This document shows, piece after piece, positions 1 to 64,000 of a DNA stretch of 64,000 nucleotides; within the stretch, counting starts at the first letter, position 1; the number at the start of each line of letters is the position of its first letter. The DNA lies in the NCBI GenBank assembly GCA_030710605.1, contig CP092877.1, positions 6,714,395 through 6,778,394 on the forward strand, in the 5' to 3' direction. This DNA is from Cordylochernes scorpioides. Lineage: Eukaryota; Arthropoda; Arachnida; Pseudoscorpiones; Chernetidae. The notes below the pieces were generated by a model that searched no databases, was not told the DNA's origin, and saw nothing but the letters and a program-made list of their open reading frames with translations. Both the position numbers and the translations under genes were made by a program.

Positions 1-75
1 ACCTAGCACCTAGCGACTTTTAATTATATTCCCTAACTTCAAAGCACCACTAAAAGCAAGGCGCGTTGACACAAG
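1..75 (+). pseudogene. Possible mariner transposase tail, left copy, cut by the window edge
   Basis: The first bases match, in reverse complement, the end of the mariner-like relic at 35,030-35,245. Codons near positions 2-20 could encode the L-A-P-S-D-F type of motif that follows the catalytic region in mariner transposases. Too little lies in the window to say more. Confidence 0.35.
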
Positions 76-294
76 ACATTATTTTTCTACGATTTACTGA
101 CGCGTTCGCTTGTGTAGCGTCTCGAGAATGGTGTAGCCAATTCTAATACAACCCGAATATATCATTAACACAGCCAGAGTTATGTATTGGGTTCGGAAAC
201 CTATTGTACACGCCTTATACAAGCAGAATAAGTAAAGCCTGGTAAATTCAGGACATTGAGATAGAATTTTAAAAAATAAATAAATTTGTTCCAA

Positions 295-1150
295 TTCTAC
301 ACAACTAGGTATTTTTAAGTGCGCCGATAAACAATACTATTGTTAAGGCCATGTTATTAAAAATAACATTTTCGCTACTGGTGAAAGATAGTACCCCCAT
401 TAATTTAATCTCGTATAGTGGTGGTGAAAATTTTCAGATATATAATAAAAACCTCTCTTCACGAATCTATTATTAGAAAAGAGGGTTTTATTCCAACGCT
501 ACCAAGTTCTAAATATGAGAGTGAAAGAGCTAGACAGATCTAAGAAACAAAGGTTGATGGAGGCGGTGGTGGTCGTAATTTTAAACCATTCATTTGGTGT
601 CCATTAATAACGTCGAGGGCTGAACTTGGCAGCCGCTCTTCTCTCTGTCTACTTTAGAGATATTTGGAAATGATATTCATTTTTGGAAAGGCGTGAACAT
701 TTTCTCTTTCATCTTCCGTTTTTTATTTAAATGGGGCATAGTGCATTGTATAGGAATGTAAGGTTAAAGATCCGGAACTGTACTGTAGAAAAATGCTTGT
801 AAGGAAAATATGACGAGTAAAGCGGCCTCCAACCGTTCATTTAGGGTTAGCCTCCCTACATCGGGGTGGGTCCGTTTAATTCCCAGCCTATGTAGTACAG
901 AGGAATATAATAGCGGGTTACTGGAGAAAGAGAACAGAGTTGGCTCGAGCCTTAAAAACTGCCTTAACTTCTGTGGGTGGTCCCAATCTGTGGAGGAAGA
1001 TTCGCCTTAACTGCGAATTCACTTATAATTATTTTATATATACCTAGAGAGAGAGAGAGAGAGTCAAAAATACATTCGCGAAAATTTGAAATTGAACAAT
1101 AAAAGATTCAGCGATATCTTCCAAAGAAATCCCTTCCCTCACCGCCAAAC
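295..1150. other. Non-coding stretch with a GA microsatellite
   Basis: No coding or RNA gene is supported here. A (GA)n tract lies at about 1,046-1,063. The mirror region of the right arm (34,009-35,000) is similar and has the complementary (CT)n tract at 34,009-34,025. Confidence 0.6.
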
Positions 1151-1159
1151 CAGATGTTC

Positions 1160-2412
1160 ATTAAAGCCAGGCAATCAAGGCTGGGCTACACCGTCCTCTC
1201 AGTAAAGCCAGGCTATCAAGGGTGTGTGGGCAACACCGCCCTCTCAGTAAAGGCTGGGGTACCCCGGCCTTTCAGTAAAGGCTGGCTATCAAGGGTGTGT
1301 GGGCTACACCGCCCTCTCAGTAAAGGTTGGCTATCAAGGCTGGGCTACACCGTCCTCTAAGTAAAGGTTGGCTATTAAGGGTGTTTGGGCTACACCGTCC
1401 TTTAAGTAAAGGCTGGCTATCAAGGCTGGGGTACCCCGGCCCTCTCAGTAAAGGCTGGCTATCAAGGGTGTGTCGAGTACACCGCCCTCTCAGTAAAGGC
1501 TGGCTATCAAGGCTGGGGTACCCCGGCCTCTCAGTAAAGGCTGGCTATCAAGGCTGGGGTACCCCGGCCTCTCAGTAAAGGTTGGCTATCAAGGCTGGGC
1601 TACACCGTCCTCTCAGTAAAGCCTGGCTATCAAGGCTGGGCTACACCGTCCTCTCAGTAAAGGTTGGCTATCAAGGCTGGGGTACACCGTCCTCTCAGTA
1701 AAGCCAGGCTATCAAGGCTGGGCTACACCGTCCTCTCAGTAAAGGTTGGCTATCAAGGCTGGGCTACACCGTCCTCTCAGTAAAGCCTGGCTATCAAGGC
1801 TGGGGTACACCGTCCTCTCAGTAAAGGTTGGCTATCAAGGCTGGGCTACACCGTCCTCTCAGTAAAGCCAGGCTATCAAGGCTGGGCTACACCGTCCTCT
1901 CAGTAAAGCCAGACTATCAAGGCTGGGCTACACCGTCCTCTCAGTAAAGCCAGGCTATCAAGGCTGGGCTACACCGTCCTCTCGGTAAAGCCAGGCTATC
2001 AAGGCTGGGCTACACCGTCCTCTCAGTAAAGCCAGGCTATCAAGGCTGGGCTACACCGTCCTCTCAGTAAAGGTTGGCTATCAAGGCTGGGCTACACCGT
2101 CCTCTCAGTAAAGGTTGGCTATCAAGGCTGGGCTACACCGTCCTCTCAGTAAAGGTTGGCTATCAAGGCTGGGCTACACCGTCCTTTAAGTAAAGGTTGG
2201 CTATTAAGGGTGTGTGGGCTACACCGCCCTCTCAGTAAAGGCTGGCTATCAAGGCTGGAGTACCCCGCTCTCTCAGTAAAGGCTGGCTATCAAGGCTGGG
2301 GTACCCCGGCCTCTCAGTTAAGGTTGGCTATCAAGGCTGGGCTACACCGTCCTCTCAGTAAAGCCTGGCTATCAAGGCTGGGGTACACCGTCCTCTCAGT
2401 AAAGGTTGGCTA
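1160..2412 (+). repeat. 41-bp minisatellite, left arm (about 30 copies)
   Basis: The unit repeats with a period of 41 bp, measured between equivalent bases at 1,625 and 1,666. Its core word is GGCTATCAAGGCTGGG, and variants alternate between gctacaccgtc and gtaccccggc at the end of the unit. The array begins within about ten bases of the splice donor of the second beat exon (donor GT at 2,418-2,419). On that gene's strand the array therefore lies at the very start of the next intron. Some units are shortened, and the arrays in the two arms differ in length and variant order. Confidence 0.95.
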
Positions 2413-2419
2413 TATATAC

Positions 2420-2621
2420 CTGAGGCGGCGGGCCAGCGGTAGTCCAAGCTGTGCAGCTCCGACACCGCCATGACGGTCCGCTCCGTGAAGAGCCGCACCA
2501 CTCGCGCCAGGCTGGAGGTACACCGCAGCTTCAGGTCCTCGGGCCGGAAGTGTTCTTTCTCCACCCGCAGCCGGAGGGTGAGGAGGTGCGGCCCGACTTG
2601 CCGCACATCGCGCGGGTTGGC
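2420..2621 (-). CDS. beat: beat-family Ig protein, second recognised exon (left copy)
   Basis: On the minus strand a GTTGCAG acceptor precedes base 2,621 and a CAG|GTATAT donor follows base 2,420, giving a 202-nt exon that starts in phase 0. The translation begins A-N-P-R-D-V and contains LLTLRLRVEKEHF and EDLKLRCTSSLA. This matches the second half of the second Ig domain of beaten-path proteins, secreted or membrane-anchored Ig proteins in axon guidance that bind Side-family receptors. The cysteine in LKLRC would close the Ig fold with the cysteine of the upstream exon. It is 202/202 identical to the right-arm copy at 32,299-32,500. Other exons of the gene are not visible in the window. Confidence 0.8.
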
Positions 2622-2935
2622 CTGCAACCATGTTTGTTTTATATTGTAATATTGTGTGATTGTATTTGTGTAAAGTACCATTTCTTACCAAATTATACAC
2701 ACTACAGTGAAACATTATATAGGCAACCCATTCGTTCAGGTTCACCTTCATGATGTACATCCTCCATTAACAGTTATTTATCTATATTTATCTTTATTCA
2801 AACTTATGTATTCATATTTACATTTATTTTATTGACATCACCTTATATATAACCATATATGAACCATGTAATAAATAAGTTTCAATCTCAATTTTCAATC
2901 GCCTCCGAAGAGAACCGGAGAGAAATCTATATTTT

Positions 2936-3374
2936 ATGGGGCATTTTCCACTCCAAAAAGCTCCAATGGCATTGGCTGAAAGCCAATTGCCTTCTGCAAC
3001 TGATGATGCAATCAGCACCTCTCCAGCAACGGAGGGGAAGACCAATAACCACCCTGGTACAGGCAACCCATCTAAGAACTGGGATGTTCTCATCGATCGG
3101 GATAACCAACTCCCCATGGAGGAAGACAACGACGGCTTCACCAAAGTGAAGCCCAGGAGGAAGAGGCCTGTTGACTCCGAGGAAGAGGGTCGAGAGAATT
3201 GACCTCGGCAACGCGCTCTTCTCCGTGGAGGACGCTGACCTCATCACTGCGCTGCGGCCATATGGACAGGTCACGTCCATCACCCAGAAGATGATGCAGC
3301 TAGAGGATTCCTGCTGGGCTGATGCTCGTCGGGAGGCTTTTATTACTCTGCGGGACGGAGTAAAGCTCTCCTAG
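2936..3374 (+). pseudogene. LINE ORF1 remnant, left copy
   Basis: An N-terminal piece with an EEDNDGFTKVKPRRKRPV-like segment runs into RVERIDLGNALFS after an internal deletion at about 3,187. It continues with ALRPYGQVTSITQKMMQLE. The right-arm copy has intervening sequence, so the deletion can be placed precisely. ORF1 of Tx1-like elements is a nucleic-acid-binding coat protein. Here it is frameshifted and cannot be intact. Confidence 0.7.
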
Positions 3375-3591
3375 ATACCTACCGGTTGTATGTCAAGGCC
3401 AAGAGCGTGGTTACACACGTCTATGTGACAGACGGCATCAAGTGCTCAGTTCTGCTATAAACAAGAGCACAAACGTGCAGAGGAAGGCCATTGCCAACTT
3501 GCCCAACGCGCTCATGGCTATAATAGGGGAAAACGAGCAGTACCCTGTATAAGAAGCTATCGCGTGCCAGGAACTCTGCTCGCAAGTCCAA

Positions 3592-4251
3592 ATGAACTTC
3601 CATGTTGCCACCCTGAACACGCGCGGCATCGCCGCTCTTCGCAGGAGAATCCAGCTCTGCTGTTTTCTCAAGGAGCACGAAATTGACATCTGCTTCCTGC
3701 AGGAGATCAACGTCATGTCCCTGGACGACGTCGGAGATCTCTGCCACGGCTGCAGCACCGTTGTTGCGCCCGCAACGACCTCAGTGGGATCAGGACTTGC
3801 CTGCGTCTTCGCGTCTGGGCTCGCTGTTCACCGGCAGCAGATCCTATTGCCTGGCAAGGTTTCTGTCATCGACCTCACCGTCCGGGTAATCTCCATGACG
3901 TGCGTCAACGCCTACGTCTCTCATGCTCCTGAAGAGTGGTGCCGTCAGCTCCAGATCATCGCAGCTTTGGCGCGTAAAGAAGGTGCGTGGATCCTCGGTG
4001 AACTGAATATCTCCGAGGAGTCGGCGAAGGACCTGGCATTCGGTTCAACAGAAGCCCTCGCGGAGCTCTTGGACCAAGCCGACCTCGTCGACGTCTCCAC
4101 ATTCTTTGATGCTGCACTGGAGCACACCAGGGTTGCCACTATCGGAAGCCGCGTCGTCTGGACAGAATACTACTTCCATCAAGTGTCTGCGACCGCGTCA
4201 CCCAATACCAAACTACAGACTACGCCTACTCGAACCACCGTGCCGTCCTGA
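3592..4251 (+). pseudogene. LINE AP-endonuclease domain, left copy
   Basis: The 219-residue open frame begins MNFHVATLNTRG and carries the family landmarks LQEIN (Mg-binding glutamate), a GSGLA segment and WILGELN, the position of the usual GDFN-type motif. The domain nicks target DNA for target-primed reverse transcription. The frame ends at about 4,251 and RT coding resumes in another frame, so the ORF2 protein is broken. The right-arm copy reads WILGDVN at the same place, closer to the family consensus. Confidence 0.85.
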
Positions 4252-4259
4252 TCCAAGTA

Positions 4260-6183
4260 GGATACTGAGTCTTACAAGACCTTCCTGCATTGGCAAGTTG
4301 CTACGGTCAGACCTGTTTTTGGATAGAATGGAAACGTTCATCGATGAACTACCGGAAGACCAAGCAAATCTCTCACCCCCAATTATATGGGAACAATTGA
4401 CTAGGATCAAGGCAAATCTGGTCGCGGAGATACGGTCCCTCGCGCCTGCCGTCGCCGAGTCCGGCGGTGGATACATCGAGAGAGCAAGCCTCGACACTGC
4501 CCGCTCCGATTATCCTACCTTGTCGGACCTCGGGCGTTTCCTCCGAGTCAGACGTCTCTCACCCTTCACCTTCACCGACGACAACGGCAACGCCATCTCC
4601 GGGGGCCAGCTTAGGCGTTTCCTTCAAGAATGCTTAAGCAGTCTCTTCGCTCAGGCTCCAAGTTCGGAAAAAGTCATCGCCGACTTCCTAGCTGAAGTGA
4701 CACCCCTGGAGTTCGACGAGGGGGACCAACTCTTTCTCGCCGACATCTCCCGCGACCAGATAGAAGCAACCATCCGCCGCCTGCCAAACGGCCGTGCCTC
4801 GGAATGGGACGGTTTACCCTAGAAGTTTGTCAAAGCCTTTAAGGAATTCTTCGCTGAAGTTCTTTGGCAAGCCTTCGAGGCTTCTCGACTCCGCAGGTCC
4901 TTGCCTCCATCCTCAAGGCGCAGCAAGGTCATCCTGTTGCCGAAAGTGCACGGTGGACCGGGTATACAGGCATTCCGGCCAATCATTCTACAGGGACTGA
5001 CTACAGGGTTCTCAGCGGCGTGCTCATGACCCATCTGCGACGTCATCTGCCAGACCTCGTGCCCAAGTGTCAGCTCTACGCCGTTTCAGGACGGTCATCC
5101 TCCTGGAATATACACACGCAAGTGTCTGACAAAGTCGCCTGGGCTGCGAGACATGACACACCGCTGGCTGTTATCTCTTTGGACCTGAAGTCGACCTTCG
5201 ACACCCCGAGCAGGGTCTACCTATTCGCCCTGCTAGAGAAGCTGGGCCATAATCTACCTTCCTAGGGTGGACTGCTGTCTTCTACAGGGAAGCAGACGCC
5301 TCCATCCGGGTCGGATATGTATACACCAAGGCCATCCCACTTCTCAACGGAGTGAGGCAGGGCTGCCGCCTCAGCGCCGAGCTCTTCAGCACCGGAGTTG
5401 GACCTCTGCTACGCCGCTTCGAGAGGATTGAGTCACTGTAGCGTGGTCGCCTATGCGGATGACATCGTACTCTTCATCAGGGACGACGCTCAGTTTGAGC
5501 TTGTGCCCCTAGTTTTCGAAGAGTTCCGCATGTCCTCCGGGGGGCTGTCAACTTCAGCAAGAGCTGCGGGCTCTGGCGCGTTTCCTGGAAGCACCGGACG
5601 GATTCTCCTCTGGGAATCTCCTGGACGTCCGAGTGGCTGACTGTCCTGGGTTGCACAATCTTTGCCAGAACACCTTCGCCTTCCAGGCCTCGTGCCTGAT
5701 GGGGTTGCTGGAGCGAACCATCGCGAGGTGGTCACTCTTCACCCGCGGCCTGTCGCTGGTGGGTTGTGCCCGCGCGCGAATAGCCTGGTCCTGGTTTCCA
5801 TCATGAATCAACTTCACGGCTATCTTCTACCTGACACCACCATCGGCCGGCTGCAGGCACGGCTGGTACGCTTCATGTGGGGTACGAGCCAAGTATCGTG
5901 GCTCCCCGGGGGAATCCTGACTCGTTCAGACTCTGAAGGTGGCGTCGGACTGCTTGACATCGCGGGCCAGCTTCGGCTCGACTACCTGAAGCGGGTCCAG
6001 GCCTCACTTCGCGGCGCCGCCAACGGCTACTCTTGGCTGGTCCGCAGCCGGGCGTGGCTGACACCGCCGGCTCCTGACGTCTGGCTCTCCCCTAGGAGGA
6101 GGAGGTTGCTGAGCCTCTGGGAGGCCGCGGCCATCTTTCTTGAGCTGGACCACAGGGTTCTGCATGCGAAAACACGTTCCTGA
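4260..6183 (+). pseudogene. LINE reverse transcriptase and C-terminal region, left copy, frameshifted
   Basis: The linker (about 4,300-4,820) reads openly and ends DGLP followed by a stop. RT blocks follow in shifted frames: LDLKSTFD at about 5,180 (fingers/palm aspartate) and VVAYADDIVLF at about 5,450 (catalytic aspartates). A C-terminal segment at 5,662-6,183 includes FMWGTSQVSWL and GGVGLLDI, typical of the region after RT in Tx1/L1-type elements. At least three frame changes make it non-functional. Confidence 0.85.
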
Positions 6184-6689
6184 GGCCGTCAGACCTGCTG
6201 GCTACAGGCGACCGTCGGTGGCTTCTCCGATGGCGCCCCTGCCATAGCGCGCTCAACGCGGACCACGCAGCATCATGGGGCCTTCTGCCAGCGTCTCCTG
6301 CAGGAAAACGCCAACTCCAGCTATCACGCGGAGTACGAGGCGGAGACCATTTCCTGCGGGGATCGGCGACCCCCATTACCCACCTCACTAGCCAGAGGGC
6401 GCGCCGGACACTGGACTCGTCACGGCTGCAGGAGCATCCTGTTGCCGAGCTTGCTGCGCGGTGGACCCCTACCGTGGATATGCCTCTTTTCATCCCATTG
6501 GCCGACCTGCGTCGCAACTGCTTTTCGGGGCACGACACAGAGGTCGCCCTACTGCTGGCTCTTCACGCCCTACCCCATCCTCGAGGCGTTCCACCTTTGC
6601 CACCTGTGCCACCTGCGACGGGTCGCTGACCCACAGATACTGGAGTTGCTGAGCCGTGCGACCCCTGCTCCGGGAAGTAATTTTATCAT

Positions 6690-7797
6690 GCAAAATATAT
6701 AAAATGATAAATGCACATACTTCCCTGAAATACATCTTCTTTTACTTGTTCATCATAAATCAAATATTTTCTTCTCTTTAAAACATAATTATATTCATTA
6801 TCAGGCATTCCTAAAAAAAAACTAAATGTTCTGTTTCAATCATGTTTCTCTACCTTGTTGTTGCATGTTCTGGTGGCAGATGCATTTTCTTTATCCTAGA
6901 ATGAAATTTAGAAACATTTCATTGAGACCTATTGCTATGGCAATATGGGGCAAATAGCACCAATTGCCTCAAAAACTATGTTTAAGACATTATACGTGGA
7001 TTAAATTTGGCTACACACTTTTTGAATTCGAAAATGCCTTGAGCATTTACAAAACTTGGTAACTGGCAATCAACCTTATTTAAGATGCCATTATATCGGT
7101 CCATACTTTAATGCTGTTATAATATAAAACCTGTTTTATCGGAAATTAATCGACTTTAAAATATTGTAGCGTAGAAATCAAGTCTTTGTATATCTGAAGA
7201 TGTGAAAGTAGTTATTGATGACGTCACGGCGACAAGTCGATAATATTAACAAACCAACCAACCTATCTACAGCTAGAGAATATCGAGCAAGCAAGCTAGG
7301 CAACTAAATGATGATTTAGCAAATGTAAAATTTTAAATCTGTTTCAAATATTTTCGTTGAATAATTAAATTAAATATAAATTATTTCTACGCCACAATAT
7401 TTCTCGAAAAAATTCTAGGTGAAAGAATATTCTAAAACATCTAACTAATCGTTGGAAGAGCAGAATGGCTGGTCAATCGGGCAGCATGGCGACCTAATGC
7501 TACCGTCTTGTTGACAGAAATATTCTATAATTAGCATAACAGTATTTCAGCCAATATTCATTTTTATCTCTAAGTTGAATGAGGAAAAGCTTCAAAACTC
7601 CTACTCTTGTTTGTTTTTTAATAAAACGTAATTTCTTGTGCAGTGTTCATATTTGATTTTTCTATTGTTTCGTATTTATATTTATCGAGGAGAAGCTTTA
7701 TTAAAATTCCGCTTTTTTTTTAAATTACTATAATTGAAAATACAAAATGGGAATATAATACGGAGTTACCCGAGGATGTAGTATCCCAAGGACTCAC
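6690..7797. other. Intron sequence, AT-rich, no gene seen
   Basis: This is the remainder of the beat intron between the LINE and exon 7,798-7,952. The right arm has the same sequence in reverse (27,655-28,390) but lacks about 180 bp of the part next to the LINE. No coding or structured feature is supported. Confidence 0.6.
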
Positions 7798-7952
7798 CTC
7801 TTTGTCGTTGACGTACCACGTGAGCTGCGGTACCTGGCCGCCCATCGCCAGCCCCGCCGTGCAGTTGAGGTGGACGATGCCGCCCACGTCATAGTGCGAG
7901 GCCAGGCCTGTGATTGTCGGGTCCCCCGGCTCATCGGGGGCCAGAGGTGTCA
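7798..7952 (-). CDS. beat: beat-family Ig protein, first recognised exon (left copy)
   Basis: On the minus strand a GCGCAG acceptor precedes base 7,952 and a GAG|GTGAGT donor follows base 7,798. The exon is 155 nt, beginning with two bases of a split codon and ending in phase 0, which matches the phase of the exon at 2,420-2,621. It encodes TPLAPDEPGDPTITG, then VHLNCTAG and PQLTWYVNDKE. These are the first cysteine and the tryptophan of the second Ig domain in beat proteins. It differs from the right-arm copy at six positions, all third-codon synonymous. The intron to the next exon is about 5.2 kb and holds the LINE. Confidence 0.82.
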
Positions 7953-9423
7953 CTGCGCACCCCCGGGTTTATCGCAGACGTCTACACCAGCCTTTATAGA
8001 ACAACACCAGCTTTTATTTACGAGAGATCTAATTTACGCACACTTCATATATGTGAGTGAGAAAATATAATCCTGTATAAACGTCATTGTAAATAGCCTC
8101 CCCGAAATACTTTAACTTCTTTCTATTAATCTTGACTAATTAATTAATCGCAATCTAAAATGTATCAATTCTCCCTCTATAATATGCCACAATGTATGTA
8201 TACTTTGGAATAAATTCCAATAAAAATGGAACCATCTTGAAACCAAAAGTAACAATGACTTTGAAGCAAGGGCTCATAAATATCTTTGAGGCAGCCGATA
8301 TCAGTCGTCCGCTTGGTATAAAAGAAGGTACGGCGCAGGTTGAAAAGCAGTTGAGTTTCAGCGATACTCAGGTTCGTGTCCCGGCCGTCCGATATTTTGC
8401 TTTTGGCTCCGAGAGGCCCGGGTTCACTTTTCTGTTTCGTCTCTGTGTGCCTTCCACCGCCTCTCCACCACGGCTGCCCTTCATCTCCATCCACCAATAA
8501 CCGCAAGTAGAAGCCGACAGGATGAGAAACGACGAGCAGAAGAGTCCGGGAGCAGGAGAACGGAGCCCTCAACGACCCGATACAAACATCTTTCGGGGCC
8601 CTGCTGACTCAACTCGTCACCATTCCCGAACGAATACAGCGGGTACCACTAACGCGAGCGACGGCCAGCGTTCCGTCCCCAGCAGGGACAATCCTACGTT
8701 CGCCAAGCTACACCTCGGGGTGAACGGCTGAACACCACCACAAGCTCCTAGCAGGTAGGGGATTCCCCTTCCTTTCGTGAATAACATTACACACTAAATA
8801 TTCTCATTAACCGTAAACTTTTAAATTATTTTTTTTTAGTAGACACCGGTGTCTTCTTAAATGTAATTCCACTAAAATCTTTTCACTTTTTGGAAAATAG
8901 TTTAATACAAAAATTGCGCCATTGTATAACGAACATCTACCAATAAGGTTCTTCTCTCAAAATGTCTCTCTCATCTACTCTAGGTTATGTTCACCTCACG
9001 ATAACCTTGGGCAGCACAACATATATATATATAAAGTTAAATTTTATATACTAGATTCGCAAATTAATTTCGGTAGTTTATCCATTGACATATGCTTAAA
9101 ATATCTTTCAAAATAAATCACCTCTGTCTTATAATTGTTCCATCTTTTACTTATTCCAAATTCATGTGATCATTGGGAATGCAAAAAAACATTCCCCACA
9201 TCTCAAACATCGTTACCCTCGCCTTGCAACCAACTAGGTAAATATAATTTTCCATCTCTGATAATTGCCTCCCATTTTAAGTCTTCCAATGCCCTTGTAA
9301 AAACACTGTTCACATTTACAGAGCCATACCTTAGCTAAGCCCAATTGCCATTTAGCAAATGTACCATCTGCTCTTTTTCACCTCATCCAACCACCACTGA
9401 TCTCCAACCCAGTTTTATACATG
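7953..9423. other. Arm sequence upstream of the beat exon, no gene recognised
   Basis: Open frames of 60-130 codons occur here (8,192-8,500 and 9,135-9,338 on plus, 8,177-8,572 on minus). They have no motif I can name and are not cleanly conserved with the mirror copies at 26,131-27,300. A box-B-like word GGTTCGTGTCC lies at about 8,370 without a convincing box A. Probably old repeats. Confidence 0.5.
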
Positions 9424-9840
9424 TTACACAACTTCCAACATACTGTAAAATTGATGAAAAGCTATCCGAAAGGTAAAGGTTCCAGAGTAAAGTTGGGAAA
9501 GATAGGTGGAGTCCAACTGCGGGGAACACCCCACGTGTGAGGGGTCAGGCGCCAAGACGGCATTCCAATGTCGGGGAGAACGGACAGTTTTGGTGATATC
9601 GGCTGTGACAAAAGACGCGGGAAGTGGTGTCTGGGCGTGTGGATGATCCTTCAAGACGGTGCCAGGAGAGCCTGACATCGTGGCGGCCTACAAGGTGGTG
9701 TAGTCTGGCTGGATGTGTATAGTGTGGAGCGGAACGTTTCACAAGAATGACATCCACGGCGCCAAGAATCCTTCTGACGGGGAAGTTGATGGCAAATCCC
9801 ATTTATTGAACTCCTTCTGTTAAGTGTGACGTAGTACGTG
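9424..9840 (-). repeat. Dispersed repeat family D, left-arm copy (truncated)
   Basis: It shares the CGCACTGAACAGAAGGAGT-type core and following sequence with 25,577-25,992 and 57,556-57,960. The other two copies start with GTTACGTCGTACCCAGAC, which this copy lacks. Short open frames inside are not convincing genes. It may be a solo LTR or other non-autonomous element. Confidence 0.7.
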
Positions 9841-11757
9841 GGTAAAGAACTGTAGAAAACTTTTAGGATAAAAATTGTAATAGTACAACACATTGGGATG
9901 ATATATATCAAATATTCGTAATATTTAAAAGAATTTGAATTTTCAGAATGTAAATATAGCGTTAAATAGTTCTTATCAGCTGTTAATAGTGAGTTCATTT
10001 TTAATGGTTTACAGTTGAGGCTAATGAAAACTATCGTTGAATCGAAGATCGTTAAATTGAAGTTAGAGTGTACTATGTATTTTATATAGCGGGTGGATAT
10101 ATTGCAGGCGAGGACGGTATTTATTACCAGTTCGCCCATCCTGTGTGCCGACATATAAATGTTGCCTCCCCAATAAAGAGAAAAAAGAGAAGAGACTCGA
10201 GGATTACCGGAAACAAAACTTAAATTATCCGCTGAGATCTCTTACCATTTAATTAAATGGAATTAAAACCCTTCATTCCTATTGGCTGCTCGAACGCCCT
10301 AAAAAGAGAGAAAAGTCATAGGCGGCTTTTTAAAAATAGTGTGCTGTCTTTAATAAAAAGAGCCACACACATAAGACTAGATATTGTGAACTACACAATG
10401 GTGGTTGGAAGAGCGTTTGTCACGGATCGGGTTTGTCATATTTGGGGAGAGTTTCGAACGCCTTCATAATAAAATCAAACTAGAAATTTTGAGTTCTTAA
10501 ACGTATATTCTAACTGATCAAGAATAATTTGAGAAACTCAGTGAAATAATTTCCCACTATGTACTAATAGCAATTCTTAACCTGCAACCCCAAAACACAT
10601 TATTGACTGTATTGACTCATCCATTGATGAGCTCTACTCTTCCCCGGCAGACACCATCAAAAGTCTCAAGTTTTACAAGCTTGATACCTTAATATGATTG
10701 AGTGGAGATAATAAAGAAGAAGAAGAGAAGTGAAAATAATAAATAAAACAATTTTAACCATCTGTTTCAGAACATCTGTTTCCTTACCCCAGTTGTTTTT
10801 GGACAACCGTATGACGTGTAAAAGCCGATTTATAAGCTTGGTTCTGTTGTTATTTATTGCCGTTAGAATATTCAAATATTTATTGATAAATTAAGAACAT
10901 TGAGTGGAATAATAAAGAAGAAGAAGAGAAGTGAAAATAATAAATAAAACAATTTTAACCATTAACCAAATCTATGGTTGAACACGTCATGCCATTTGTT
11001 TCAGAAAAAGACAAGATGCACGTTTTTAACAGTTTGTACACTTTCACTTTTGTACTATTTTTATGAATAGATATATTTAAATATATTATTTTAAACACTT
11101 TACTTTTCAGATTACGTTTTTAGATTACTCTTTTACTTTATACTTTTTAATTCAAGAACATCTGTTTCCTTACCCCAGTTGTTTTTGGACAACCGTATGA
11201 CGTGTAAAAGCCGATTTATAAGCTTGGTTCTGTTGTTATTTATTGCCGCTAGAATATTCAAATATTTATTGATAAATTAAGAACATTCACCTCAAAAATA
11301 AAAATATAGACTTCCTTCTACTCATTTTGTTTCTCTCTTACTCTTCCTTATTTTTTATTCAAATATGTAGGAATATATTACAATACACACTATATTTTCA
11401 TTTGTACCATAATTATAAATAGTGTAACGGCCCCTAAATGTAGATACAATTCAACGCGCCAGCTTGGCCATCATGTATTCACAAACAATATAATAAAGTT
11501 TTATTGAGAGTCCGCCGCACCCAAGACAGGACAAGGATCCAATTTCAAGAGTCGTTAGTTCGTTTTAACCCCTCCACCGACATATGAGCCGCCAACAGCA
11601 GATCATCTCCTCCTCTCATGTAGATGACACCCTCTCCTGGACCTTGTCCGCATCTTCGGTGCTGATGATGTGACATCCAACCTGCTTCGTCATTTGTGTT
11701 ACCCATTGACGCCTGAAACCACTTTGGCCCCATGACTGCAAGTCCTTGCAATACCAC
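9841..11757. other. Left-arm flank with a local direct duplication, otherwise no gene
   Basis: No coding gene is supported. Mirror sequence lies at 23,370-24,871. The duplicated part is listed separately. Confidence 0.55.
10702..11287 (+). repeat. Left-arm-specific local direct duplication
   Basis: A block starting AAGAACATCTGTTTCC lies at 10,769-10,896 and recurs at 11,154-11,287 with one T/C difference noted (CCGTTAGAA versus CCGCTAGAA). A second block, AATAATAAAGAAGAAGAAG, appears at about 10,706 and 10,909. The right arm has a single, more diverged copy at about 23,840-23,970. Confidence 0.85.
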
Positions 11758-12315
11758 ATATATATGTTGTAAAATGTGCATCCAACATCGTTGCAGTTGG
11801 CTCCTCATCCAACTTGCAGTCATGGGTCAGTACTAGTCCTAAGTCAAAGAAATTACACGCATAGGATAATGTTTCCTCGGTTCAGAGGGAGCACCCGGGA
11901 AGGTGAACTACAGGGAAGTTCTGTAACTGCAGTCCAATACGGGCAGCAGGACGCCCTAACTGCCCCCGATTCCTGTCTGCTGTATAGCCCTTGCTGTCTG
12001 TACAATCCTACTTTGGGCTCGGAAGAAACCCAGCTTATATGCAAATGGTGACGCCAAAGAGGAGGGACCATTTTAGGCGTCTGTATCCAATCAAAGACTG
12101 ACATGGCCGATATGCTTAAGTCCTCCTTGAGCTTCTTGGACAATGTTAACGACCTATTTATTCGATCTTTCTGGGTGTCGCTCCCTTTCCTTCCAGTGGT
12201 AGCTTATTAGACGTTATTTTCCAGTTACATCAGAATTAATTTGAGTTAAAGGTGATCCATCGGGCTTTGTGTTTCTATGTAAAACATTCTTATGTACAAC
12301 ATAACGAAAGATATA
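11758..12315. other. Left-only sequence before the LTR element, no gene recognised
   Basis: This 560 bp is absent from the mirror position. It holds short open frames on both strands (11,776-12,051, 11,853-12,143) without known motifs. It may be part of a larger insertion of which the LTR element is the inner part. Confidence 0.45.
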
Positions 12316-12488
12316 TGTCGCATACCTCGCGACATTTGCATGATATTGATTTGTTTTGTATATTTTTACTTGTATATTTGCATATCCGCGATAAGCGCGA
12401 TGTATATATATAGGTAGAAAAAGTAATAAAGTTAGAGTTTCTTTTGTGTGAAATCTTCTCGTGTTAATTCTTGTCGTAGAACACGACA
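12316..12488 (+). repeat. 5' LTR (173 bp)
   Basis: It is bounded by TG...CA with 5-bp terminal inverted repeats TGTCG/CGACA. A TATA-like run GTATATATATAGG lies at about 12,401-12,413 and AATAAA at 12,425-12,430. I found no difference from the 3' LTR over 173 bases. Confidence 0.93.
12401..12430 (+). promoter_or_regulatory. TATA-like box and polyadenylation signal in the 5' LTR
   Basis: TATATATATA (about 12,402-12,411) would serve as core promoter and AATAAA (12,425-12,430) as the poly-A signal in the 3' copy. The short distance between them implies a very short R region. Inferred from position only. Confidence 0.5.
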
Positions 12489-12491
12489 ATA

Positions 12492-12509
12492 TGGCGCAGC
12501 CGACAGGAT
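12492..12509 (+). promoter_or_regulatory. Primer-binding site, tRNA-Ser type
   Basis: TGGCGCAGCCGACAGG begins three bases after the LTR end. It starts TGG, as expected for pairing with a CCA tRNA end, and resembles the serine-tRNA type site known from several insect gypsy-group elements. The ATG of a short leader frame overlaps it. The assignment to tRNA-Ser is from recollection of the family pattern. Confidence 0.65.
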
Positions 12510-12985
12510 CGACCATGGAAAGTCTCCTCAGGGAAATGGTGGAGCAACAAAGCTTGATGATGAGCATTCTTTATGGAAAAGAGAAAGAAGAATATCTCAG
12601 CGAAGAGGATTACTATGAACAAAAAGAATATCTCAAATATTCAGTTGTTGAAGAGGTAGACGAAGAAGAAGAGATAGAAGAGGCAAATATTGAGTCTCTA
12701 AGAAGTCTTGAAAATCTGAAATCAGGACGTTGGTGAAGCAGACAGGATCGACCATGGAAAGTCTCCTCAGGGAAATGGTGGAGCAACAAAGCTTGATGAT
12801 GAGCATTCTTTGTGGAAAAGAGAAAGAAGAATATCTCAGCGAAGAGGATTACTATGAACAAAAAGAATATCTCAAATATTCAGTTGTTGAAGAGGTAGAC
12901 GAAGAAGAAGAGATAGAAGAGGCAAATATTGAGTCTCTAAGAAGTCTTGAAAAATCTGAAATCAGGACGTTGGTGAAGCAGCAAC
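12492..12985 (+). repeat. Tandem duplication (~240 bp) of the element's leader
   Basis: The segment starting GACAGGATCGACCATGG at 12,502 repeats at 12,741, an offset of 239. The first copy has one A fewer in the GAAAAATCTG word (near 12,710), which throws its frame and ends it at 12,736. The second copy is in frame with the long acidic region. Both encode the same MESLLREMVEQQSLMMSIL start, so the translation start at 12,730 or the internal Met after it is the plausible one. Confidence 0.9.
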
Positions 12986-13599
12986 GTTTGATAATGGACT
13001 TACTTTTCGAAGTTGAAGAAAGTAAAAAATCTCAAGTTGCGAAAAATTCAGTTGTAGAAACGGAAGAAAGTGAAAAGGCCGAAATTGAGAAAAAATCCGT
13101 TGAAGCAGATGAAAGTGAAAAGGCTGAAGTTGAAAAAAATTATGTTGAAGTTGAAGAAAGTGAAAAAGCTCAAGTTGATAAAAAGTCAGTTATAGAAACT
13201 GAAAGTGCAGAGTCTCTTACGAAAGAGGATGTTATTGCTGGTATTGATGCAGATAATGCTGGACTCTGTGATCTTGATGGTGCCACTTTCATTCAAGCTG
13301 GGGAAATTGACAAAGATTCAGAGAATACAGAAGAAATTTCCGATTGCATTATTGATGTTCCTAACACTCAAGCTGGGGAAATTGACAAAGATTCAGAGAA
13401 TACAGAAAAACTTTCTGATTGCATTATTGATGTCCCTGACACCCAAGCTGGAGAAAAAGAACCTAATAAGGAGTCTGGTACTTGCAAAAAAAGAACCAAA
13501 GCCTGGTACCGGCGAAGAAGCTTTGAGAGAGCTACCTTGTTACGATACTCTATTGGAAACTCTCAAAAAAGGAATCTATTCGTTTCAAACAAGCGGTGA
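12730..13599 (+). CDS. Acidic, repetitive leader region of the LTR-element protein
   Basis: This is a 289-residue open frame. The N-terminus contains MESLLREMVEQQSLMMSIL, then a strongly acidic stretch (VEEVDEEEEIEEANIE). Degenerate repeats of ESEKAEVEKKSVE type follow, at roughly residues 95-155. There are also copies of a QAGEIDKDSENTE unit ending CIIDVPNT, at roughly residues 190-245. It is likely disordered or coiled coil, and I recognise no capsid, zinc finger or other gag motif. The frame ends shortly after a run of seven A's (13,486-13,492), where coding continues in another frame toward the kinase-like part. Function unknown; it could be a gag replacement or a host-derived N-terminus. 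Confidence 0.65.
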   Translation: MVKQTGSTMESLLREMVEQQSLMMSILCGKEKEEYLSEEDYYEQKEYLKYSVVEEVDEEEEIEEANIESLRSLEKSEIRTLVKQQRLIMDLLFEVEESKKSQVAKNSVVETEESEKAEIEKKSVEADESEKAEVEKNYVEVEESEKAQVDKKSVIETESAESLTKEDVIAGIDADNAGLCDLDGATFIQAGEIDKDSENTEEISDCIIDVPNTQAGEIDKDSENTEKLSDCIIDVPDTQAGEKEPNKESGTCKKRTKAWYRRRSFERATLLRYSIGNSQKRNLFVSNKR

Positions 13600-14476
13600 A
13601 AAAAGAAATATGAAATTAGGAATAGGTGATTTCGATAAATGCAATCACGTAAGATGTCGTTTGTTAATTTTAAAGGTATTAAAGAAATTAACACGCTGCC
13701 AAAAAGTTTGGATTTATGCTAAAGAATTCAGCCAGATGCAAAAAGGCATGCTTGATAAATACGACATTGGAATGATGCAAATTTCAGAGATAGAAAGTGG
13801 ATTCAGAAGAGAAGCTGAAGGACTTGAGGAATTGCTAACAGCATCCGTACATAATGCTTTTGTAACCTTCGCTGATTTTTTCGAAGGAAAAAGAATGAAA
13901 TATGTAGGAAAAGGTGTCCAATGTATTTGCTATGGTGAAGTCTTATCAAGCGACAGGTTTTCAACTATTTATAGAATTGGACGATTGAATCTAAAAAGAC
14001 GTTCATGGGGACAATCTACTGCTGAAGAATTTGAGGAATATGACATTGATGATTTACGAAATAAATTGGCCATCTACAATTCTTTAAGAACCCTAAAAAA
14101 TGGTCAGATCAATTTATGTTATCCATATTCCTTTATGCTTGTTAAAGATACTGAGAAGACGTTTAGGCTTCTCATAAATGTCTTTGAAAAAGGAAAACCA
14201 TGGCCTTACTATTGTGAAGGAGAACGAAAAAATTATTTTGTTTTCTTAATGGAATATGGAGGAATAACTCTCGAAACGGCTATCAAATCGAGATTTTCAT
14301 GTGAGGATTTATTTGTATTATTTCGCCAGATTTGTATAGTTTTTGCAATTGGTGAAGAGGAAATTGAACTTTTACGTGATGATTTTCATATTAACAATGT
14401 TCTAGTTGCAGAAACAGAAGAGAAACTAATCAAATATGAAGTAGCTTCAAAAAAGATTAAAATCCCAACTCTTTGA
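13205..14476 (+). pseudogene. Haspin-like kinase domain, N-lobe and catalytic loop, inside the LTR element
   Basis: The useful part of this frame starts after about 13,486. A glycine-loop-like segment KYVGKGV...YGEV (near 13,900-13,945) contains a four-residue insertion, QCIC. The hinge reads YFVFLMEYGGITLE (about 14,236-14,277), as in haspins. The catalytic-loop equivalent RDDFHINNVLV (14,375-14,407) corresponds to HRDLHxGNVL of haspins: Asp and Asn are kept, His-Arg is replaced. A spacer ends KKIKIPTL, like the haspin insert before its DFG-equivalent, and is then hit by TGA at 14,474-14,476. Haspin phosphorylates histone H3 Thr3 in mitosis. Activity is doubtful given the stop and altered residues. 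Confidence 0.72.
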
Positions 14477-15229
14477 TATATTGCTAGAGTAATCGATTTT
14501 GGGAATGCCAGGAGTATTAAGGATATAGATTATGGACAAAGGATGATTGGTAAATATGGAAAGAGACCAGGTCCAATTGAGTATTCAAGAAAGAATCTAT
14601 TTATGCTGAGTGGACTCTACTTTGAAATGATAAATATGAGTTTGGAACTTCGTGCAACACTACCTGAACTGCCAAGAGTAACTACATGTCTACAACTGTA
14701 TGGGGGTTTAATTCAAATCTTAAAAGATTTGGCATATCTTAAAGACGTAGGTAAACCAACATCTATAGGACATTTATATGACATGATTCCTAAGTGGACT
14801 AATCCCATGTTATTCGTTGGCAATGAAGACGAACCTTCTGTTTTCTACCAGCATGTTTTCAAGCACGATCGTAGTATGATGTGGTGTGACCAGACTAGAG
14901 AAGCGCTAAAACGTTTGGATTTGCATGATATGAATTTATCTCATTTTGTCTTTTTTCATCCTGAATATGGAGAGAATTATGAAATCCCAGCCAACAACTG
15001 CATTGCTAGGTTGAAAGATTTTGAGATATCTCGACTTGTAGAGAATGATGATCCTAATCCGAATGTTTTTTACGAGAATGTTTCTCAGCTAATTTGGACC
15101 CATAATGAAATGCGAGAATTTAACTCTGCTTATAAAATACATACTGAATTCATTGAAGAGACATCCACGCAGATTGCCGTTGAAGAAAGTCAAGCATCTC
15201 TTTCAGAAACGGAAGCCTTAGATAAGTTG

Positions 15230-15515
15230 GGAGTCCCATATTTCTGGCTAGTTGTCTTGAAGAAAGCTCCTCAGGCCAGCAAGTACATCCAACCCTATGA
15301 CAAGCCTGTTCTGGCATATCTTAAAGATATTCGTGTCGAGAGCTATGAAGGTTCAATGGGATTTTCAATCCATTTTGACTTCGATTCCAACCCGAATCTA
15401 GAGAACGAGACATTGACCAAATCGTATAAGATGAGATGCCTTGTCAAAGGTGGTGTGAGGGTAGGGCCAGAAATCACTGATGTAACCTCGACCCCCATCA
15501 ACTGGAAGCAGGATA
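15230..15515 (+). other. NAP1/SET-like histone-chaperone segment (domain within the cargo)
   Basis: Motif order FWL - LKDI - F.F..N..L.NE.LTK.Y.M - GPEI - I.WK matches the central-to-late part of NAP1 family proteins. The N-terminal dimerisation helix and the acidic C-terminus of NAP1 are not evident. No intron is visible, consistent with capture as RNA. Confidence 0.75.
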
Positions 15516-15640
15516 TAACCATCACCAAGTGGCTGGAGGACAATTGCATCCCTTACACTGTGGAGCCTCTTAAGAAGCCTGTTAAAGAGCGCTATGGTGC
15601 TGGCCACCAAAAGCCTCATCACAGGAGTGATGAGAGGTCA

Positions 15641-15653
15641 TGGAGGGGGAGTC
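15641..15653 (+). promoter_or_regulatory. Polypurine tract before the 3' LTR
   Basis: TGGAGGGGGA at 15,641-15,650 lies three bases before the LTR, in the standard place for plus-strand priming. Confidence 0.75.
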
Positions 15654-15826
15654 TGTCGCATACCTCGCGACATTTGCATGATATTGATTTGTTTTGTATA
15701 TTTTTACTTGTATATTTGCATATCCGCGATAAGCGCGATGTATATATATAGGTAGAAAAAGTAATAAAGTTAGAGTTTCTTTTGTGTGAAATCTTCTCGT
15801 GTTAATTCTTGTCGTAGAACACGACA
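15654..15826 (+). repeat. 3' LTR (173 bp)
   Basis: Identical to 12,316-12,488 over its whole length by base-by-base reading. Confidence 0.93.
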
Positions 15827-16199
15827 ATATATATATGCGCAATAATAATGCTTTCAAATCATTTTCGGTAAAAAAATAAATTGGCCCTTTTAGAACTCCT
15901 AGCATCTTTTGAATATCAATTTTAACCCAAAACTCCGACTCTGTTTAATAATGATGGCCGACTTTTAAATAAGCTATAGTTAAACTTTATTATGAAAATT
16001 AGAAACTATTTTAGACGCGTAAGATTCTTTTTGAAATTAAACAATTTCTACTGCCCTTACTGCAATGGAAAAATTAATGGGAGGGCCTGGCTCATCAGTG
16101 GTGAACCCTCCCAGCGGTTTCGCCAGTTTAACAGATGGCGCGCTATTGCATCGTAATATAAACTTTATTATAATGATTTGAGCTTTTAGATTTAAGCAA
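15827..16199. other. Left-only flank after the LTR element
   Basis: AT-rich non-coding sequence containing one copy of dispersed hairpin repeat H (16,051-16,130). It is not found at the mirror position. Confidence 0.5.
16051..16130 (-). repeat. Hairpin repeat H, copy 1
   Basis: Read on the minus strand it contains GGCGAAACCGCTGGGAGGG, a loop with CTGATGAGCC, then GGCCCTCCC. GGGAGGG and CCCTCCC can pair as a 7-bp stem. Four other copies lie at 53,222, 53,793, 54,999 and 59,004. Confidence 0.75.
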
Positions 16200-16727
16200 A
16201 TTTCTGATTCAAGAACGGACATTTGTAATCCCGCGTCAAGGTCTTAAATAGAGAATCCCTGTTGTCTTATTTTGTAGAATAAACTGTAATATGGTGTCCC
16301 ACCGTAGGAGTAGCAGCAATATTAGTGAAATTAATTCCCCCAATGGTAATTAAAAAAGAGGACGTTGGATTAAAAACAGAAGATTTCAATTCAGAGGAAC
16401 CTACTTTAATTAACCTTAGTCTGCTATATGGAATAGTGTTTTTTCATGTTGCACCAATTATTTTGAGATAAATTTAATTTAGATATTTAATTATGTTATC
16501 GAATGATTACCTATTTCAAATTTTTCCTTATTAATTGAAAGATTGTTACACATTCATGTGCATGGCGTGATTGAAGAGGGTAAAAGCGTAACATCTATTT
16601 TTAGTCTTCTTAAAGGGGAAGTTCATTTTGAATGAGGAGAAAAAACCTCCTTCCCGCGCGCGTAATTTATAGGTAAGGAACACCAACCTGGTGTGATGGT
16701 GGTGAAGGGCGTTAAGCAAAATTGGGG
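16200..16727 (+). repeat. Inner segment of the inverted duplication, left side, ending at the gap
   Basis: The sequence up to the last base before the N run reads as the reverse complement of about 22,357-22,880. Shared landmarks are an alternating GC stretch (16,656-16,665), the word TGGTGTCCCACCG (about 16,293), and a run spelling GTTAAGCAAAATTGGGG immediately before the gap. With the outer arm, this makes the whole left contig, except 11,758-16,199, a reverse copy of the right-hand region. Confidence 0.9.
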
Positions 16728-16827
16728 NNNNNNNNNNNNNNNNNNNNNNNNNNNNNNNNNNNNNNNNNNNNNNNNNNNNNNNNNNNNNNNNNNNNNNNNN
16801 NNNNNNNNNNNNNNNNNNNNNNNNNNN
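16728..16827. other. Assembly gap of exactly 100 N
   Basis: The 100 unknown bases look like a scaffolding gap of conventional size, so the true distance is unknown. The gap sits where the inverted homology of the left contig stops and where a gypsy relic of the right contig starts. This bears on whether the inverted duplication is real. Confidence 0.99.
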
Positions 16828-17760
16828 ATATTCAAAGGTTCAGAAGCATCCATAATTTCTATAATATCATCAACTGCCTCATACAAACAATCTATTCTGA
16901 TCGAATTCATGACCATAATATTCCAGACGCTCTTGAAAAAATTTGCATTTTTCTTTATTTTAGCCTTTAGGCCATATTCATTTAATCTATTTAAAACTAA
17001 TTATATTTATTTTAATGATCAATTTCCCACTCGTTATAAATATATCGTTCAAATAAACTAGCTACTTGGTATCACAGCTTGAATTTATTCAATAATCCTT
17101 TGCCAACTGGCTGGGGCTGAAGCTATGCCAAAGGGTAGCATAATAAATTTATAGAGGCCTTAATATGTGTATTGATTCCAGCTATTTTCATTTATGCTTC
17201 GTCTATTTATAATTGAAAGTATGCCCTGGATAAATCTATTATGTTAAATTGACATCTTTTTTTCCAAAAAGGGATGGGAAATATATCTTCTATTTTGGAT
17301 ACGGGGCATTTGTCCACCTTTAATACAAGATTTAGAGTTATTTTAAAATCTCTCTCGCGTAAATGTAAACCTCGCCACCATTATTATTGTTATTGGCATA
17401 ATTGGTGCTTCCCATTAACTCCTTTCTACTCTTGTAACCACACCTTGGCTTGCTAATTTATCCTATTCTCTCACTATCGAATTTCTCTCATAACAAATGG
17501 AACGTTTCTCGAATTAAAGGATTTAGGATTAGAATCCTTTTTAAGAACCAGTTGGGCTTGGTGATTTTTCACAACTTCAATGTCTGGAAGGCTGAAATTA
17601 TTTTAATATTTATTCAATAGTGAGGCACAGGAGATTTTATTAACCGAAAATTTATGATTTTAAAATTATGATAATATTTGTAGGTGTAAACACATTTAAT
17701 CCAACTTGTGCCAAGTAATATCGACCTATTAGCTTCTGTGATTATTAAAGTAGTGTTTTG
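16828..17760 (-). pseudogene. Ty3/gypsy reverse-transcriptase relic, truncated by the gap
   Basis: On the minus strand, successive frames give a KDSNPKSFNSRNVPFVMRE-like pre-RT segment (about 17,480-17,570) and VDKCPVSKIEDIFPIPF (about 17,290-17,340). Next come IINTHKGLY-like residues, LPFGIASAPASWQRIIE (about 17,090-17,140) and LLNRLNEYGLKAKIKK (about 16,950-17,000). The order matches gypsy RT from the VPFALR region through LPFG to the palm/thumb. Numerous stops and frameshifts make it an old relic. The first base after the N run is still inside it. Confidence 0.82.
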
Positions 17761-20700
17761 TTATCAGCTTACCTTACAAATGGTGTTTAAGCCCAGCTTG
17801 CCGTAGGAATTCCTGATTTTTGACTATATAATTTTCCATTGATTTCGAAAGCCTTATGATTTGAACATAAATAAGTGTAAGTGATCAATATGGTTGGTTC
17901 ATAATCAGTATATGGGTCGGGATGTTGTTTTCAATTATCTTATTATATATATATAAATATGTAATGATTCAACATAATAGGATAAATGGTAAGCAATGAA
18001 GATCTCCTAAACTGATTAAAGAATATTATATGGTTTACGATTGATAAAAGGAGAACCAGCATGTGTGGCCATCTTGTCCGACATGGACGAATAAAGGTGT
18101 TTTGGAGTGATGTCAAGAAGGCGAATGGAATTAACGGACAATTGAGTAAGAAACCTCTACGATAAGAATTACCGTCGGAAAAAAGGCTCTGAGAAAACCT
18201 TTGAGTTCAGGATAAATAGATTATAATTACGAACTTTTTATATCTGTATACCACCAAAAAATGACACAGCGAACACTATTCAGATCCATCATCTGTGTGT
18301 GGTGTTGACCTTATTCTAGGCAAGATGTCATTTTTCAGAAAGTAAATAGGGCGGATCTCGACTGCGACAAACATCCCTGGCAGTAACTTTCAACCATTAG
18401 TGGCAAGAGACGATAGTGAAGGACATGACCAGAATATCGTCACAATATCTGGAAGCCTAAACGGAAACCTCCCCATAAACTTACCTAGATATATACCATT
18501 AATAAGGATGGTGGTGCGAACAGAAACTAGATGTGTCAACCATTGAAGGGAGTGTGAATTCACGGAACAAACTAATATGACCATAGACATAACATAGAGA
18601 TTGTCGTATTTTGTATATAATCAAAATGCTGTCAAACTGTTTTCGGGGTTTTACGTGTTCCCAGGCTTGTTTCGTCCTACCCTAAATATGTATACAGACG
18701 AACTATTGACATATTTCCATTTCGGCCCAGTTTTTATTCTATACTGATATTTGTTATTTTTAATAATAGTAAACTTGGCCAGGTATTTATTTTTTTCAAA
18801 CCAGAGAAATTTCATTTTATTTCAATTGTCGTTCACGTAGCAGACTTTATTTCCCACCCCGCAGTGAAACTTAATTCTGCCGCTGGGCAACGTAGCATTA
18901 AATATTGCCAGAAGATTAATCATTGTCATCAAGTTTTCTTGGTGTTTTAAATTGAATTATAGAAAGGAAAGGGCATTCTGAGGAAAATACATTCCGGAAT
19001 GTTATTTATTCAGTTAACAAAAATCTGTTCCGAAAAATTTTAAACTAATAAGATTATTTAATTTTATAACGCTTTTTAATTTGAAACTTGATGGAAATAT
19101 TTATGAAAAATATTAAAGGTACAAATTATATTGATAAAAAATGATGTTTACCATGTAAAATATTTTTAAATTAAATTATAAACTTTATATAAAACATTTG
19201 CTTAGCTTCTAATTAAATTCTATCTTTTAATAGTGACAGTATATATTTTATAATAAAGAAAATATTTTAGATAATAAATAAGTGCTCAGCGTGATTGAAT
19301 CAGAATGTAAGCCATGGTGATAGAGAGAGAGAGTTGAAAGATGCTAAATTTGCATTCATTAAAAAAGAACATTACAAAAGACAATGGAAATATTCATTGA
19401 ATATGATACAAGGGGACAATCCAACGGCCACTTCTTGGCTGACGCAATGCTATAAGGAATAATTCCTGACAATATATTCCTAAAAAATAGGAAATGCAGA
19501 AAAATGCATCCTAAAATATTTAACTCTCTCTGCAGAATGCCGATACACAAATATTTTCATTGCTAAGTGTCTTCATTTTAAACGAATTCCACATCACGTG
19601 CACAGAAAATAAATAGAATTAAAATTCAACATAGGGAAAAGGTAAAAAGAATAACATCAGAGAATGATCATAACGACATCTCCTGACATCTTCCACCTGA
19701 ATATTGCAAAACATTGTGAAAGCTGAACGTTTAATATAATATTCGAAATCGTTAAAATTTAAATTAGCATTCCAAATATTAATTTAAACATCTTATTAAA
19801 AGTCGAGTAGTGATAATAATGTCTAATTTTACTAGATTATGTGACAAATATACTGCAGAATATATTGTCCAGTAAGCTTTCTCTGATCGAGCAGATGGTT
19901 GGCCAGTTGATCTACCCTGAGCTAATCCATGAAGCCTCTGTGTTCAAGACTGGTTAATCTTAAGTGCATTCAACGCGTATAATGAAATATCTAGTTTGTC
20001 TTCATTGTCTTCCTATATCATTTTAAACAATCTTACAGTGGCAAAAACAGATACCAATCTAGGATTACCAGGCTGAACATTTGGTGGAAGCCTAGAGTTG
20101 GCTTAAAGAAAATTCAAAGATGGTAGGCAAGATTAATAAAAAGTTTAGCTATTATTTTAGGTAAAGAAAGTTAATGTAAGAAGCAATGTTACGAAAGTGA
20201 GAAAGGCGGTGAAACAAAGACAATTCGGAAGTAAGAAGGGAATTTTGTTGTGATTTGTACCTTATTCCTTTAAACCAACAGCACATTCCTGGTGCCATCA
20301 AATACACGAGTCAGACCCAAATCTTCTGATATTCTAGTTAAAATGCCACACACTGTGAAGGCCCTAATCATTATATTTAACATTAATGAGATTTAAATCT
20401 TGGAATAAATTTAGAGAGAAAGGGTTCAGGTTGAGCTTTTATAGGAGGGTAGCCATTTGAAAGTGAAGAGTATAAAAATTGGCTGGGAAAAACAATTTCC
20501 AATTTTCAGCAAGATAAACAGCTTTAGATAAGATTTGTTTGAAACTGTACAATAGCTCTATATATAGAGTGTTAAAGACCATGAATGGATATGGATTTTT
20601 AATCTTCTAATGACGATTTATATTTTGAGAATTTTAAATATTTCTATACGATTAGTTACAACGAAGGATAAGTTTTGTAAAGAGTCTGTTGGAATCTTAG

Positions 20701-22356
20701 TAAAACCTTTCTTTTTTATATTGTTAGACGATATTGAGAAAAAATGAAACCAAAAGGTATATCATATTTATGAACCACAAAAACCGAATATAAAATGAAT
20801 GAAACAAATATTTTCAAATCACGTTAAAAACAATTTAGTGCGTTTTAGCACCAGTCTCTGCTGCCACACGGTTCCCTTCTATTTATGCGCAGAAGCCTTA
20901 CTTTAAAACTGAAAATAAGAGGATATTCTATAAACGATGCTAATGGTTCACCTACCTTTTGACTGATAAGTTAGTGAGTGGTACATTAACTCTATAAAAT
21001 AACAACGAAAGCTTATTGATTGATACAATGCAACCTCCCACGAGTGACCACCTCCGTAAGCGACCACCTTTGTAGAACGACTGGTCCCGATCTAACCCCA
21101 CGTCCAAAAAACGACCAGCTGTTGAGTAGCTATGGCAAGCACCTTTGGAAATCTAGTTTCGGGTTAACAATCACGTGAGTAGGTCTACTGATTGAGAATT
21201 AGCATTTTTAATCTAAGTGAAGTATACGTTAAAGTAAGTGTGGAAACTCTAAGCATTATATATATAATTATTGTATATAGATTAGTAATAAGTAACATTT
21301 ATATATAGTCAAAAGTGAGAAACACTTATGATATATGAAAATATATAACAAAGTTGAGCATATCGAAATAATTCTCAAATATTTCCCCACCAGCCATCCG
21401 TGTATGATTTCATTCTGAATACATTCAAGGAAAATTCCTTCTCGCTATATATTCCCCGCTATTTAACTTTCATGTTGATTTTTGTCTCACAGAACCTATA
21501 GCGCTGCGTCGATTTCAATAATGTATTTGGATCCAGTTGACAATGGATACTGTTGACACAGAGTCGACAATAACTCTATAAAAAAGCCAATTATCAATTC
21601 ATAATACTCTTTATGCAGATTCTCAGTCTTTGAAAATAAGAAACACTCAGCAGAAATGTTTTCTCTCGACATTTCGAAATATATTTTGTCCTCGTTAGGA
21701 AAAAATAAAGAAGTTGTGGCCTTATAAATAAATCTGAGGTTAGATGAGAGTTCCCGCGCGGCCTTTCAATATCTTAAACTCACCAAAGATTATGTGATCT
21801 TTGGAAATAAATACATATAAATATGTGTAAATAATACACAAACAAAATAAAATAATAATAATACTATTTACAAAGAGACCCGGGTCGATTCCCGCATTGG
21901 GCACTTTTTTTTCTGATTTAAAACAAAAAGGTTCCCCAATGGCCCCCGATTCTTGCAATTCAAGTCTAACCCTACCAGTGAGTGCAAGTAACCAAACGGG
22001 ACTCTGGCACATTTGTAAGTGCAAAGTCGCACCTCTTTTCACATATGTAGACATGTGGTGCACTTTCAGTAAAAACAGTCGCCTTCTTCTACTCACCATG
22101 ATTATCACGGTCTGTACGTGTACTAGGAATAAGCAAAAAAAAAAACAATTTAAATCTAAACTTTGACTATTTTATAAATATAGAAACGTATTGATATATA
22201 TGCGGAATATCTTCCAATATATTTATAGCTCTTATCCTCATTTATCGTCACATCCATCCCTGTAATATATCTTTCCTTTTACATTTTATATTCCTGTAAT
22301 TGTGAATATTCCAATATCATTCCATTCTGGCCTATGTTCCTTATATAACGCATGTT
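17761..22356. other. AT-rich spacer, no gene seen
   Basis: No open frame here carries a recognisable motif. Near 21,026-21,130 a sequence with CAACCTCCCACGAGTGACC and GTAAGCGACCACC resembles the end of a pogo/Tigger-like inverted repeat, but I could not find the other end. A box-B-like GGGTCGATTCCC lies at about 21,886 without a box A. Confidence 0.5.
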
Positions 22357-22880
22357 CCCCAATTTTGCTTAACGCCCTTCACCACCATTACACCAGGTTG
22401 GTGTTCCTTACCTATAAATTACGCGCGCGGGAAGGAGGTTTTTTTCTCCTCATTCAAAATGAACTTCCCCTTTAAGAAGAATAAAAATAGATGTTACGCT
22501 TTTACCCTCTTCAATCACGCCATGCACATGAATGTGTAACAATCTTTCAATTAATAGGGAAAAATTTGAAATACGTAATCATTTGATAACATAATTAAAT
22601 ATCTAAATTAAATTTATCTCAAAATAATTGGTGGAGCATGAAAAAACACTATTCCATATAGCAGACTAAGGTTAATTAAAGTAGGTTCCGCTGAATTGAA
22701 ATCTTCTGTTTTTAATCCAGCGTCCTCTTTTTTTAATTACCATTGGGGGAATTAATTTCACTAATATTGCTGCTACTCCTACGGTGGGACACCATATTAC
22801 AGTTTATTCTACATAATAAGACAGCAGGGATTCTCTATTTAAGACCTAGACGCGGGATCACAAATATCCGTTCTTAAATC
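22357..22880 (-). repeat. Inner segment of the inverted duplication, right side
   Basis: This pairs with 16,200-16,727. The match begins at the CCCCAATTTTGC word at 22,357 and fades near the TTCTTAAATC word at 22,871. The intervening sequence toward the outer arm (22,881-23,369) is unrelated to the left-side equivalent (11,758-16,199). Confidence 0.9.
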
Positions 22881-23369
22881 GGATATTGTCTTAAAAATGA
22901 TTGCCCAAATCAATACATAAGGTTTAACTATCGCTGATAAGTTTAAATATGTTTAAATATCGCCCAGTCCAATTTTTACGAGGTCATGGCCCTCCTGGAT
23001 GATGTAACTTCCCCCCCTGTTTACGTCAGAAAAGGGCAGTGACCTGCCTGGACCCAGGGAAGCTATAAAAGGAGGCCCCCCAAGCCTCAGTTAGTCAGTC
23101 TTTGTTTCAGCCCTTCAGTCCTCCAGTCCTATAGAGGTAATCCTTTCCTGCCAGAAACCTCCCCGTCCCATTCCTTCTTGGCGTTCAGACGCTTCTTCGT
23201 GGAATCTCTGTTTATTTCACCTTTGGCCCAACTGTGTCGCCTTCCACCACGACTGCACGGTAGAGGTGACATCGAGGTTCGTCTAGCATCAGGTAACACT
23301 GGTCTCAGAGGTCCCAAGATATCACATATATATAGAAAAATAGGGCGCCAATTTTCCCTCTATATATAG
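22881..23369 (+). other. Right-only segment containing a promoter-like region
   Basis: This segment replaces the 4.4 kb found at the mirror position. It is GC-richer than its surroundings between 22,980 and 23,300. A TATA box and initiator are listed separately. It could be a solo LTR or promoter-bearing fragment of another element, but I could not define its ends. Confidence 0.45.
23064..23100 (+). promoter_or_regulatory. Candidate core promoter: TATA box plus initiator
   Basis: TATAAAA lies at 23,064-23,070 and arthropod-type initiator TCAGT at 23,095-23,099, about 30 bp downstream. A possible splice donor AGAGGTAAT is at about 23,133. No long open frame follows. Confidence 0.45.
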
Positions 23370-24871
23370 GTGGTATTGCAAGGACTTGCAGTCATGGGGC
23401 CAAAGTAGTTTAAGGCTTCAATGGGTAACACAAATGACGAAGCAGGTTATATGTCACATCATCAGCACCGAAGTAGCGGACAAGGTCCAGGAGGGAGTGT
23501 AATCTACATGAGAGGAAGAGATGATCTGCTGTTGGCGGCCTGTTTGTCGGTGGGGGAGTTAAAACCAACGACTTTTGAATTTGGATCCTTGTCCTGTCTT
23601 GGGTGCGGCGGACTCTCAATAAAACTTTATTATATTGTTTGTGATTACATGATGGCCAAGCTGGCACGTTGAATTGTATCTACATTTTAAGGCTGTTACA
23701 CTATTTATGATTATGGTACAAATGAAAATATAGTGTGCATTGTAATATATTCCTACATATATGAATAGGAAATAAGGAAGAGTAAGAGAGAAACAAAATG
23801 AGTAGAAGGAAATCTATATTTGTATTTTTGAGGTTAATGTTCTTGATTTATCAATAAATATTTAAATATTCTAGCGGCAATAAATAACAACAGAACTAAG
23901 CTTATAAATCGGCTTTTACGCGTCATACGGTTGTCCAAAAACAACTGACGTAACTAAACAGATGTTTTTCATCAAAAAGTATAAAGTAAAAGAGTAATCT
24001 AAAAACGTAATCTGAAAATTAAAGTGTTTAAAATAATATTTAAATATATCTATTCATAAAAATAGTACAAAAGTGTAACAGTTTGTACAATTTCAAACGT
24101 GCATCTTGTCTTTTTCTGAAACAAACAAAATGGGATGACGTGTTCAACCATAGATTTGGTTAATGGTCAAAATTGTTTTATTTATTTACTTATTCATTTT
24201 CACTGAGTTTCTCAAATTATTCTTGATCAGTTAGAATATACGTTTAAGAACTCAAGATTTCTAGTTTGATTTTATTATGAAGGCGTTCGAAACTCTCCCC
24301 TATTCCAGCCACCATTGTGTAGTTCACAATATCTAGTCTTATGTGTGTAGCTCTTTTTATTAAAGACAGCACACTATTTTTTAAAAAGCCGCCTATGACT
24401 TTTCTCTCTTTTTAGGGCGTTCGAGCAGCCAATAGGAATGAAGGGTTTTAATTCCATTTAATTAAATGGTAAGAGATCTCCGCGGATAATTTAAGTTTTG
24501 TTTCCGGTAATCCTCGAGTCTCTTCTCTTTTTTCTCTTTATTGGGGAGGCAACATTTATATGTCGGCACACAGGATGGGCGAACTGGTAATAAATATCCT
24601 CCTCGTCTGCAATATATCCACCCGCTATATAAAATACGTGGTACACTCTAACTTCATTTAACGATCCTCGATTCAACGATAGTTTTCATTAGCCTCAACT
24701 GTAATCCATTAAATATGAACTCACTTTCAAAAGCTTATAGGAACTATATAACGCTAGGTCTATATTATGAAAATATGAATTCAAATATGACGTATATTTT
24801 GTGCATATCATCCCAATGTTTCGTGTACTATCGCATTTTTTTAATCCTATAAAGCTTTCTACAGTTATTTA

Positions 24872-25576
24872 CATTTCATCTTCATTTTTGGTTCTTATCT
24901 TAGTATTGAAACCTTCGATATTCAAAATGAGGAAAGGATAGAGAAGAACGTTAGCTATTGCTATAAAGGTGTTACCGAATATTTGAAGATAGTTTCTGGC
25001 GTCCCCTGTTGAAGTTAGCGAATATAAAATTATTTATATTATCGTAAATAACATGCAAACTTCTGTATTAATCTTGGGCAACACTCTGGCTTGTGGTTAA
25101 TAATAAATAAACATCGAAGAAGTCAGGAGAAAAAGAAGCGCCTTCAGGAGACATAAAACGACCTATTGCGCTTCTTACTTTGTTGTTGACAAATAAACAA
25201 CTTCTAGCTGTATGGAATATTTAACGTCGAATCTTGGACTTGTCTTTATTTCATTTGTTTTTGGGTTGCCTAGTGTTGTCAGGTTCAGTAACCGAAGCTC
25301 ATTTTACCGCTCAGAAATAATATGAGAGATTAGCTACATAGTTTCCCGTTGAATAAATGACTGTTTCTAATGTAAATACACCCTATTTCTACCCAGATAA
25401 ATGATGTTTCGAACGGTTTAGAGAACCATTAAAATATTACCTAATATATATGTTATACCAAATAATAGTAGGAAGGTCTAAGGGGGGAAGTGATGTTATT
25501 TTGTCAAAAGAAAGGGTATTAGTTCTAACGGGTGAAAGTATTGATGTAAGGACATCGAATTTGTTCTCTGAAAAGA
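24872..25576. other. Right-arm-specific segment, no gene recognised
   Basis: About 0.8 kb starting here and running into repeat D has no partner in the left arm, where sequence passes directly from 9,840 to a truncated D copy. No coding motif is seen. Confidence 0.55.
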
Positions 25577-25992
25577 TGTTGTTACGTCGTACCCAGACAC
25601 TGTTCGTGTCTTTTGTCTGATCAGGATAGCACAAAGATACACCCGCGAGTTCGTAAGATATGAAGCAATGGTTAGCGCTTTATTACACGTCGCACTGAAC
25701 AGAAGGAGTACAATAACTTCAACTTCCCCGTGTGTCACTCTTGTGAAATGTCCGCTCCACACTGTACACGTCCATGCTGGGCTACACCGCCTTGTAGACC
25801 ACTACGATGTCAGGTCACCTGGCATAGTCTTGCAGGATCATCCACACGCCCGAAGACCACTTCCCGCGTCTTTTATCACCAAAACTTGCTGTCCTCCCCC
25901 ACACTGGAACGCCGTCCTGGCGCATGTTTCCTCACACGTAGGCCCGCAGGTGGAGTCCGCCCATCTTTCCCCAACTTTACTCTGAAATCTTA
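25577..25992 (+). repeat. Dispersed repeat family D, right-arm copy
   Basis: It starts GTTACGTCGTACCCAGACACTG and shares long stretches with 57,556-57,960 and, from its middle on, with the reverse of 9,424-9,840. A TGTTACG start is common for LTRs, but no matching second copy or target duplication was found. Confidence 0.7.
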
Positions 25993-27499
25993 GCCTATCG
26001 GATAGCTTGTCATCCATTTTAAAAATATGTTGGAAGTTGTGTAACATGTATGAAAATTGGGTTGGACATCAGTGGTGGTTGGTTGAGGTGAAAAAGAGCC
26101 GTTGGTACATTTGCTAGATGACAATTGGGCTTAGCTAGGGTATGGCTCTGGAATGATGAACAGTGTTTTTACAAGGGCATTGGAAGACTTAAAATAAGAG
26201 GCATTTATCAGAGAGGGAAAATTATATTTACCTAGTTGGTTGCAAGGCGAGGGCAACGATGTTTGAGATGTGGGGAATGTTTTTTTGCATTCCCAATAAT
26301 CACATTCACTTGGAATAAGTAAAAAATGGAACAATTATTAGACATAGGTGATTTATTTTGAAGGATATTTTTAAACATATGTCAATGGATAAACTACTGA
26401 AACTAATTTGCGAACCTATTATATAAAATTTACCTTTATATATATATATGTTGTACTGCCCAAGGTTATCGTGAGGTGAACATAACCTAGAGTAGATGAG
26501 AGAGACATTTTGAGAGAAGAACCTTATTGGTAGATGTTCGTTATACAATGGCGCAATTTTTGTAATAAACTATTTTTCAAAAAGTGAAAAGATTTTATTG
26601 CAATTACATTGAAGAAGAATTTAAAAGTTTACGGTTAATAAGAATATTTGGAGTGTAATGTTATTCACGAAAGGAAGGGGAACCCCCTACCTGCTAGGAG
26701 CTTGTGGTGGTGTTCAGCCGTTGGCCCGGAGGTGTAGCTTGGCGAGCGTAGGATTGTCCCTGCTGGGGACGGAATGCTGGCCGTCGTTCGCATTAGAAAT
26801 GCCAGTGGTGCCCGCTGTATTCGTTCGAGAATGGTGACGAGTTGAGTCAGCAGGGCCCCTAAAGATGTTTGTGTCGAGTCGTTGGGGGCTCTGTTCTACT
26901 TGCGGTAACTTGGTGGAGGGAGATGAAGGGCAGCCGTGGTGGACAGGGGGTGGAAGCCACACAGAGACGAAACAGAGGAGTGAACCCGGGCCTCTCGGAG
27001 CCAAAAGCAAAATATCGGACGGCCGGGACACGAACCTGAGTATCGCTGAAACTCAACTGGTTTTCAACCTGCGCCGTAACAATTTATTCCGCCTTCTACA
27101 TTCAACCTGCGCCGTACCTTCTTTTATACCAAGCGGACGACTGATGTCGGCTGCCTTCAAAGATATTTATGATAGTCATGACCTTGCTTCAAAGTCATTG
27201 TTACTTTCGGTTTCGATATGGCCCCATTTTTATTGGAATCTCTTTCAAAGTATTGCATACATTGTGGCTTATTATAGAGGGAGAATTGATACATGTTAGA
27301 TTGTGATTAATTAGTTAAGATTAATACAAAGAAGTTATAAAGGATTTCGGGGAGGCTATTTACAATGACGTTTTTACAGGATTATATTATCACACAACAC
27401 ATATATAAAGTGTGCTCAAATTAGATCTCGGGAAAAAAAAGCTGGTGTTGTTCTATAAAGGCTGGTGTAGACGTCTGCGATAAACCCGGGGGTGCGCAG
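25993..27499. other. Right-arm flank upstream of the beat exon, no gene recognised
   Basis: Mirror of 7,953-9,423. The short open frames do not line up cleanly between arms and carry no known motif. Confidence 0.5.
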
Positions 27500-27654
27500 T
27501 GACACCTCTTGCCCCCGACGAGCCCGGGGACCCGACAATCACAGGCCTGGCCTCGCACTACGACGTGGGCGGCATCGTCCACCTCAACTGTACGGCGGGG
27601 CTGGCGATGGGCGGCCAGGTACCGCAGCTCACGTGGTACGTCAACGACAAGGAG
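27500..27654 (+). CDS. beat: beat-family Ig protein, first recognised exon (right copy)
   Basis: The GTGCGCAG acceptor and GAG|GTGAGT donor bound a 155-nt exon with the same phases as 7,798-7,952. The translation is identical (TPLAPDEPGDP, VHLNCTAG, LTWYVNDKE). Six third-position changes separate the arms: Leu CTG/CTT, Asp GAT/GAC, Pro CCG/CCC, Tyr TAT/TAC, Cys TGC/TGT and Lys AAA/AAG. That pattern implies coding constraint since the copies diverged. The partner exon is at 32,299-32,500 on the same strand. Confidence 0.82.
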
Positions 27655-28399
27655 GTGAGTCTTTGGGATAATACATCCTCGGGTAACTCCGTATTATATT
27701 CCCATTTTGTATTTTCAATTATAATAATTTAAATAAAAGCGGAATTTTAATAAGGCTTCCTCGATAAATATAAATATGAAACAATAGAAAAATCAAATAT
27801 GAACACTGCACAAGGAATGACTTTTTATCTAAAAAAAAACAACAAGATTAGGAGTTTTGAGGCTTTTCTTCATTCAACTTAGAGATAAAAATGAATATTG
27901 ACTGAAACACTGTTATGCTAATTATAGAATATTTCTGTCTGCAAGACGGTAGTATTAGGTCGCCATGCTGCTCAATTGACCATCCATACTGCTCTTCCAA
28001 CGATTAGTCAGATGTTTTAGAATATTCTTTCACCTAGAATTTCTTCGAGAAATATTTAAAGTCGATTAATTTCCGATAAAACAGGTTTTATATTATAATA
28101 GCATTAAAGTATGGACCGATATAATGGCATCTTAAACAAGGTTGATTACTAGTTATCAAGTTTTGTAAATGTGTTCATAGCATTTTCGAATTCAAAAAGT
28201 GTGTAGCCAAATTTAATCCACGTATAATGTCTTAAACATAGTTTCTGAGGCAATTAGGGTTATATCTCCCATATTGCCATAGCAATAGGTCTCAATGAAA
28301 TGTTCCTAAATTTCATTCTAGAATGAAGAAAATGCATCTGCCACCAGAACATGCAACTACAAGGTAGAGAGACATAATTGAAACAGGTCAGCGACCTGT

Positions 28400-30235
28400 C
28401 GCTGGACTCACAGGTGGCAAAGGTGGAACGCCTCGAGGATGGGGTAGGGCGTGGAGAGCCAGCCGTAGGGCGACCTCTGCGTCGTGCCCCGAAAAGCAGT
28501 TGCGACACAGGTCGGCCAATGGGATAGAGCGGGGCATATATACGGTAGGGGTCCACCGCGCAGCAAGCTCGGCAACAGGATGCTCCTGCAGCCGTGCCGA
28601 GTCCAGTGTCCGGCGCGCCCTCTAGCTGGTGAGGTGGGTATTGGGGGTCGCCAATCCCCGCGGGACGCTGGTCTCTGCCTCGTACTCCACATGATAGCTG
28701 GAGTTGGCGTTTTCCTGCAGGAGACGCTGGCAGAAGGCCCCATGATGCTGCGCGTCCAGGAGCGCGATCCGCGTTGAGCGCGCTAGGGCAGGAGCGCCAT
28801 CGGAGAAGTCACCGACGGTCGCCTGTAGCCAGCAGGTCTGACGGCCGCAGCAACCTGTTTTCGCCTCGAAGACGCAGGGACCTCAGGCTGGCGCGATGCA
28901 GAACCCTGTGGTCCAGCTCAAGAAAGATGGCCGCGGCATCCCAGAGACTCAGCAACCTCCTCCTCCTAGGCGAGAGCCAGACATCAGAAGGCGGCAGTGT
29001 CAGCCACGGTGTCTGCGGACCAGCCAAGAGTAGCCGTTGGCGGCGCCACAAGTGAGGTCTGGACCCCCTTCAGGCAGGCGAGCCGAAGCTGGCCCGCGAT
29101 GTCAAGCAGTCCGACACCACCTTCAGAGTCTGAACGAGTCAGGATGCGCCCGGGGAACCACGAGACTTGGCTCGTACCCCACATGAAGCGTTCGAGCCAT
29201 GCCTGCAGCCTGCCGATGGTAGTGTCAGGTAGAAAATAGCCGTGAAGTTGGTGCAGGATGGAAACCAGGACCAGGCTATTCGCGCGCGAGCACGACCCAC
29301 CAGCGACAGGCCGCGGGTGAAGAGTGACCACCTCGCGATGGCTCGCTCCAGCAACCCCATCAGTTATGAGGCCTGGAAGGCGAATGTGTTCTGGCAAAGA
29401 TTGTGGAGCCCAGGACAGTCAGCGACTCGGACGTCCAGGAGATTCCCAGAGGAGAATCGTCCGGTGCTTCCAGGAACCGCACCAGAGCCCGCAGCTATTC
29501 GTGAAGTTGACAGACACCCCGGAGGACATGCGGAACTCTTCGAGGATCAGGGGCACGAGCTCAAACTGAGCGTCGTCCCTGATGAGGAGTACGATGTCGT
29601 CCGCATAGGCGACCACGCTACAATGACTCAAGATCCTCTCGAAGCGGCGTAGCAGAGGTCCAACTCCGGTGCTGAAGAGCGCGGCGCTGAGGCGGCAGCC
29701 CTGCCTCACTCCGTTGAGAAGCGGGAAGGCCTTGGTGTATACATCTCCGACCCGGATGGAGGCGTCTGCCTCCCCGTAGAAGACAGCAGTCCACCCTAGG
29801 AAGGTAGATTATTGCCCAGCTTCTCCAGCAGGGCGAACAGGTAGCTCCTGCTCAGGGTGTCGAAGGCCGACTTCAGGTCCAAATAGATGACAGCCAGCGG
29901 CGTGTCATGTCTTGCAGCCCAGGCGACTTTGTCAGACACTTGCGTGTGTATATTCCAGGAGGATGACCGTCCTGGAACGGCGTAGGGCTGACACTTGGGC
30001 ACGAGGTCTGGCAGATGACGTCGCAGACGGGCCATGAGCACGCCGCTGAGGACCCTGTAGTCGGTCGTTGGTAGGATGATTGGCCGGAATGCCTGTAGAC
30101 CCGGACCACCGTGCACTTTCGGCAACAGGATGACCCTGCTGCGCCTTTAGGATGGAGGCAAGCGCCAGCGGAGTCGAGAAGCCTCGAAGACTTGCCAAAG
30201 AACATCAGCGAAGAATTCGTCAAAGGCTTTGACAA
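28400..30235 (-). pseudogene. LINE reverse transcriptase and C-terminus, right copy
   Basis: RT blocks include TTDYRVLSGVLMARLRRHL (about 30,000-30,065), AVIYLDLKSAFDTLSR, MRQGCRLSAALFSTGVGPLL (about 29,650-29,709) and VVAYADDIVLL. Downstream come FMWGTSQVSWF and GGVGLLDIAGQL. Frame changes and stops interrupt it, but motifs are better kept than in the left copy. Confidence 0.87.
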
Positions 30236-30305
30236 ACTTCTAGGATAGCACCGTAGCAAATTGCCAATGCAGGAAGGTATTGTGAGACTGAGTCTCCTAC
30301 TTGGA

Positions 30306-30949
30306 TTAGGACGGCACGGTGGTCCGAGTAGTAATAGTCTGTAGTTTGGTATTGGGTGACGCGGTCGCAGAAACTTGATGGAAGTAGGATTCTGTCCAGA
30401 CGACGCGGCTTCCGATAGTGGCAAACCTGGTGTGCTCCAGTGCAGCATCGAAGAAGGTGGCGACGTCGACGAGGTCGGCTTGGTCCAGGAGCTCCGCGAG
30501 GGCTTTTACTGAACCTGATGCCAGGTCCTTCGCCGACTCCTCGGAGATATTCACGTCACCGAGGATCCACGCACCTTCTTCACGCGCTAAAGCTGTGATT
30601 ATCTGGAGCTGGCGGCACCGCTCTTCAAAAGCATGAGAGACGTCATGTAGACTCCCTGGACGGTGAGGTCGATGACAGAAACCTTGCCAGGCCATAGGAT
30701 CTTCTGACGATGAACAGCGAGCCCAGGCGCGAAGAGGCAGGCGAGGCCTGATTCCACTGAGGTCGTTGCGGGCGCAACAACGGTGCTGCAGCTGTGGCAG
30801 AGGTCTCCGACGTCCTCCAGGGACATGACGTTAGTCTCATGCAGGAAGCAGATGTCAATCTCGTGCTCCTTGAGAAAAGAGCAGAGCTGGATTCTCCTGC
30901 GAAGAGCGGCGATGCCGCGCGTGTTCAGGGTGGCTACACGGAAGTTCAT
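30306..30949 (-). pseudogene. LINE AP-endonuclease domain, right copy
   Basis: It starts MNFRVATLNTRGIAALRRR, with FLHETNVM at the Mg-binding glutamate position, then WILGDVNISEE in a second frame after a shift near 30,640. Same domain as 3,592-4,251. Confidence 0.83.
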
Positions 30950-31080
30950 TTGGACTTGCGAGCAGAGTTCCTGGCACGCGATAGCTTATTATACAGAGTA
31001 CTGCTCGTTTCCCCCTATTAGAGCCATGAGCACGCTGGGCAAGTTGGCAATGGCCTTCCTCTGCACGTTTGTGCTCTTGT

Positions 31081-31791
31081 TTATAGCAGAGTGAGCACTT
31101 GATGCCGTATGTCACATAGACGTGTGTAACCACGCTCTTGGCCTTGACATACAACCGGTAGGTATCTGGGAGAGCTGTACTCCGTCTCGAAGAGTAATAA
31201 AAGCTCCCGACGAGCATCAGCCCAGCAGGAACCCTCGAGCTGCATCATCTTCTGGGTGATGGACGTGACCTGTCCGTATGGCCGCAGCGCAGTGATGAGG
31301 TCAGCGTCCTCCACGGAGAAGAGCACGTTGCCGAGGACAATTCTCTCGACCCTCTTCCTGAGGGGGAAGGCACTCAGGGGGACGTCTTCGATATTGAGAC
31401 CCTCTTCTATCAGCTTGTTGGCGAGCGGTACGCTGGAGAGGCCGACCAGGATGTGCCCCTCCATCTTTGTTAGCTGGTAGACGGAGCCCTTGCCCAGCTT
31501 CGCCTCCAGCGCCAGAAAGTACTGGGCCTGGCTGAAGTCTGGGCAGAATTCTAGGTAGACACGTTGTTCTACCTTCTCCGCCGCTGACCTGGCTCTAAAC
31601 GCCGCTTACTTCTGCCGAATCGTGGTACATTCCTGTACCTTGGACTTCGTCATGGAGCGTCGGTTGAGGGTAAATTCGCAGCCCTTACTTGGACGCATCC
31701 CCCTCTTGGCTTCCCGGCTTGTTTCCTCGGAGTCAACAGGCCTCTTCCTCCTGGGCTTCACTTTGGTGAAGCCGTCGTTGTCTTCCTCCAT
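31081..31791 (-). pseudogene. LINE ORF1, right copy
   Basis: Successive frames give MEEDNDGFTKVKPRRKRPVD, FCPDFSQAQYFLALEAKLGK, MEGHILVGLSSVPLANKL, RVERIVLGNVLFSVEDADL and ALRPYGQVTSITQKMMQLEG. This is the layout of Tx1-type ORF1 before its zinc knuckles. A stop near 31,605 and later frameshifts break it. It is more complete than the left copy. Confidence 0.75.
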
Positions 31792-31914
31792 GGGAAGTTA
31801 GTTATCCCGATCGACGAGATCAGCCCAACTCGTCGAATGGTTGCCTGTACCAGGCTGCGGGTGGTTGAGATTGAAACTTATTTATTACATGGTTCATATA
31901 TGGTTATATATATA

Positions 31915-32075
31915 TCACGGAGCAAGCTAAATAAACGTTTAGTTTATTTTTGCTCCACTAGATGGCGCTCTGCCATCTAAAAAGCACATGTGCTCGTGGT
32001 CAGGATATGCTTTCTTTATTTTTAATATCAACACCTGACTCACTTATCTTTTATTTTTTCTATTGTTTTTTTCAA
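31915..32075 (+). mobile_element. Short interspersed element X inserted in the right arm only
   Basis: The left arm reads straight from the CATATATGGTTATATATAAGG context into CACCTT, whereas the right arm has about 160 extra bases here. They contain TAGATGGCGCTCTGCCATCTA (self-complementary) and GCACATGTGCTCGTGGTCAG. The same words occur at 44,310-44,490 and about 61,970-62,010. No coding capacity. Confidence 0.7.
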
Positions 32076-32298
32076 GGTGATATATATAAAATAGATGTAA
32101 ATATGAATACATAAGATTAAATAAGGATAAATATAGAAAAATAGCTGTAAATGGAGGAAGTACACTTCATGAAGGTGAACCTGAACAAATGGGTTACCTA
32201 TAGAATATTTCACTGTAGTGTGTATCATTTGGTAAGAAATGCCACTTTACACCCACAATCACAAAATAATCTAATATAAACATAAAGTATGGCTGCAG

Positions 32299-32500
32299 GC
32301 CAACCCGCGCGATGTGCGGCAAGTCGGGCCGCACCTCCTCACCCTCCGGCTGCGGGTGGAGAAAGAACACTTCCGGCCCGAGGACCTGAAGCTGCGGTGT
32401 ACCTCCAGCCTGGCGCGAGTGGTGCGGCTCTTCACGGAGCGGACCGTCATGGCGGTGTCGGAGCTGCACAGCTTGGACTACCGCTGGCCCGCCGCCTCAG
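32299..32500 (+). CDS. beat: beat-family Ig protein, second recognised exon (right copy)
   Basis: GGCTGCAG acceptor and CTCAG|GTATAG donor bound a 202-nt exon identical at every base to 2,420-2,621. The intron ahead of it has clearly diverged between the arms, so identity of this exon is notable. It encodes the second half of the second beat Ig domain. The 41-bp minisatellite starts about 20 bp after the donor. Confidence 0.8.
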
Positions 32501-32519
32501 GTATAGATATTCAACTTTT

Positions 32520-33915
32520 ACTTAGAGGACGGTGTAGCCCAGCCTTGATAGCCAGGCTTTACTGAGAGGACGGTGTATCCCAGCCTTGATAGCCAGGCTT
32601 TACTGAGAGGACGGTGTAGCCCAGCCTTGAAAGCCAGCCTTTACTTAGAGGACGGTGTAGCCCAGCCTTGATAGCCTGGCTTTACTGAGAGGACGGTTAA
32701 GCCCAGCCTTGATAGCCTGGCTTTACTGAGAGGACGGTGTATCCCAGCCTTGATAGCCAACCTTTACTGAGAGGACGGTGTAGCCCAGCCTTGATAGCCA
32801 ACCTTTACTTAGAGGACGGTTAAGCCCAGCCTTGATAGCCTGGCTTTACTGAGAGGACGGTGTAGCCCAGCCTTGATAGCCAGGCTTTACTGAGAGGACT
32901 AGTAGCCTAGCCTTGATAGCCAACCTTTACTGAGAGGCCGGGGTACCCCAGCCTTGATAGCCAGCCTTTACTGAGAGGGCGGTGTACTCGACACACCCTT
33001 GATAGCCAGCCTTTACTGAGAGGCCGGGGTACCCCAGCCTTGATAGCCAGCCTTTACTTAAAGGACGGTGTAGCCCAAACACCCTTAATAGCCAACCTTT
33101 ACTTAGAGGACGGTGTAGCCCAGCCTTAATAGCCAGCCTTTACTGAGAGGCCGGGGTACCCCAGCCTTGATAGCCAGCCTTTACTTAAAGGACGGTGTAG
33201 CCCAAACACCCTTAATAGCCAACCTTTACTTAGAGGACGGTGTAGCCCAGCCTTAATAGCCAGCCTTTACTGAGAGGCCGGGGTACCTCAGCCTTGATAG
33301 CCAACCTTTACTGAGAGGGCGGTGTAGCCCACACACCCTTGATAGCCAGCCTTTACTGAGAGGCCGGGGTACCCCAGCCTTTACTGAGAGGGCGGTGTTG
33401 CCCACACACCCTTGATAGCCAACCTTTACTGAGAGGACGGTGTAGCCCACACACCCTTGATAGCCAGCCTTTACTGAGAGGCCGGGGTACCCCAGCCTTT
33501 ACTGAGAGGGCGGTGTTGCCCACACACCCTTGATAGCCAACCTTTACTGAGAGGGCGGTGTAGCCCACACACCCTTGATAGCCAGCCTTTACTGAGAGGC
33601 CGGGGTACCCCAGCCTTTACTGAGAGGGCGGTGTTGCCCACACACCCTTGATAGCCAACCTTTACTGAGAGGACGGGGTACCCCAGCCTTGATAGCCTGG
33701 CTTTACTGAGAGGACGGGGTACCCCAGCCTTGATAGCCTGGCTTTACTGAGAGGACGGTGTAGCCCAGCCTTGATAGCCTGGCTTTACTGAGAGGACGGT
33801 GTAGCCCAGCCTTGATAGCCTGGCTTTACTGAGAGGACGGTGTAGCCCAGCCTTGATAGCCAGGCTTAACTAAGAGGACGGTGTAGCCCAGCCTTGATAA
33901 CCTGGCTTTAATGAA
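32520..33915 (-). repeat. 41-bp minisatellite, right arm (about 34 copies)
   Basis: Reverse-complement relative of 1,160-2,412, about 140 bp longer, with a different order of unit variants. A block around 33,340-33,650 shows a repeated multi-unit pattern in which the CCACACACCC variant recurs about every 110-120 bp. Confidence 0.95.
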
Positions 33916-35029
33916 CATCTGGTTTGGCGGTGAGGGAAGGGATTTCTTTTGAAGATATCGCTGAATCTTTTATTGTTCAATTTCAAATTTTCGCGAATGT
34001 ATTTTTGACTCTCTCTCTCTCTCTAGGTATATATAAAATAATTATAAGTGAATTCGCATGTTAAGGCGAATATTCCTCCACAGATTGGGACCACCCACAG
34101 AAGTGCAGGCAGTTAGTAAGGCTCGAGCCAACTCTGTTCTCTTTCTTCAGTAACCCGCTATTACATTCCTCTGTACTACATAGGCTGGGAATTAAACGGA
34201 CCCACCCCGATGTAAGGACGCTAACCCTAAATAAACGGCTGGAGGCCGCTTTACTCGTCATATTTTCCTTACAAGCATTTTCTACAGTACAGTTCCGGAT
34301 CTTTAACCTTACATTCCTACACAATGCACTATGCCCCATTTAAATAAAAACGGAAGATGAAAGAGAAAATGTTCACGCCTTTCCAAAAATGAATATCATT
34401 TCCAAATATCTCTAAAGTAGACAGAGAGAAGAGCGGCTGCCAAGTTCAGCCCTCGACGTTATTAATGGACACCAAATGAATGGTTTAAAATTACGACCAC
34501 CACCGCCTCCATCAACCTTTGTTTCTTAGATCTGTCTAGCTCTTTCACTCTCATATTTAGAACTTGGTAGCTTTGGAATAAAACCCTCTTTTCTGATAAT
34601 AGATTCGTTAATAGAGTATTTTCATTATTATATATCTAAAATTTCCTTCATCCCTATATATACGATATATCATATTAAAGGTATACTAGCTCTCACCAGC
34701 AGTGAAAATGTTATATTCAATAACCAGGCCTAAACAATAGAATTGTCTATCTGTGCACTTAAAAAATACCTAGTTGTGTAGAACTGGAACAATTTTCTTT
34801 TTAATTCTATCTCAATGTCCTGAATCTACCAGGCTTTACTTATTCTGACTATATAAGGTGTGTACAATAGGTTTACGAACTCAAAATATAATTTTGGCTG
34901 TGTTAATGATATATTCTGTTTGTATTCAAATTGGCTACACGACGGTACAATTCTCGAGACCCACAAGGGTTCGCGTCAGTAAATCGCAAAAAAATAATAA
35001 TTTCTTGTGTCAACGCGACTTGCTTTTAG
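33916..35029. other. Right-arm distal flank, no gene seen
   Basis: Mirror of 75-1,150, with a (CT)n tract at 34,009-34,025. No supported coding feature. Confidence 0.55.
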
Positions 35030-35245
35030 TGCTGCTTTGAAGTTAGGGAATATAAGTAAATGTCATTAGGTACTAGATCTGGGGAATATGGTGGTTATGA
35101 GGAAGGATTTCAATTCTGTTTGTTGCCAAATATTCAGAATCACAAATGTGCCGTGTGTGAGCGATGGTGTAAAATCCAATTACCATTTGATCATTCCCTG
35201 TCGTTTTTTAATTGCTTTCTTTCAATGTCTCAACATGTCAAATAA
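35030..35245 (-). pseudogene. mariner-type transposase relic
   Basis: On the minus strand the sequence reads through CDSEYLATNRIEILPH, then, with an indel, PPYSPDL followed by VPND. This is the LPHPPYSPDLAPxD signature around the third catalytic residue of mariner transposases. The left-arm partner runs off the window start. Confidence 0.65.
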
Positions 35246-36225
35246 ACGACCTTGTCGTGTCTTCTAAGAACAATGTCTTATTCGAAGTCTGGAATACAAT
35301 TTTTTTATTTTGAATTAAACATCTTTAGATTTTGGGTCTAGGCTGTACCTCGCTATAGGCGGATTGGCGTTTGATTTCAGGTTCAATCTGTATACCCATG
35401 TATGTGATTACTTCCATTCCGAGTCCGTTTTTGTTACTTTCAACATGTTCTAAAACGTATCGGGCAGGAAGATCTTCTGATTGTTTGTATGGAATCTTAG
35501 GATGGATTTTTCTGGAACTTTTCAGGATTCAAATATTATTCTTCAATGTATCTCCAGTCATTTCAAATATCCTTCTTCATTTCCCGTGAACTGATTCGAG
35601 GTTTATTATTTATCAACTTGATTATATGTGCGATATTTCTGTTAGAATATGGCGGCATTATGGATAATTTTCAATTTAGAGTCTGCCATGTTATTCGTTT
35701 AAACTAAAGAATAGTGTTTGCTTAAGGGCGTCGTTGGGGACTGCATGATTAATCATGCCCAAAGTATAGGTAGCTAGCTGATTAGAAAGTTTAACACCAA
35801 ATTCTATTCGAATTCTTTTCTCTAATTTCCTATCTATTGAAAATCACCGAATCACTAGTAGTAACCTTTAAAAAATTCCTAATATTAGCACGTATGCATT
35901 CACACTATTGTCCAAAACCTAAAGAAGTTGTACCTTTTAACATGTATATCGGGATTCAATAACTCTGAAAGATATTTTATACACAGTGAACTTTATTGAA
36001 AACACACGAGATAACGAAGTGTGAACAAAATTGAATCTGTCTCATTTAAAAAATAAAAACAGACAACCAAAGACTTTCCACTTCCTTATGTTTTGTCCAT
36101 AATGTATATACACTTCTTTAGTCTTTATAACACAGTGAAATATTTCTGTAACAACAGCTATAAATATTTTTACGTGTTCAAAGGTTCGGACATACATGGT
36201 ATAATCATAGTGGCTACAGACCATA
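35246..36225. other. No gene seen
   Basis: AT-rich single-copy-looking sequence beyond the inverted duplication. Open frames are short and without motifs. Confidence 0.5.
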
Positions 36226-37065
36226 TTGAGAAAACCTTGGCATTTTAAAATAGCTTTCACCCCCCTCTTAAAATTCACAACTGAAAATGAGTCTAATGGC
36301 TTCCTACCCTTTTTATATATACTTTTCGAAAATAAATTAAATTATCTTCAAAAAAGTGTTTTTAGAAACCCTAGCCACTCACCAGTATACCTCCATGCCA
36401 ACTCCTTTAGGCCTATCTGCCATAAAATTTCCCTTGTGGAACTCTCACCAAACGTGCCTTCACACATTGCTCCACTGATGAACTTAAATATATAGAATTG
36501 AACACTATCCAGGAAGAATCAATATCGAATGGATATACGAAGGAATTTATCAATAAACATTCATATAAAATTAATAGCATTCATAGTAAGAAAGATTTGA
36601 AAAATAAATTTATAATGCCATATGGAGCAGGAGCTGAGAAAATAGCTCATATTTAAAAAAAAATCTGGAATAACCACTGTTTTAAAAAATGCACCATCTT
36701 TAAAGACTATAGTCCGAAATACAATTACAAAGCAGAAAGTGGAGATAGGGAACACAAAAGACGTTGTGTATAGGATCCCATGTAAAAGCTGCAATGTATC
36801 CTACATTGGAGAGACAGGCCGTTTCCTTGGGACCAGACTCCAAGAACACAAATCTTCTTGGAAGTATGCAAAGGAAAGGTTTGCCATGGTGGAGCATGGT
36901 CTCCGATCGGGACATCAGCCAGATTGGGAAAATACTTCCACTATTTACAGGGGCATCCAGAACTCACCCCAGAGGAAGTTCCTGGAGGCCATAGCATCAA
37001 TGAAGGACCCTGCTAGTGTGAACAGATATGAAGAGATCCCCGAACCTTATGTGTCTCTTTTAACT
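36226..37065 (+). pseudogene. Penelope-like element relic: RT end plus GIY-YIG endonuclease
   Basis: Residues NESNGFLPFLYILF and SVFRNPSHSPVYLHANS...HKIS (36,290-36,440) match the conserved tail of Penelope-like RT. After a stop-ridden linker, the frame at 36,739-37,065 encodes VVYRIPCKSCNVSYIGETG then LGTRLQEHK and HGLRSGHQPDWENT. These are the GIY-YIG nuclease landmarks (Y, YIG, R, H, E). The endonuclease part is intact as a reading frame, while the RT body is absent. Old relic, plus strand. Confidence 0.85.
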
Positions 37066-39519
37066 TTTTTTTTATATAATAAACGCAGTCAACTTCTTTT
37101 GTTTCTTATTTTTGTTTCCTTATATTGTGTTTCAAAAACATTTTATAAAATGCTGCATTCTAAAAAGCCGTCAATTTTCATAATATTTTTATTGTATTAT
37201 TATTATTATTAATTTTTTTATGTATTATTATCAATAATTGTTTTTGACCAATGAAAAATTTGTTTTCATGTCATCTACAATAATTTGTGAATTAAATTCA
37301 CTGTGCAATAAATTGATAAAGAGGGAGCAATCTCTCGAAATATTTTGAGAAAAAAAATGTTTTTTTTTTTCTTTACAGATCCAGGTACGCCCTTTTATAT
37401 AATCTTAATTAATGGATCGCCTTTTGACTTAAACTTATAATTAAATTAAATATCTATGTAAAAAAATTGTCTTGGGAATATAGTATTTAGCTTTTGGCTT
37501 TAGAAAAATCTGATCCCCAAAAACTTCTACGAAGGTCTTTATTTTCAAGTTTATAGAACAGTGCTAGCATATGTAGCGCCTAGCATCTGCTTCGAGCACC
37601 AAGTTTGGGCTTTCACCTATTTCTACTGAATAATGTTCTGTTTGCCAACAACCCAGACTCACTTAAAATACCAGAGCACTCGGTTCGTTCTCAACTGTAA
37701 GTTTTCAATATTTTTACATTCAACATCTCTGTTGTATATATGTGTGTATATGTGTGTGAATTGATATAATATCAGGTGTATGTTTGCAGGAACTCTGACC
37801 TCTGGTTATAAATGGACATATTGGTGGACCCTACAATTTATTTTTATAGTAATATTCACTTGAAAATAAATGTATGTCCCTCTTTTTAAGTAATTTAAAA
37901 TGATATAGAAATAACACTATAAATAATTTATTTAGGAAAATCTATAACCTTCAACAAACAATTTTAAATTTATATTTTATCATTTAATGCCCTTTGTAGC
38001 GACTCTATATATATTTTTTGATATTTATTTTAAAAATTAATGTCAATTTATTTATAGAGACGCCTTATATCTATATATAATTTGAATACATTAATATGTA
38101 CATTTCAAATTATATATTACTTTATGTATAAAATATATAGTATAAATATGTTTCAAAATGATATTAATGTTTTATATTAAAATCAATAATTTTATTAATT
38201 TTTAAATTTTTGGAATATAATATATTTTTAATAACATATAAATATAGTTAAAAGATATAAGGTTATTTCAACATATACTAAAATATGCAAAAAAATACTA
38301 ATTCGATTCCTAAAATTACTTCTTAAAAAGTATGTAATCCTATATATATGCGCACCATGTATATTAGTCTAGTTTGTAAAATAATATTTATAAAAGATAT
38401 CTGTGGATTTATTATATATATATAGATTATATAGGACGAAAATATATAACAAAAAAGAGGTATTTATTAAGAAATCAGTCCATCGCTCCAAAATAAACTT
38501 CATTTTCCCCCTGTAATTACAATTTAAAAATAAATAAGATAGCAGCCCCATTTTTAAGACCTGATATATTTATTTTAAACCCCAAAATAATAAATGCTAG
38601 TATTTTCTTGTTATTCCTAGAGAGAATACACTATAATTTTAAAAACTATTATAGGAAGACTTTTAGAGTTTTAATTGCCAGACATTTTTTTTAATCCACT
38701 ATTTCTTGGTGACTAGGATGCCATTTATTTGCTTGTAGATTTTTGTAGACTAATTTTATTCTACTTCCTATTTATATAGAGATCAAAAAAATTCTAGCTA
38801 CTTAGTCTAATAGTTTGAAGAATGTTGTATTTCTCAAAAATATCGCAATATATAATGACATTTAATTTAAAATATTTGAATCATCTAAACGAAAAATATA
38901 TGACCGTTTTTGAACATAATTATTTTTATATATATATAATAAAATATATTAATATACAAGTATTTTAATCCTAATAAAACATCATTTTTTTAAAGTCGTT
39001 GCTTGTATATAGCTTTAAAATATCGATATACAGAAATCTATGGTGAGTTTATCTTCTTAAGATTTTAAAGGGGGAATGTGTTAAATAGCTTCACCTTGAT
39101 ATTTAAAATATAAACTCACTCTCAATAAAATATTCAACTATTTTATTCATAAAATTTGTATCAATAACTTTTAAATATTTTGCTTTTTAATGGGTGTGAT
39201 TTTCAGTCCTCACACAATGTCGAAGCAACTCGAAATATTAAAGAAAATAAATAATCGTATTCTCTAGAACGTAGTGACAAACATTTGCTATAAAATATTA
39301 AATAAGAAAATACGTTAATCTAGCATTGTGACATTTCGAAAGAATTTATCTCCCTTTTAAACAAAATCTTTAAAGTGGACGACATCGGGTCAAAAGTTAA
39401 TTATATCACTTTTCCAGAATGAAATAATTTTATTGATAATAAATGTTTCCCCCCTACAAACATAACTTGATAATAGCAATACTTTCTTACTGGAAAAGGA
39501 TTGAGACATGTCAGCCTAG
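37066..39519. other. Penelope 3' flank, then very AT-rich sequence without genes
   Basis: A hairpin GAGGGA-GCAA-TCTCTC followed by GAAA at 37,321-37,340 lies about 270 bp after the endonuclease frame, a spot where Penelope-like elements often carry hammerhead-related structures. Beyond 37,400 there are many TATATA runs and no coding motif. Confidence 0.5.
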
Positions 39520-39750
39520 TAATGGTATCGCCTTTAGTTCCCACTTCTGCGATCTTATTGTATCAGTCCCATCTTCTGTGAATTTATCGCCTTTGTTCTG
39601 TAACCTTTTTTATTTTGGTATCACCTTCAGTTACACTTTGTGTGAACTTATTGTTTTGGTATCACCTTCAGTTTCACCTTCTGTGACATTAGTGTTTTGA
39701 TATCACCTTTATGTCATCCTTCTGTGAATTTGTTTTGAAATCACCTTAAA
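39520..39750 (+). repeat. Degenerate ~45-bp tandem repeat
   Basis: Words TATCACCTTCAGTT, TCTGTGAATTT and GTTTTGGTATCACC recur four or five times with drift. Confidence 0.6.
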
Positions 39751-40619
39751 TCCCCTACCCTCTCTTCACTTACAAGATAAAAATATATTCTCTATTTTTT
39801 TTTCTAGACTATAACAGTTTCATAAATATTGGAAAATAGTTTTATATTGAACATTATATAAAATGTGCAATAACAAATGCTATATTATCAAAAGTCTATA
39901 ATCACATCGCGGCTTTCTGTCAACACAATAAGAGGCTGGTAGGACGGTGACCGTCTTCTTTTCTGAGATATATTTACCTGTTGCAATAAATAACACAAAT
40001 ACGGATAACATAGCTTCCAATATAATTTGAAGGTGAATATTATGTAGAGGATCAATATGGGAGATGATAGTAATTTATTCAAACTTGTAAGAATCCTCCT
40101 TGCCCTGATAAAAAAAAACGTTCATTTTCATCCTGTAGACCCAAGCTGTCTCCACAACGCATTCTTCTTGATATATTCTAGTCATATATATTTACATATG
40201 AAACATAATTTAAAAATGAAATGATAAAAATCTATTTACATATTTCCACAAAGGTAGACAGTAGACTCTTCCTTCAAGCGTCTATTGTTTATTCTTAATC
40301 CACTATATTTAAATGGTTAAAATTTGTAAAAATACCCTAATTTATTTAAAACACACCATCTTTAATCCTCCAATCGATAATTTAAAAATTAATGCTTATT
40401 TTATCTTATTTAATAATACACTGAAATTTTATCGTTTGATTAATGTATTGGGAGTATTAATAAGTTCATGCGGTTTTGATAAAGATGGCGCTACTAGTTT
40501 ATTATTCCACTTTTCCATCTGGCAAGACCATTATTTTGAAGGGTCATCACAAGGCTTCCTTTTTCAGTAACCACCATTTCTCTGAAGTGTAAACAACCTA
40601 GTTTCTGTTTGCTCCTAAA
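39751..40619. other. No gene seen
   Basis: AT-rich; nothing supported. Confidence 0.5.
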
Positions 40620-40736
40620 ATGTCAACTTTTGTACCAAATAATGTGTTTTTGCGGGGAGTTTTACTTCATTACTTCAATATGAAGAAAAAGGCTGCTGAG
40701 AGTCATCTTATTTTAGTGTAAGTTTATGGTGACCAT
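40620..40736 (+). pseudogene. mariner transposase N-terminal fragment
   Basis: From ATG at 40,620 the frame gives LRGVLLHYFNMKKKAAESH then LILV, a stop, and VYGD. This matches the start of the helix-turn-helix region of mariner transposases (LLFFFNMKKxAAESHR type). The rest is not recognisable downstream. Confidence 0.75.
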
Positions 40737-42534
40737 AATAATATCATCTATTTCATAAACACCCAACCTTCCTTAAGTCTCTAATATAAGTGACATGAGT
40801 CTGAGATGTTTTGCTTTGTTCTATCTTTTTCTATCATTAAAACAAATACATAAAAATAGGGCTGCTATCTATTCAATTATATCTCTACGGAACAATACGT
40901 CGTCAGCCATCGTATGTTTTTAAAGTTATAAATCGATTCAATATAACAATGGGAAACAATCAGGCTTCTCATAGCTGCCTGCCACTACAGATGTGCAAGA
41001 CAATCTCTGTTAGCTTCCTTTTCTTTATTCCTCGTTGTAAATATCTTGTACATTCTTGTTCATACTGTAAATATGTTCTTTCCTTTCTGTGTAAAATAAA
41101 GGATTCTATCAATGTACGATCGTATTAAATGTGTATCCGATGAAATTAAATTTTAATAAAGATTCTTTTTATTTGCAAATTTCTCTCCTCTCTATATGAC
41201 TCAGTGTGTATGTGAAACAAGTTTATGTTTTTAGAGGCCACAAAGGTTCAATTGATGTTTTTTTTACCTCTAAAATACCAAATATTTAACCCTAAAACAC
41301 TGATGTTTATTGTTGTAAACTTGTACCAGATTTGATGGCGAGTAGAATGTATTACTAAAAAGATAAAATGAAATATCGTTTTTTTACTGGCTGCGAAAGG
41401 AAACGTGATTTAATAAATACACACACAAAGCTTTATTAAGACCGCCGGTCTTATACAGATTCACCACAGGAAGAAAGTAAGCATGGATTCGATAAACAAT
41501 CACATCAACTACATTCTCTTCTTTTATTCATCATAACGTTCCAATCATCCCTCTCCTTTTCCTCTCATTAAAGGTTATGTTTAGGCATTTTTCATATTAT
41601 TGATGAGAAAAGTATAATTTTAATATGGGGGATAGATATTCGCCAAAGCCTTGGTATCAATAAAAAGAGATGGTACAACGAGCTCAAGACATAGATGTCT
41701 GGCGTCGCATCGTGTTTGGGATGTAATATGTACAGTGGGCCACAACGTTCGATCGGGAATAAAATTATATTACTACTATACTCGCAACAGGGATTATTAC
41801 ATTCAGTGTTACAAAATTTTAAAGTAGTCTACTAGTCTACTAGAACTACGTTTTATGTACAGGAGACTTCATGCAATAAGAAGCCTGATAATAAATTAAG
41901 AGAGACAGCTGGAAAGGGTAGTAAATCCAGTATCTGAAATGCAGGCTGGGTCCCGCAGTGGCCTGTGCCACGATACATGCATAGTGAGGATGACGTATAG
42001 GACGATGCCGTCGAATTTTCAGCAATTTTGAAGTTTATTTGAAGCTAAGTCTCCTAATACATTATCTGAATGGAACAGGATTTAGGGGTCCTGTGAAGCT
42101 ACAATCACGGTGATATGAGGCCGCTGAACGGAGGAATATAGAGAAGATCTTGGTGAGCTCGACAATTTTTACAATTCGAAATATTTTATGAAATAAATAA
42201 AGCTTCCAGGGCTAGGTTTCTTGTGCAACTTTTTATTTTCAAGTTTTCCAACCTGTCAGTCCTTCAACAGGAGTTTCACGTCAAAATATTATTTTAAAAT
42301 ATTTTATTGACATCCTTAGTCAATTGTTAATAAGAAATTGAACAAAGATAAATGATGCTTGAAAAATCGACGATATACAAGCACATTCTATTCAAAACCT
42401 CCCAGAAACCCCATAGTCCAAGAATTCTGGAAACACTTACATAGCACATAGTTCCAAAACGGGGACCAGATTACTTATAGTTTAATCGGCAGAAAGATGC
42501 AGAGATAGTTTAAGCTAAAGAAAGGAAGGTAGTT
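40737..42534. other. No gene seen
   Basis: AT-rich non-coding sequence. Nothing above the level of chance open frames. Confidence 0.5.
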
Positions 42535-42770
42535 TTTTTTTTTTTACCCGGGCCGGACGGGGACACATACCCGCCCTCTCCACCCGGGTGACGGCTCCAG
42601 GTCCCCTCGTTAGGCCTAGTGACCTCCCAACACTCCAAGGAGGTCACACCCCCCTCCATGCTCCAGGAGGAGGGCGATATTCAAGGCACGCAGGTAGGCA
42701 GTACTGGGCACAAAGAGACGCGTGGAAGGAGCCAGATTGTATTGGAGCCTGAAGTGGAACATCTCATACC
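42535..42770 (-). mobile_element. Probable 3'-truncated retroelement tail on the minus strand
   Basis: A poly-T run at 42,533-42,545 is directly followed by a GC-rich ~220-bp block starting ACCCGGGCCGGACGGGG, sharply different from its AT-rich surroundings. Read on the minus strand this is a GC-rich sequence ending in poly-A, as expected for a LINE or SINE 3' end. No protein match. Confidence 0.45.
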
Positions 42771-43238
42771 TTTACAACTATTTAATTCCTAGACAAATCT
42801 AGAGAGAGTTTCGTAGACCTTTTTGAAATTTGTAAACATTGCATTTAGTTGAAGTATAAGTGAAATAAATTACAAAATAGAAATTTAATTCTTAATCGGA
42901 ATCTTATCTATTTCAATAGATAAGTGAATATAAAAATACTGAGAGGAAATAAAAGTGAAGATATACACACCTAGTCAATATTTTTGAAAAAAAAAAAAGA
43001 ATTATAACAGCGCCTTTTTTCTTCAATTTTGTCTTTCAATTTTTTTATTATTATTATTATTTTCAAAATAAATATTTATATAAATAAAATGCTGGTTTAA
43101 ATGCAACACCCTGAAAGAAGCATGCAAATAACATGAAATTTACAACATGCATTAGCGGAGGTGAGATATGCAAATGATTAGAATTCCAGCACAGACGCAC
43201 ATCACGCGCGCCTGTGGCTCCACTTCAAATAACTATTT

Positions 43239-44222
43239 ATGACTTGGAAAGCCTACCGAGATTGTGGATTATCTTTCAGGAAAATCGGTAGTCGTGTTGG
43301 ACGAAACCAAATTACTGTAATGCGGATATGTGATCGTTGGATGCAGGAAGGTACGACGGACCGACGTGTTCGATCGCATCCACCTCAGTGCACCACTTCA
43401 CCTGCTGACAGGCAAATTGTGCGCATGGCAGTGACAGATCGCTCAGTTACATCACGAACCGTAACCCAACACATTCAGTCTGTAACGCATCATTCAGTGT
43501 CTGCGCGTACTATTCGACGCCGTTTACAGCAGAGTGGTCTGTCCGCAAGACGTCCATTGCTTCGTCTACCCTTGACGCACAACCACAGACGTCTCGGCCG
43601 CCAATGGTGCGATGAAAGAAAGATGTGGACGGCAGAATGGAATGAAATTGTCTTTACTGACGAGTCACGCTTCTGTCTGCAACACCACGATGGTCGGATT
43701 CGAGTCTGGCAACACCGAGGAGAGAGGATGCTGAACAGCTGCGTTATGCACCGCCACACTGGTCCTGCACCGGGTATTATGGTATGGGGCGGTATTGGAT
43801 ATCACTCTCGCGCTCCTCTAGTACGCATTGCCGGTACTTTAAACATCTAACGCTACATCTCCGAGGTGTTGGAGCCAGTTGTCCTTCCTTACCTTCAGGG
43901 CTTGCCCACAGCCATATTCTAACAGGATAATGCGCGACTACACGTGGCACACATTGTCCAAAGGTTCTTCGCCAATCGCCAGATTGAATTGCTTCCCTGG
44001 CCGGCAGGCTCTTCGAATCTTTCGCCGATAGAAACCATGTGGTCCATGGTTGCTCAACGATTGACCCAGATTACATCCCCAGCTGCCACACCAGATTAAC
44101 TTTGGCAAGGTGTGAAAGCTTGGTCTGCTGTACCTCAAGAACACATCGAAAGTTTCTTTGAATCAATGCCGAAGCGTGTGGCAGCGGTGATCTCCAACAA
44201 TGGCGGCTACTCTGGCTACTGA
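43239..44222 (+). pseudogene. Tc1-family transposase, full length but with three in-frame stops
   Basis: One frame runs 327 codons from ATG 43,239 to TGA 44,220-44,222, without a frameshift. The N-terminus has the paired-like HTH (AYRDCGLSFRKIGSRVGRN). FTDESRF supplies the first catalytic Asp. QDNARLHVAH and, 34 residues on, SPIETMW supply the second Asp and the Glu (DD34E). Stops interrupt after TLNI (43,850), in AIF*QDN (about 43,921) and TPD*LW (about 44,099). Terminal inverted repeats were not clear. Confidence 0.92.
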
Positions 44223-44309
44223 TACTAGCAGGAACCACTTCTCAGAAGTCTATAAATTTAATCGTTTGATACTTGATCAACATGTGATCAACAATAAAAA
44301 ATAGAAAAA

Positions 44310-44490
44310 ATTAAAAATAGGTGCTCGTGGTCAGAATATGCCTTTTTTGTTTTTAATATATATTTATATTGAAAAATCAGAAAAGGCATACCCTGACCAC
44401 GAGCGCATGTGCTTTTTAGATGGCAGAGCGCCATCTAGTGGAACAATAATCAACTAAACGTTGATTTAGCCTGTTCCTTGATATTTGGCC
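44310..44490 (-). mobile_element. Short interspersed element X, copy with inverted halves
   Basis: GGTGCTCGTGGTCAG (44,321) and CTGACCACGAGCGCATG (about 44,394) are inverted around an AT-rich centre. The downstream part carries TAGATGGCAGAGCGCCATCTA. Relatives at 31,915 and about 61,970. Confidence 0.6.
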
Positions 44491-44589
44491 AACCCATTTT
44501 CTTGATAAATCAAGAAAGGGGTATTAAAGGCCAAACTTGCGTAAATACGCTAACATGTGAAAACATAATGTAAAAAAAATCTTGATTTC

Positions 44590-44826
44590 TCAGGAAGCCT
44601 CTGGGGCACACCAGCGACAATTCCCCCATAAGGCAGCGTTCACATCGAGTATCTAAGACAGAGAGAGAGAAAAAATAATGCAGAAGGAAGTCGAGGCCAT
44701 GCTAGAGAGGAAGGTAATTCAGCCATATGTCCCTGGTCGGCCCCTATGGTGCTGGCCAAGAAGAAGGACAGCACATGAGATTCTGCGTGAACTTCCGGCG
44801 GTTAAATGTCTTCCCTGCAGGCTGTG
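44590..44826 (+). pseudogene. Ty3/gypsy RT N-terminal fragment
   Basis: Three frames in order give DNSPIRQRSHRVS, MQKEVEAMLERKVIQP, PMVLAKKKDST and MRFCVNFRRLNVFP. This is the classic start of gypsy RT (linker, EV..ML..GVI.PS.SPW, then the RF.VDYR.LN block). It stops abruptly where the LINE-like relic begins. Confidence 0.8.
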
Positions 44827-44829
44827 GCG

Positions 44830-47400
44830 ACCTCCACAGAGAACGATGTTTCTCCTGAACGACGTAGCTCTGAAACTCCGCTACAATGTCCTGGAGATGT
44901 AGGCGCAGTTTCTCGTTGTGGGCCCACTGTGTCGTATATGTAGGGAGATAGATGCAGTCCAGTGAGATAAGAATCATCAAGCGGTGATGCACATTTCGCT
45001 GCGGATAGGAGCAAAACGCCGCAGTACTGGACTCTACGAAAAGTCTATTAAGAGCAGTCCTCGAAGCCGCAGATAATTTCGCAGGGAAAATCATCCCAAG
45101 GCCTCTGTTGGCCGAGGGCAAATTTCAGAAGATATTTTATCCTCTCGCAGCGGTGGAGTGGATCGCTTTTATCTACGAAGATGCTCAGCGTCACGCCTCG
45201 CAAGAACCCCCTGATGTCCTGAGGAGAGCACAAAAGGCAGGCGAAGTTTGATCGGATAAACCGTCTAGCTCGAGTGACGTCATCCTCCCTGCGCGGGTCG
45301 TGAAGGGACTTGATGAATGAGGCTAGATTTACCTTGAAATCTTGCCCCAGTTCCTCCAAATTTCTCCAGCTAGAATGTCCTCGATGTTTCCAAAGGCTTC
45401 ATCAAGAAGTGTCTCCATCCTCGCGTTGACTAGACTGGAGCGAAGCATGCTGAACGAGGCTTGGAGGCTTCGCCAATTTGGAAAAAGACCGCACGGTGGT
45501 ACGAGGTTTTGTAGTAGAGGTCCCAGTATCGGGTGACGCAACTAAAAAGAATCGATGGTAGCAGCACTCTGTCTAAACTTCTCGCATCCACTCGGATTCC
45601 ACAAATGAATATCCTCGTTGGTAGGTGCGCGGGGTCGAAGATAGCTGCGGCGTCTACATAGTTGGCCCGGTCCTAGAGCTCCCCAAACGCTTCGACGGAT
45701 TCGGTCACTGGTAGAATCTTCAGTGAGGTTTAGGTCTCCGAGGATCCACGCCCCATTGTTGACGGCAGCTGCCGCGATGACTGGCAGCAAATGGAGCCGC
45801 TTATCAGGAGCATGAGAGGGGTGGCAGTTGAAGAACTTCGCCCGCAGACCCCGGATGGTGGCATAGAAATTTTTCCCGGGTACATGACTCGTTGCTCCAC
45901 AACATGAACATCAGAAACGAAGATGCAGGCGAGGATGGATTTCCTGACTGCTGGCGTTTCCTTACAAAGGCGACATGCACTGCCTGCTATATCAGGAAGC
46001 AGTGCAGCTCAATGCTCCTGTGTCGAGCGGCAATACGGCATAACTATAGGATACGACAGGCGGAAACTCTTGTGTACCTTTAATTCTTTCTATTGATGTC
46101 AACAACCCTTTTATAAAGGATTGACTTGTAACTTCCAATTCCCTTAATAAGTTTTTCGTTTGGGAAATGGAGTCTCCTAATATTTACGCTTAGAATTCTC
46201 AAATGAGGAAGGGATATGATGGCTTGCTTTATTTTTCTTCCTTCAATTCTAATAGTTCAACCTCTCCCAAGAAAGAGGAGGCCCTCGAGGAAGGTGTCGC
46301 GTTGTTATTTCGCCATTGATCCTGCTACTGGCGTCAGTAATTTTTCTCTTTGAGGAGCTGGCTCGGTAGATTCTCTATTGTAGACGCATGGTCGATTTGG
46401 GAGAAAGCTCCTGGCTCGCTGTTGGTTGGCACAGGCTTCGGGGATTCTACCTCTTCGGCAGATGGTGTGTAGGATGTATAATACAGAAGTTTTGTTGGTG
46501 CGATGATGCTCAGTGCTGGGGGTAATAAGGCAGCTAGAGTAGGTGTGGTAACAGGTGCCGCGGACACACTTCATTTTATTCTGAATGGTTGAAAATAGTT
46601 TTCCACCCTGATGACCTAAGGCTGGTCACTTTCTTGTGGCCGATTCTGTAGCACTTGAAGCAACAGAATCCATATTTTAAGTCGGAAGGCGCTGATCCGA
46701 TCTTGGCCACCACTAGGATCTTCTTAGAAGAGCTGATAATCTTCATTCCTTTATTTACCAGGATGAGGTCAATCTTCATACACTCTATCGAGGTGTTTCT
46801 TCCGGATGTATTCATGGAGACGATGGAGACCTCTTCTCAATATGGCCTGAAGGTTCTGACTACTTCTTAATCATCAATATAGAAAAGGGCAAATTACTGA
46901 TGATGATTCTCTCAGTCTTTTTATTGTACGGCAGGTCTTTGAGGAGAGTTCCCCTTATAACCAGCTCGTCCTCGATGACTTTCCTTGCTGAGCAAGGACA
47001 ACCAGGAGAGGCCCTGTGACATTTCTTAGATGCGCGACACATCCTTTCTCCAGCCTAATCCAGCTTTTTCCTAGACACTTTAATTAGCCCAATATGGCCT
47101 CTGGGACACGGTGGTCGGCTCAGCGGAGTCCTGTCCCAGAATGACGTTATGAGCCAGGTAAAGGTTGGCGCATATTCTGGGAAGAAGGCGAATGTTTTCA
47201 CTATGTAGGCTGCTGGAAGTTTCACGAACCAACCTCTACAATTTCGGATTTTATGCAATGGATTTAAAACTTCATCGCCTTTTTTCAAGAAAATATTTGC
47301 TAGTATGTCTGTTGCTTTGGAATTCAAACGATTATTCGTTTAATCCGATTCCGCCGATATCTCGATGCATCGATGTCAATGACAGCGTCATGATCTAAAT
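44830..47400 (-). mobile_element. Second Tx1-type LINE, minus strand, heavily decayed
   Basis: ORF1-like sequence with CCFKCYRIGHK (zinc-knuckle-like, about 46,640-46,680) lies upstream on the minus strand. The endonuclease motif NNGAWILGDLNLTED (45,680-45,760) follows, then ~900 bp of decayed linker-like coding (SLHDPRREDDVTRARRF at about 45,270-45,320). No YADD-type RT motif is visible, so the element seems truncated before RT, where it meets the gypsy fragment. Frame breaks are numerous. Confidence 0.65.
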
Positions 47401-47462
47401 ATTCCTGGATCTCTCTTCTGTCAATATTTCATATTTATCGACAATACCTCCTGCATCCTTCA

Positions 47463-50165
47463 GAGACACGTAGAAGGAGCCAGTTAAACATGCAGAGTCA
47501 CGTAGAAGGAGCCAGTTAAACCCACAGAGACACGTAGAAGGAGCCAGTTAAACATACAGAGTCACGTAGAAGGAGCCAGTTAAACATACAGAGTCACGTA
47601 GAAGGAGCCAGTTAAACTTACAGAGTCACGTAGAAGGAGCCAGTTAAACCCACAGAGACACGTAGAAGGAGCCAGTTAAACATACAGAGTCACGTAGAAG
47701 GAGCCAGTTAAACATACAGAGTCACGTAGAAGGAGCCAGTTAAACTTACAGAGACACGTAGAAAGAGCCAGTTAAACTTAGAGAGACACGTAGAAAGAGC
47801 CAGTTAAACTTACAGAGACAAGTAGACGGAGCCAGTTAAACTTACAGAGACACGTAGAAAGAGCCAGTTAAACTTACAGAGACACGTAGAAAGAGCCAGT
47901 TAAGCTTACAGAGACACGTAGAAGGAGCCAGTTAAACTTATAGAGACACGTAGAAGAAGACAGTTAAACTTACAGAGACACGTAGAAGGAGCCAGTTAAA
48001 CTTACAGAGACACGTAGAAAGAGCCAGTTAAACTTACAGAGACACGTAGAAGGAGCCAGTTAAACTTACAGAGACACGTAGAAAGAGCCAGTTAAACTTA
48101 CAGAGACACGTAGAAAGAGCCAGTTAAACTTACAGAGACACGTAAAAGGAGCCAGTTAAACTTACAGAGACACGTAGAAGGAGCCATTTAAACTTATAGA
48201 GACACGTAGAAGAAGCCAGTTAAACTTACAGAGATACGTAGAAGGAGCCAGTTAAACTTACAGAGACACGTAGAAAGAGCCAGTTAAACTTACAGAGACA
48301 CGTAGAAAGAGCCAGTTAAACTTACAGAGACACGTAGAAGGAGCCAGTTAAACTTACATAGACACGTAGAAGGAGCCAGTTAAACTTACATAGACACGTA
48401 GAAGGAGCCAGTTAAACTTACAGAGACACGTAGAAAGAGCCAGTTAAACTTAGAGAGACACGTAGAAAGAGCCAGTTAAACTTACAGAGACACGTAGACG
48501 GAGCCAGTTAAACTTACAGAGACACGTAGAAAGAGCCAGTTAAACTTACAGAGACACGTAGAAAGAGCCAGTTAAACTTACAGAGACACGTAGAAGGAGC
48601 CAGTTAAACTTATAGAGACACGTAGAAGGAGCCAGTTAAACTTACATAGACACGTAGAAGGAGCCAGTTAAACTTACAGAGACACGTAGAAAGAGCCAGT
48701 TAAACTTACAGAGACACGTAGAAGGAGCCAGTTAAACTTACAGAGACACGTAGAAAGAGCCAGTTAAACTTACAGAGACACGTAGAAAGAGCCAGTTAAA
48801 CTTACAGAGACACGTAGAAGGAGCCAGTTAAACTTACATAGACACGTAGAAGGAGCCAGTTAAACTTACAGAGACACGTAGAAAGAGCCAGTTAAACTTA
48901 CAGAGACACGTAGAAAGAGCCAGTTAAACTTACAGAGACACGTAGAAGGAGCCAGTTAAACTCACAGAGACACGTAGAAGGAGCCAGTTAAACTTACAGA
49001 GACACGTAGAAAGAGCCAGTTAAACTTACAGAGACACGTAGAAGGAGCCAGTTAAACTTACAGAGACACGTAGAAAGAGCCAGTTAAACTTAGAGAGACA
49101 CGTAGAAAGAGCCAGTTAAACTTACAGAGACACGTAGACGGAGCCAGTTGAACTTACAGAGACACGTAGAAAGAGCCAGTTAAACTTACAAAGACACGTA
49201 GAAAGAGCCAGTTAAACTTACAGAGACACGTAGAAAGAGTCAGTTAAACTTACAGAGACACGTAGAAAGAGCCAGTTAAACATACAGAGACACGTAGAAG
49301 AAGCCAGTTAAACTTACATAGACACGTAGAAGGAGCCAGTTAAACTTACATAGACACGTAGAAGGAGCCAGTTAAACTTACAGAGACACGTAGAAAGAGC
49401 CAGTTAAACTTACAGAGACACGTAGAAAGAGCAAGTTAAACTTACAGAGACACGTAGAAGGAGCCAGTTAAACTTACATAGACACGTAGAAGGAGCCAGT
49501 TGAACTTACAGAGACACGTAGGAAGAGCCAGTTAAACCAACAGAGAAACGTAGAAGGAGCCAGTTAAACTTACAGAGAAACGTAGAAGGAGCCAGTTAAA
49601 CCTACAGAGAGACGTAGAAGGAGCCAGTTAAATCAACAGAGATACGTAGAAAGAGCCAGTTAAACTTACAGAGACACGTAGAAAGAGTCAGTTAAACTTA
49701 CAGAGACACGTAGAAAGAGCCAGTTAAACATACAGAGACACGTAGAAGAAGCCAGTTAAACTTACATAGACACGTAGAAGGAGCCAGTTAAACTTACATA
49801 GACACGTAGAAGGAGCCAGTTAAACTTACAGAGACACGTAGAAAGAGCCAGTTAAACTTACAGAGACACGTAGAAAGAGCCAGTTAAACTTACAGAGACA
49901 CGTAGAAGGAGCCAGTTAAACCAACAGAGAAACGTAGAAGGAGCCAGTTAAACTTACAGAGAAACGTAGACGGAGCCAGTTAAACCTACAGAGAGACGTA
50001 GAAGGAGCCAGTTAAATCAACAGAGATACGTAGAAAGAGCCAGTTAAAACAACAGGGAGACACGTAGAAGGAGCCAGTTAAACTTACAGAGACACGTAGA
50101 AGGAGCCAGTTAAACTTACAGAGACACGTAGAAGGAGCCAGTTAAACCAACAGGGAGACACTTAG
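47463..50165 (+). repeat. 32-bp satellite array, about 84 copies
   Basis: The unit core is CACGTAGAAGGAGCCAGTTA, with AAGG/AAAG and CTTACA/CATACA/CTTAGA variants, period 32 bp. A three-unit variant block (CTTAGAG, CTTACAG, then GTAGACGG) recurs near 47,770, 48,440 and 49,090. A block with CCAACAGAGAAACG...ATCAACAGAGATACG recurs at about 49,527 and 49,920. This points to higher-order duplication. The array begins at the 5' end of the LINE relic. No open frame. Confidence 0.97.
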
Positions 50166-51244
50166 AAAGTTAAACCGCCATAGAACAACAGAGAGGGCTG
50201 AGCGATGGGCGCGAGCAGCCGATGTCTCACCGGGACAGCCGCCCTTTGTCTCCAGGCGATCAGATCTATCAGGGGAGATGGAGGAACTTCAGGCGGCCAT
50301 TTGTCGCAGCACACGGCTGAATAATTAGTCCAGCCTTGTCGTGTCAGCTTCTTCTACGACGCTTTGCTCAAAATTTGGCAATATGGTAATTCGTCTAATA
50401 TGCAAATGGTGAATATATTTGCACGCCTACGTCTTTTGGAATTGAAATTTTATAAAAGAAGCTCTAGTTTGTTCAAGGTAACTTTTTCTTTAAACAACCG
50501 TAATTATTCGAATGTGTTTTTAAATAATTAATTTTATTGTTATATATAGATTATATACTATACACGTTAATATCAAATCTTATTTTTGCTCAATTATAAA
50601 ATATCTAGGATTCCTTTAAAGTTCTGTGTGTGATGTGACAATGTCTGTTTTATATAGTTCAACATCCCCTCGACATACGTCTAACTTCAACGTGCTATCA
50701 ACAAGAAAAATCAAGGAAATTAGAAGTTTAATGAGCGAATACTAAGTTAGAACAAACTTAAATCTATATATAAAAGGCTTAAATGTATTAAAACAGATGG
50801 ATACTTCTTTATATAGAAAACTTATTTAGAAATTTAAGGGTTCATTGTTTCGTCAAACATACGTATCCATTTCTGGGCTAAAATTGAATATTTACTTCAT
50901 TCCGTAAATTCTAGTTCGAATTTAGAAATTGGGAATTCAGTTTATTTGTAGGTCAGTTTCTGCCCAATGTACCGTTATCTCTGCGTGACCGCTGGAACCA
51001 ACCTCCACAGAGGCTGAGCTGTCTTGAGAGCTGGCAGTCTGATTAAAAAGGTGAATTTGAATAGGTTATAGATTCCTGCTATTCTAGTTTCTATACCTTA
51101 TATGACTGTCTTAAAAAGGAAATGTTGTATATAGATACCAAAGACGGCATTTCTCTCTTTAAAGCAATATATATTTTATTTATCACTCCAAGACAAAAGG
51201 TATTGATGGTGATAATGAGCCACTGCACACCAAATTCAGACAAA
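50166..51244. other. No gene seen
   Basis: A short GC-richer part at 50,190-50,340, then AT-rich non-coding sequence. Confidence 0.5.
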
Positions 51245-51298
51245 AAGCCAACAACCATGGTTTCGGACTTTAGCTCTCATCAGTACAGGGGTGGCTTC
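51245..51298 (-). ncRNA. Diverged hammerhead-ribozyme-like motif
   Basis: On the minus strand: CTGATGA, a partly paired stem II with loop TAAA, then CGAAACCATGGT, that is GAA plus a minimal stem III (ACC/GGT, loop AT). An outer helix AAGCCA/TGGCTT closes the motif. The base pairs of stem I next to the core and one pair of stem II are lost. It resembles the intact motif at 56,560-56,603, including the YCATGGT stem III, and is probably a decayed relative. Confidence 0.5.
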
Positions 51299-52745
51299 GA
51301 TTTCATAACACCCTACGGGAGCAATTATGATATCGTCCAAAAGGTTAAAACACCTGGTGAAGCACCAAGGCCGATTTTCAGGCTAAATACAATATAAATA
51401 GGCGAGACCAATTGTATACAGATTGGCCTTTTGTCTGAATTTGCCAACACTGGTGTTGTGGCTCACGATCACATATGTACATATGTACAGAGTTGATAAA
51501 CAAAATGTATTTCAGTACATTTTTATATTGAGAAGTGTTACTTTCGGTAAATTAATATTATCCTACCACAACTTTATGTTACATAACTATTTATGAACTA
51601 TTGAATTGGGTAGTTTAGTGTAGGCTTAATTAAATGGTATCTGGAACATTATGTAAAAGTGGTATCCGTTACTATCTATGTAAATATATAAATGTATGTG
51701 TGCTGCGCGTGCGCGTTTTCTACATTATTTGACAGCAGAATGGCCCAGCTTCTCCGTTATCTTTCAATATTATATTCTCATACAATACTGTATTAAATAA
51801 AATTATGCTACATATATATATGGTAACCGAGAGGGTCAAACCTGTAGTAACCGAGAGTGACAGTCAGGGTGTGGAGAGTTTTCCAGTACCTCTCTGCACC
51901 TTGGAAGACCTTTAACAGTTCTCACAGAGTACAGGAAGTCGTGGTCGAGGCAGAATGGAAAACTTGGGAGTTTCCATACAAAACACGAAGGGAAACCGTT
52001 GTACTAGGAAAGTTCCGTGAACAGATAGAGTTGAGCTAGGAGCGAGAGATGGAGATGGTTAATTATTCAATTCTTATTGTTCTACGGCGACATTCTGGAA
52101 CCTTGAGGACCACTGACGAGGGCTTCCGCGGATGGTGAAGTGACTGTACATTTCCGGCTTGGTGGAGGCTTATATACTTTGCGATAAGGAAGTACTTGGC
52201 TTTCAGCGGATGCAATAAGGGCGTGGATCACGGAAGAGATGTCATTGTACACTCTTAACGACTTCCTGGCAACCTCCTACATCTTCTAAGCCTCGTTCTT
52301 AAACGTTGTTTGACTTCTATATCTCAATCTCTTTGCTATTTAGCTCAACTCTTATTCTATTACACAGTTTTATTTTAGTCTCCCTTTGTACAGAGTACAT
52401 TACATATGGTGATGCAATGACACATGTCAATCATGCGTATAATTATTTACAGAGGTGTCTATTATACAACATGAAAAACTTGCTATACACCAATATAGGG
52501 TTGTTGGTTTAAAATACCATTTATACTTAAATAATAATACCAAAGGTAATGAAGATTCTTGTAACATTCCGTGATAGAACGTGATCCTAAAAAACACCTA
52601 ATTACCAAAATTATATTAATTTTAATACATATTTCACTTTATTAGTAGTGAAATTTTAATTCACCAATAATATCAACTTAATTCATTTGAAAAGACATTA
52701 TAGTATAAATGTGGAATTATACTGGGATAAGGTGGATAATTCAAG
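51299..52745. other. No gene seen
   Basis: A GC-richer block at 51,840-52,160 may be an old element. No motif recognised. Confidence 0.45.
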
Positions 52746-52910
52746 AAAAAGGCATCTTCTTATCGTGAAACTGATGGCTTGCGTCATATGGAATTGGTAT
52801 TTGACCAATTCTGGAATAATTAAAAATCAACGAGTATAGTTGATATTTATTCCGACAGATGGCGCAACCCATCAGCAACTTTCAGTTCCACGATAAGGAG
52901 ATGCCTTTTT
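52746..52910. mobile_element. 165-bp MITE with ~29-bp terminal inverted repeats
   Basis: The left end AAAAAGGCATCTTCTTATCG (52,746) and right end CGATAAGGAGATGCCTTTTT (to 52,910) are near-perfect inverted copies extending to CTGA/TCAG. No coding capacity and no clear target duplication. Confidence 0.8.
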
Positions 52911-53221
52911 GTTAATTGAATTTATGTGCGTATAAGTTAATTAATAGAGTATCAAAATACCGGATTTAAGAATAAATCATATTTATGACCTAGAATTGAA
53001 GATGTAGTATCAAATATATCAAGAATCAAATGTACTTGTGAAGTATTTTCCTCACTGTATATGTGTGGGTACCCTGTATAAACACATTAGGAATATATTC
53101 AACATATGCATACAATGCACATACTAGTAAATTAAATTTAATTGCCATCTATCGTTAAAATTTTACACAAATAAATTTACTGGCAATGCGTTTCTTTTAA
53201 ATATCATCAAATATTATCTCT

Positions 53222-53312
53222 ACAGACCTTACTGCAATGATATGAGTTATTGAATGAGAGGGCTTGGCTCATCAGTAGTGAACCCTCTCAGCGGTTTCGC
53301 CAAATTAATCTC
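53222..53312 (-). repeat. Hairpin repeat H, copy 2
   Basis: Minus strand: GGCGAAACCGCTGAGAGGG, loop with CTGATGAGCC, CCCTCTC. Stem GAGAGGG/CCCTCTC has an A-T pair where copy 1 has G-C. Confidence 0.8.
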
Positions 53313-53792
53313 TATACCGCTCTACTATTGTATTGGACTGGTTTTGTTATATACCCTGTATTTTCTATGGAAGGCAGATTAGGGGTGTTTAGGGAACTAT
53401 GGACATATGCTTATAGGTCTGTAGAGGTTACATACATATAATTTCAAGGTATTGCATCGAGCAAAGCTCTTCCGCAAAATATGTTTTCATAATCAATATA
53501 TATTAGTAAATTAAATTTAATTGCCATCTATCGTTAAAATTTTACACAAATAAATTTACTGGCAATGCGTTTCTTTTATTGATATTATATTAATATATAT
53601 ATATATATTGATTATGAAAACATATTTTGCGGAAGAGCTTTGCTCGATGCAATACCTTGAAATTATATGTATGTACCTCTACAGACCTATAAGCTTATGT
53701 CCATAGTTCACTAAAAACCCCTAAGCTGCCTTCCATAGAAAATACAGGGTATATAAGAAAACCAATCCAATACAATAGTAGAGCGGTCTAGA

Positions 53793-53880
53793 GATTAATT
53801 TGGCGAAACCGCTGAGAGGGTTCACTACTGATGAGCCAAGCCCTCTCATTCAATAACTCATATCATTGCAGTAAGGTCTG
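53793..53880 (+). repeat. Hairpin repeat H, copy 3
   Basis: Same sequence as copy 2, in the opposite arm of the foldback. Confidence 0.8.
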
Positions 53881-54224
53881 TAGAGATAATATTTGATGAT
53901 ATTTAAAAGAAACGCATTGCCAGTAAATTTATTTGTGTAAAATTTTAACAATGCACATACACTTGTATGTCTACTTTGTGCTCACTGTTTATGTCTTCTG
54001 GACCTTCTGTTCATGTACTTTGTATTTTCACGGCTTTCTTATCACCAAATAAAACACCTTGCCTTCTTACTGCGATTAAAGAATATAAAATTCATACACT
54101 ATATAAATAAAAGTTCCGTTTTTATAAATATTGCCACGTGTAAAATTAGGGAAGACAAACTTCAGGATGACACAGCTCTTCTTCTCTCTCTCTTGAGGTA
54201 ACTCGGATTCCTGGAGCGTAAATG

Positions 54225-54845
54225 GATGATGACACAGCAATTTATTTAAGGCAAGAACAAACTATGAATGATAAAAATATATAAGCAATGAAGGAAGTTT
54301 AATGAGTTGCAAAATATAAACATCAAAAATGATACTCTGTTAATAAAATAATAAATACTTTGCTACATAGCTCCTTCCCTATAGGAGCTGTGACCCACAG
54401 CTTGCAATTATTGTAGATACTGACATGGATCTGACGTGCTTCTGCCAAGAATTCCATTTGAGTAGTAGTACCTTTGCGCCCCTTTTTCTTGCGGCGTGAA
54501 GAGCGGCTTTGTCGTCGTATCGCCTATAGGGACATCGTCCTCTTAGAGGGAAATCTTAGCTTTGACACGGCGGTGGAATCCTGGAGCCAGTCTCTGAAAA
54601 TAGATCACAGCACCCATGGCCTCTGGGTCTTCTCGGCGATCTTCAGTTTGTCTTCCCTAACTTACCCAGCATCTCCACAAAAAGTTAGGGAAAACAAACT
54701 TCAGGATGAGACAGCAATTTATTTAAGGCAAGAACAAACTATGAATGATAAAAATATATATAAGCAATTAGGGAAGTTTACAGAGCGGCAAAATATAAAC
54801 ATCAAAAATGATACTCTGTTATTAAAATAATAAATACTTTGCTAC
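54225..54845 (+). repeat. Pair of ~145-bp direct repeats about 480 bp apart
   Basis: ACAGCAATTTATTTAAGGCA starts near 54,236 and again near 54,709, and similarity runs to AAATACTTTGCTACA (54,365 and 54,845). The sequence between them (54,370-54,660) is GC-richer. Its minus strand has an open stretch with DVPIGDTTTKPLFTP that I cannot assign. An LTR-like or duplicated element end is possible. Confidence 0.65.
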
Positions 54846-54998
54846 AATATTGTTCCACTTGTTGGAGGGTTCATGACCTTAATTGTTTCCTTCATACCGT
54901 TATTCACGTTTCCCAATAGGGTTTCTTTATAATCAAAACAAATTTTAAAAAAATAAATAATAATAAAATTACCTTTTAAGTGTGGGTGTGGATTGGTA

Positions 54999-55083
54999 GA
55001 TTAAATTGGCAAAACCGCTGGTAGGGTTCACCACTGATGATCCAGGAGCTTCTATTATATTTTATCATTGCAGTAAAGGCAGT
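54999..55083 (+). repeat. Hairpin repeat H, copy 4 (diverged)
   Basis: GGCAAAACCGCTGGTAGGG, CTGATGATCC, then a decayed second stem strand. Confidence 0.65.
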
Positions 55084-55955
55084 AAAAATTTTCTTTAATT
55101 CGAAAAGAATCATACGCGTAAAAAATAGTTTTTCATACTTCTATATTTTATTGATGGAAAAACTAATTCGCATAGTTTATTGAAAATAACATTTACATGT
55201 TTGATCCATTGTTTCTGTGATAATTTTCCTGCATTATGTAATTTACTGAAGATCCCACAAATCAATTCAGAACAATACGGTCACTCAGGCCAATTCACAT
55301 CAAGTTTAGATACCGAATGGACGATAACAATCTGTTTTTAAAGCGAATTTAAACTATTCCTAATATTCAGTTATATTTCAACGATAATTGTCTGGGTGCT
55401 CAAAATATTTCAGAACTTCTTATAAACTACCCAGCTTATGAACGACCACTTTATAAAAAGACTCAACATTTTGTCAGTTATATATAAACGACTTGTATTG
55501 TCAAATAGTCAATGGAATGTGACTATAGCATAAATCTATTCAATGTCAAGGACACTCCTCCAACAGACATCCTCCAGGCAGAGATGAGGCCCTGTTTTAT
55601 TTGCATCATTTCCGGGGTGACGAAATGTAAATTCTAAGTTCTAATTTGTTTGTTGTCTTGTTTGTTTCCTCTGTTATAGACGCAAATATTTCAATATCGC
55701 GCCAGGTTGATTAATGAAATGAAACAAAATGAAAATGTGGAGAAAAGTTTTAGAATTCTGTCTTTCACCAAGACAGTGCCCCCGGGTGTCTTTGTTCAGC
55801 CCACATCACAGACCTTCCAGCCGCCCAGGACAGTATCAATGTTTATATCTGGTCTGTCCTGTTTTATACTTACATTATCTCTCAATGCTACAAATCTTCT
55901 CTAAAGCGACCATCAAAGACATCCCTGATCGTGCAACTGATAATTGATTATTTCT
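55084..55955. other. No gene seen
   Basis: Non-coding. Two overlapping 65-72-codon frames at 55,707-55,947 have no recognisable motif. Confidence 0.45.
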
Positions 55956-56340
55956 TGCCCTATATATTTGATCTTAGAGTTATCACCGTTAAATTTTCTC
56001 TTTGCCCTATCTATTTGATCTTAGAGTTATCACCGTTAAATTTCCTCTTTGCCCTATCTATTTGATCTTAGAGTTATCACCGTTAAATTTCCTCTTTGCC
56101 CTATCTATTTGATCTTAGAGTTATCACCTTTAAATTTCCTCGTTGCCCTATCTATTTGATCTTAGAGTTATCACCGTTAAATTTCCTCTTTGCCCTATCT
56201 ATTTGATCTTAGAGTTATCACCGTTAAATTTCCTCTTTGCCCTATCTATTTGATCTTAGAGTTATCACCGTTAAATTTCCTCTTTGCCCTATCTATTTGA
56301 TTTTAGAGTTATCACCTTTAAATTTCCTCTTTGCCCTATT
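55956..56340 (+). repeat. 47-bp tandem repeat, about 8 copies
   Basis: The unit starts TTTGCCCTATCTATTTGATC and contains TTAGAGTTATCACCGTTAAA, with few substitutions (CCGTT/CCTTT). Confidence 0.95.
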
Positions 56341-56430
56341 TTCCCTACAAGTTTCATTTCTCAGCCAGAACAGCCGTGAGACTCTGAGCCAACACACCTT
56401 CCCACTGATACAAACATATAGCTCTCAAAA

Positions 56431-56922
56431 TAACGGTCGCCTCTCACGTCTAAATAGACGCTGACACTAAACGCTATCTATTGACCGTCTTGACAAACTA
56501 TCGGACTCAAGTCGATGACAAAGCCACGACACCAGCTTTGGCGAACTGAGAAGTATCCACCTAGAGACCATGATTTCGGGCTAATGACCCTCGTCAGTCT
56601 AGGGCAAATTTTATTTAATGAGATCCAGCATCCGCCCAAGAACTGGTTAAACTTCCATCGCCCGCCCAAGTCAATCTTGGGACTTTTCCGGGTAACTTTT
56701 GATGGGGCATCTACAAGAGATCAAATGAAATCTTCACAATCTGCCAAAGAGGTGTTTGACTGGTTGAGTATATAGCAAAAATATAGATTGGCCGGCAGGA
56801 AATTAATCTATAAAAATAGAGGCCGCCTCTCCGTCGAATTATGAAGATTCCGCTCGTTTGTGGAGACGGTCAATAGATGGCACTTAGTTTTAACGTCTAT
56901 TTTGACGGGAGAGGCAACCTTA
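56431..56922. mobile_element. Inverted-repeat element (~490 bp) carrying a hammerhead ribozyme
   Basis: Ends of about 65 bp are imperfect inverted repeats. TAACGGTCGCCTCTCACG...TATTGACCGTCTTGACAAAC at 56,431-56,498 pairs with GTTTGTGGAGACGGTCAATA...GAGAGGCAACCTTA at 56,856-56,922. The interior has no protein motif but holds the ribozyme at 56,560-56,603 on the minus strand. No target duplication was identified. It may be a MITE-like or Penelope/retrozyme-related non-autonomous element. Confidence 0.75.
56560..56603 (-). ncRNA. Type I hammerhead ribozyme with minimal stem III
   Basis: Reading the minus strand from 56,603: stem I 5' strand CCTAGA (56,603-56,598), core CTGACGA (56,597-56,591), stem II GGGT-CATTA-GCCC (56,590-56,578), and GAA (56,577-56,575). 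Stem III follows as ATC-AT-GGT (56,574-56,567), then C17 (56,566), the cleavage site, then stem I 3' strand TCTAGG (56,565-56,560). Every universally required core base is present and stem I is a perfect 6-bp helix. Very short stem III is typical of hammerheads in Penelope-like and other retroelements, which may act as dimers. Confidence 0.85.
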
Positions 56923-57555
56923 TTTTTCTTAATCAATTTTCTTCCGGTAAACACTTCCACATATATCTCTATTAAGAAATGTTTCAAACAATCGGCTCAG
57001 TTGCCAAGGGGGCCGTTATCACAATGGAGGACAATTAACGGCTATCTCCCTCGGAATAAATAAGACGACCCTACTCCATTTGAATGCGTTATCACAAGCA
57101 GCCGCAACAGTTGCAAGCATAAATCAAATGGAAGCTCCTTTTTAAGTGTTTTTTTTCTTTCTTCCAAATTGCCCAATGAGGTACAAATTGCGTAATTAAC
57201 GCATTTCGTAATTAACTGATTGTAAGGAATAATTAAGAAGTTTTTCGTGAAGTTTAATTAAACTGGTTAATAATGTCCGCCAATTATTTGCCCCGGAGTG
57301 AGGCAAAACTCAGGGAAATTGCCCACAATTTGTGTAATCCCTCAAAGATTTAATTCTTGGGTTGTCTCGTTATTTGGCGGACAGACTTTGATGTCGTCGA
57401 TCCTATACACACCTCCTAGCGTAGGCAATGAATGCATTGATCAAGAAGGGATGGGGAAAATGGGTTCAAAAGTTGATATAAGGCAAAAATATTTATTTTT
57501 TGAAATTTAATTGCGTATTTTTAACAAGGATTTACCATCCATCTTTCCGTAAATT
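56923..57555. other. No gene seen
   Basis: Non-coding; nothing supported. Confidence 0.45.
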
Positions 57556-57960
57556 ATTGTTACGTCGTACCCAGACGCTGTTCGTGTTCTTTGTCTAATC
57601 AGGATGCCACAAAGATACACACGTGGGTTCGAAGAGATGCAGCAAAAGTTATCGCTTTATTATACGTGGCACTAAATAGAAGGAGTACAATAAGTGGGAC
57701 TCGCCTTCAACTTCCCCGTCAGAAGAATCCTTGGCGCCGTGGATGTCACTCTTGTGAAACCTTCCGCTCCACACTGTACATATCCAGCCTGGACTACACC
57801 GCCTTGTAGACCGCTCCAATATCAGGAACCGTCTTGAAGGATCATCCACACGTCCGGAGGCAACTCTCCATGTCTTCTACTTGCCGCAGATGTCACCAGT
57901 CTGTATTCCCCCGACACTGGAATGTCATCTGGGCGCACCAACCCGCTTTCAGGCCGACCG
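57556..57960 (+). repeat. Dispersed repeat family D, distal copy
   Basis: It starts TGTTACGTCGTACCCAGACG. It shares the CACTAAATAGAAGGAGTACA region and the downstream CATCCACGGCGCCAAG-type sequence (reverse) with the arm copies. Confidence 0.7.
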
Positions 57961-58289
57961 CTTTATCGCTTCTTCTCACACGACCGCGGCAGCTGGACTG
58001 CCCCCACTCCCTGGAATCTGTCAATCAACACTTCCTTGTGGGGGTCCCTGCATACTTTTTTTACTAGCTTGTCCACATCTCTTGACTCTCTTCCATAACG
58101 CTTCACTGGCTGTTCTTCCATAATGTTGTTTGCGGCGCTGTTTCACTGTCCCCTCTTCAATTTCTGTTCGCTTTCGAACAGGTCAAATCACCCCTCATGC
58201 CAATGGAGGCTCTTTTATTTTTTTAATGTCTCTGGTAACATGAGGCGTATCAGCAGTTCTAAAGCGCAACGCCAGGACAAGGATCACAC

Positions 58290-58740
58290 TTTGTTTGCAC
58301 AGCCACTTCCCACCTCACGACAACGCGGCATTATTGTTTGGGGGCCATCGCCTATGATAGCAGATCACCTCTGATTCCTATTGAGGGCACTATGACGGCC
58401 CAACGATCAGTGACTCTACCTTCTTTCAGGAGCTACCAAATACCATTTCCCAGCAGGATAACTTCCAATCTCACACAGCACACATCAGCCAACATGTCCT
58501 GCATGAAGCCTCGGTGCTTCCGTGGTCACTGGTCTCTCCTTATCTCTCCCCTACAGAACACGTTTGGGGCCTATTTGGACGTCGTTTGTGTGCGCTGCCA
58601 CAGCCGTGTTCAGAAGATGAACTGTGGCTGATGGTTGACAGCCATCTCTCAGGACACCATAGAGTCAGTACCAAGACATGTTGACATAGCGGTGGTCCCA
58701 CAACATATTGAGTGGACGGCGATGTCACTCAGTGTATAGG
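58290..58740 (+). pseudogene. Tc1-family transposase C-terminal relic
   Basis: Plus-strand frames give a WGAIAYDSRSPLIPIEG segment and QQDNFQSHTAHISQHVLHEA. Then come LPWSLVSPYLSPTEHVWGLF and GRRLCALPQPCSEDELW. These are the second catalytic Asp region and the SPxLSPxEHxW motif with the catalytic Glu. Frame breaks and stops are present. A distinct lineage from the Tc1 copies at 43,239 and 59,680. Confidence 0.82.
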
Positions 58741-59003
58741 TGTATTCTGTTCTAATAAAGAGCATTTATTGTGTTCGTTACTGGTACCCTCTTTATGCAG
58801 ATTTTCACCACTTTTTGCCCACTAATTCTTACTGTTTAAATTTCAGTGCCACGTAGTGTATTTAAATGTAATTAAACTGTCCTAAAAGATTATGTCTATG
58901 TCTATAGTTTGCTTGAATACCATTTCTGAGATTCCACCCTTCAGTTGCTCATTTATAAGCAGAATCCTCCAATACAGTATTAGATCTCTAAGAAACGGTC
59001 TGT

Positions 59004-59085
59004 TAGTTCAAATTGGTGACACCGTTGGGAAAGTTCGCTACGGATGAGCCAAGCCCTCCCAATATTTTTCATCGCAGTAATGAGA
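59004..59085 (+). repeat. Hairpin repeat H, copy 5 (diverged)
   Basis: GGTGACACCGTTGGGAAAG, CGGATGAGCC, AAGCCCTCCC. Stem partly decayed. The short inner hairpin reads AG-TTCG-CT where other copies have GG-TTCA-CC/CT. Confidence 0.65.
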
Positions 59086-59255
59086 GTAGAAGTTTGTTCT
59101 AGGTGTAAAGTAAATATTCGTGCTTTTATTTCCTATATATTATATATAGATGGCGAGTTATTGCTTTGTATACCCTCACACTTTCTTCAATACTTAGCTT
59201 GACCAAGATAAAACTTTATTGAGCCTTAGAACTGTTTGTAGATTGCGTTAATGTC

Positions 59256-60853
59256 CTGATATTCAACTGGTGGCCAAAAGTTAAGTGACAATTGGTATTT
59301 AATTACTGACTTAAAACTATATAAAGTAGGTTTTAATAAAACATTAATATTTTTCCAAAACATTTTAGTGCTTTATTTTCATATTGTAAATGCTCTACAA
59401 TATTTTTACCAATAATTATGAATGCTTAATTGTCAGGGCTCAAATGATAGATTTGCAAATGTAAAAAAAAAAAATCTATTACTCACTTAATAATGGGTGT
59501 GATCCCCTCTTGCAGCAATACATTCTTGACACCTGCTTCTCTTTACGAGGTTGTTAATAAATTAAGTAGGAAGCTATCGTTCGATAAAATAATCCCTTGT
59601 ATCAACATTTAGTTATTTTTAAAAAGAAACCCATCCCTGGAAGCTTGATGTTTTCACCTTAATAGAGTTTATTATTTTCGGAGAGCAGTCTTGAGCTCAT
59701 CAAGGCTTCTGGGAGGGGGACCAAGACCGGCTACTCGGCTCCCAAGGGGCATGTTCTATCGGATTCAAATCTGGAGACCTGGTTGACCAGTCTATTTTTT
59801 TAATTCCAGTATCTTGAAGAAACTGAGTCACCAGGTTCGCTCTGTGGGGACGAGCGTTATCGTCTATTAAAACAAAATCTGTGTCCTCTGTGTGAGCCAA
59901 CGGAAGAACATATTGCTCTGGGATCTCATCACGATACCTTTGACCCCAGTCAGGGAACCTGCTTCAAACACATGCAGATCGGTGCCCATTGAGATATATA
60001 CCTGCCTTCACCATCACACCACCATCACCAAAGTTATATTTTTATCTTACATTTGATGGTCTATATTGTGTCTTAACCTCTTTCTATATCTTGTACCGTT
60101 GAGAATCACTCTGGAGGCTGAATCTGGATTCATTTGTGAGGAGAACTTTGCTCTAGTCGTTGTCTGTCCAGTTTTTATTCTGACGACTTCAATTCAAACG
60201 TGTCCTTTTGCGTAACTGTGATGATGGGATACATGCAACTGGGCGTCTTGCATAGAGACCAACAGCATTAAGCCTTCTGGACACAGTTTGAACAAATATT
60301 TTCTTCCAGCGACCGATTTAAGCATCCTGCATGATACCCCTTCTATTGAGTTTGGCAGCTATTGCCAAAATTCTGTCATTTATGGTGTTGTGACTTTTGG
60401 AAGTCCTGCAACAAGTCTTCTGGAGACATCCTCTGTATCTTGAAACTGTTTCAAGAGGCGTGAGACCACCATTCTTGAAACATTTATACGCCTTGCTGCA
60501 TCAGCTTGGCTTAATCTCATTTCCATCCATTCAATAGCACGCCACATTAAAGAATCAGCTAAAAGATGCCTATAAGTCATTGAAATGCAAAGGAATAAAA
60601 CTTAATTTGAAAAGAAACGATTCAAAAATGTTTAAACAACAAAAAAACAGCAGTCAGGCGAGAGACCTAGCCAGAGAAACAGTAAATGTCCGAGTGGCCG
60701 TAAAAATTTGCATATCGGAATAACTTTGCATATTTTCTTACGCATCATGTCATTTTAAATACGTGATTGTTGGTTTGTGCTTTTAAATGCCTTATTTTTA
60801 AAGTTATGGAGTAAAACCCAGCTGTAACTTGACTTTTGGCCATCAGGATATTA
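59256..60853 (-). mobile_element. Tc1-family element with terminal inverted repeats, inactive
   Basis: TGGTGGCCAAAAGTTAAGT (about 59,269-59,287) and ACTTGACTTTTGGCCATCA (about 60,829-60,847) are inverted ends of a ~1.6 kb element. The transposase frame between them is on the minus strand and is full of stops. Confidence 0.85.
59680..60580 (-). pseudogene. Tc1 transposase relic within the inverted-repeat element
   Basis: The N-terminal 66 residues carry the HTH (LSQADAARRINVSRMVVSRL) and the DTEDVSRR linker, ending GLPKVTTP before a stop. Decayed catalytic core; the C-terminal frame has DDNARPHRANLVTQFL and SPDLNPIEHA with the usual DD34E spacing. Expected length is about 340 residues, and many stops interrupt it. 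Confidence 0.87.
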
Positions 60854-62455
60854 TGAAAACATTATTGCCATTTATTATGCAGCAATATTAGAATCACATT
60901 TTCTGACTCCAAAATAAGCAAATTAGTCTGATATTTGAATATTTTCAAATTCTAGGGTCAAATTCTTTTTATTTATCAATCCATCATTTTTCTATCACAG
61001 AATATGTGATATTCTCTCAATTTGAATAGGCTTTGTATATTTTAAACTATATATAGACTGTATCTTCATCTGAACATCTTTTTAAACTTAGATATTTTTG
61101 TAGTGTCAATTGAAATTAAGTCTGAATTTTGCCTTAGAACTTTTGTTTTATATATAGATATGGCCTGGATTCGTCAGTCTTCAGCTCGAATGAATACTTC
61201 GCTGTTAGAATATTGTTTCTGTCTACTAGAATGATGGTCGAGCTTCGCCCGTGGTCTGCTTTAGTTAATATTCCCCGAAATAATTTTGTTTCTGACAATT
61301 AAACATGATACAGAAATATTGTCATCATTTTATGACTAAAGTAAGTATTTCTGCCTAGTACTTGGTTAATTTTGATATTGCTTTGTTGAAATGTGACAAA
61401 AAAACTTTTCCAGACTTAACTCTATGAACTCTGTGTGTTCATTTAAAACATCAGACAGATTAGTTAAGTATTGAGGACGTGCATAGCTGACAAATACACA
61501 TACCCATATACATATATACGTTGACTTATATTATTATAGGTAGTAAAATGCCTAAAACTTGATCATAATGAAAGAATGAAGAAACTTAGGAGAAAATAGC
61601 TAGGCTCTTTTGACGCGTACTTAGAGATTGAATAATATATATATACTCTATACTTTCAATATAATGGATAAATAAGTACATAACATTCTAAATGTTTTAA
61701 ATGATATAGAAATATTTATATAAATGTAGTATATTTTAAATTGTAATATAATAACACTGTTAGTATAGTTCACATATCTTCTAATTAGTTAAGTTAAGGT
61801 CAACAATTTATAAGATCAAACCCTCCTATTAAAATGTAAACAGTTCCTATTTGCTACCACCCCCATATTTTGTATATATGCTATATATTTATTGATATAA
61901 CCTGTATCATCTTTGTTTGTATTAAACTGAAAATGATTTCGTCAGTCAAAACAGTGTTGATATTAAAAATAAAGAAAGCATATCCTGACCAGGAGCACAC
62001 GTGCTTTACAGAAGGCAGTCAAAACAGTGGGGATGGAGACAGCTCGAGGAAGAGTAAAAGGACACAGCCGACGCCCAGGATTTGGGCCCGTTTCTAAGCT
62101 TTTTATAGGTGACTACGCCCGAGGTAAACACGGTAGTGTCAGCTCAGACTGTGATACAGTGTGTCCATCTACGCAGGCCGCTTCTGGCTCTCTCTCCTTA
62201 TCTCGGTGTTAGGCATCTAGGTTTGTGTCATGGCGTCCACCTCTGTCCCGTGGGCTGTCTCCGACCCGCTCGGTGCTAACATCTAGCCCTGCCTCTGCTT
62301 CTTGCTGTCCACGTGCGGGAAAAACCTCAACACTTCGCCTCACGTCTACGACTGCCAGTTTATTCACACGTCGGTTTACTCGGGGTTACAACATATATGT
62401 GGGGGGATTAAGCAATAATACAGCACACACATACATAAGATATATTATAAAGGAA
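60854..62455. other. No gene seen; element X fragment near 61,970
   Basis: AT-rich, with one fragment of element X (CATATCCTGACCAGGAGCAC, about 61,980). 62,030-62,400 is GC-richer without a recognisable frame. Confidence 0.5.
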
Positions 62456-63008
62456 TGAAGAGTCAGGCGCTGATGTAGCAGAGACTATGCCCCGCAGCAG
62501 TCCTAGGGCGATATGTCAATATAATATAGACGTTTGAAGGCCCTGGTGCAGTAGAGACCCGGCAGCAGTCCTAAGGCGGTGACTATAGACGGATGAAGTG
62601 TTAGGATTTGACGTAGCGGACGTAGAAGAGACTCGGCCCCAGGCCCCGCAGCAGTCCTAGGGCGGTGACTATAGACGTTTGAAGTGTTAGGATTTGACGT
62701 AGCGGACGTAGAAGAGACTCGGCCCCAGGCCCCGCAGCAGTCCTAGGGCGGTGACTATAGACGTTTGAAGTGTTAGGATTTGACGTAGCGGACGTAGAAG
62801 AGACTCGGCCCCAGGCCCCGCAGCAGTCCTAGGGCGGTGACTATAGACGTATGAAGTGTTAGGATTTGACGTAGCGGACGTAGAAGAGACTCGGCCCCAG
62901 GCCCCGCAGCAGTCCTAGGGCGGTGACTATAGACGTATGAAGTGTTAGGATTTTACGTAGCGGACGTAGAAGAGACTCGGCCCCAGGCCCCGCAGCAGTC
63001 CTAGGGCG
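62456..63008 (-). repeat. 86-bp tandem array made from the 3' end of the Tmem107-like gene
   Basis: The word GCAGTCCTAGGGCGG recurs every 86 bp (62,651, 62,737, 62,823, 62,909, 62,995). On the minus strand each unit encodes GLLRGLGPSLFYVRYVKS, a stop and some 3' flank. Five units are close copies and about two more, toward 62,456, are degenerate. The unit at 62,923-63,008 is the gene's own terminus. Confidence 0.93.
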
Positions 63009-63400
63009 GCCAGTGCCAGGTCCAGGACGAGGGGCGGCGCGAGGAAGACCAGGAAGTAGCCGAGGAGCAGCCGGCAGTCCAGGGCGGTGCCCTCCAGGTA
63101 GAGCGCCGTGTAGATGATCCCCGCCAGATGGAGGACCGTCGAGAGCAGGGTCTGGCTCGGCTCCAGGGTGGACATCCCGGTCACCAGACAGAGCAGGTTG
63201 AACACCAGCGCCGAGCCGATCGCCGCCATCCACGTGAGCAGGCTTGTCCTCGCTACTGGACTCTCCCCCACCACACAAACGCCTTGAGCCTTTCCACAAC
63301 CACAAGTTGTTTCCACTTCTTCAAGACCCAATCCGATTTGAAAGATAAAGTTTATATGGTAGATCACCAGTATAAATCGAACTAGAATGAACGAGTGCAT
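62945..63400 (-). CDS. Tmem107: Tmem107-like ciliary transition-zone membrane protein
   Basis: Using the Met at 63,400-63,398 the protein is 151 residues, ending at 62,945. It has four hydrophobic segments: VRFILVIYHINFIFQIGL, TWMAAIGSALVFNLLCLVTG, TLLSTVLHLAGIIYTALYLEG and LLLGYFLVFLAPPLVLDLAL. The third follows MSTLEPSQ, as in the GxxMF..xQSLxS signature of TMEM107, and length and topology also fit. TMEM107 is a transition-zone (MKS module) protein. An upstream Met at 63,433 is possible but would add a non-conserved leader. The last ~18 residues lie in the amplified 86-bp unit and look unlike the usual family C-terminus. No intron is visible. Confidence 0.68.
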   Translation of the reverse strand: MHSFILVRFILVIYHINFIFQIGLGLEEVETTCGCGKAQGVCVVGESPVARTSLLTWMAAIGSALVFNLLCLVTGMSTLEPSQTLLSTVLHLAGIIYTALYLEGTALDCRLLLGYFLVFLAPPLVLDLALAALGLLRGLGPSLFYVRYVKS

Positions 63401-63433
63401 TTTAAAATACACCAATTCAGAGTCAAATATCAA

Positions 63434-64000
63434 TTCTTAGAACAAAATTCAATATAAAATAAAATTAAAAACCTTTTGAATATATTAAAATATATATACG
63501 TTTTTTTTTTATTTTCAAACATGTAAAATTTGAAATAAATGGGTTGAGAGAGATTCTATAGATGTTAGCATCATGGCGGAATCCCCTGGGGCCACGCGGA
63601 ATCATACTTCCCATCTTACCCTTGCTTTTAAATTATTTTCTCGTTGAAATGACCTTCAACTAGAATATATTGGCGTTATTGTTTGAGAGACGGTCTCAAT
63701 CAATTGTGGATATCGGAAAATAAAACAAGTATATAACTTTTATTAAAATATGTCTGTGCCCATTTTAGAATTATATTTTCGTTCTAATGACAAATAAATA
63801 AAAGCAAATAAATGGCTTATTTTAAAGAGTAAAAACTTCTTAATAACACACGAATTTATATGAGTTCAAAAACGCCTGGTTTCGATCAGTGTGCCATCGC
63901 AGGCTTCGGTATAATAACATTTCTGCTTCGTGCAAGCAATGGACCGCTTGCTGAACTGAATGGTGACCTTCCACGACCTTCAATACACCAGCGACTTGTA
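63434..64000. other. Upstream of the Tmem107-like gene, no feature recognised
   Basis: AT-rich sequence. No clear promoter element; TATA-like runs at 63,490 are not distinctive. Confidence 0.45.

Follow-up and report, generated by a model that had tools for sequence, protein, structure and literature searches.

What kind of element lies at 12316–15826 of the DNA analysed here (a window of 64,000 nt from the pseudoscorpion Cordylochernes scorpioides), how does it spread, and do the host-like sequences inside it serve any purpose? The original prediction saw a young, non-autonomous LTR retroelement whose only cargo was a haspin-like kinase and a NAP1-like histone chaperone, perhaps acting on nucleosomes. 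The features of the window copy are as follows.

12311..12315, no strand, left target-site duplication ATATA (sequence)
12316..12488, + strand, 5′ LTR, 173 bp (sequence, repeat comparison)
about 12403–12413, + strand, TATA-like run in the 5′ LTR
12425–12430, + strand, AATAAA in the 5′ LTR
12492..12509, + strand, primer-binding site (PBS) TGGCGCAGCCGACAGGAT (sequence)
12492..12714, + strand, tandem duplication of the ORF start, unit 1 (repeat comparison)
12731..12953, + strand, tandem duplication of the ORF start, unit 2 (repeat comparison)
12755..13480, + strand, coiled-coil-like start MESLLREMVEQQ... and acidic 45-bp and 75-bp repeats
13532..13812, + strand, SRR1-derived remnant (similarity to protein P0003)
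13813..14755, + strand, haspin-like kinase domain A (G-loop 13907, HxD-equivalent 14378, DFG 14489)
14915..15145, + strand, tail of a second haspin-like kinase (domain B)
15146..15532, + strand, NAP domain fragment (Pfam positions 62–187 of 266)
15640..15653, + strand, polypurine tract (PPT) ATGGAGGGGGAGTC, directly before the 3′ LTR (sequence)
15654..15826, + strand, 3′ LTR, identical to the 5′ LTR (repeat comparison)
15827..15831, no strand, right target-site duplication ATATA (sequence)

Structure and copies of the element

The predicted structure is present in full. The two LTRs show no differences over 173 bp and have TG...CA ends, and together with the PBS, the PPT and the 5-bp duplication ATATA they make up the set of features that defines an LTR retrotransposon. 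The sequence TGGCGCAGCC occurs once in the window, at 12492, against 0.02 occurrences expected by chance, and the primer for the PBS is presumably tRNA-Ser. Translated stretches of the window interior gave no Pfam match to gag, protease, reverse transcriptase or integrase, in agreement with the description of the element as non-autonomous. An origin of the LTRs as chance repeats is ruled out by the 173-bp identity and by 40 scored LTR matches in the genome, taken from 1627 first-look candidates.

A copy count, which the original prediction had proposed, revealed a multi-copy family. Of 19 LTR pairs, 18 were fetched and examined (all but C5:63582267), and all 18 two-LTR copies contain host-derived cargo. 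The 5-bp target duplication is perfect in 17, and the remaining copy matches at 4 of 5 positions. Thirteen LTR pairs have no substitutions and five have one, bearing out the proposed youth of the element; gap columns (1–4) are found in four of the 18 pairs. Across the genome there are 450 occurrences of the PPT plus LTR-start pattern (the 3′ end signature) and 221 of the LTR-end plus PBS junction, while the controls for both gave 0. One PBS-to-PPT spacing of 5.98 kb (C1:219880526–219886506), a candidate location for an autonomous partner with the same LTRs, is known from coordinates only.

On contigs C1 and C2, matches were classed as element type or host type by their profile range. Eight of ten element-type NAP fragments lie 65–157 bp upstream of a 3′ end, and three of four element-type SRR1 matches are near one; the exact pattern is absent nearby for the other two NAP fragments and the other SRR1 match. 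The corresponding counts for host-type SRR1 and host haspin-like matches are 0/5 and 0/13. Of the 70 3′ ends on these two contigs, 60 lack a NAP or SRR1 match among those listed. Six NAP matches were set aside as host-like (C1:142578215, C1:142578048, C2:51969735, C2:51969577, C2:52059787 and C2:52060328).

The composite reading frame and its host-derived parts

The element interior consists of one reading frame that begins inside the primer site, where the start codon (ATG, 12491–12493) overlaps the PBS, and runs to the 3′ end. The encoded modules are, in order, a coiled coil (judged by eye) with acidic repeats, the SRR1 remnant, a haspin-like kinase, the tail of a second kinase, and the NAP fragment. 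Matches to the ORF start were found in all 17 other copies, which were searched for cargo domains and long frames only. Seven of the 18 copies, from three subfamilies, keep the frame open and code for 749–1007 aa. In the window copy the frame is broken by a TGA at 14474–14476, within kinase domain A, and the frames also disagree near 13485 and across the 5′ tandem duplication (unit 223 nt, spacing 239 bp, 98% identity between units). Single-sequence structure prediction of P0001 was uninformative (mean pLDDT 32). The SRR1 part, the second-kinase tail, the 5′ duplication, the frame breaks and the size of the family all lie beyond what had been predicted, and the first two show that haspin and NAP are not the only cargo.

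The stretch that contains the SRR1 remnant is 68% identical to residues 240–383 of P0003, and residues 315–431 of that protein match Pfam SRR1 with E=4.8e-12; the remnant in the window copy itself receives no SRR1 score from Pfam. The domain B tail shows, over 68 aa, 88% identity to P0003 and 91% to P0004, both of which possess a longer domain B. The middle of this domain is deleted at HPEYG/ENYEIP, a junction present in 18/18 copies.

Among eight matches to a single stretch of the kinase, haspin, at E=0.043, was the one named kinase. A profile built from four element kinase sequences found haspin first in PDB (E=5e-10), the next kinase following at 1.8e-3, which upholds the haspin-like assignment. 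The proposed HMM search gave a divided result: the NAP fragment matches PF00956 strongly (E=1.1e-28), confirming that part of the cargo, but Haspin_kinase matches are weak: each of the four element members gives one at E no greater than 1, the lowest being 1.7e-4, that of member 1 falls below the curated cut-off, and the single kinase stretch of the window copy has no Pfam match. In the kinase tree, likewise proposed beforehand, domains A and B are sisters (100/99) among 19 host haspin-like loci, left after 11 of 30 had been removed as near-duplicates. By sequence the element kinases are related to haspin. In both domains the usual catalytic Lys of the N-lobe is replaced by Arg; Lys is kept in all 12 aligned host genes, chosen from the 30 fetched. 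The NAP fragment is 34–39% identical to three host NAP genes and covers the domain core only. With Arg at the catalytic Lys in both kinases and no complete NAP domain, an action on histones is unsupported, and the protein is unlikely to be active as a histone kinase or chaperone.

The source families are themselves large. At least 113 haspin-like and at least 150 SRR1 matches were found in the host genome, many of them clustered, and some SRR1 and haspin-like genes are neighbours. The host haspin-like genes compared belong to this large family and may not include the canonical H3T3 kinase. Such numbers might suggest that LTR sequences had inserted into members of a host multigene family, with no mobile unit at all. 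This is extremely improbable, as it is contradicted by the 18 copies, which are dispersed, have an LTR at either end and show target duplications, and by the absence of element DNA from all 30 fetched host haspin-like loci. The latter result, with the absence of 3′ ends near host haspin-like matches, also rejects the idea that the element includes the host haspin genes.

Much the likelier explanation is a non-autonomous family of pseudoscorpion LTR retrotransposons that carries a composite, captured host ORF and is mobilised in trans. The element RNA would be primed at the PBS beside the 5′ LTR; copying and integration would be performed in trans by the enzymes of another LTR element. In place of gag-pol there is one composite ORF derived from host genes (SRR1-like, two related haspin-like, and NAP). 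Its host parts were probably acquired in the distant past, when reverse transcription switched template to host transcripts. SRR1 and haspin may have been captured partly as a single unit, because such genes adjoin in the host. Later deletions would have produced subfamilies with differing sets of modules, the frame staying open during the spread.

Frame maintenance and possible roles of the cargo

Within the explanation of a trans-mobilised family, the ORF can be read in two ways. The captured transcripts may be mere ballast, with the open frame reflecting recent expansion, or RNA quality control that degrades RNA with an early stop, and not any protein function; we consider this quite possible, at somewhat below an even chance. 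It agrees with the replaced catalytic Lys in both kinases, the repeated deletion of modules, and the occurrence of broken copies with identical LTRs, the window copy among them, which suggests that broken elements move too. Amino-acid constraint points the same way, since purifying selection was not detectable by site count among the copies compared (L043 and L049 excluded). With an expected synonymous share of 0.25, shared variants comprised 30 synonymous, 78 non-synonymous and 2 stop changes (p 0.50), and singletons 11, 45 and 2 (p 0.44). Against ballast, the kinase and NAP parts are still recognisable despite only about 21–39% identity to host genes. In addition, a comparison of two open copies from different subfamilies shows 14 gaps, all of them multiples of three, which exceeds what ballast needs, though the selection of open copies itself biases the result towards in-frame gaps; in 11 broken copies compared with an open relative, 31 of 41 gaps are not multiples of three. 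Assembly errors may account for some of these breaks: of 27 one-base gaps (L031 and L045 excluded), 14 fall in runs of four or more, against a background of 9%. Three other open cross-subfamily pairs have gaps that are not multiples of three (L033–L038, 7/11; L033–L040, 7/11; L038–L042, 2/22), but these adjoin large deletions, where we think the DNA alignment probably splits a single gap.

Alternatively, the composite protein may serve the element, for example with the coiled coil and acidic part substituting for Gag, and the kinase-like and NAP parts binding chromatin or nuclear import partners. The single ORF maintained in seven copies of three subfamilies and the conserved frame would fit such a role, as would a whole-ORF dN/dS of 0.50–0.62 between subfamilies, but that value is driven by the poorly aligning repeat region, and kinase A alone gives 0.62–1.59 from 2–5 synonymous changes. 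With the kinase Lys lost, NAP truncated and modules dispensable, a working protein seems rather unlikely. The predicted action on nucleosomes fares poorly for the same residues and truncation, and for the lack of detectable purifying selection. Also unlikely is the most far-reaching proposal, in which an animal LTR lineage swapped gag-pol for a translated, selected and modular host-derived protein (SRR1, haspin-like pseudokinase and NAP core) that aids the element on chromatin, and still trades modules with two expanded host families.

Comparison with known elements

Among the matches listed, no open-access title describes an LTR element with SRR1, haspin and NAP sequences. LARD and TRIM elements have LTRs, a PBS and a PPT, lack pol, are mobilised in trans and are typically non-coding. 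The pseudoscorpion element resembles them in its LTRs, PBS and PPT and in lacking a pol match in the window copy, and differs in its ORF, which reaches 1007 aa. In acute transforming retroviruses a host kinase, which is active, stands in place of viral genes and is moved in trans. The replacement of element genes by host kinase sequence, and the probable movement in trans, are similar here; those viruses, unlike the pseudoscorpion family, are not known to form germline families. Bdelloid rotifer LTR elements also show ORF capture in an animal, with modular acquisition of enzymatic ORFs (ORF3), but they keep gag and pol, the captured ORF being additional (PMC5408684).

The closest known system appears to be Bs1 of maize, a low-copy element with a gag-like part. 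This LTR retroelement is reported to contain segments of three host genes, forming a chimeric gene (PMC13317346). The pseudoscorpion element is alike in that pieces from three host gene families are, judged from their similarities, fused in one frame. The published example found of multi-gene capture by an LTR element is from a plant; the family described here is from an animal, has captured different genes, is large, and varies in cargo by subfamily, and two of the gene families that it drew on are large ones in this host. Its hundreds of 3′ ends, near-identical LTRs and frame still open in several subfamilies make it a test case for two questions: is a captured host ORF ballast or a working part, and how do LTR elements and host gene families exchange pieces?

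LTR structure and the composite reading frame

The element at 12316–15826 in the window belongs to a multicopy family of LTR elements that carry a composite reading frame and are flanked by target-site duplications. Its two LTRs show no difference from each other, and because they are identical, the insertion is recent. ATATA is present on both flanks, an AT-rich duplication that is weak evidence taken alone; distinctive 5-bp duplications are found at other copies (TGGGG, AGTTT and TATCT). The window is C15:6714395-6778394 of a 2.62-Gb assembly. Three protein searches gave 6, 4 and 2 hits; every one of the 7 distinct proteins among them carries the species label Cordylochernes scorpioides, which is probably the host.

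Features of the window
12316–12488, first LTR
near 13485, A run at which the frames of the element disagree
14474–14476, TGA breaking the frame of the element
15654–15826, second LTR
36646–37212, open frame, by eye resembling a Penelope-like GIY-YIG end
43233–43850, open frame, by eye resembling a Tc1/mariner transposase
62859–63436, minus strand, open frame resembling a multi-pass membrane protein, possibly TMEM107-like

An LTR search of the genome (40 matches scored among 1627 candidates) made 18 pairs visible, and a 19th, on contig C18, was completed by fetching. Eighteen of the 19 pairs (the window copy and 17 fetched) were examined, and all contain host-derived cargo between the LTRs. The target duplication is perfect in 17 and matches at 4 of 5 bases in L032, while the LTR pairs carry no substitution in 13 copies and one in five. 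Three other fetched loci (L047, L048 and L050) have one LTR each and no cargo match. Genome-wide, the LTR end followed by the primer-binding site (PBS) occurs 221 times and the polypurine tract (PPT) followed by the LTR start 450 times; both reversed controls gave 0.

The ORF starts at an ATG within the PBS (ATGGCGCAGCC) and ends at the interior end or inside the 3′ LTR. Its modules are, in order, a coiled-coil-like start, acidic repeats, an SRR1 remnant, a haspin-like kinase (A), the tail of a second one (B) and a NAP core. The SRR1 part was identified via protein P0003 (E = 4.8e-12). Kinase B is longer in P0003 and P0004; its middle is absent from the window's LTR family, and the deletion junction (HPEYGENYEIP) was found in 18/18 copies. 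The ORF is open in 7 of the 18, and the genome table has further long frames, such as 1021 aa at C5:63584809 (table entry only).

Lengths of the open ORFs
L033, 1007 aa
L042, L043 and L049, 974 aa
L039, 834 aa
L038, 833 aa
L040, 749 aa

The window copy is broken despite its identical LTRs: besides the TGA and the disagreement at the A run, a 5′ tandem duplication puts the first ATG out of frame. In broken copies, 14 of 27 one-base gaps lie in runs of at least four, against a background of 9% of bases, so assembly errors or slippage of the polymerase may account for some of the breaks.

Module loss and maintenance of the frame

Subfamily iii (L041–L046 and L049) is without the kinase A N-lobe, in subfamily ii (L037–L040) this N-lobe is likewise missing, together with the SRR1 core and some of NAP, and most of kinase A is gone in L034 and L036. 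The module junctions inspected are located at short shared words, which we infer to be what template switching would leave; the host parts would have been captured in this way.

The frame holds between two subfamilies, whose members L033 and L042 differ at 245 of 2581 bases and by 14 gaps, all multiples of three. When broken copies were set against an open relative (11 comparisons), 31 of 41 gaps had lengths not divisible by three (Fisher p = 4.5e-7), a contrast biased by the open copies having been chosen. The picture is less clear where subfamily ii is involved (7/11, 7/11 and 2/22 gaps not multiples of three). There is fair evidence in these alignments that source elements stayed open while spreading, and the gap comparison is no evidence that the amino-acid sequence is important. 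Synonymous changes are not in excess among shared or singleton cargo variants, stop-changing variants number 4 of 168 (4.9% expected), and for kinase A the pairwise dN/dS ranges from 0.62 to 1.59, calculated from 2 to 5 synonymous changes.

Other cargo and host relatives

On contigs C1 and C2, the PPT/LTR signature lies within 3 kb downstream of 8/10 element-type NAP fragments and 3/4 element-type SRR1 matches, and of 0/5 host-type SRR1 matches and 0/13 host haspin-like loci. These contigs hold 70 such 3′ ends, so the matches counted here would account for the cargo of a minority of them. Judged by their coordinates alone, two sets of matches appear to belong to the same element family: NAP fragments that begin at profile position 100, often with an SRR1 match just upstream, and SRR1 matches that lie in frames of up to 1124 aa without a NAP match. 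A candidate autonomous relative, from coordinates only, is C1:219880526-219886506, where an LTR/PBS pattern and a PPT/LTR pattern stand on one strand with 5.98 kb between them. In a further cargo class, an SRR1 match and a NAP fragment about 100 bp after it share a frame of 645–767 aa, with no listed kinase.

Sites of the SRR1 and NAP cargo class
C14:40807248-40807955
C24:93913623-93914330
C20:20403471-20404178

Haspin_kinase matches above the cut-off number at least 113 in the genome (112 of 588 candidates scored), SRR1 matches at least 150 (150 of 236 scored) and NAP matches 91 (139/139 scored); the NAP matches include many element-type fragments. Many of the haspin-like matches are clustered single open frames of about 320–450 aa (L051–L080; e.g., C5:43.1-44.1 Mb, C5:50.6-51.0 Mb, C3:147.2-147.4 Mb and C17:75.78-75.83 Mb), with several fetched pairs 93–99% identical over >1.4 kb. 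Many SRR1 matches are likewise clustered, in single open frames of about 240–380 aa (e.g., C5:21.9-22.6 Mb, C15:85.06-85.13 Mb, C3:146.35-146.54 Mb and C4:18.0-18.1 Mb), and at six places host genes of the two kinds lie about 1.3–3.1 kb apart.

Neighbouring SRR1-like/haspin-like host genes
C5:43182999/43185249
C5:43976886/43978539
C5:44072516/44074169
C5:44012359/44008616
C5:43912550/43908746
C18:46606158/46608420

In a tree with 19 host loci, kinases A and B are nearest to each other (100/99) and group with L071, L075, L078 and L079 (93/88), a placement that is unsure because both are long branches. L071 and L078, among the nearest host kinases, map to C5:43-44 Mb. Between the NAP part of the element and three host NAP genes, identity is 34–39%, so either the captures are old or rates are high. 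Both kinase A (L033) and kinase B (P0004) carry Arg at a position that is Lys in 12/12 aligned host genes, and both retain the HxD and DFG aspartates; we infer that kinase activity has been lost.

Comparison with known systems

The accessory domains named in PMC6338049 include a chromodomain and an exonuclease, with "kinase" occurring 0 times in that text. Rotifer LTR elements with a captured ORF3 keep gag and pol, according to PMC5408684. The window element would be mobilised in trans. Maize Bs1, as described in PMC13317346, works like the window family, which differs from it in host, cargo and the shuffling of its subfamilies.
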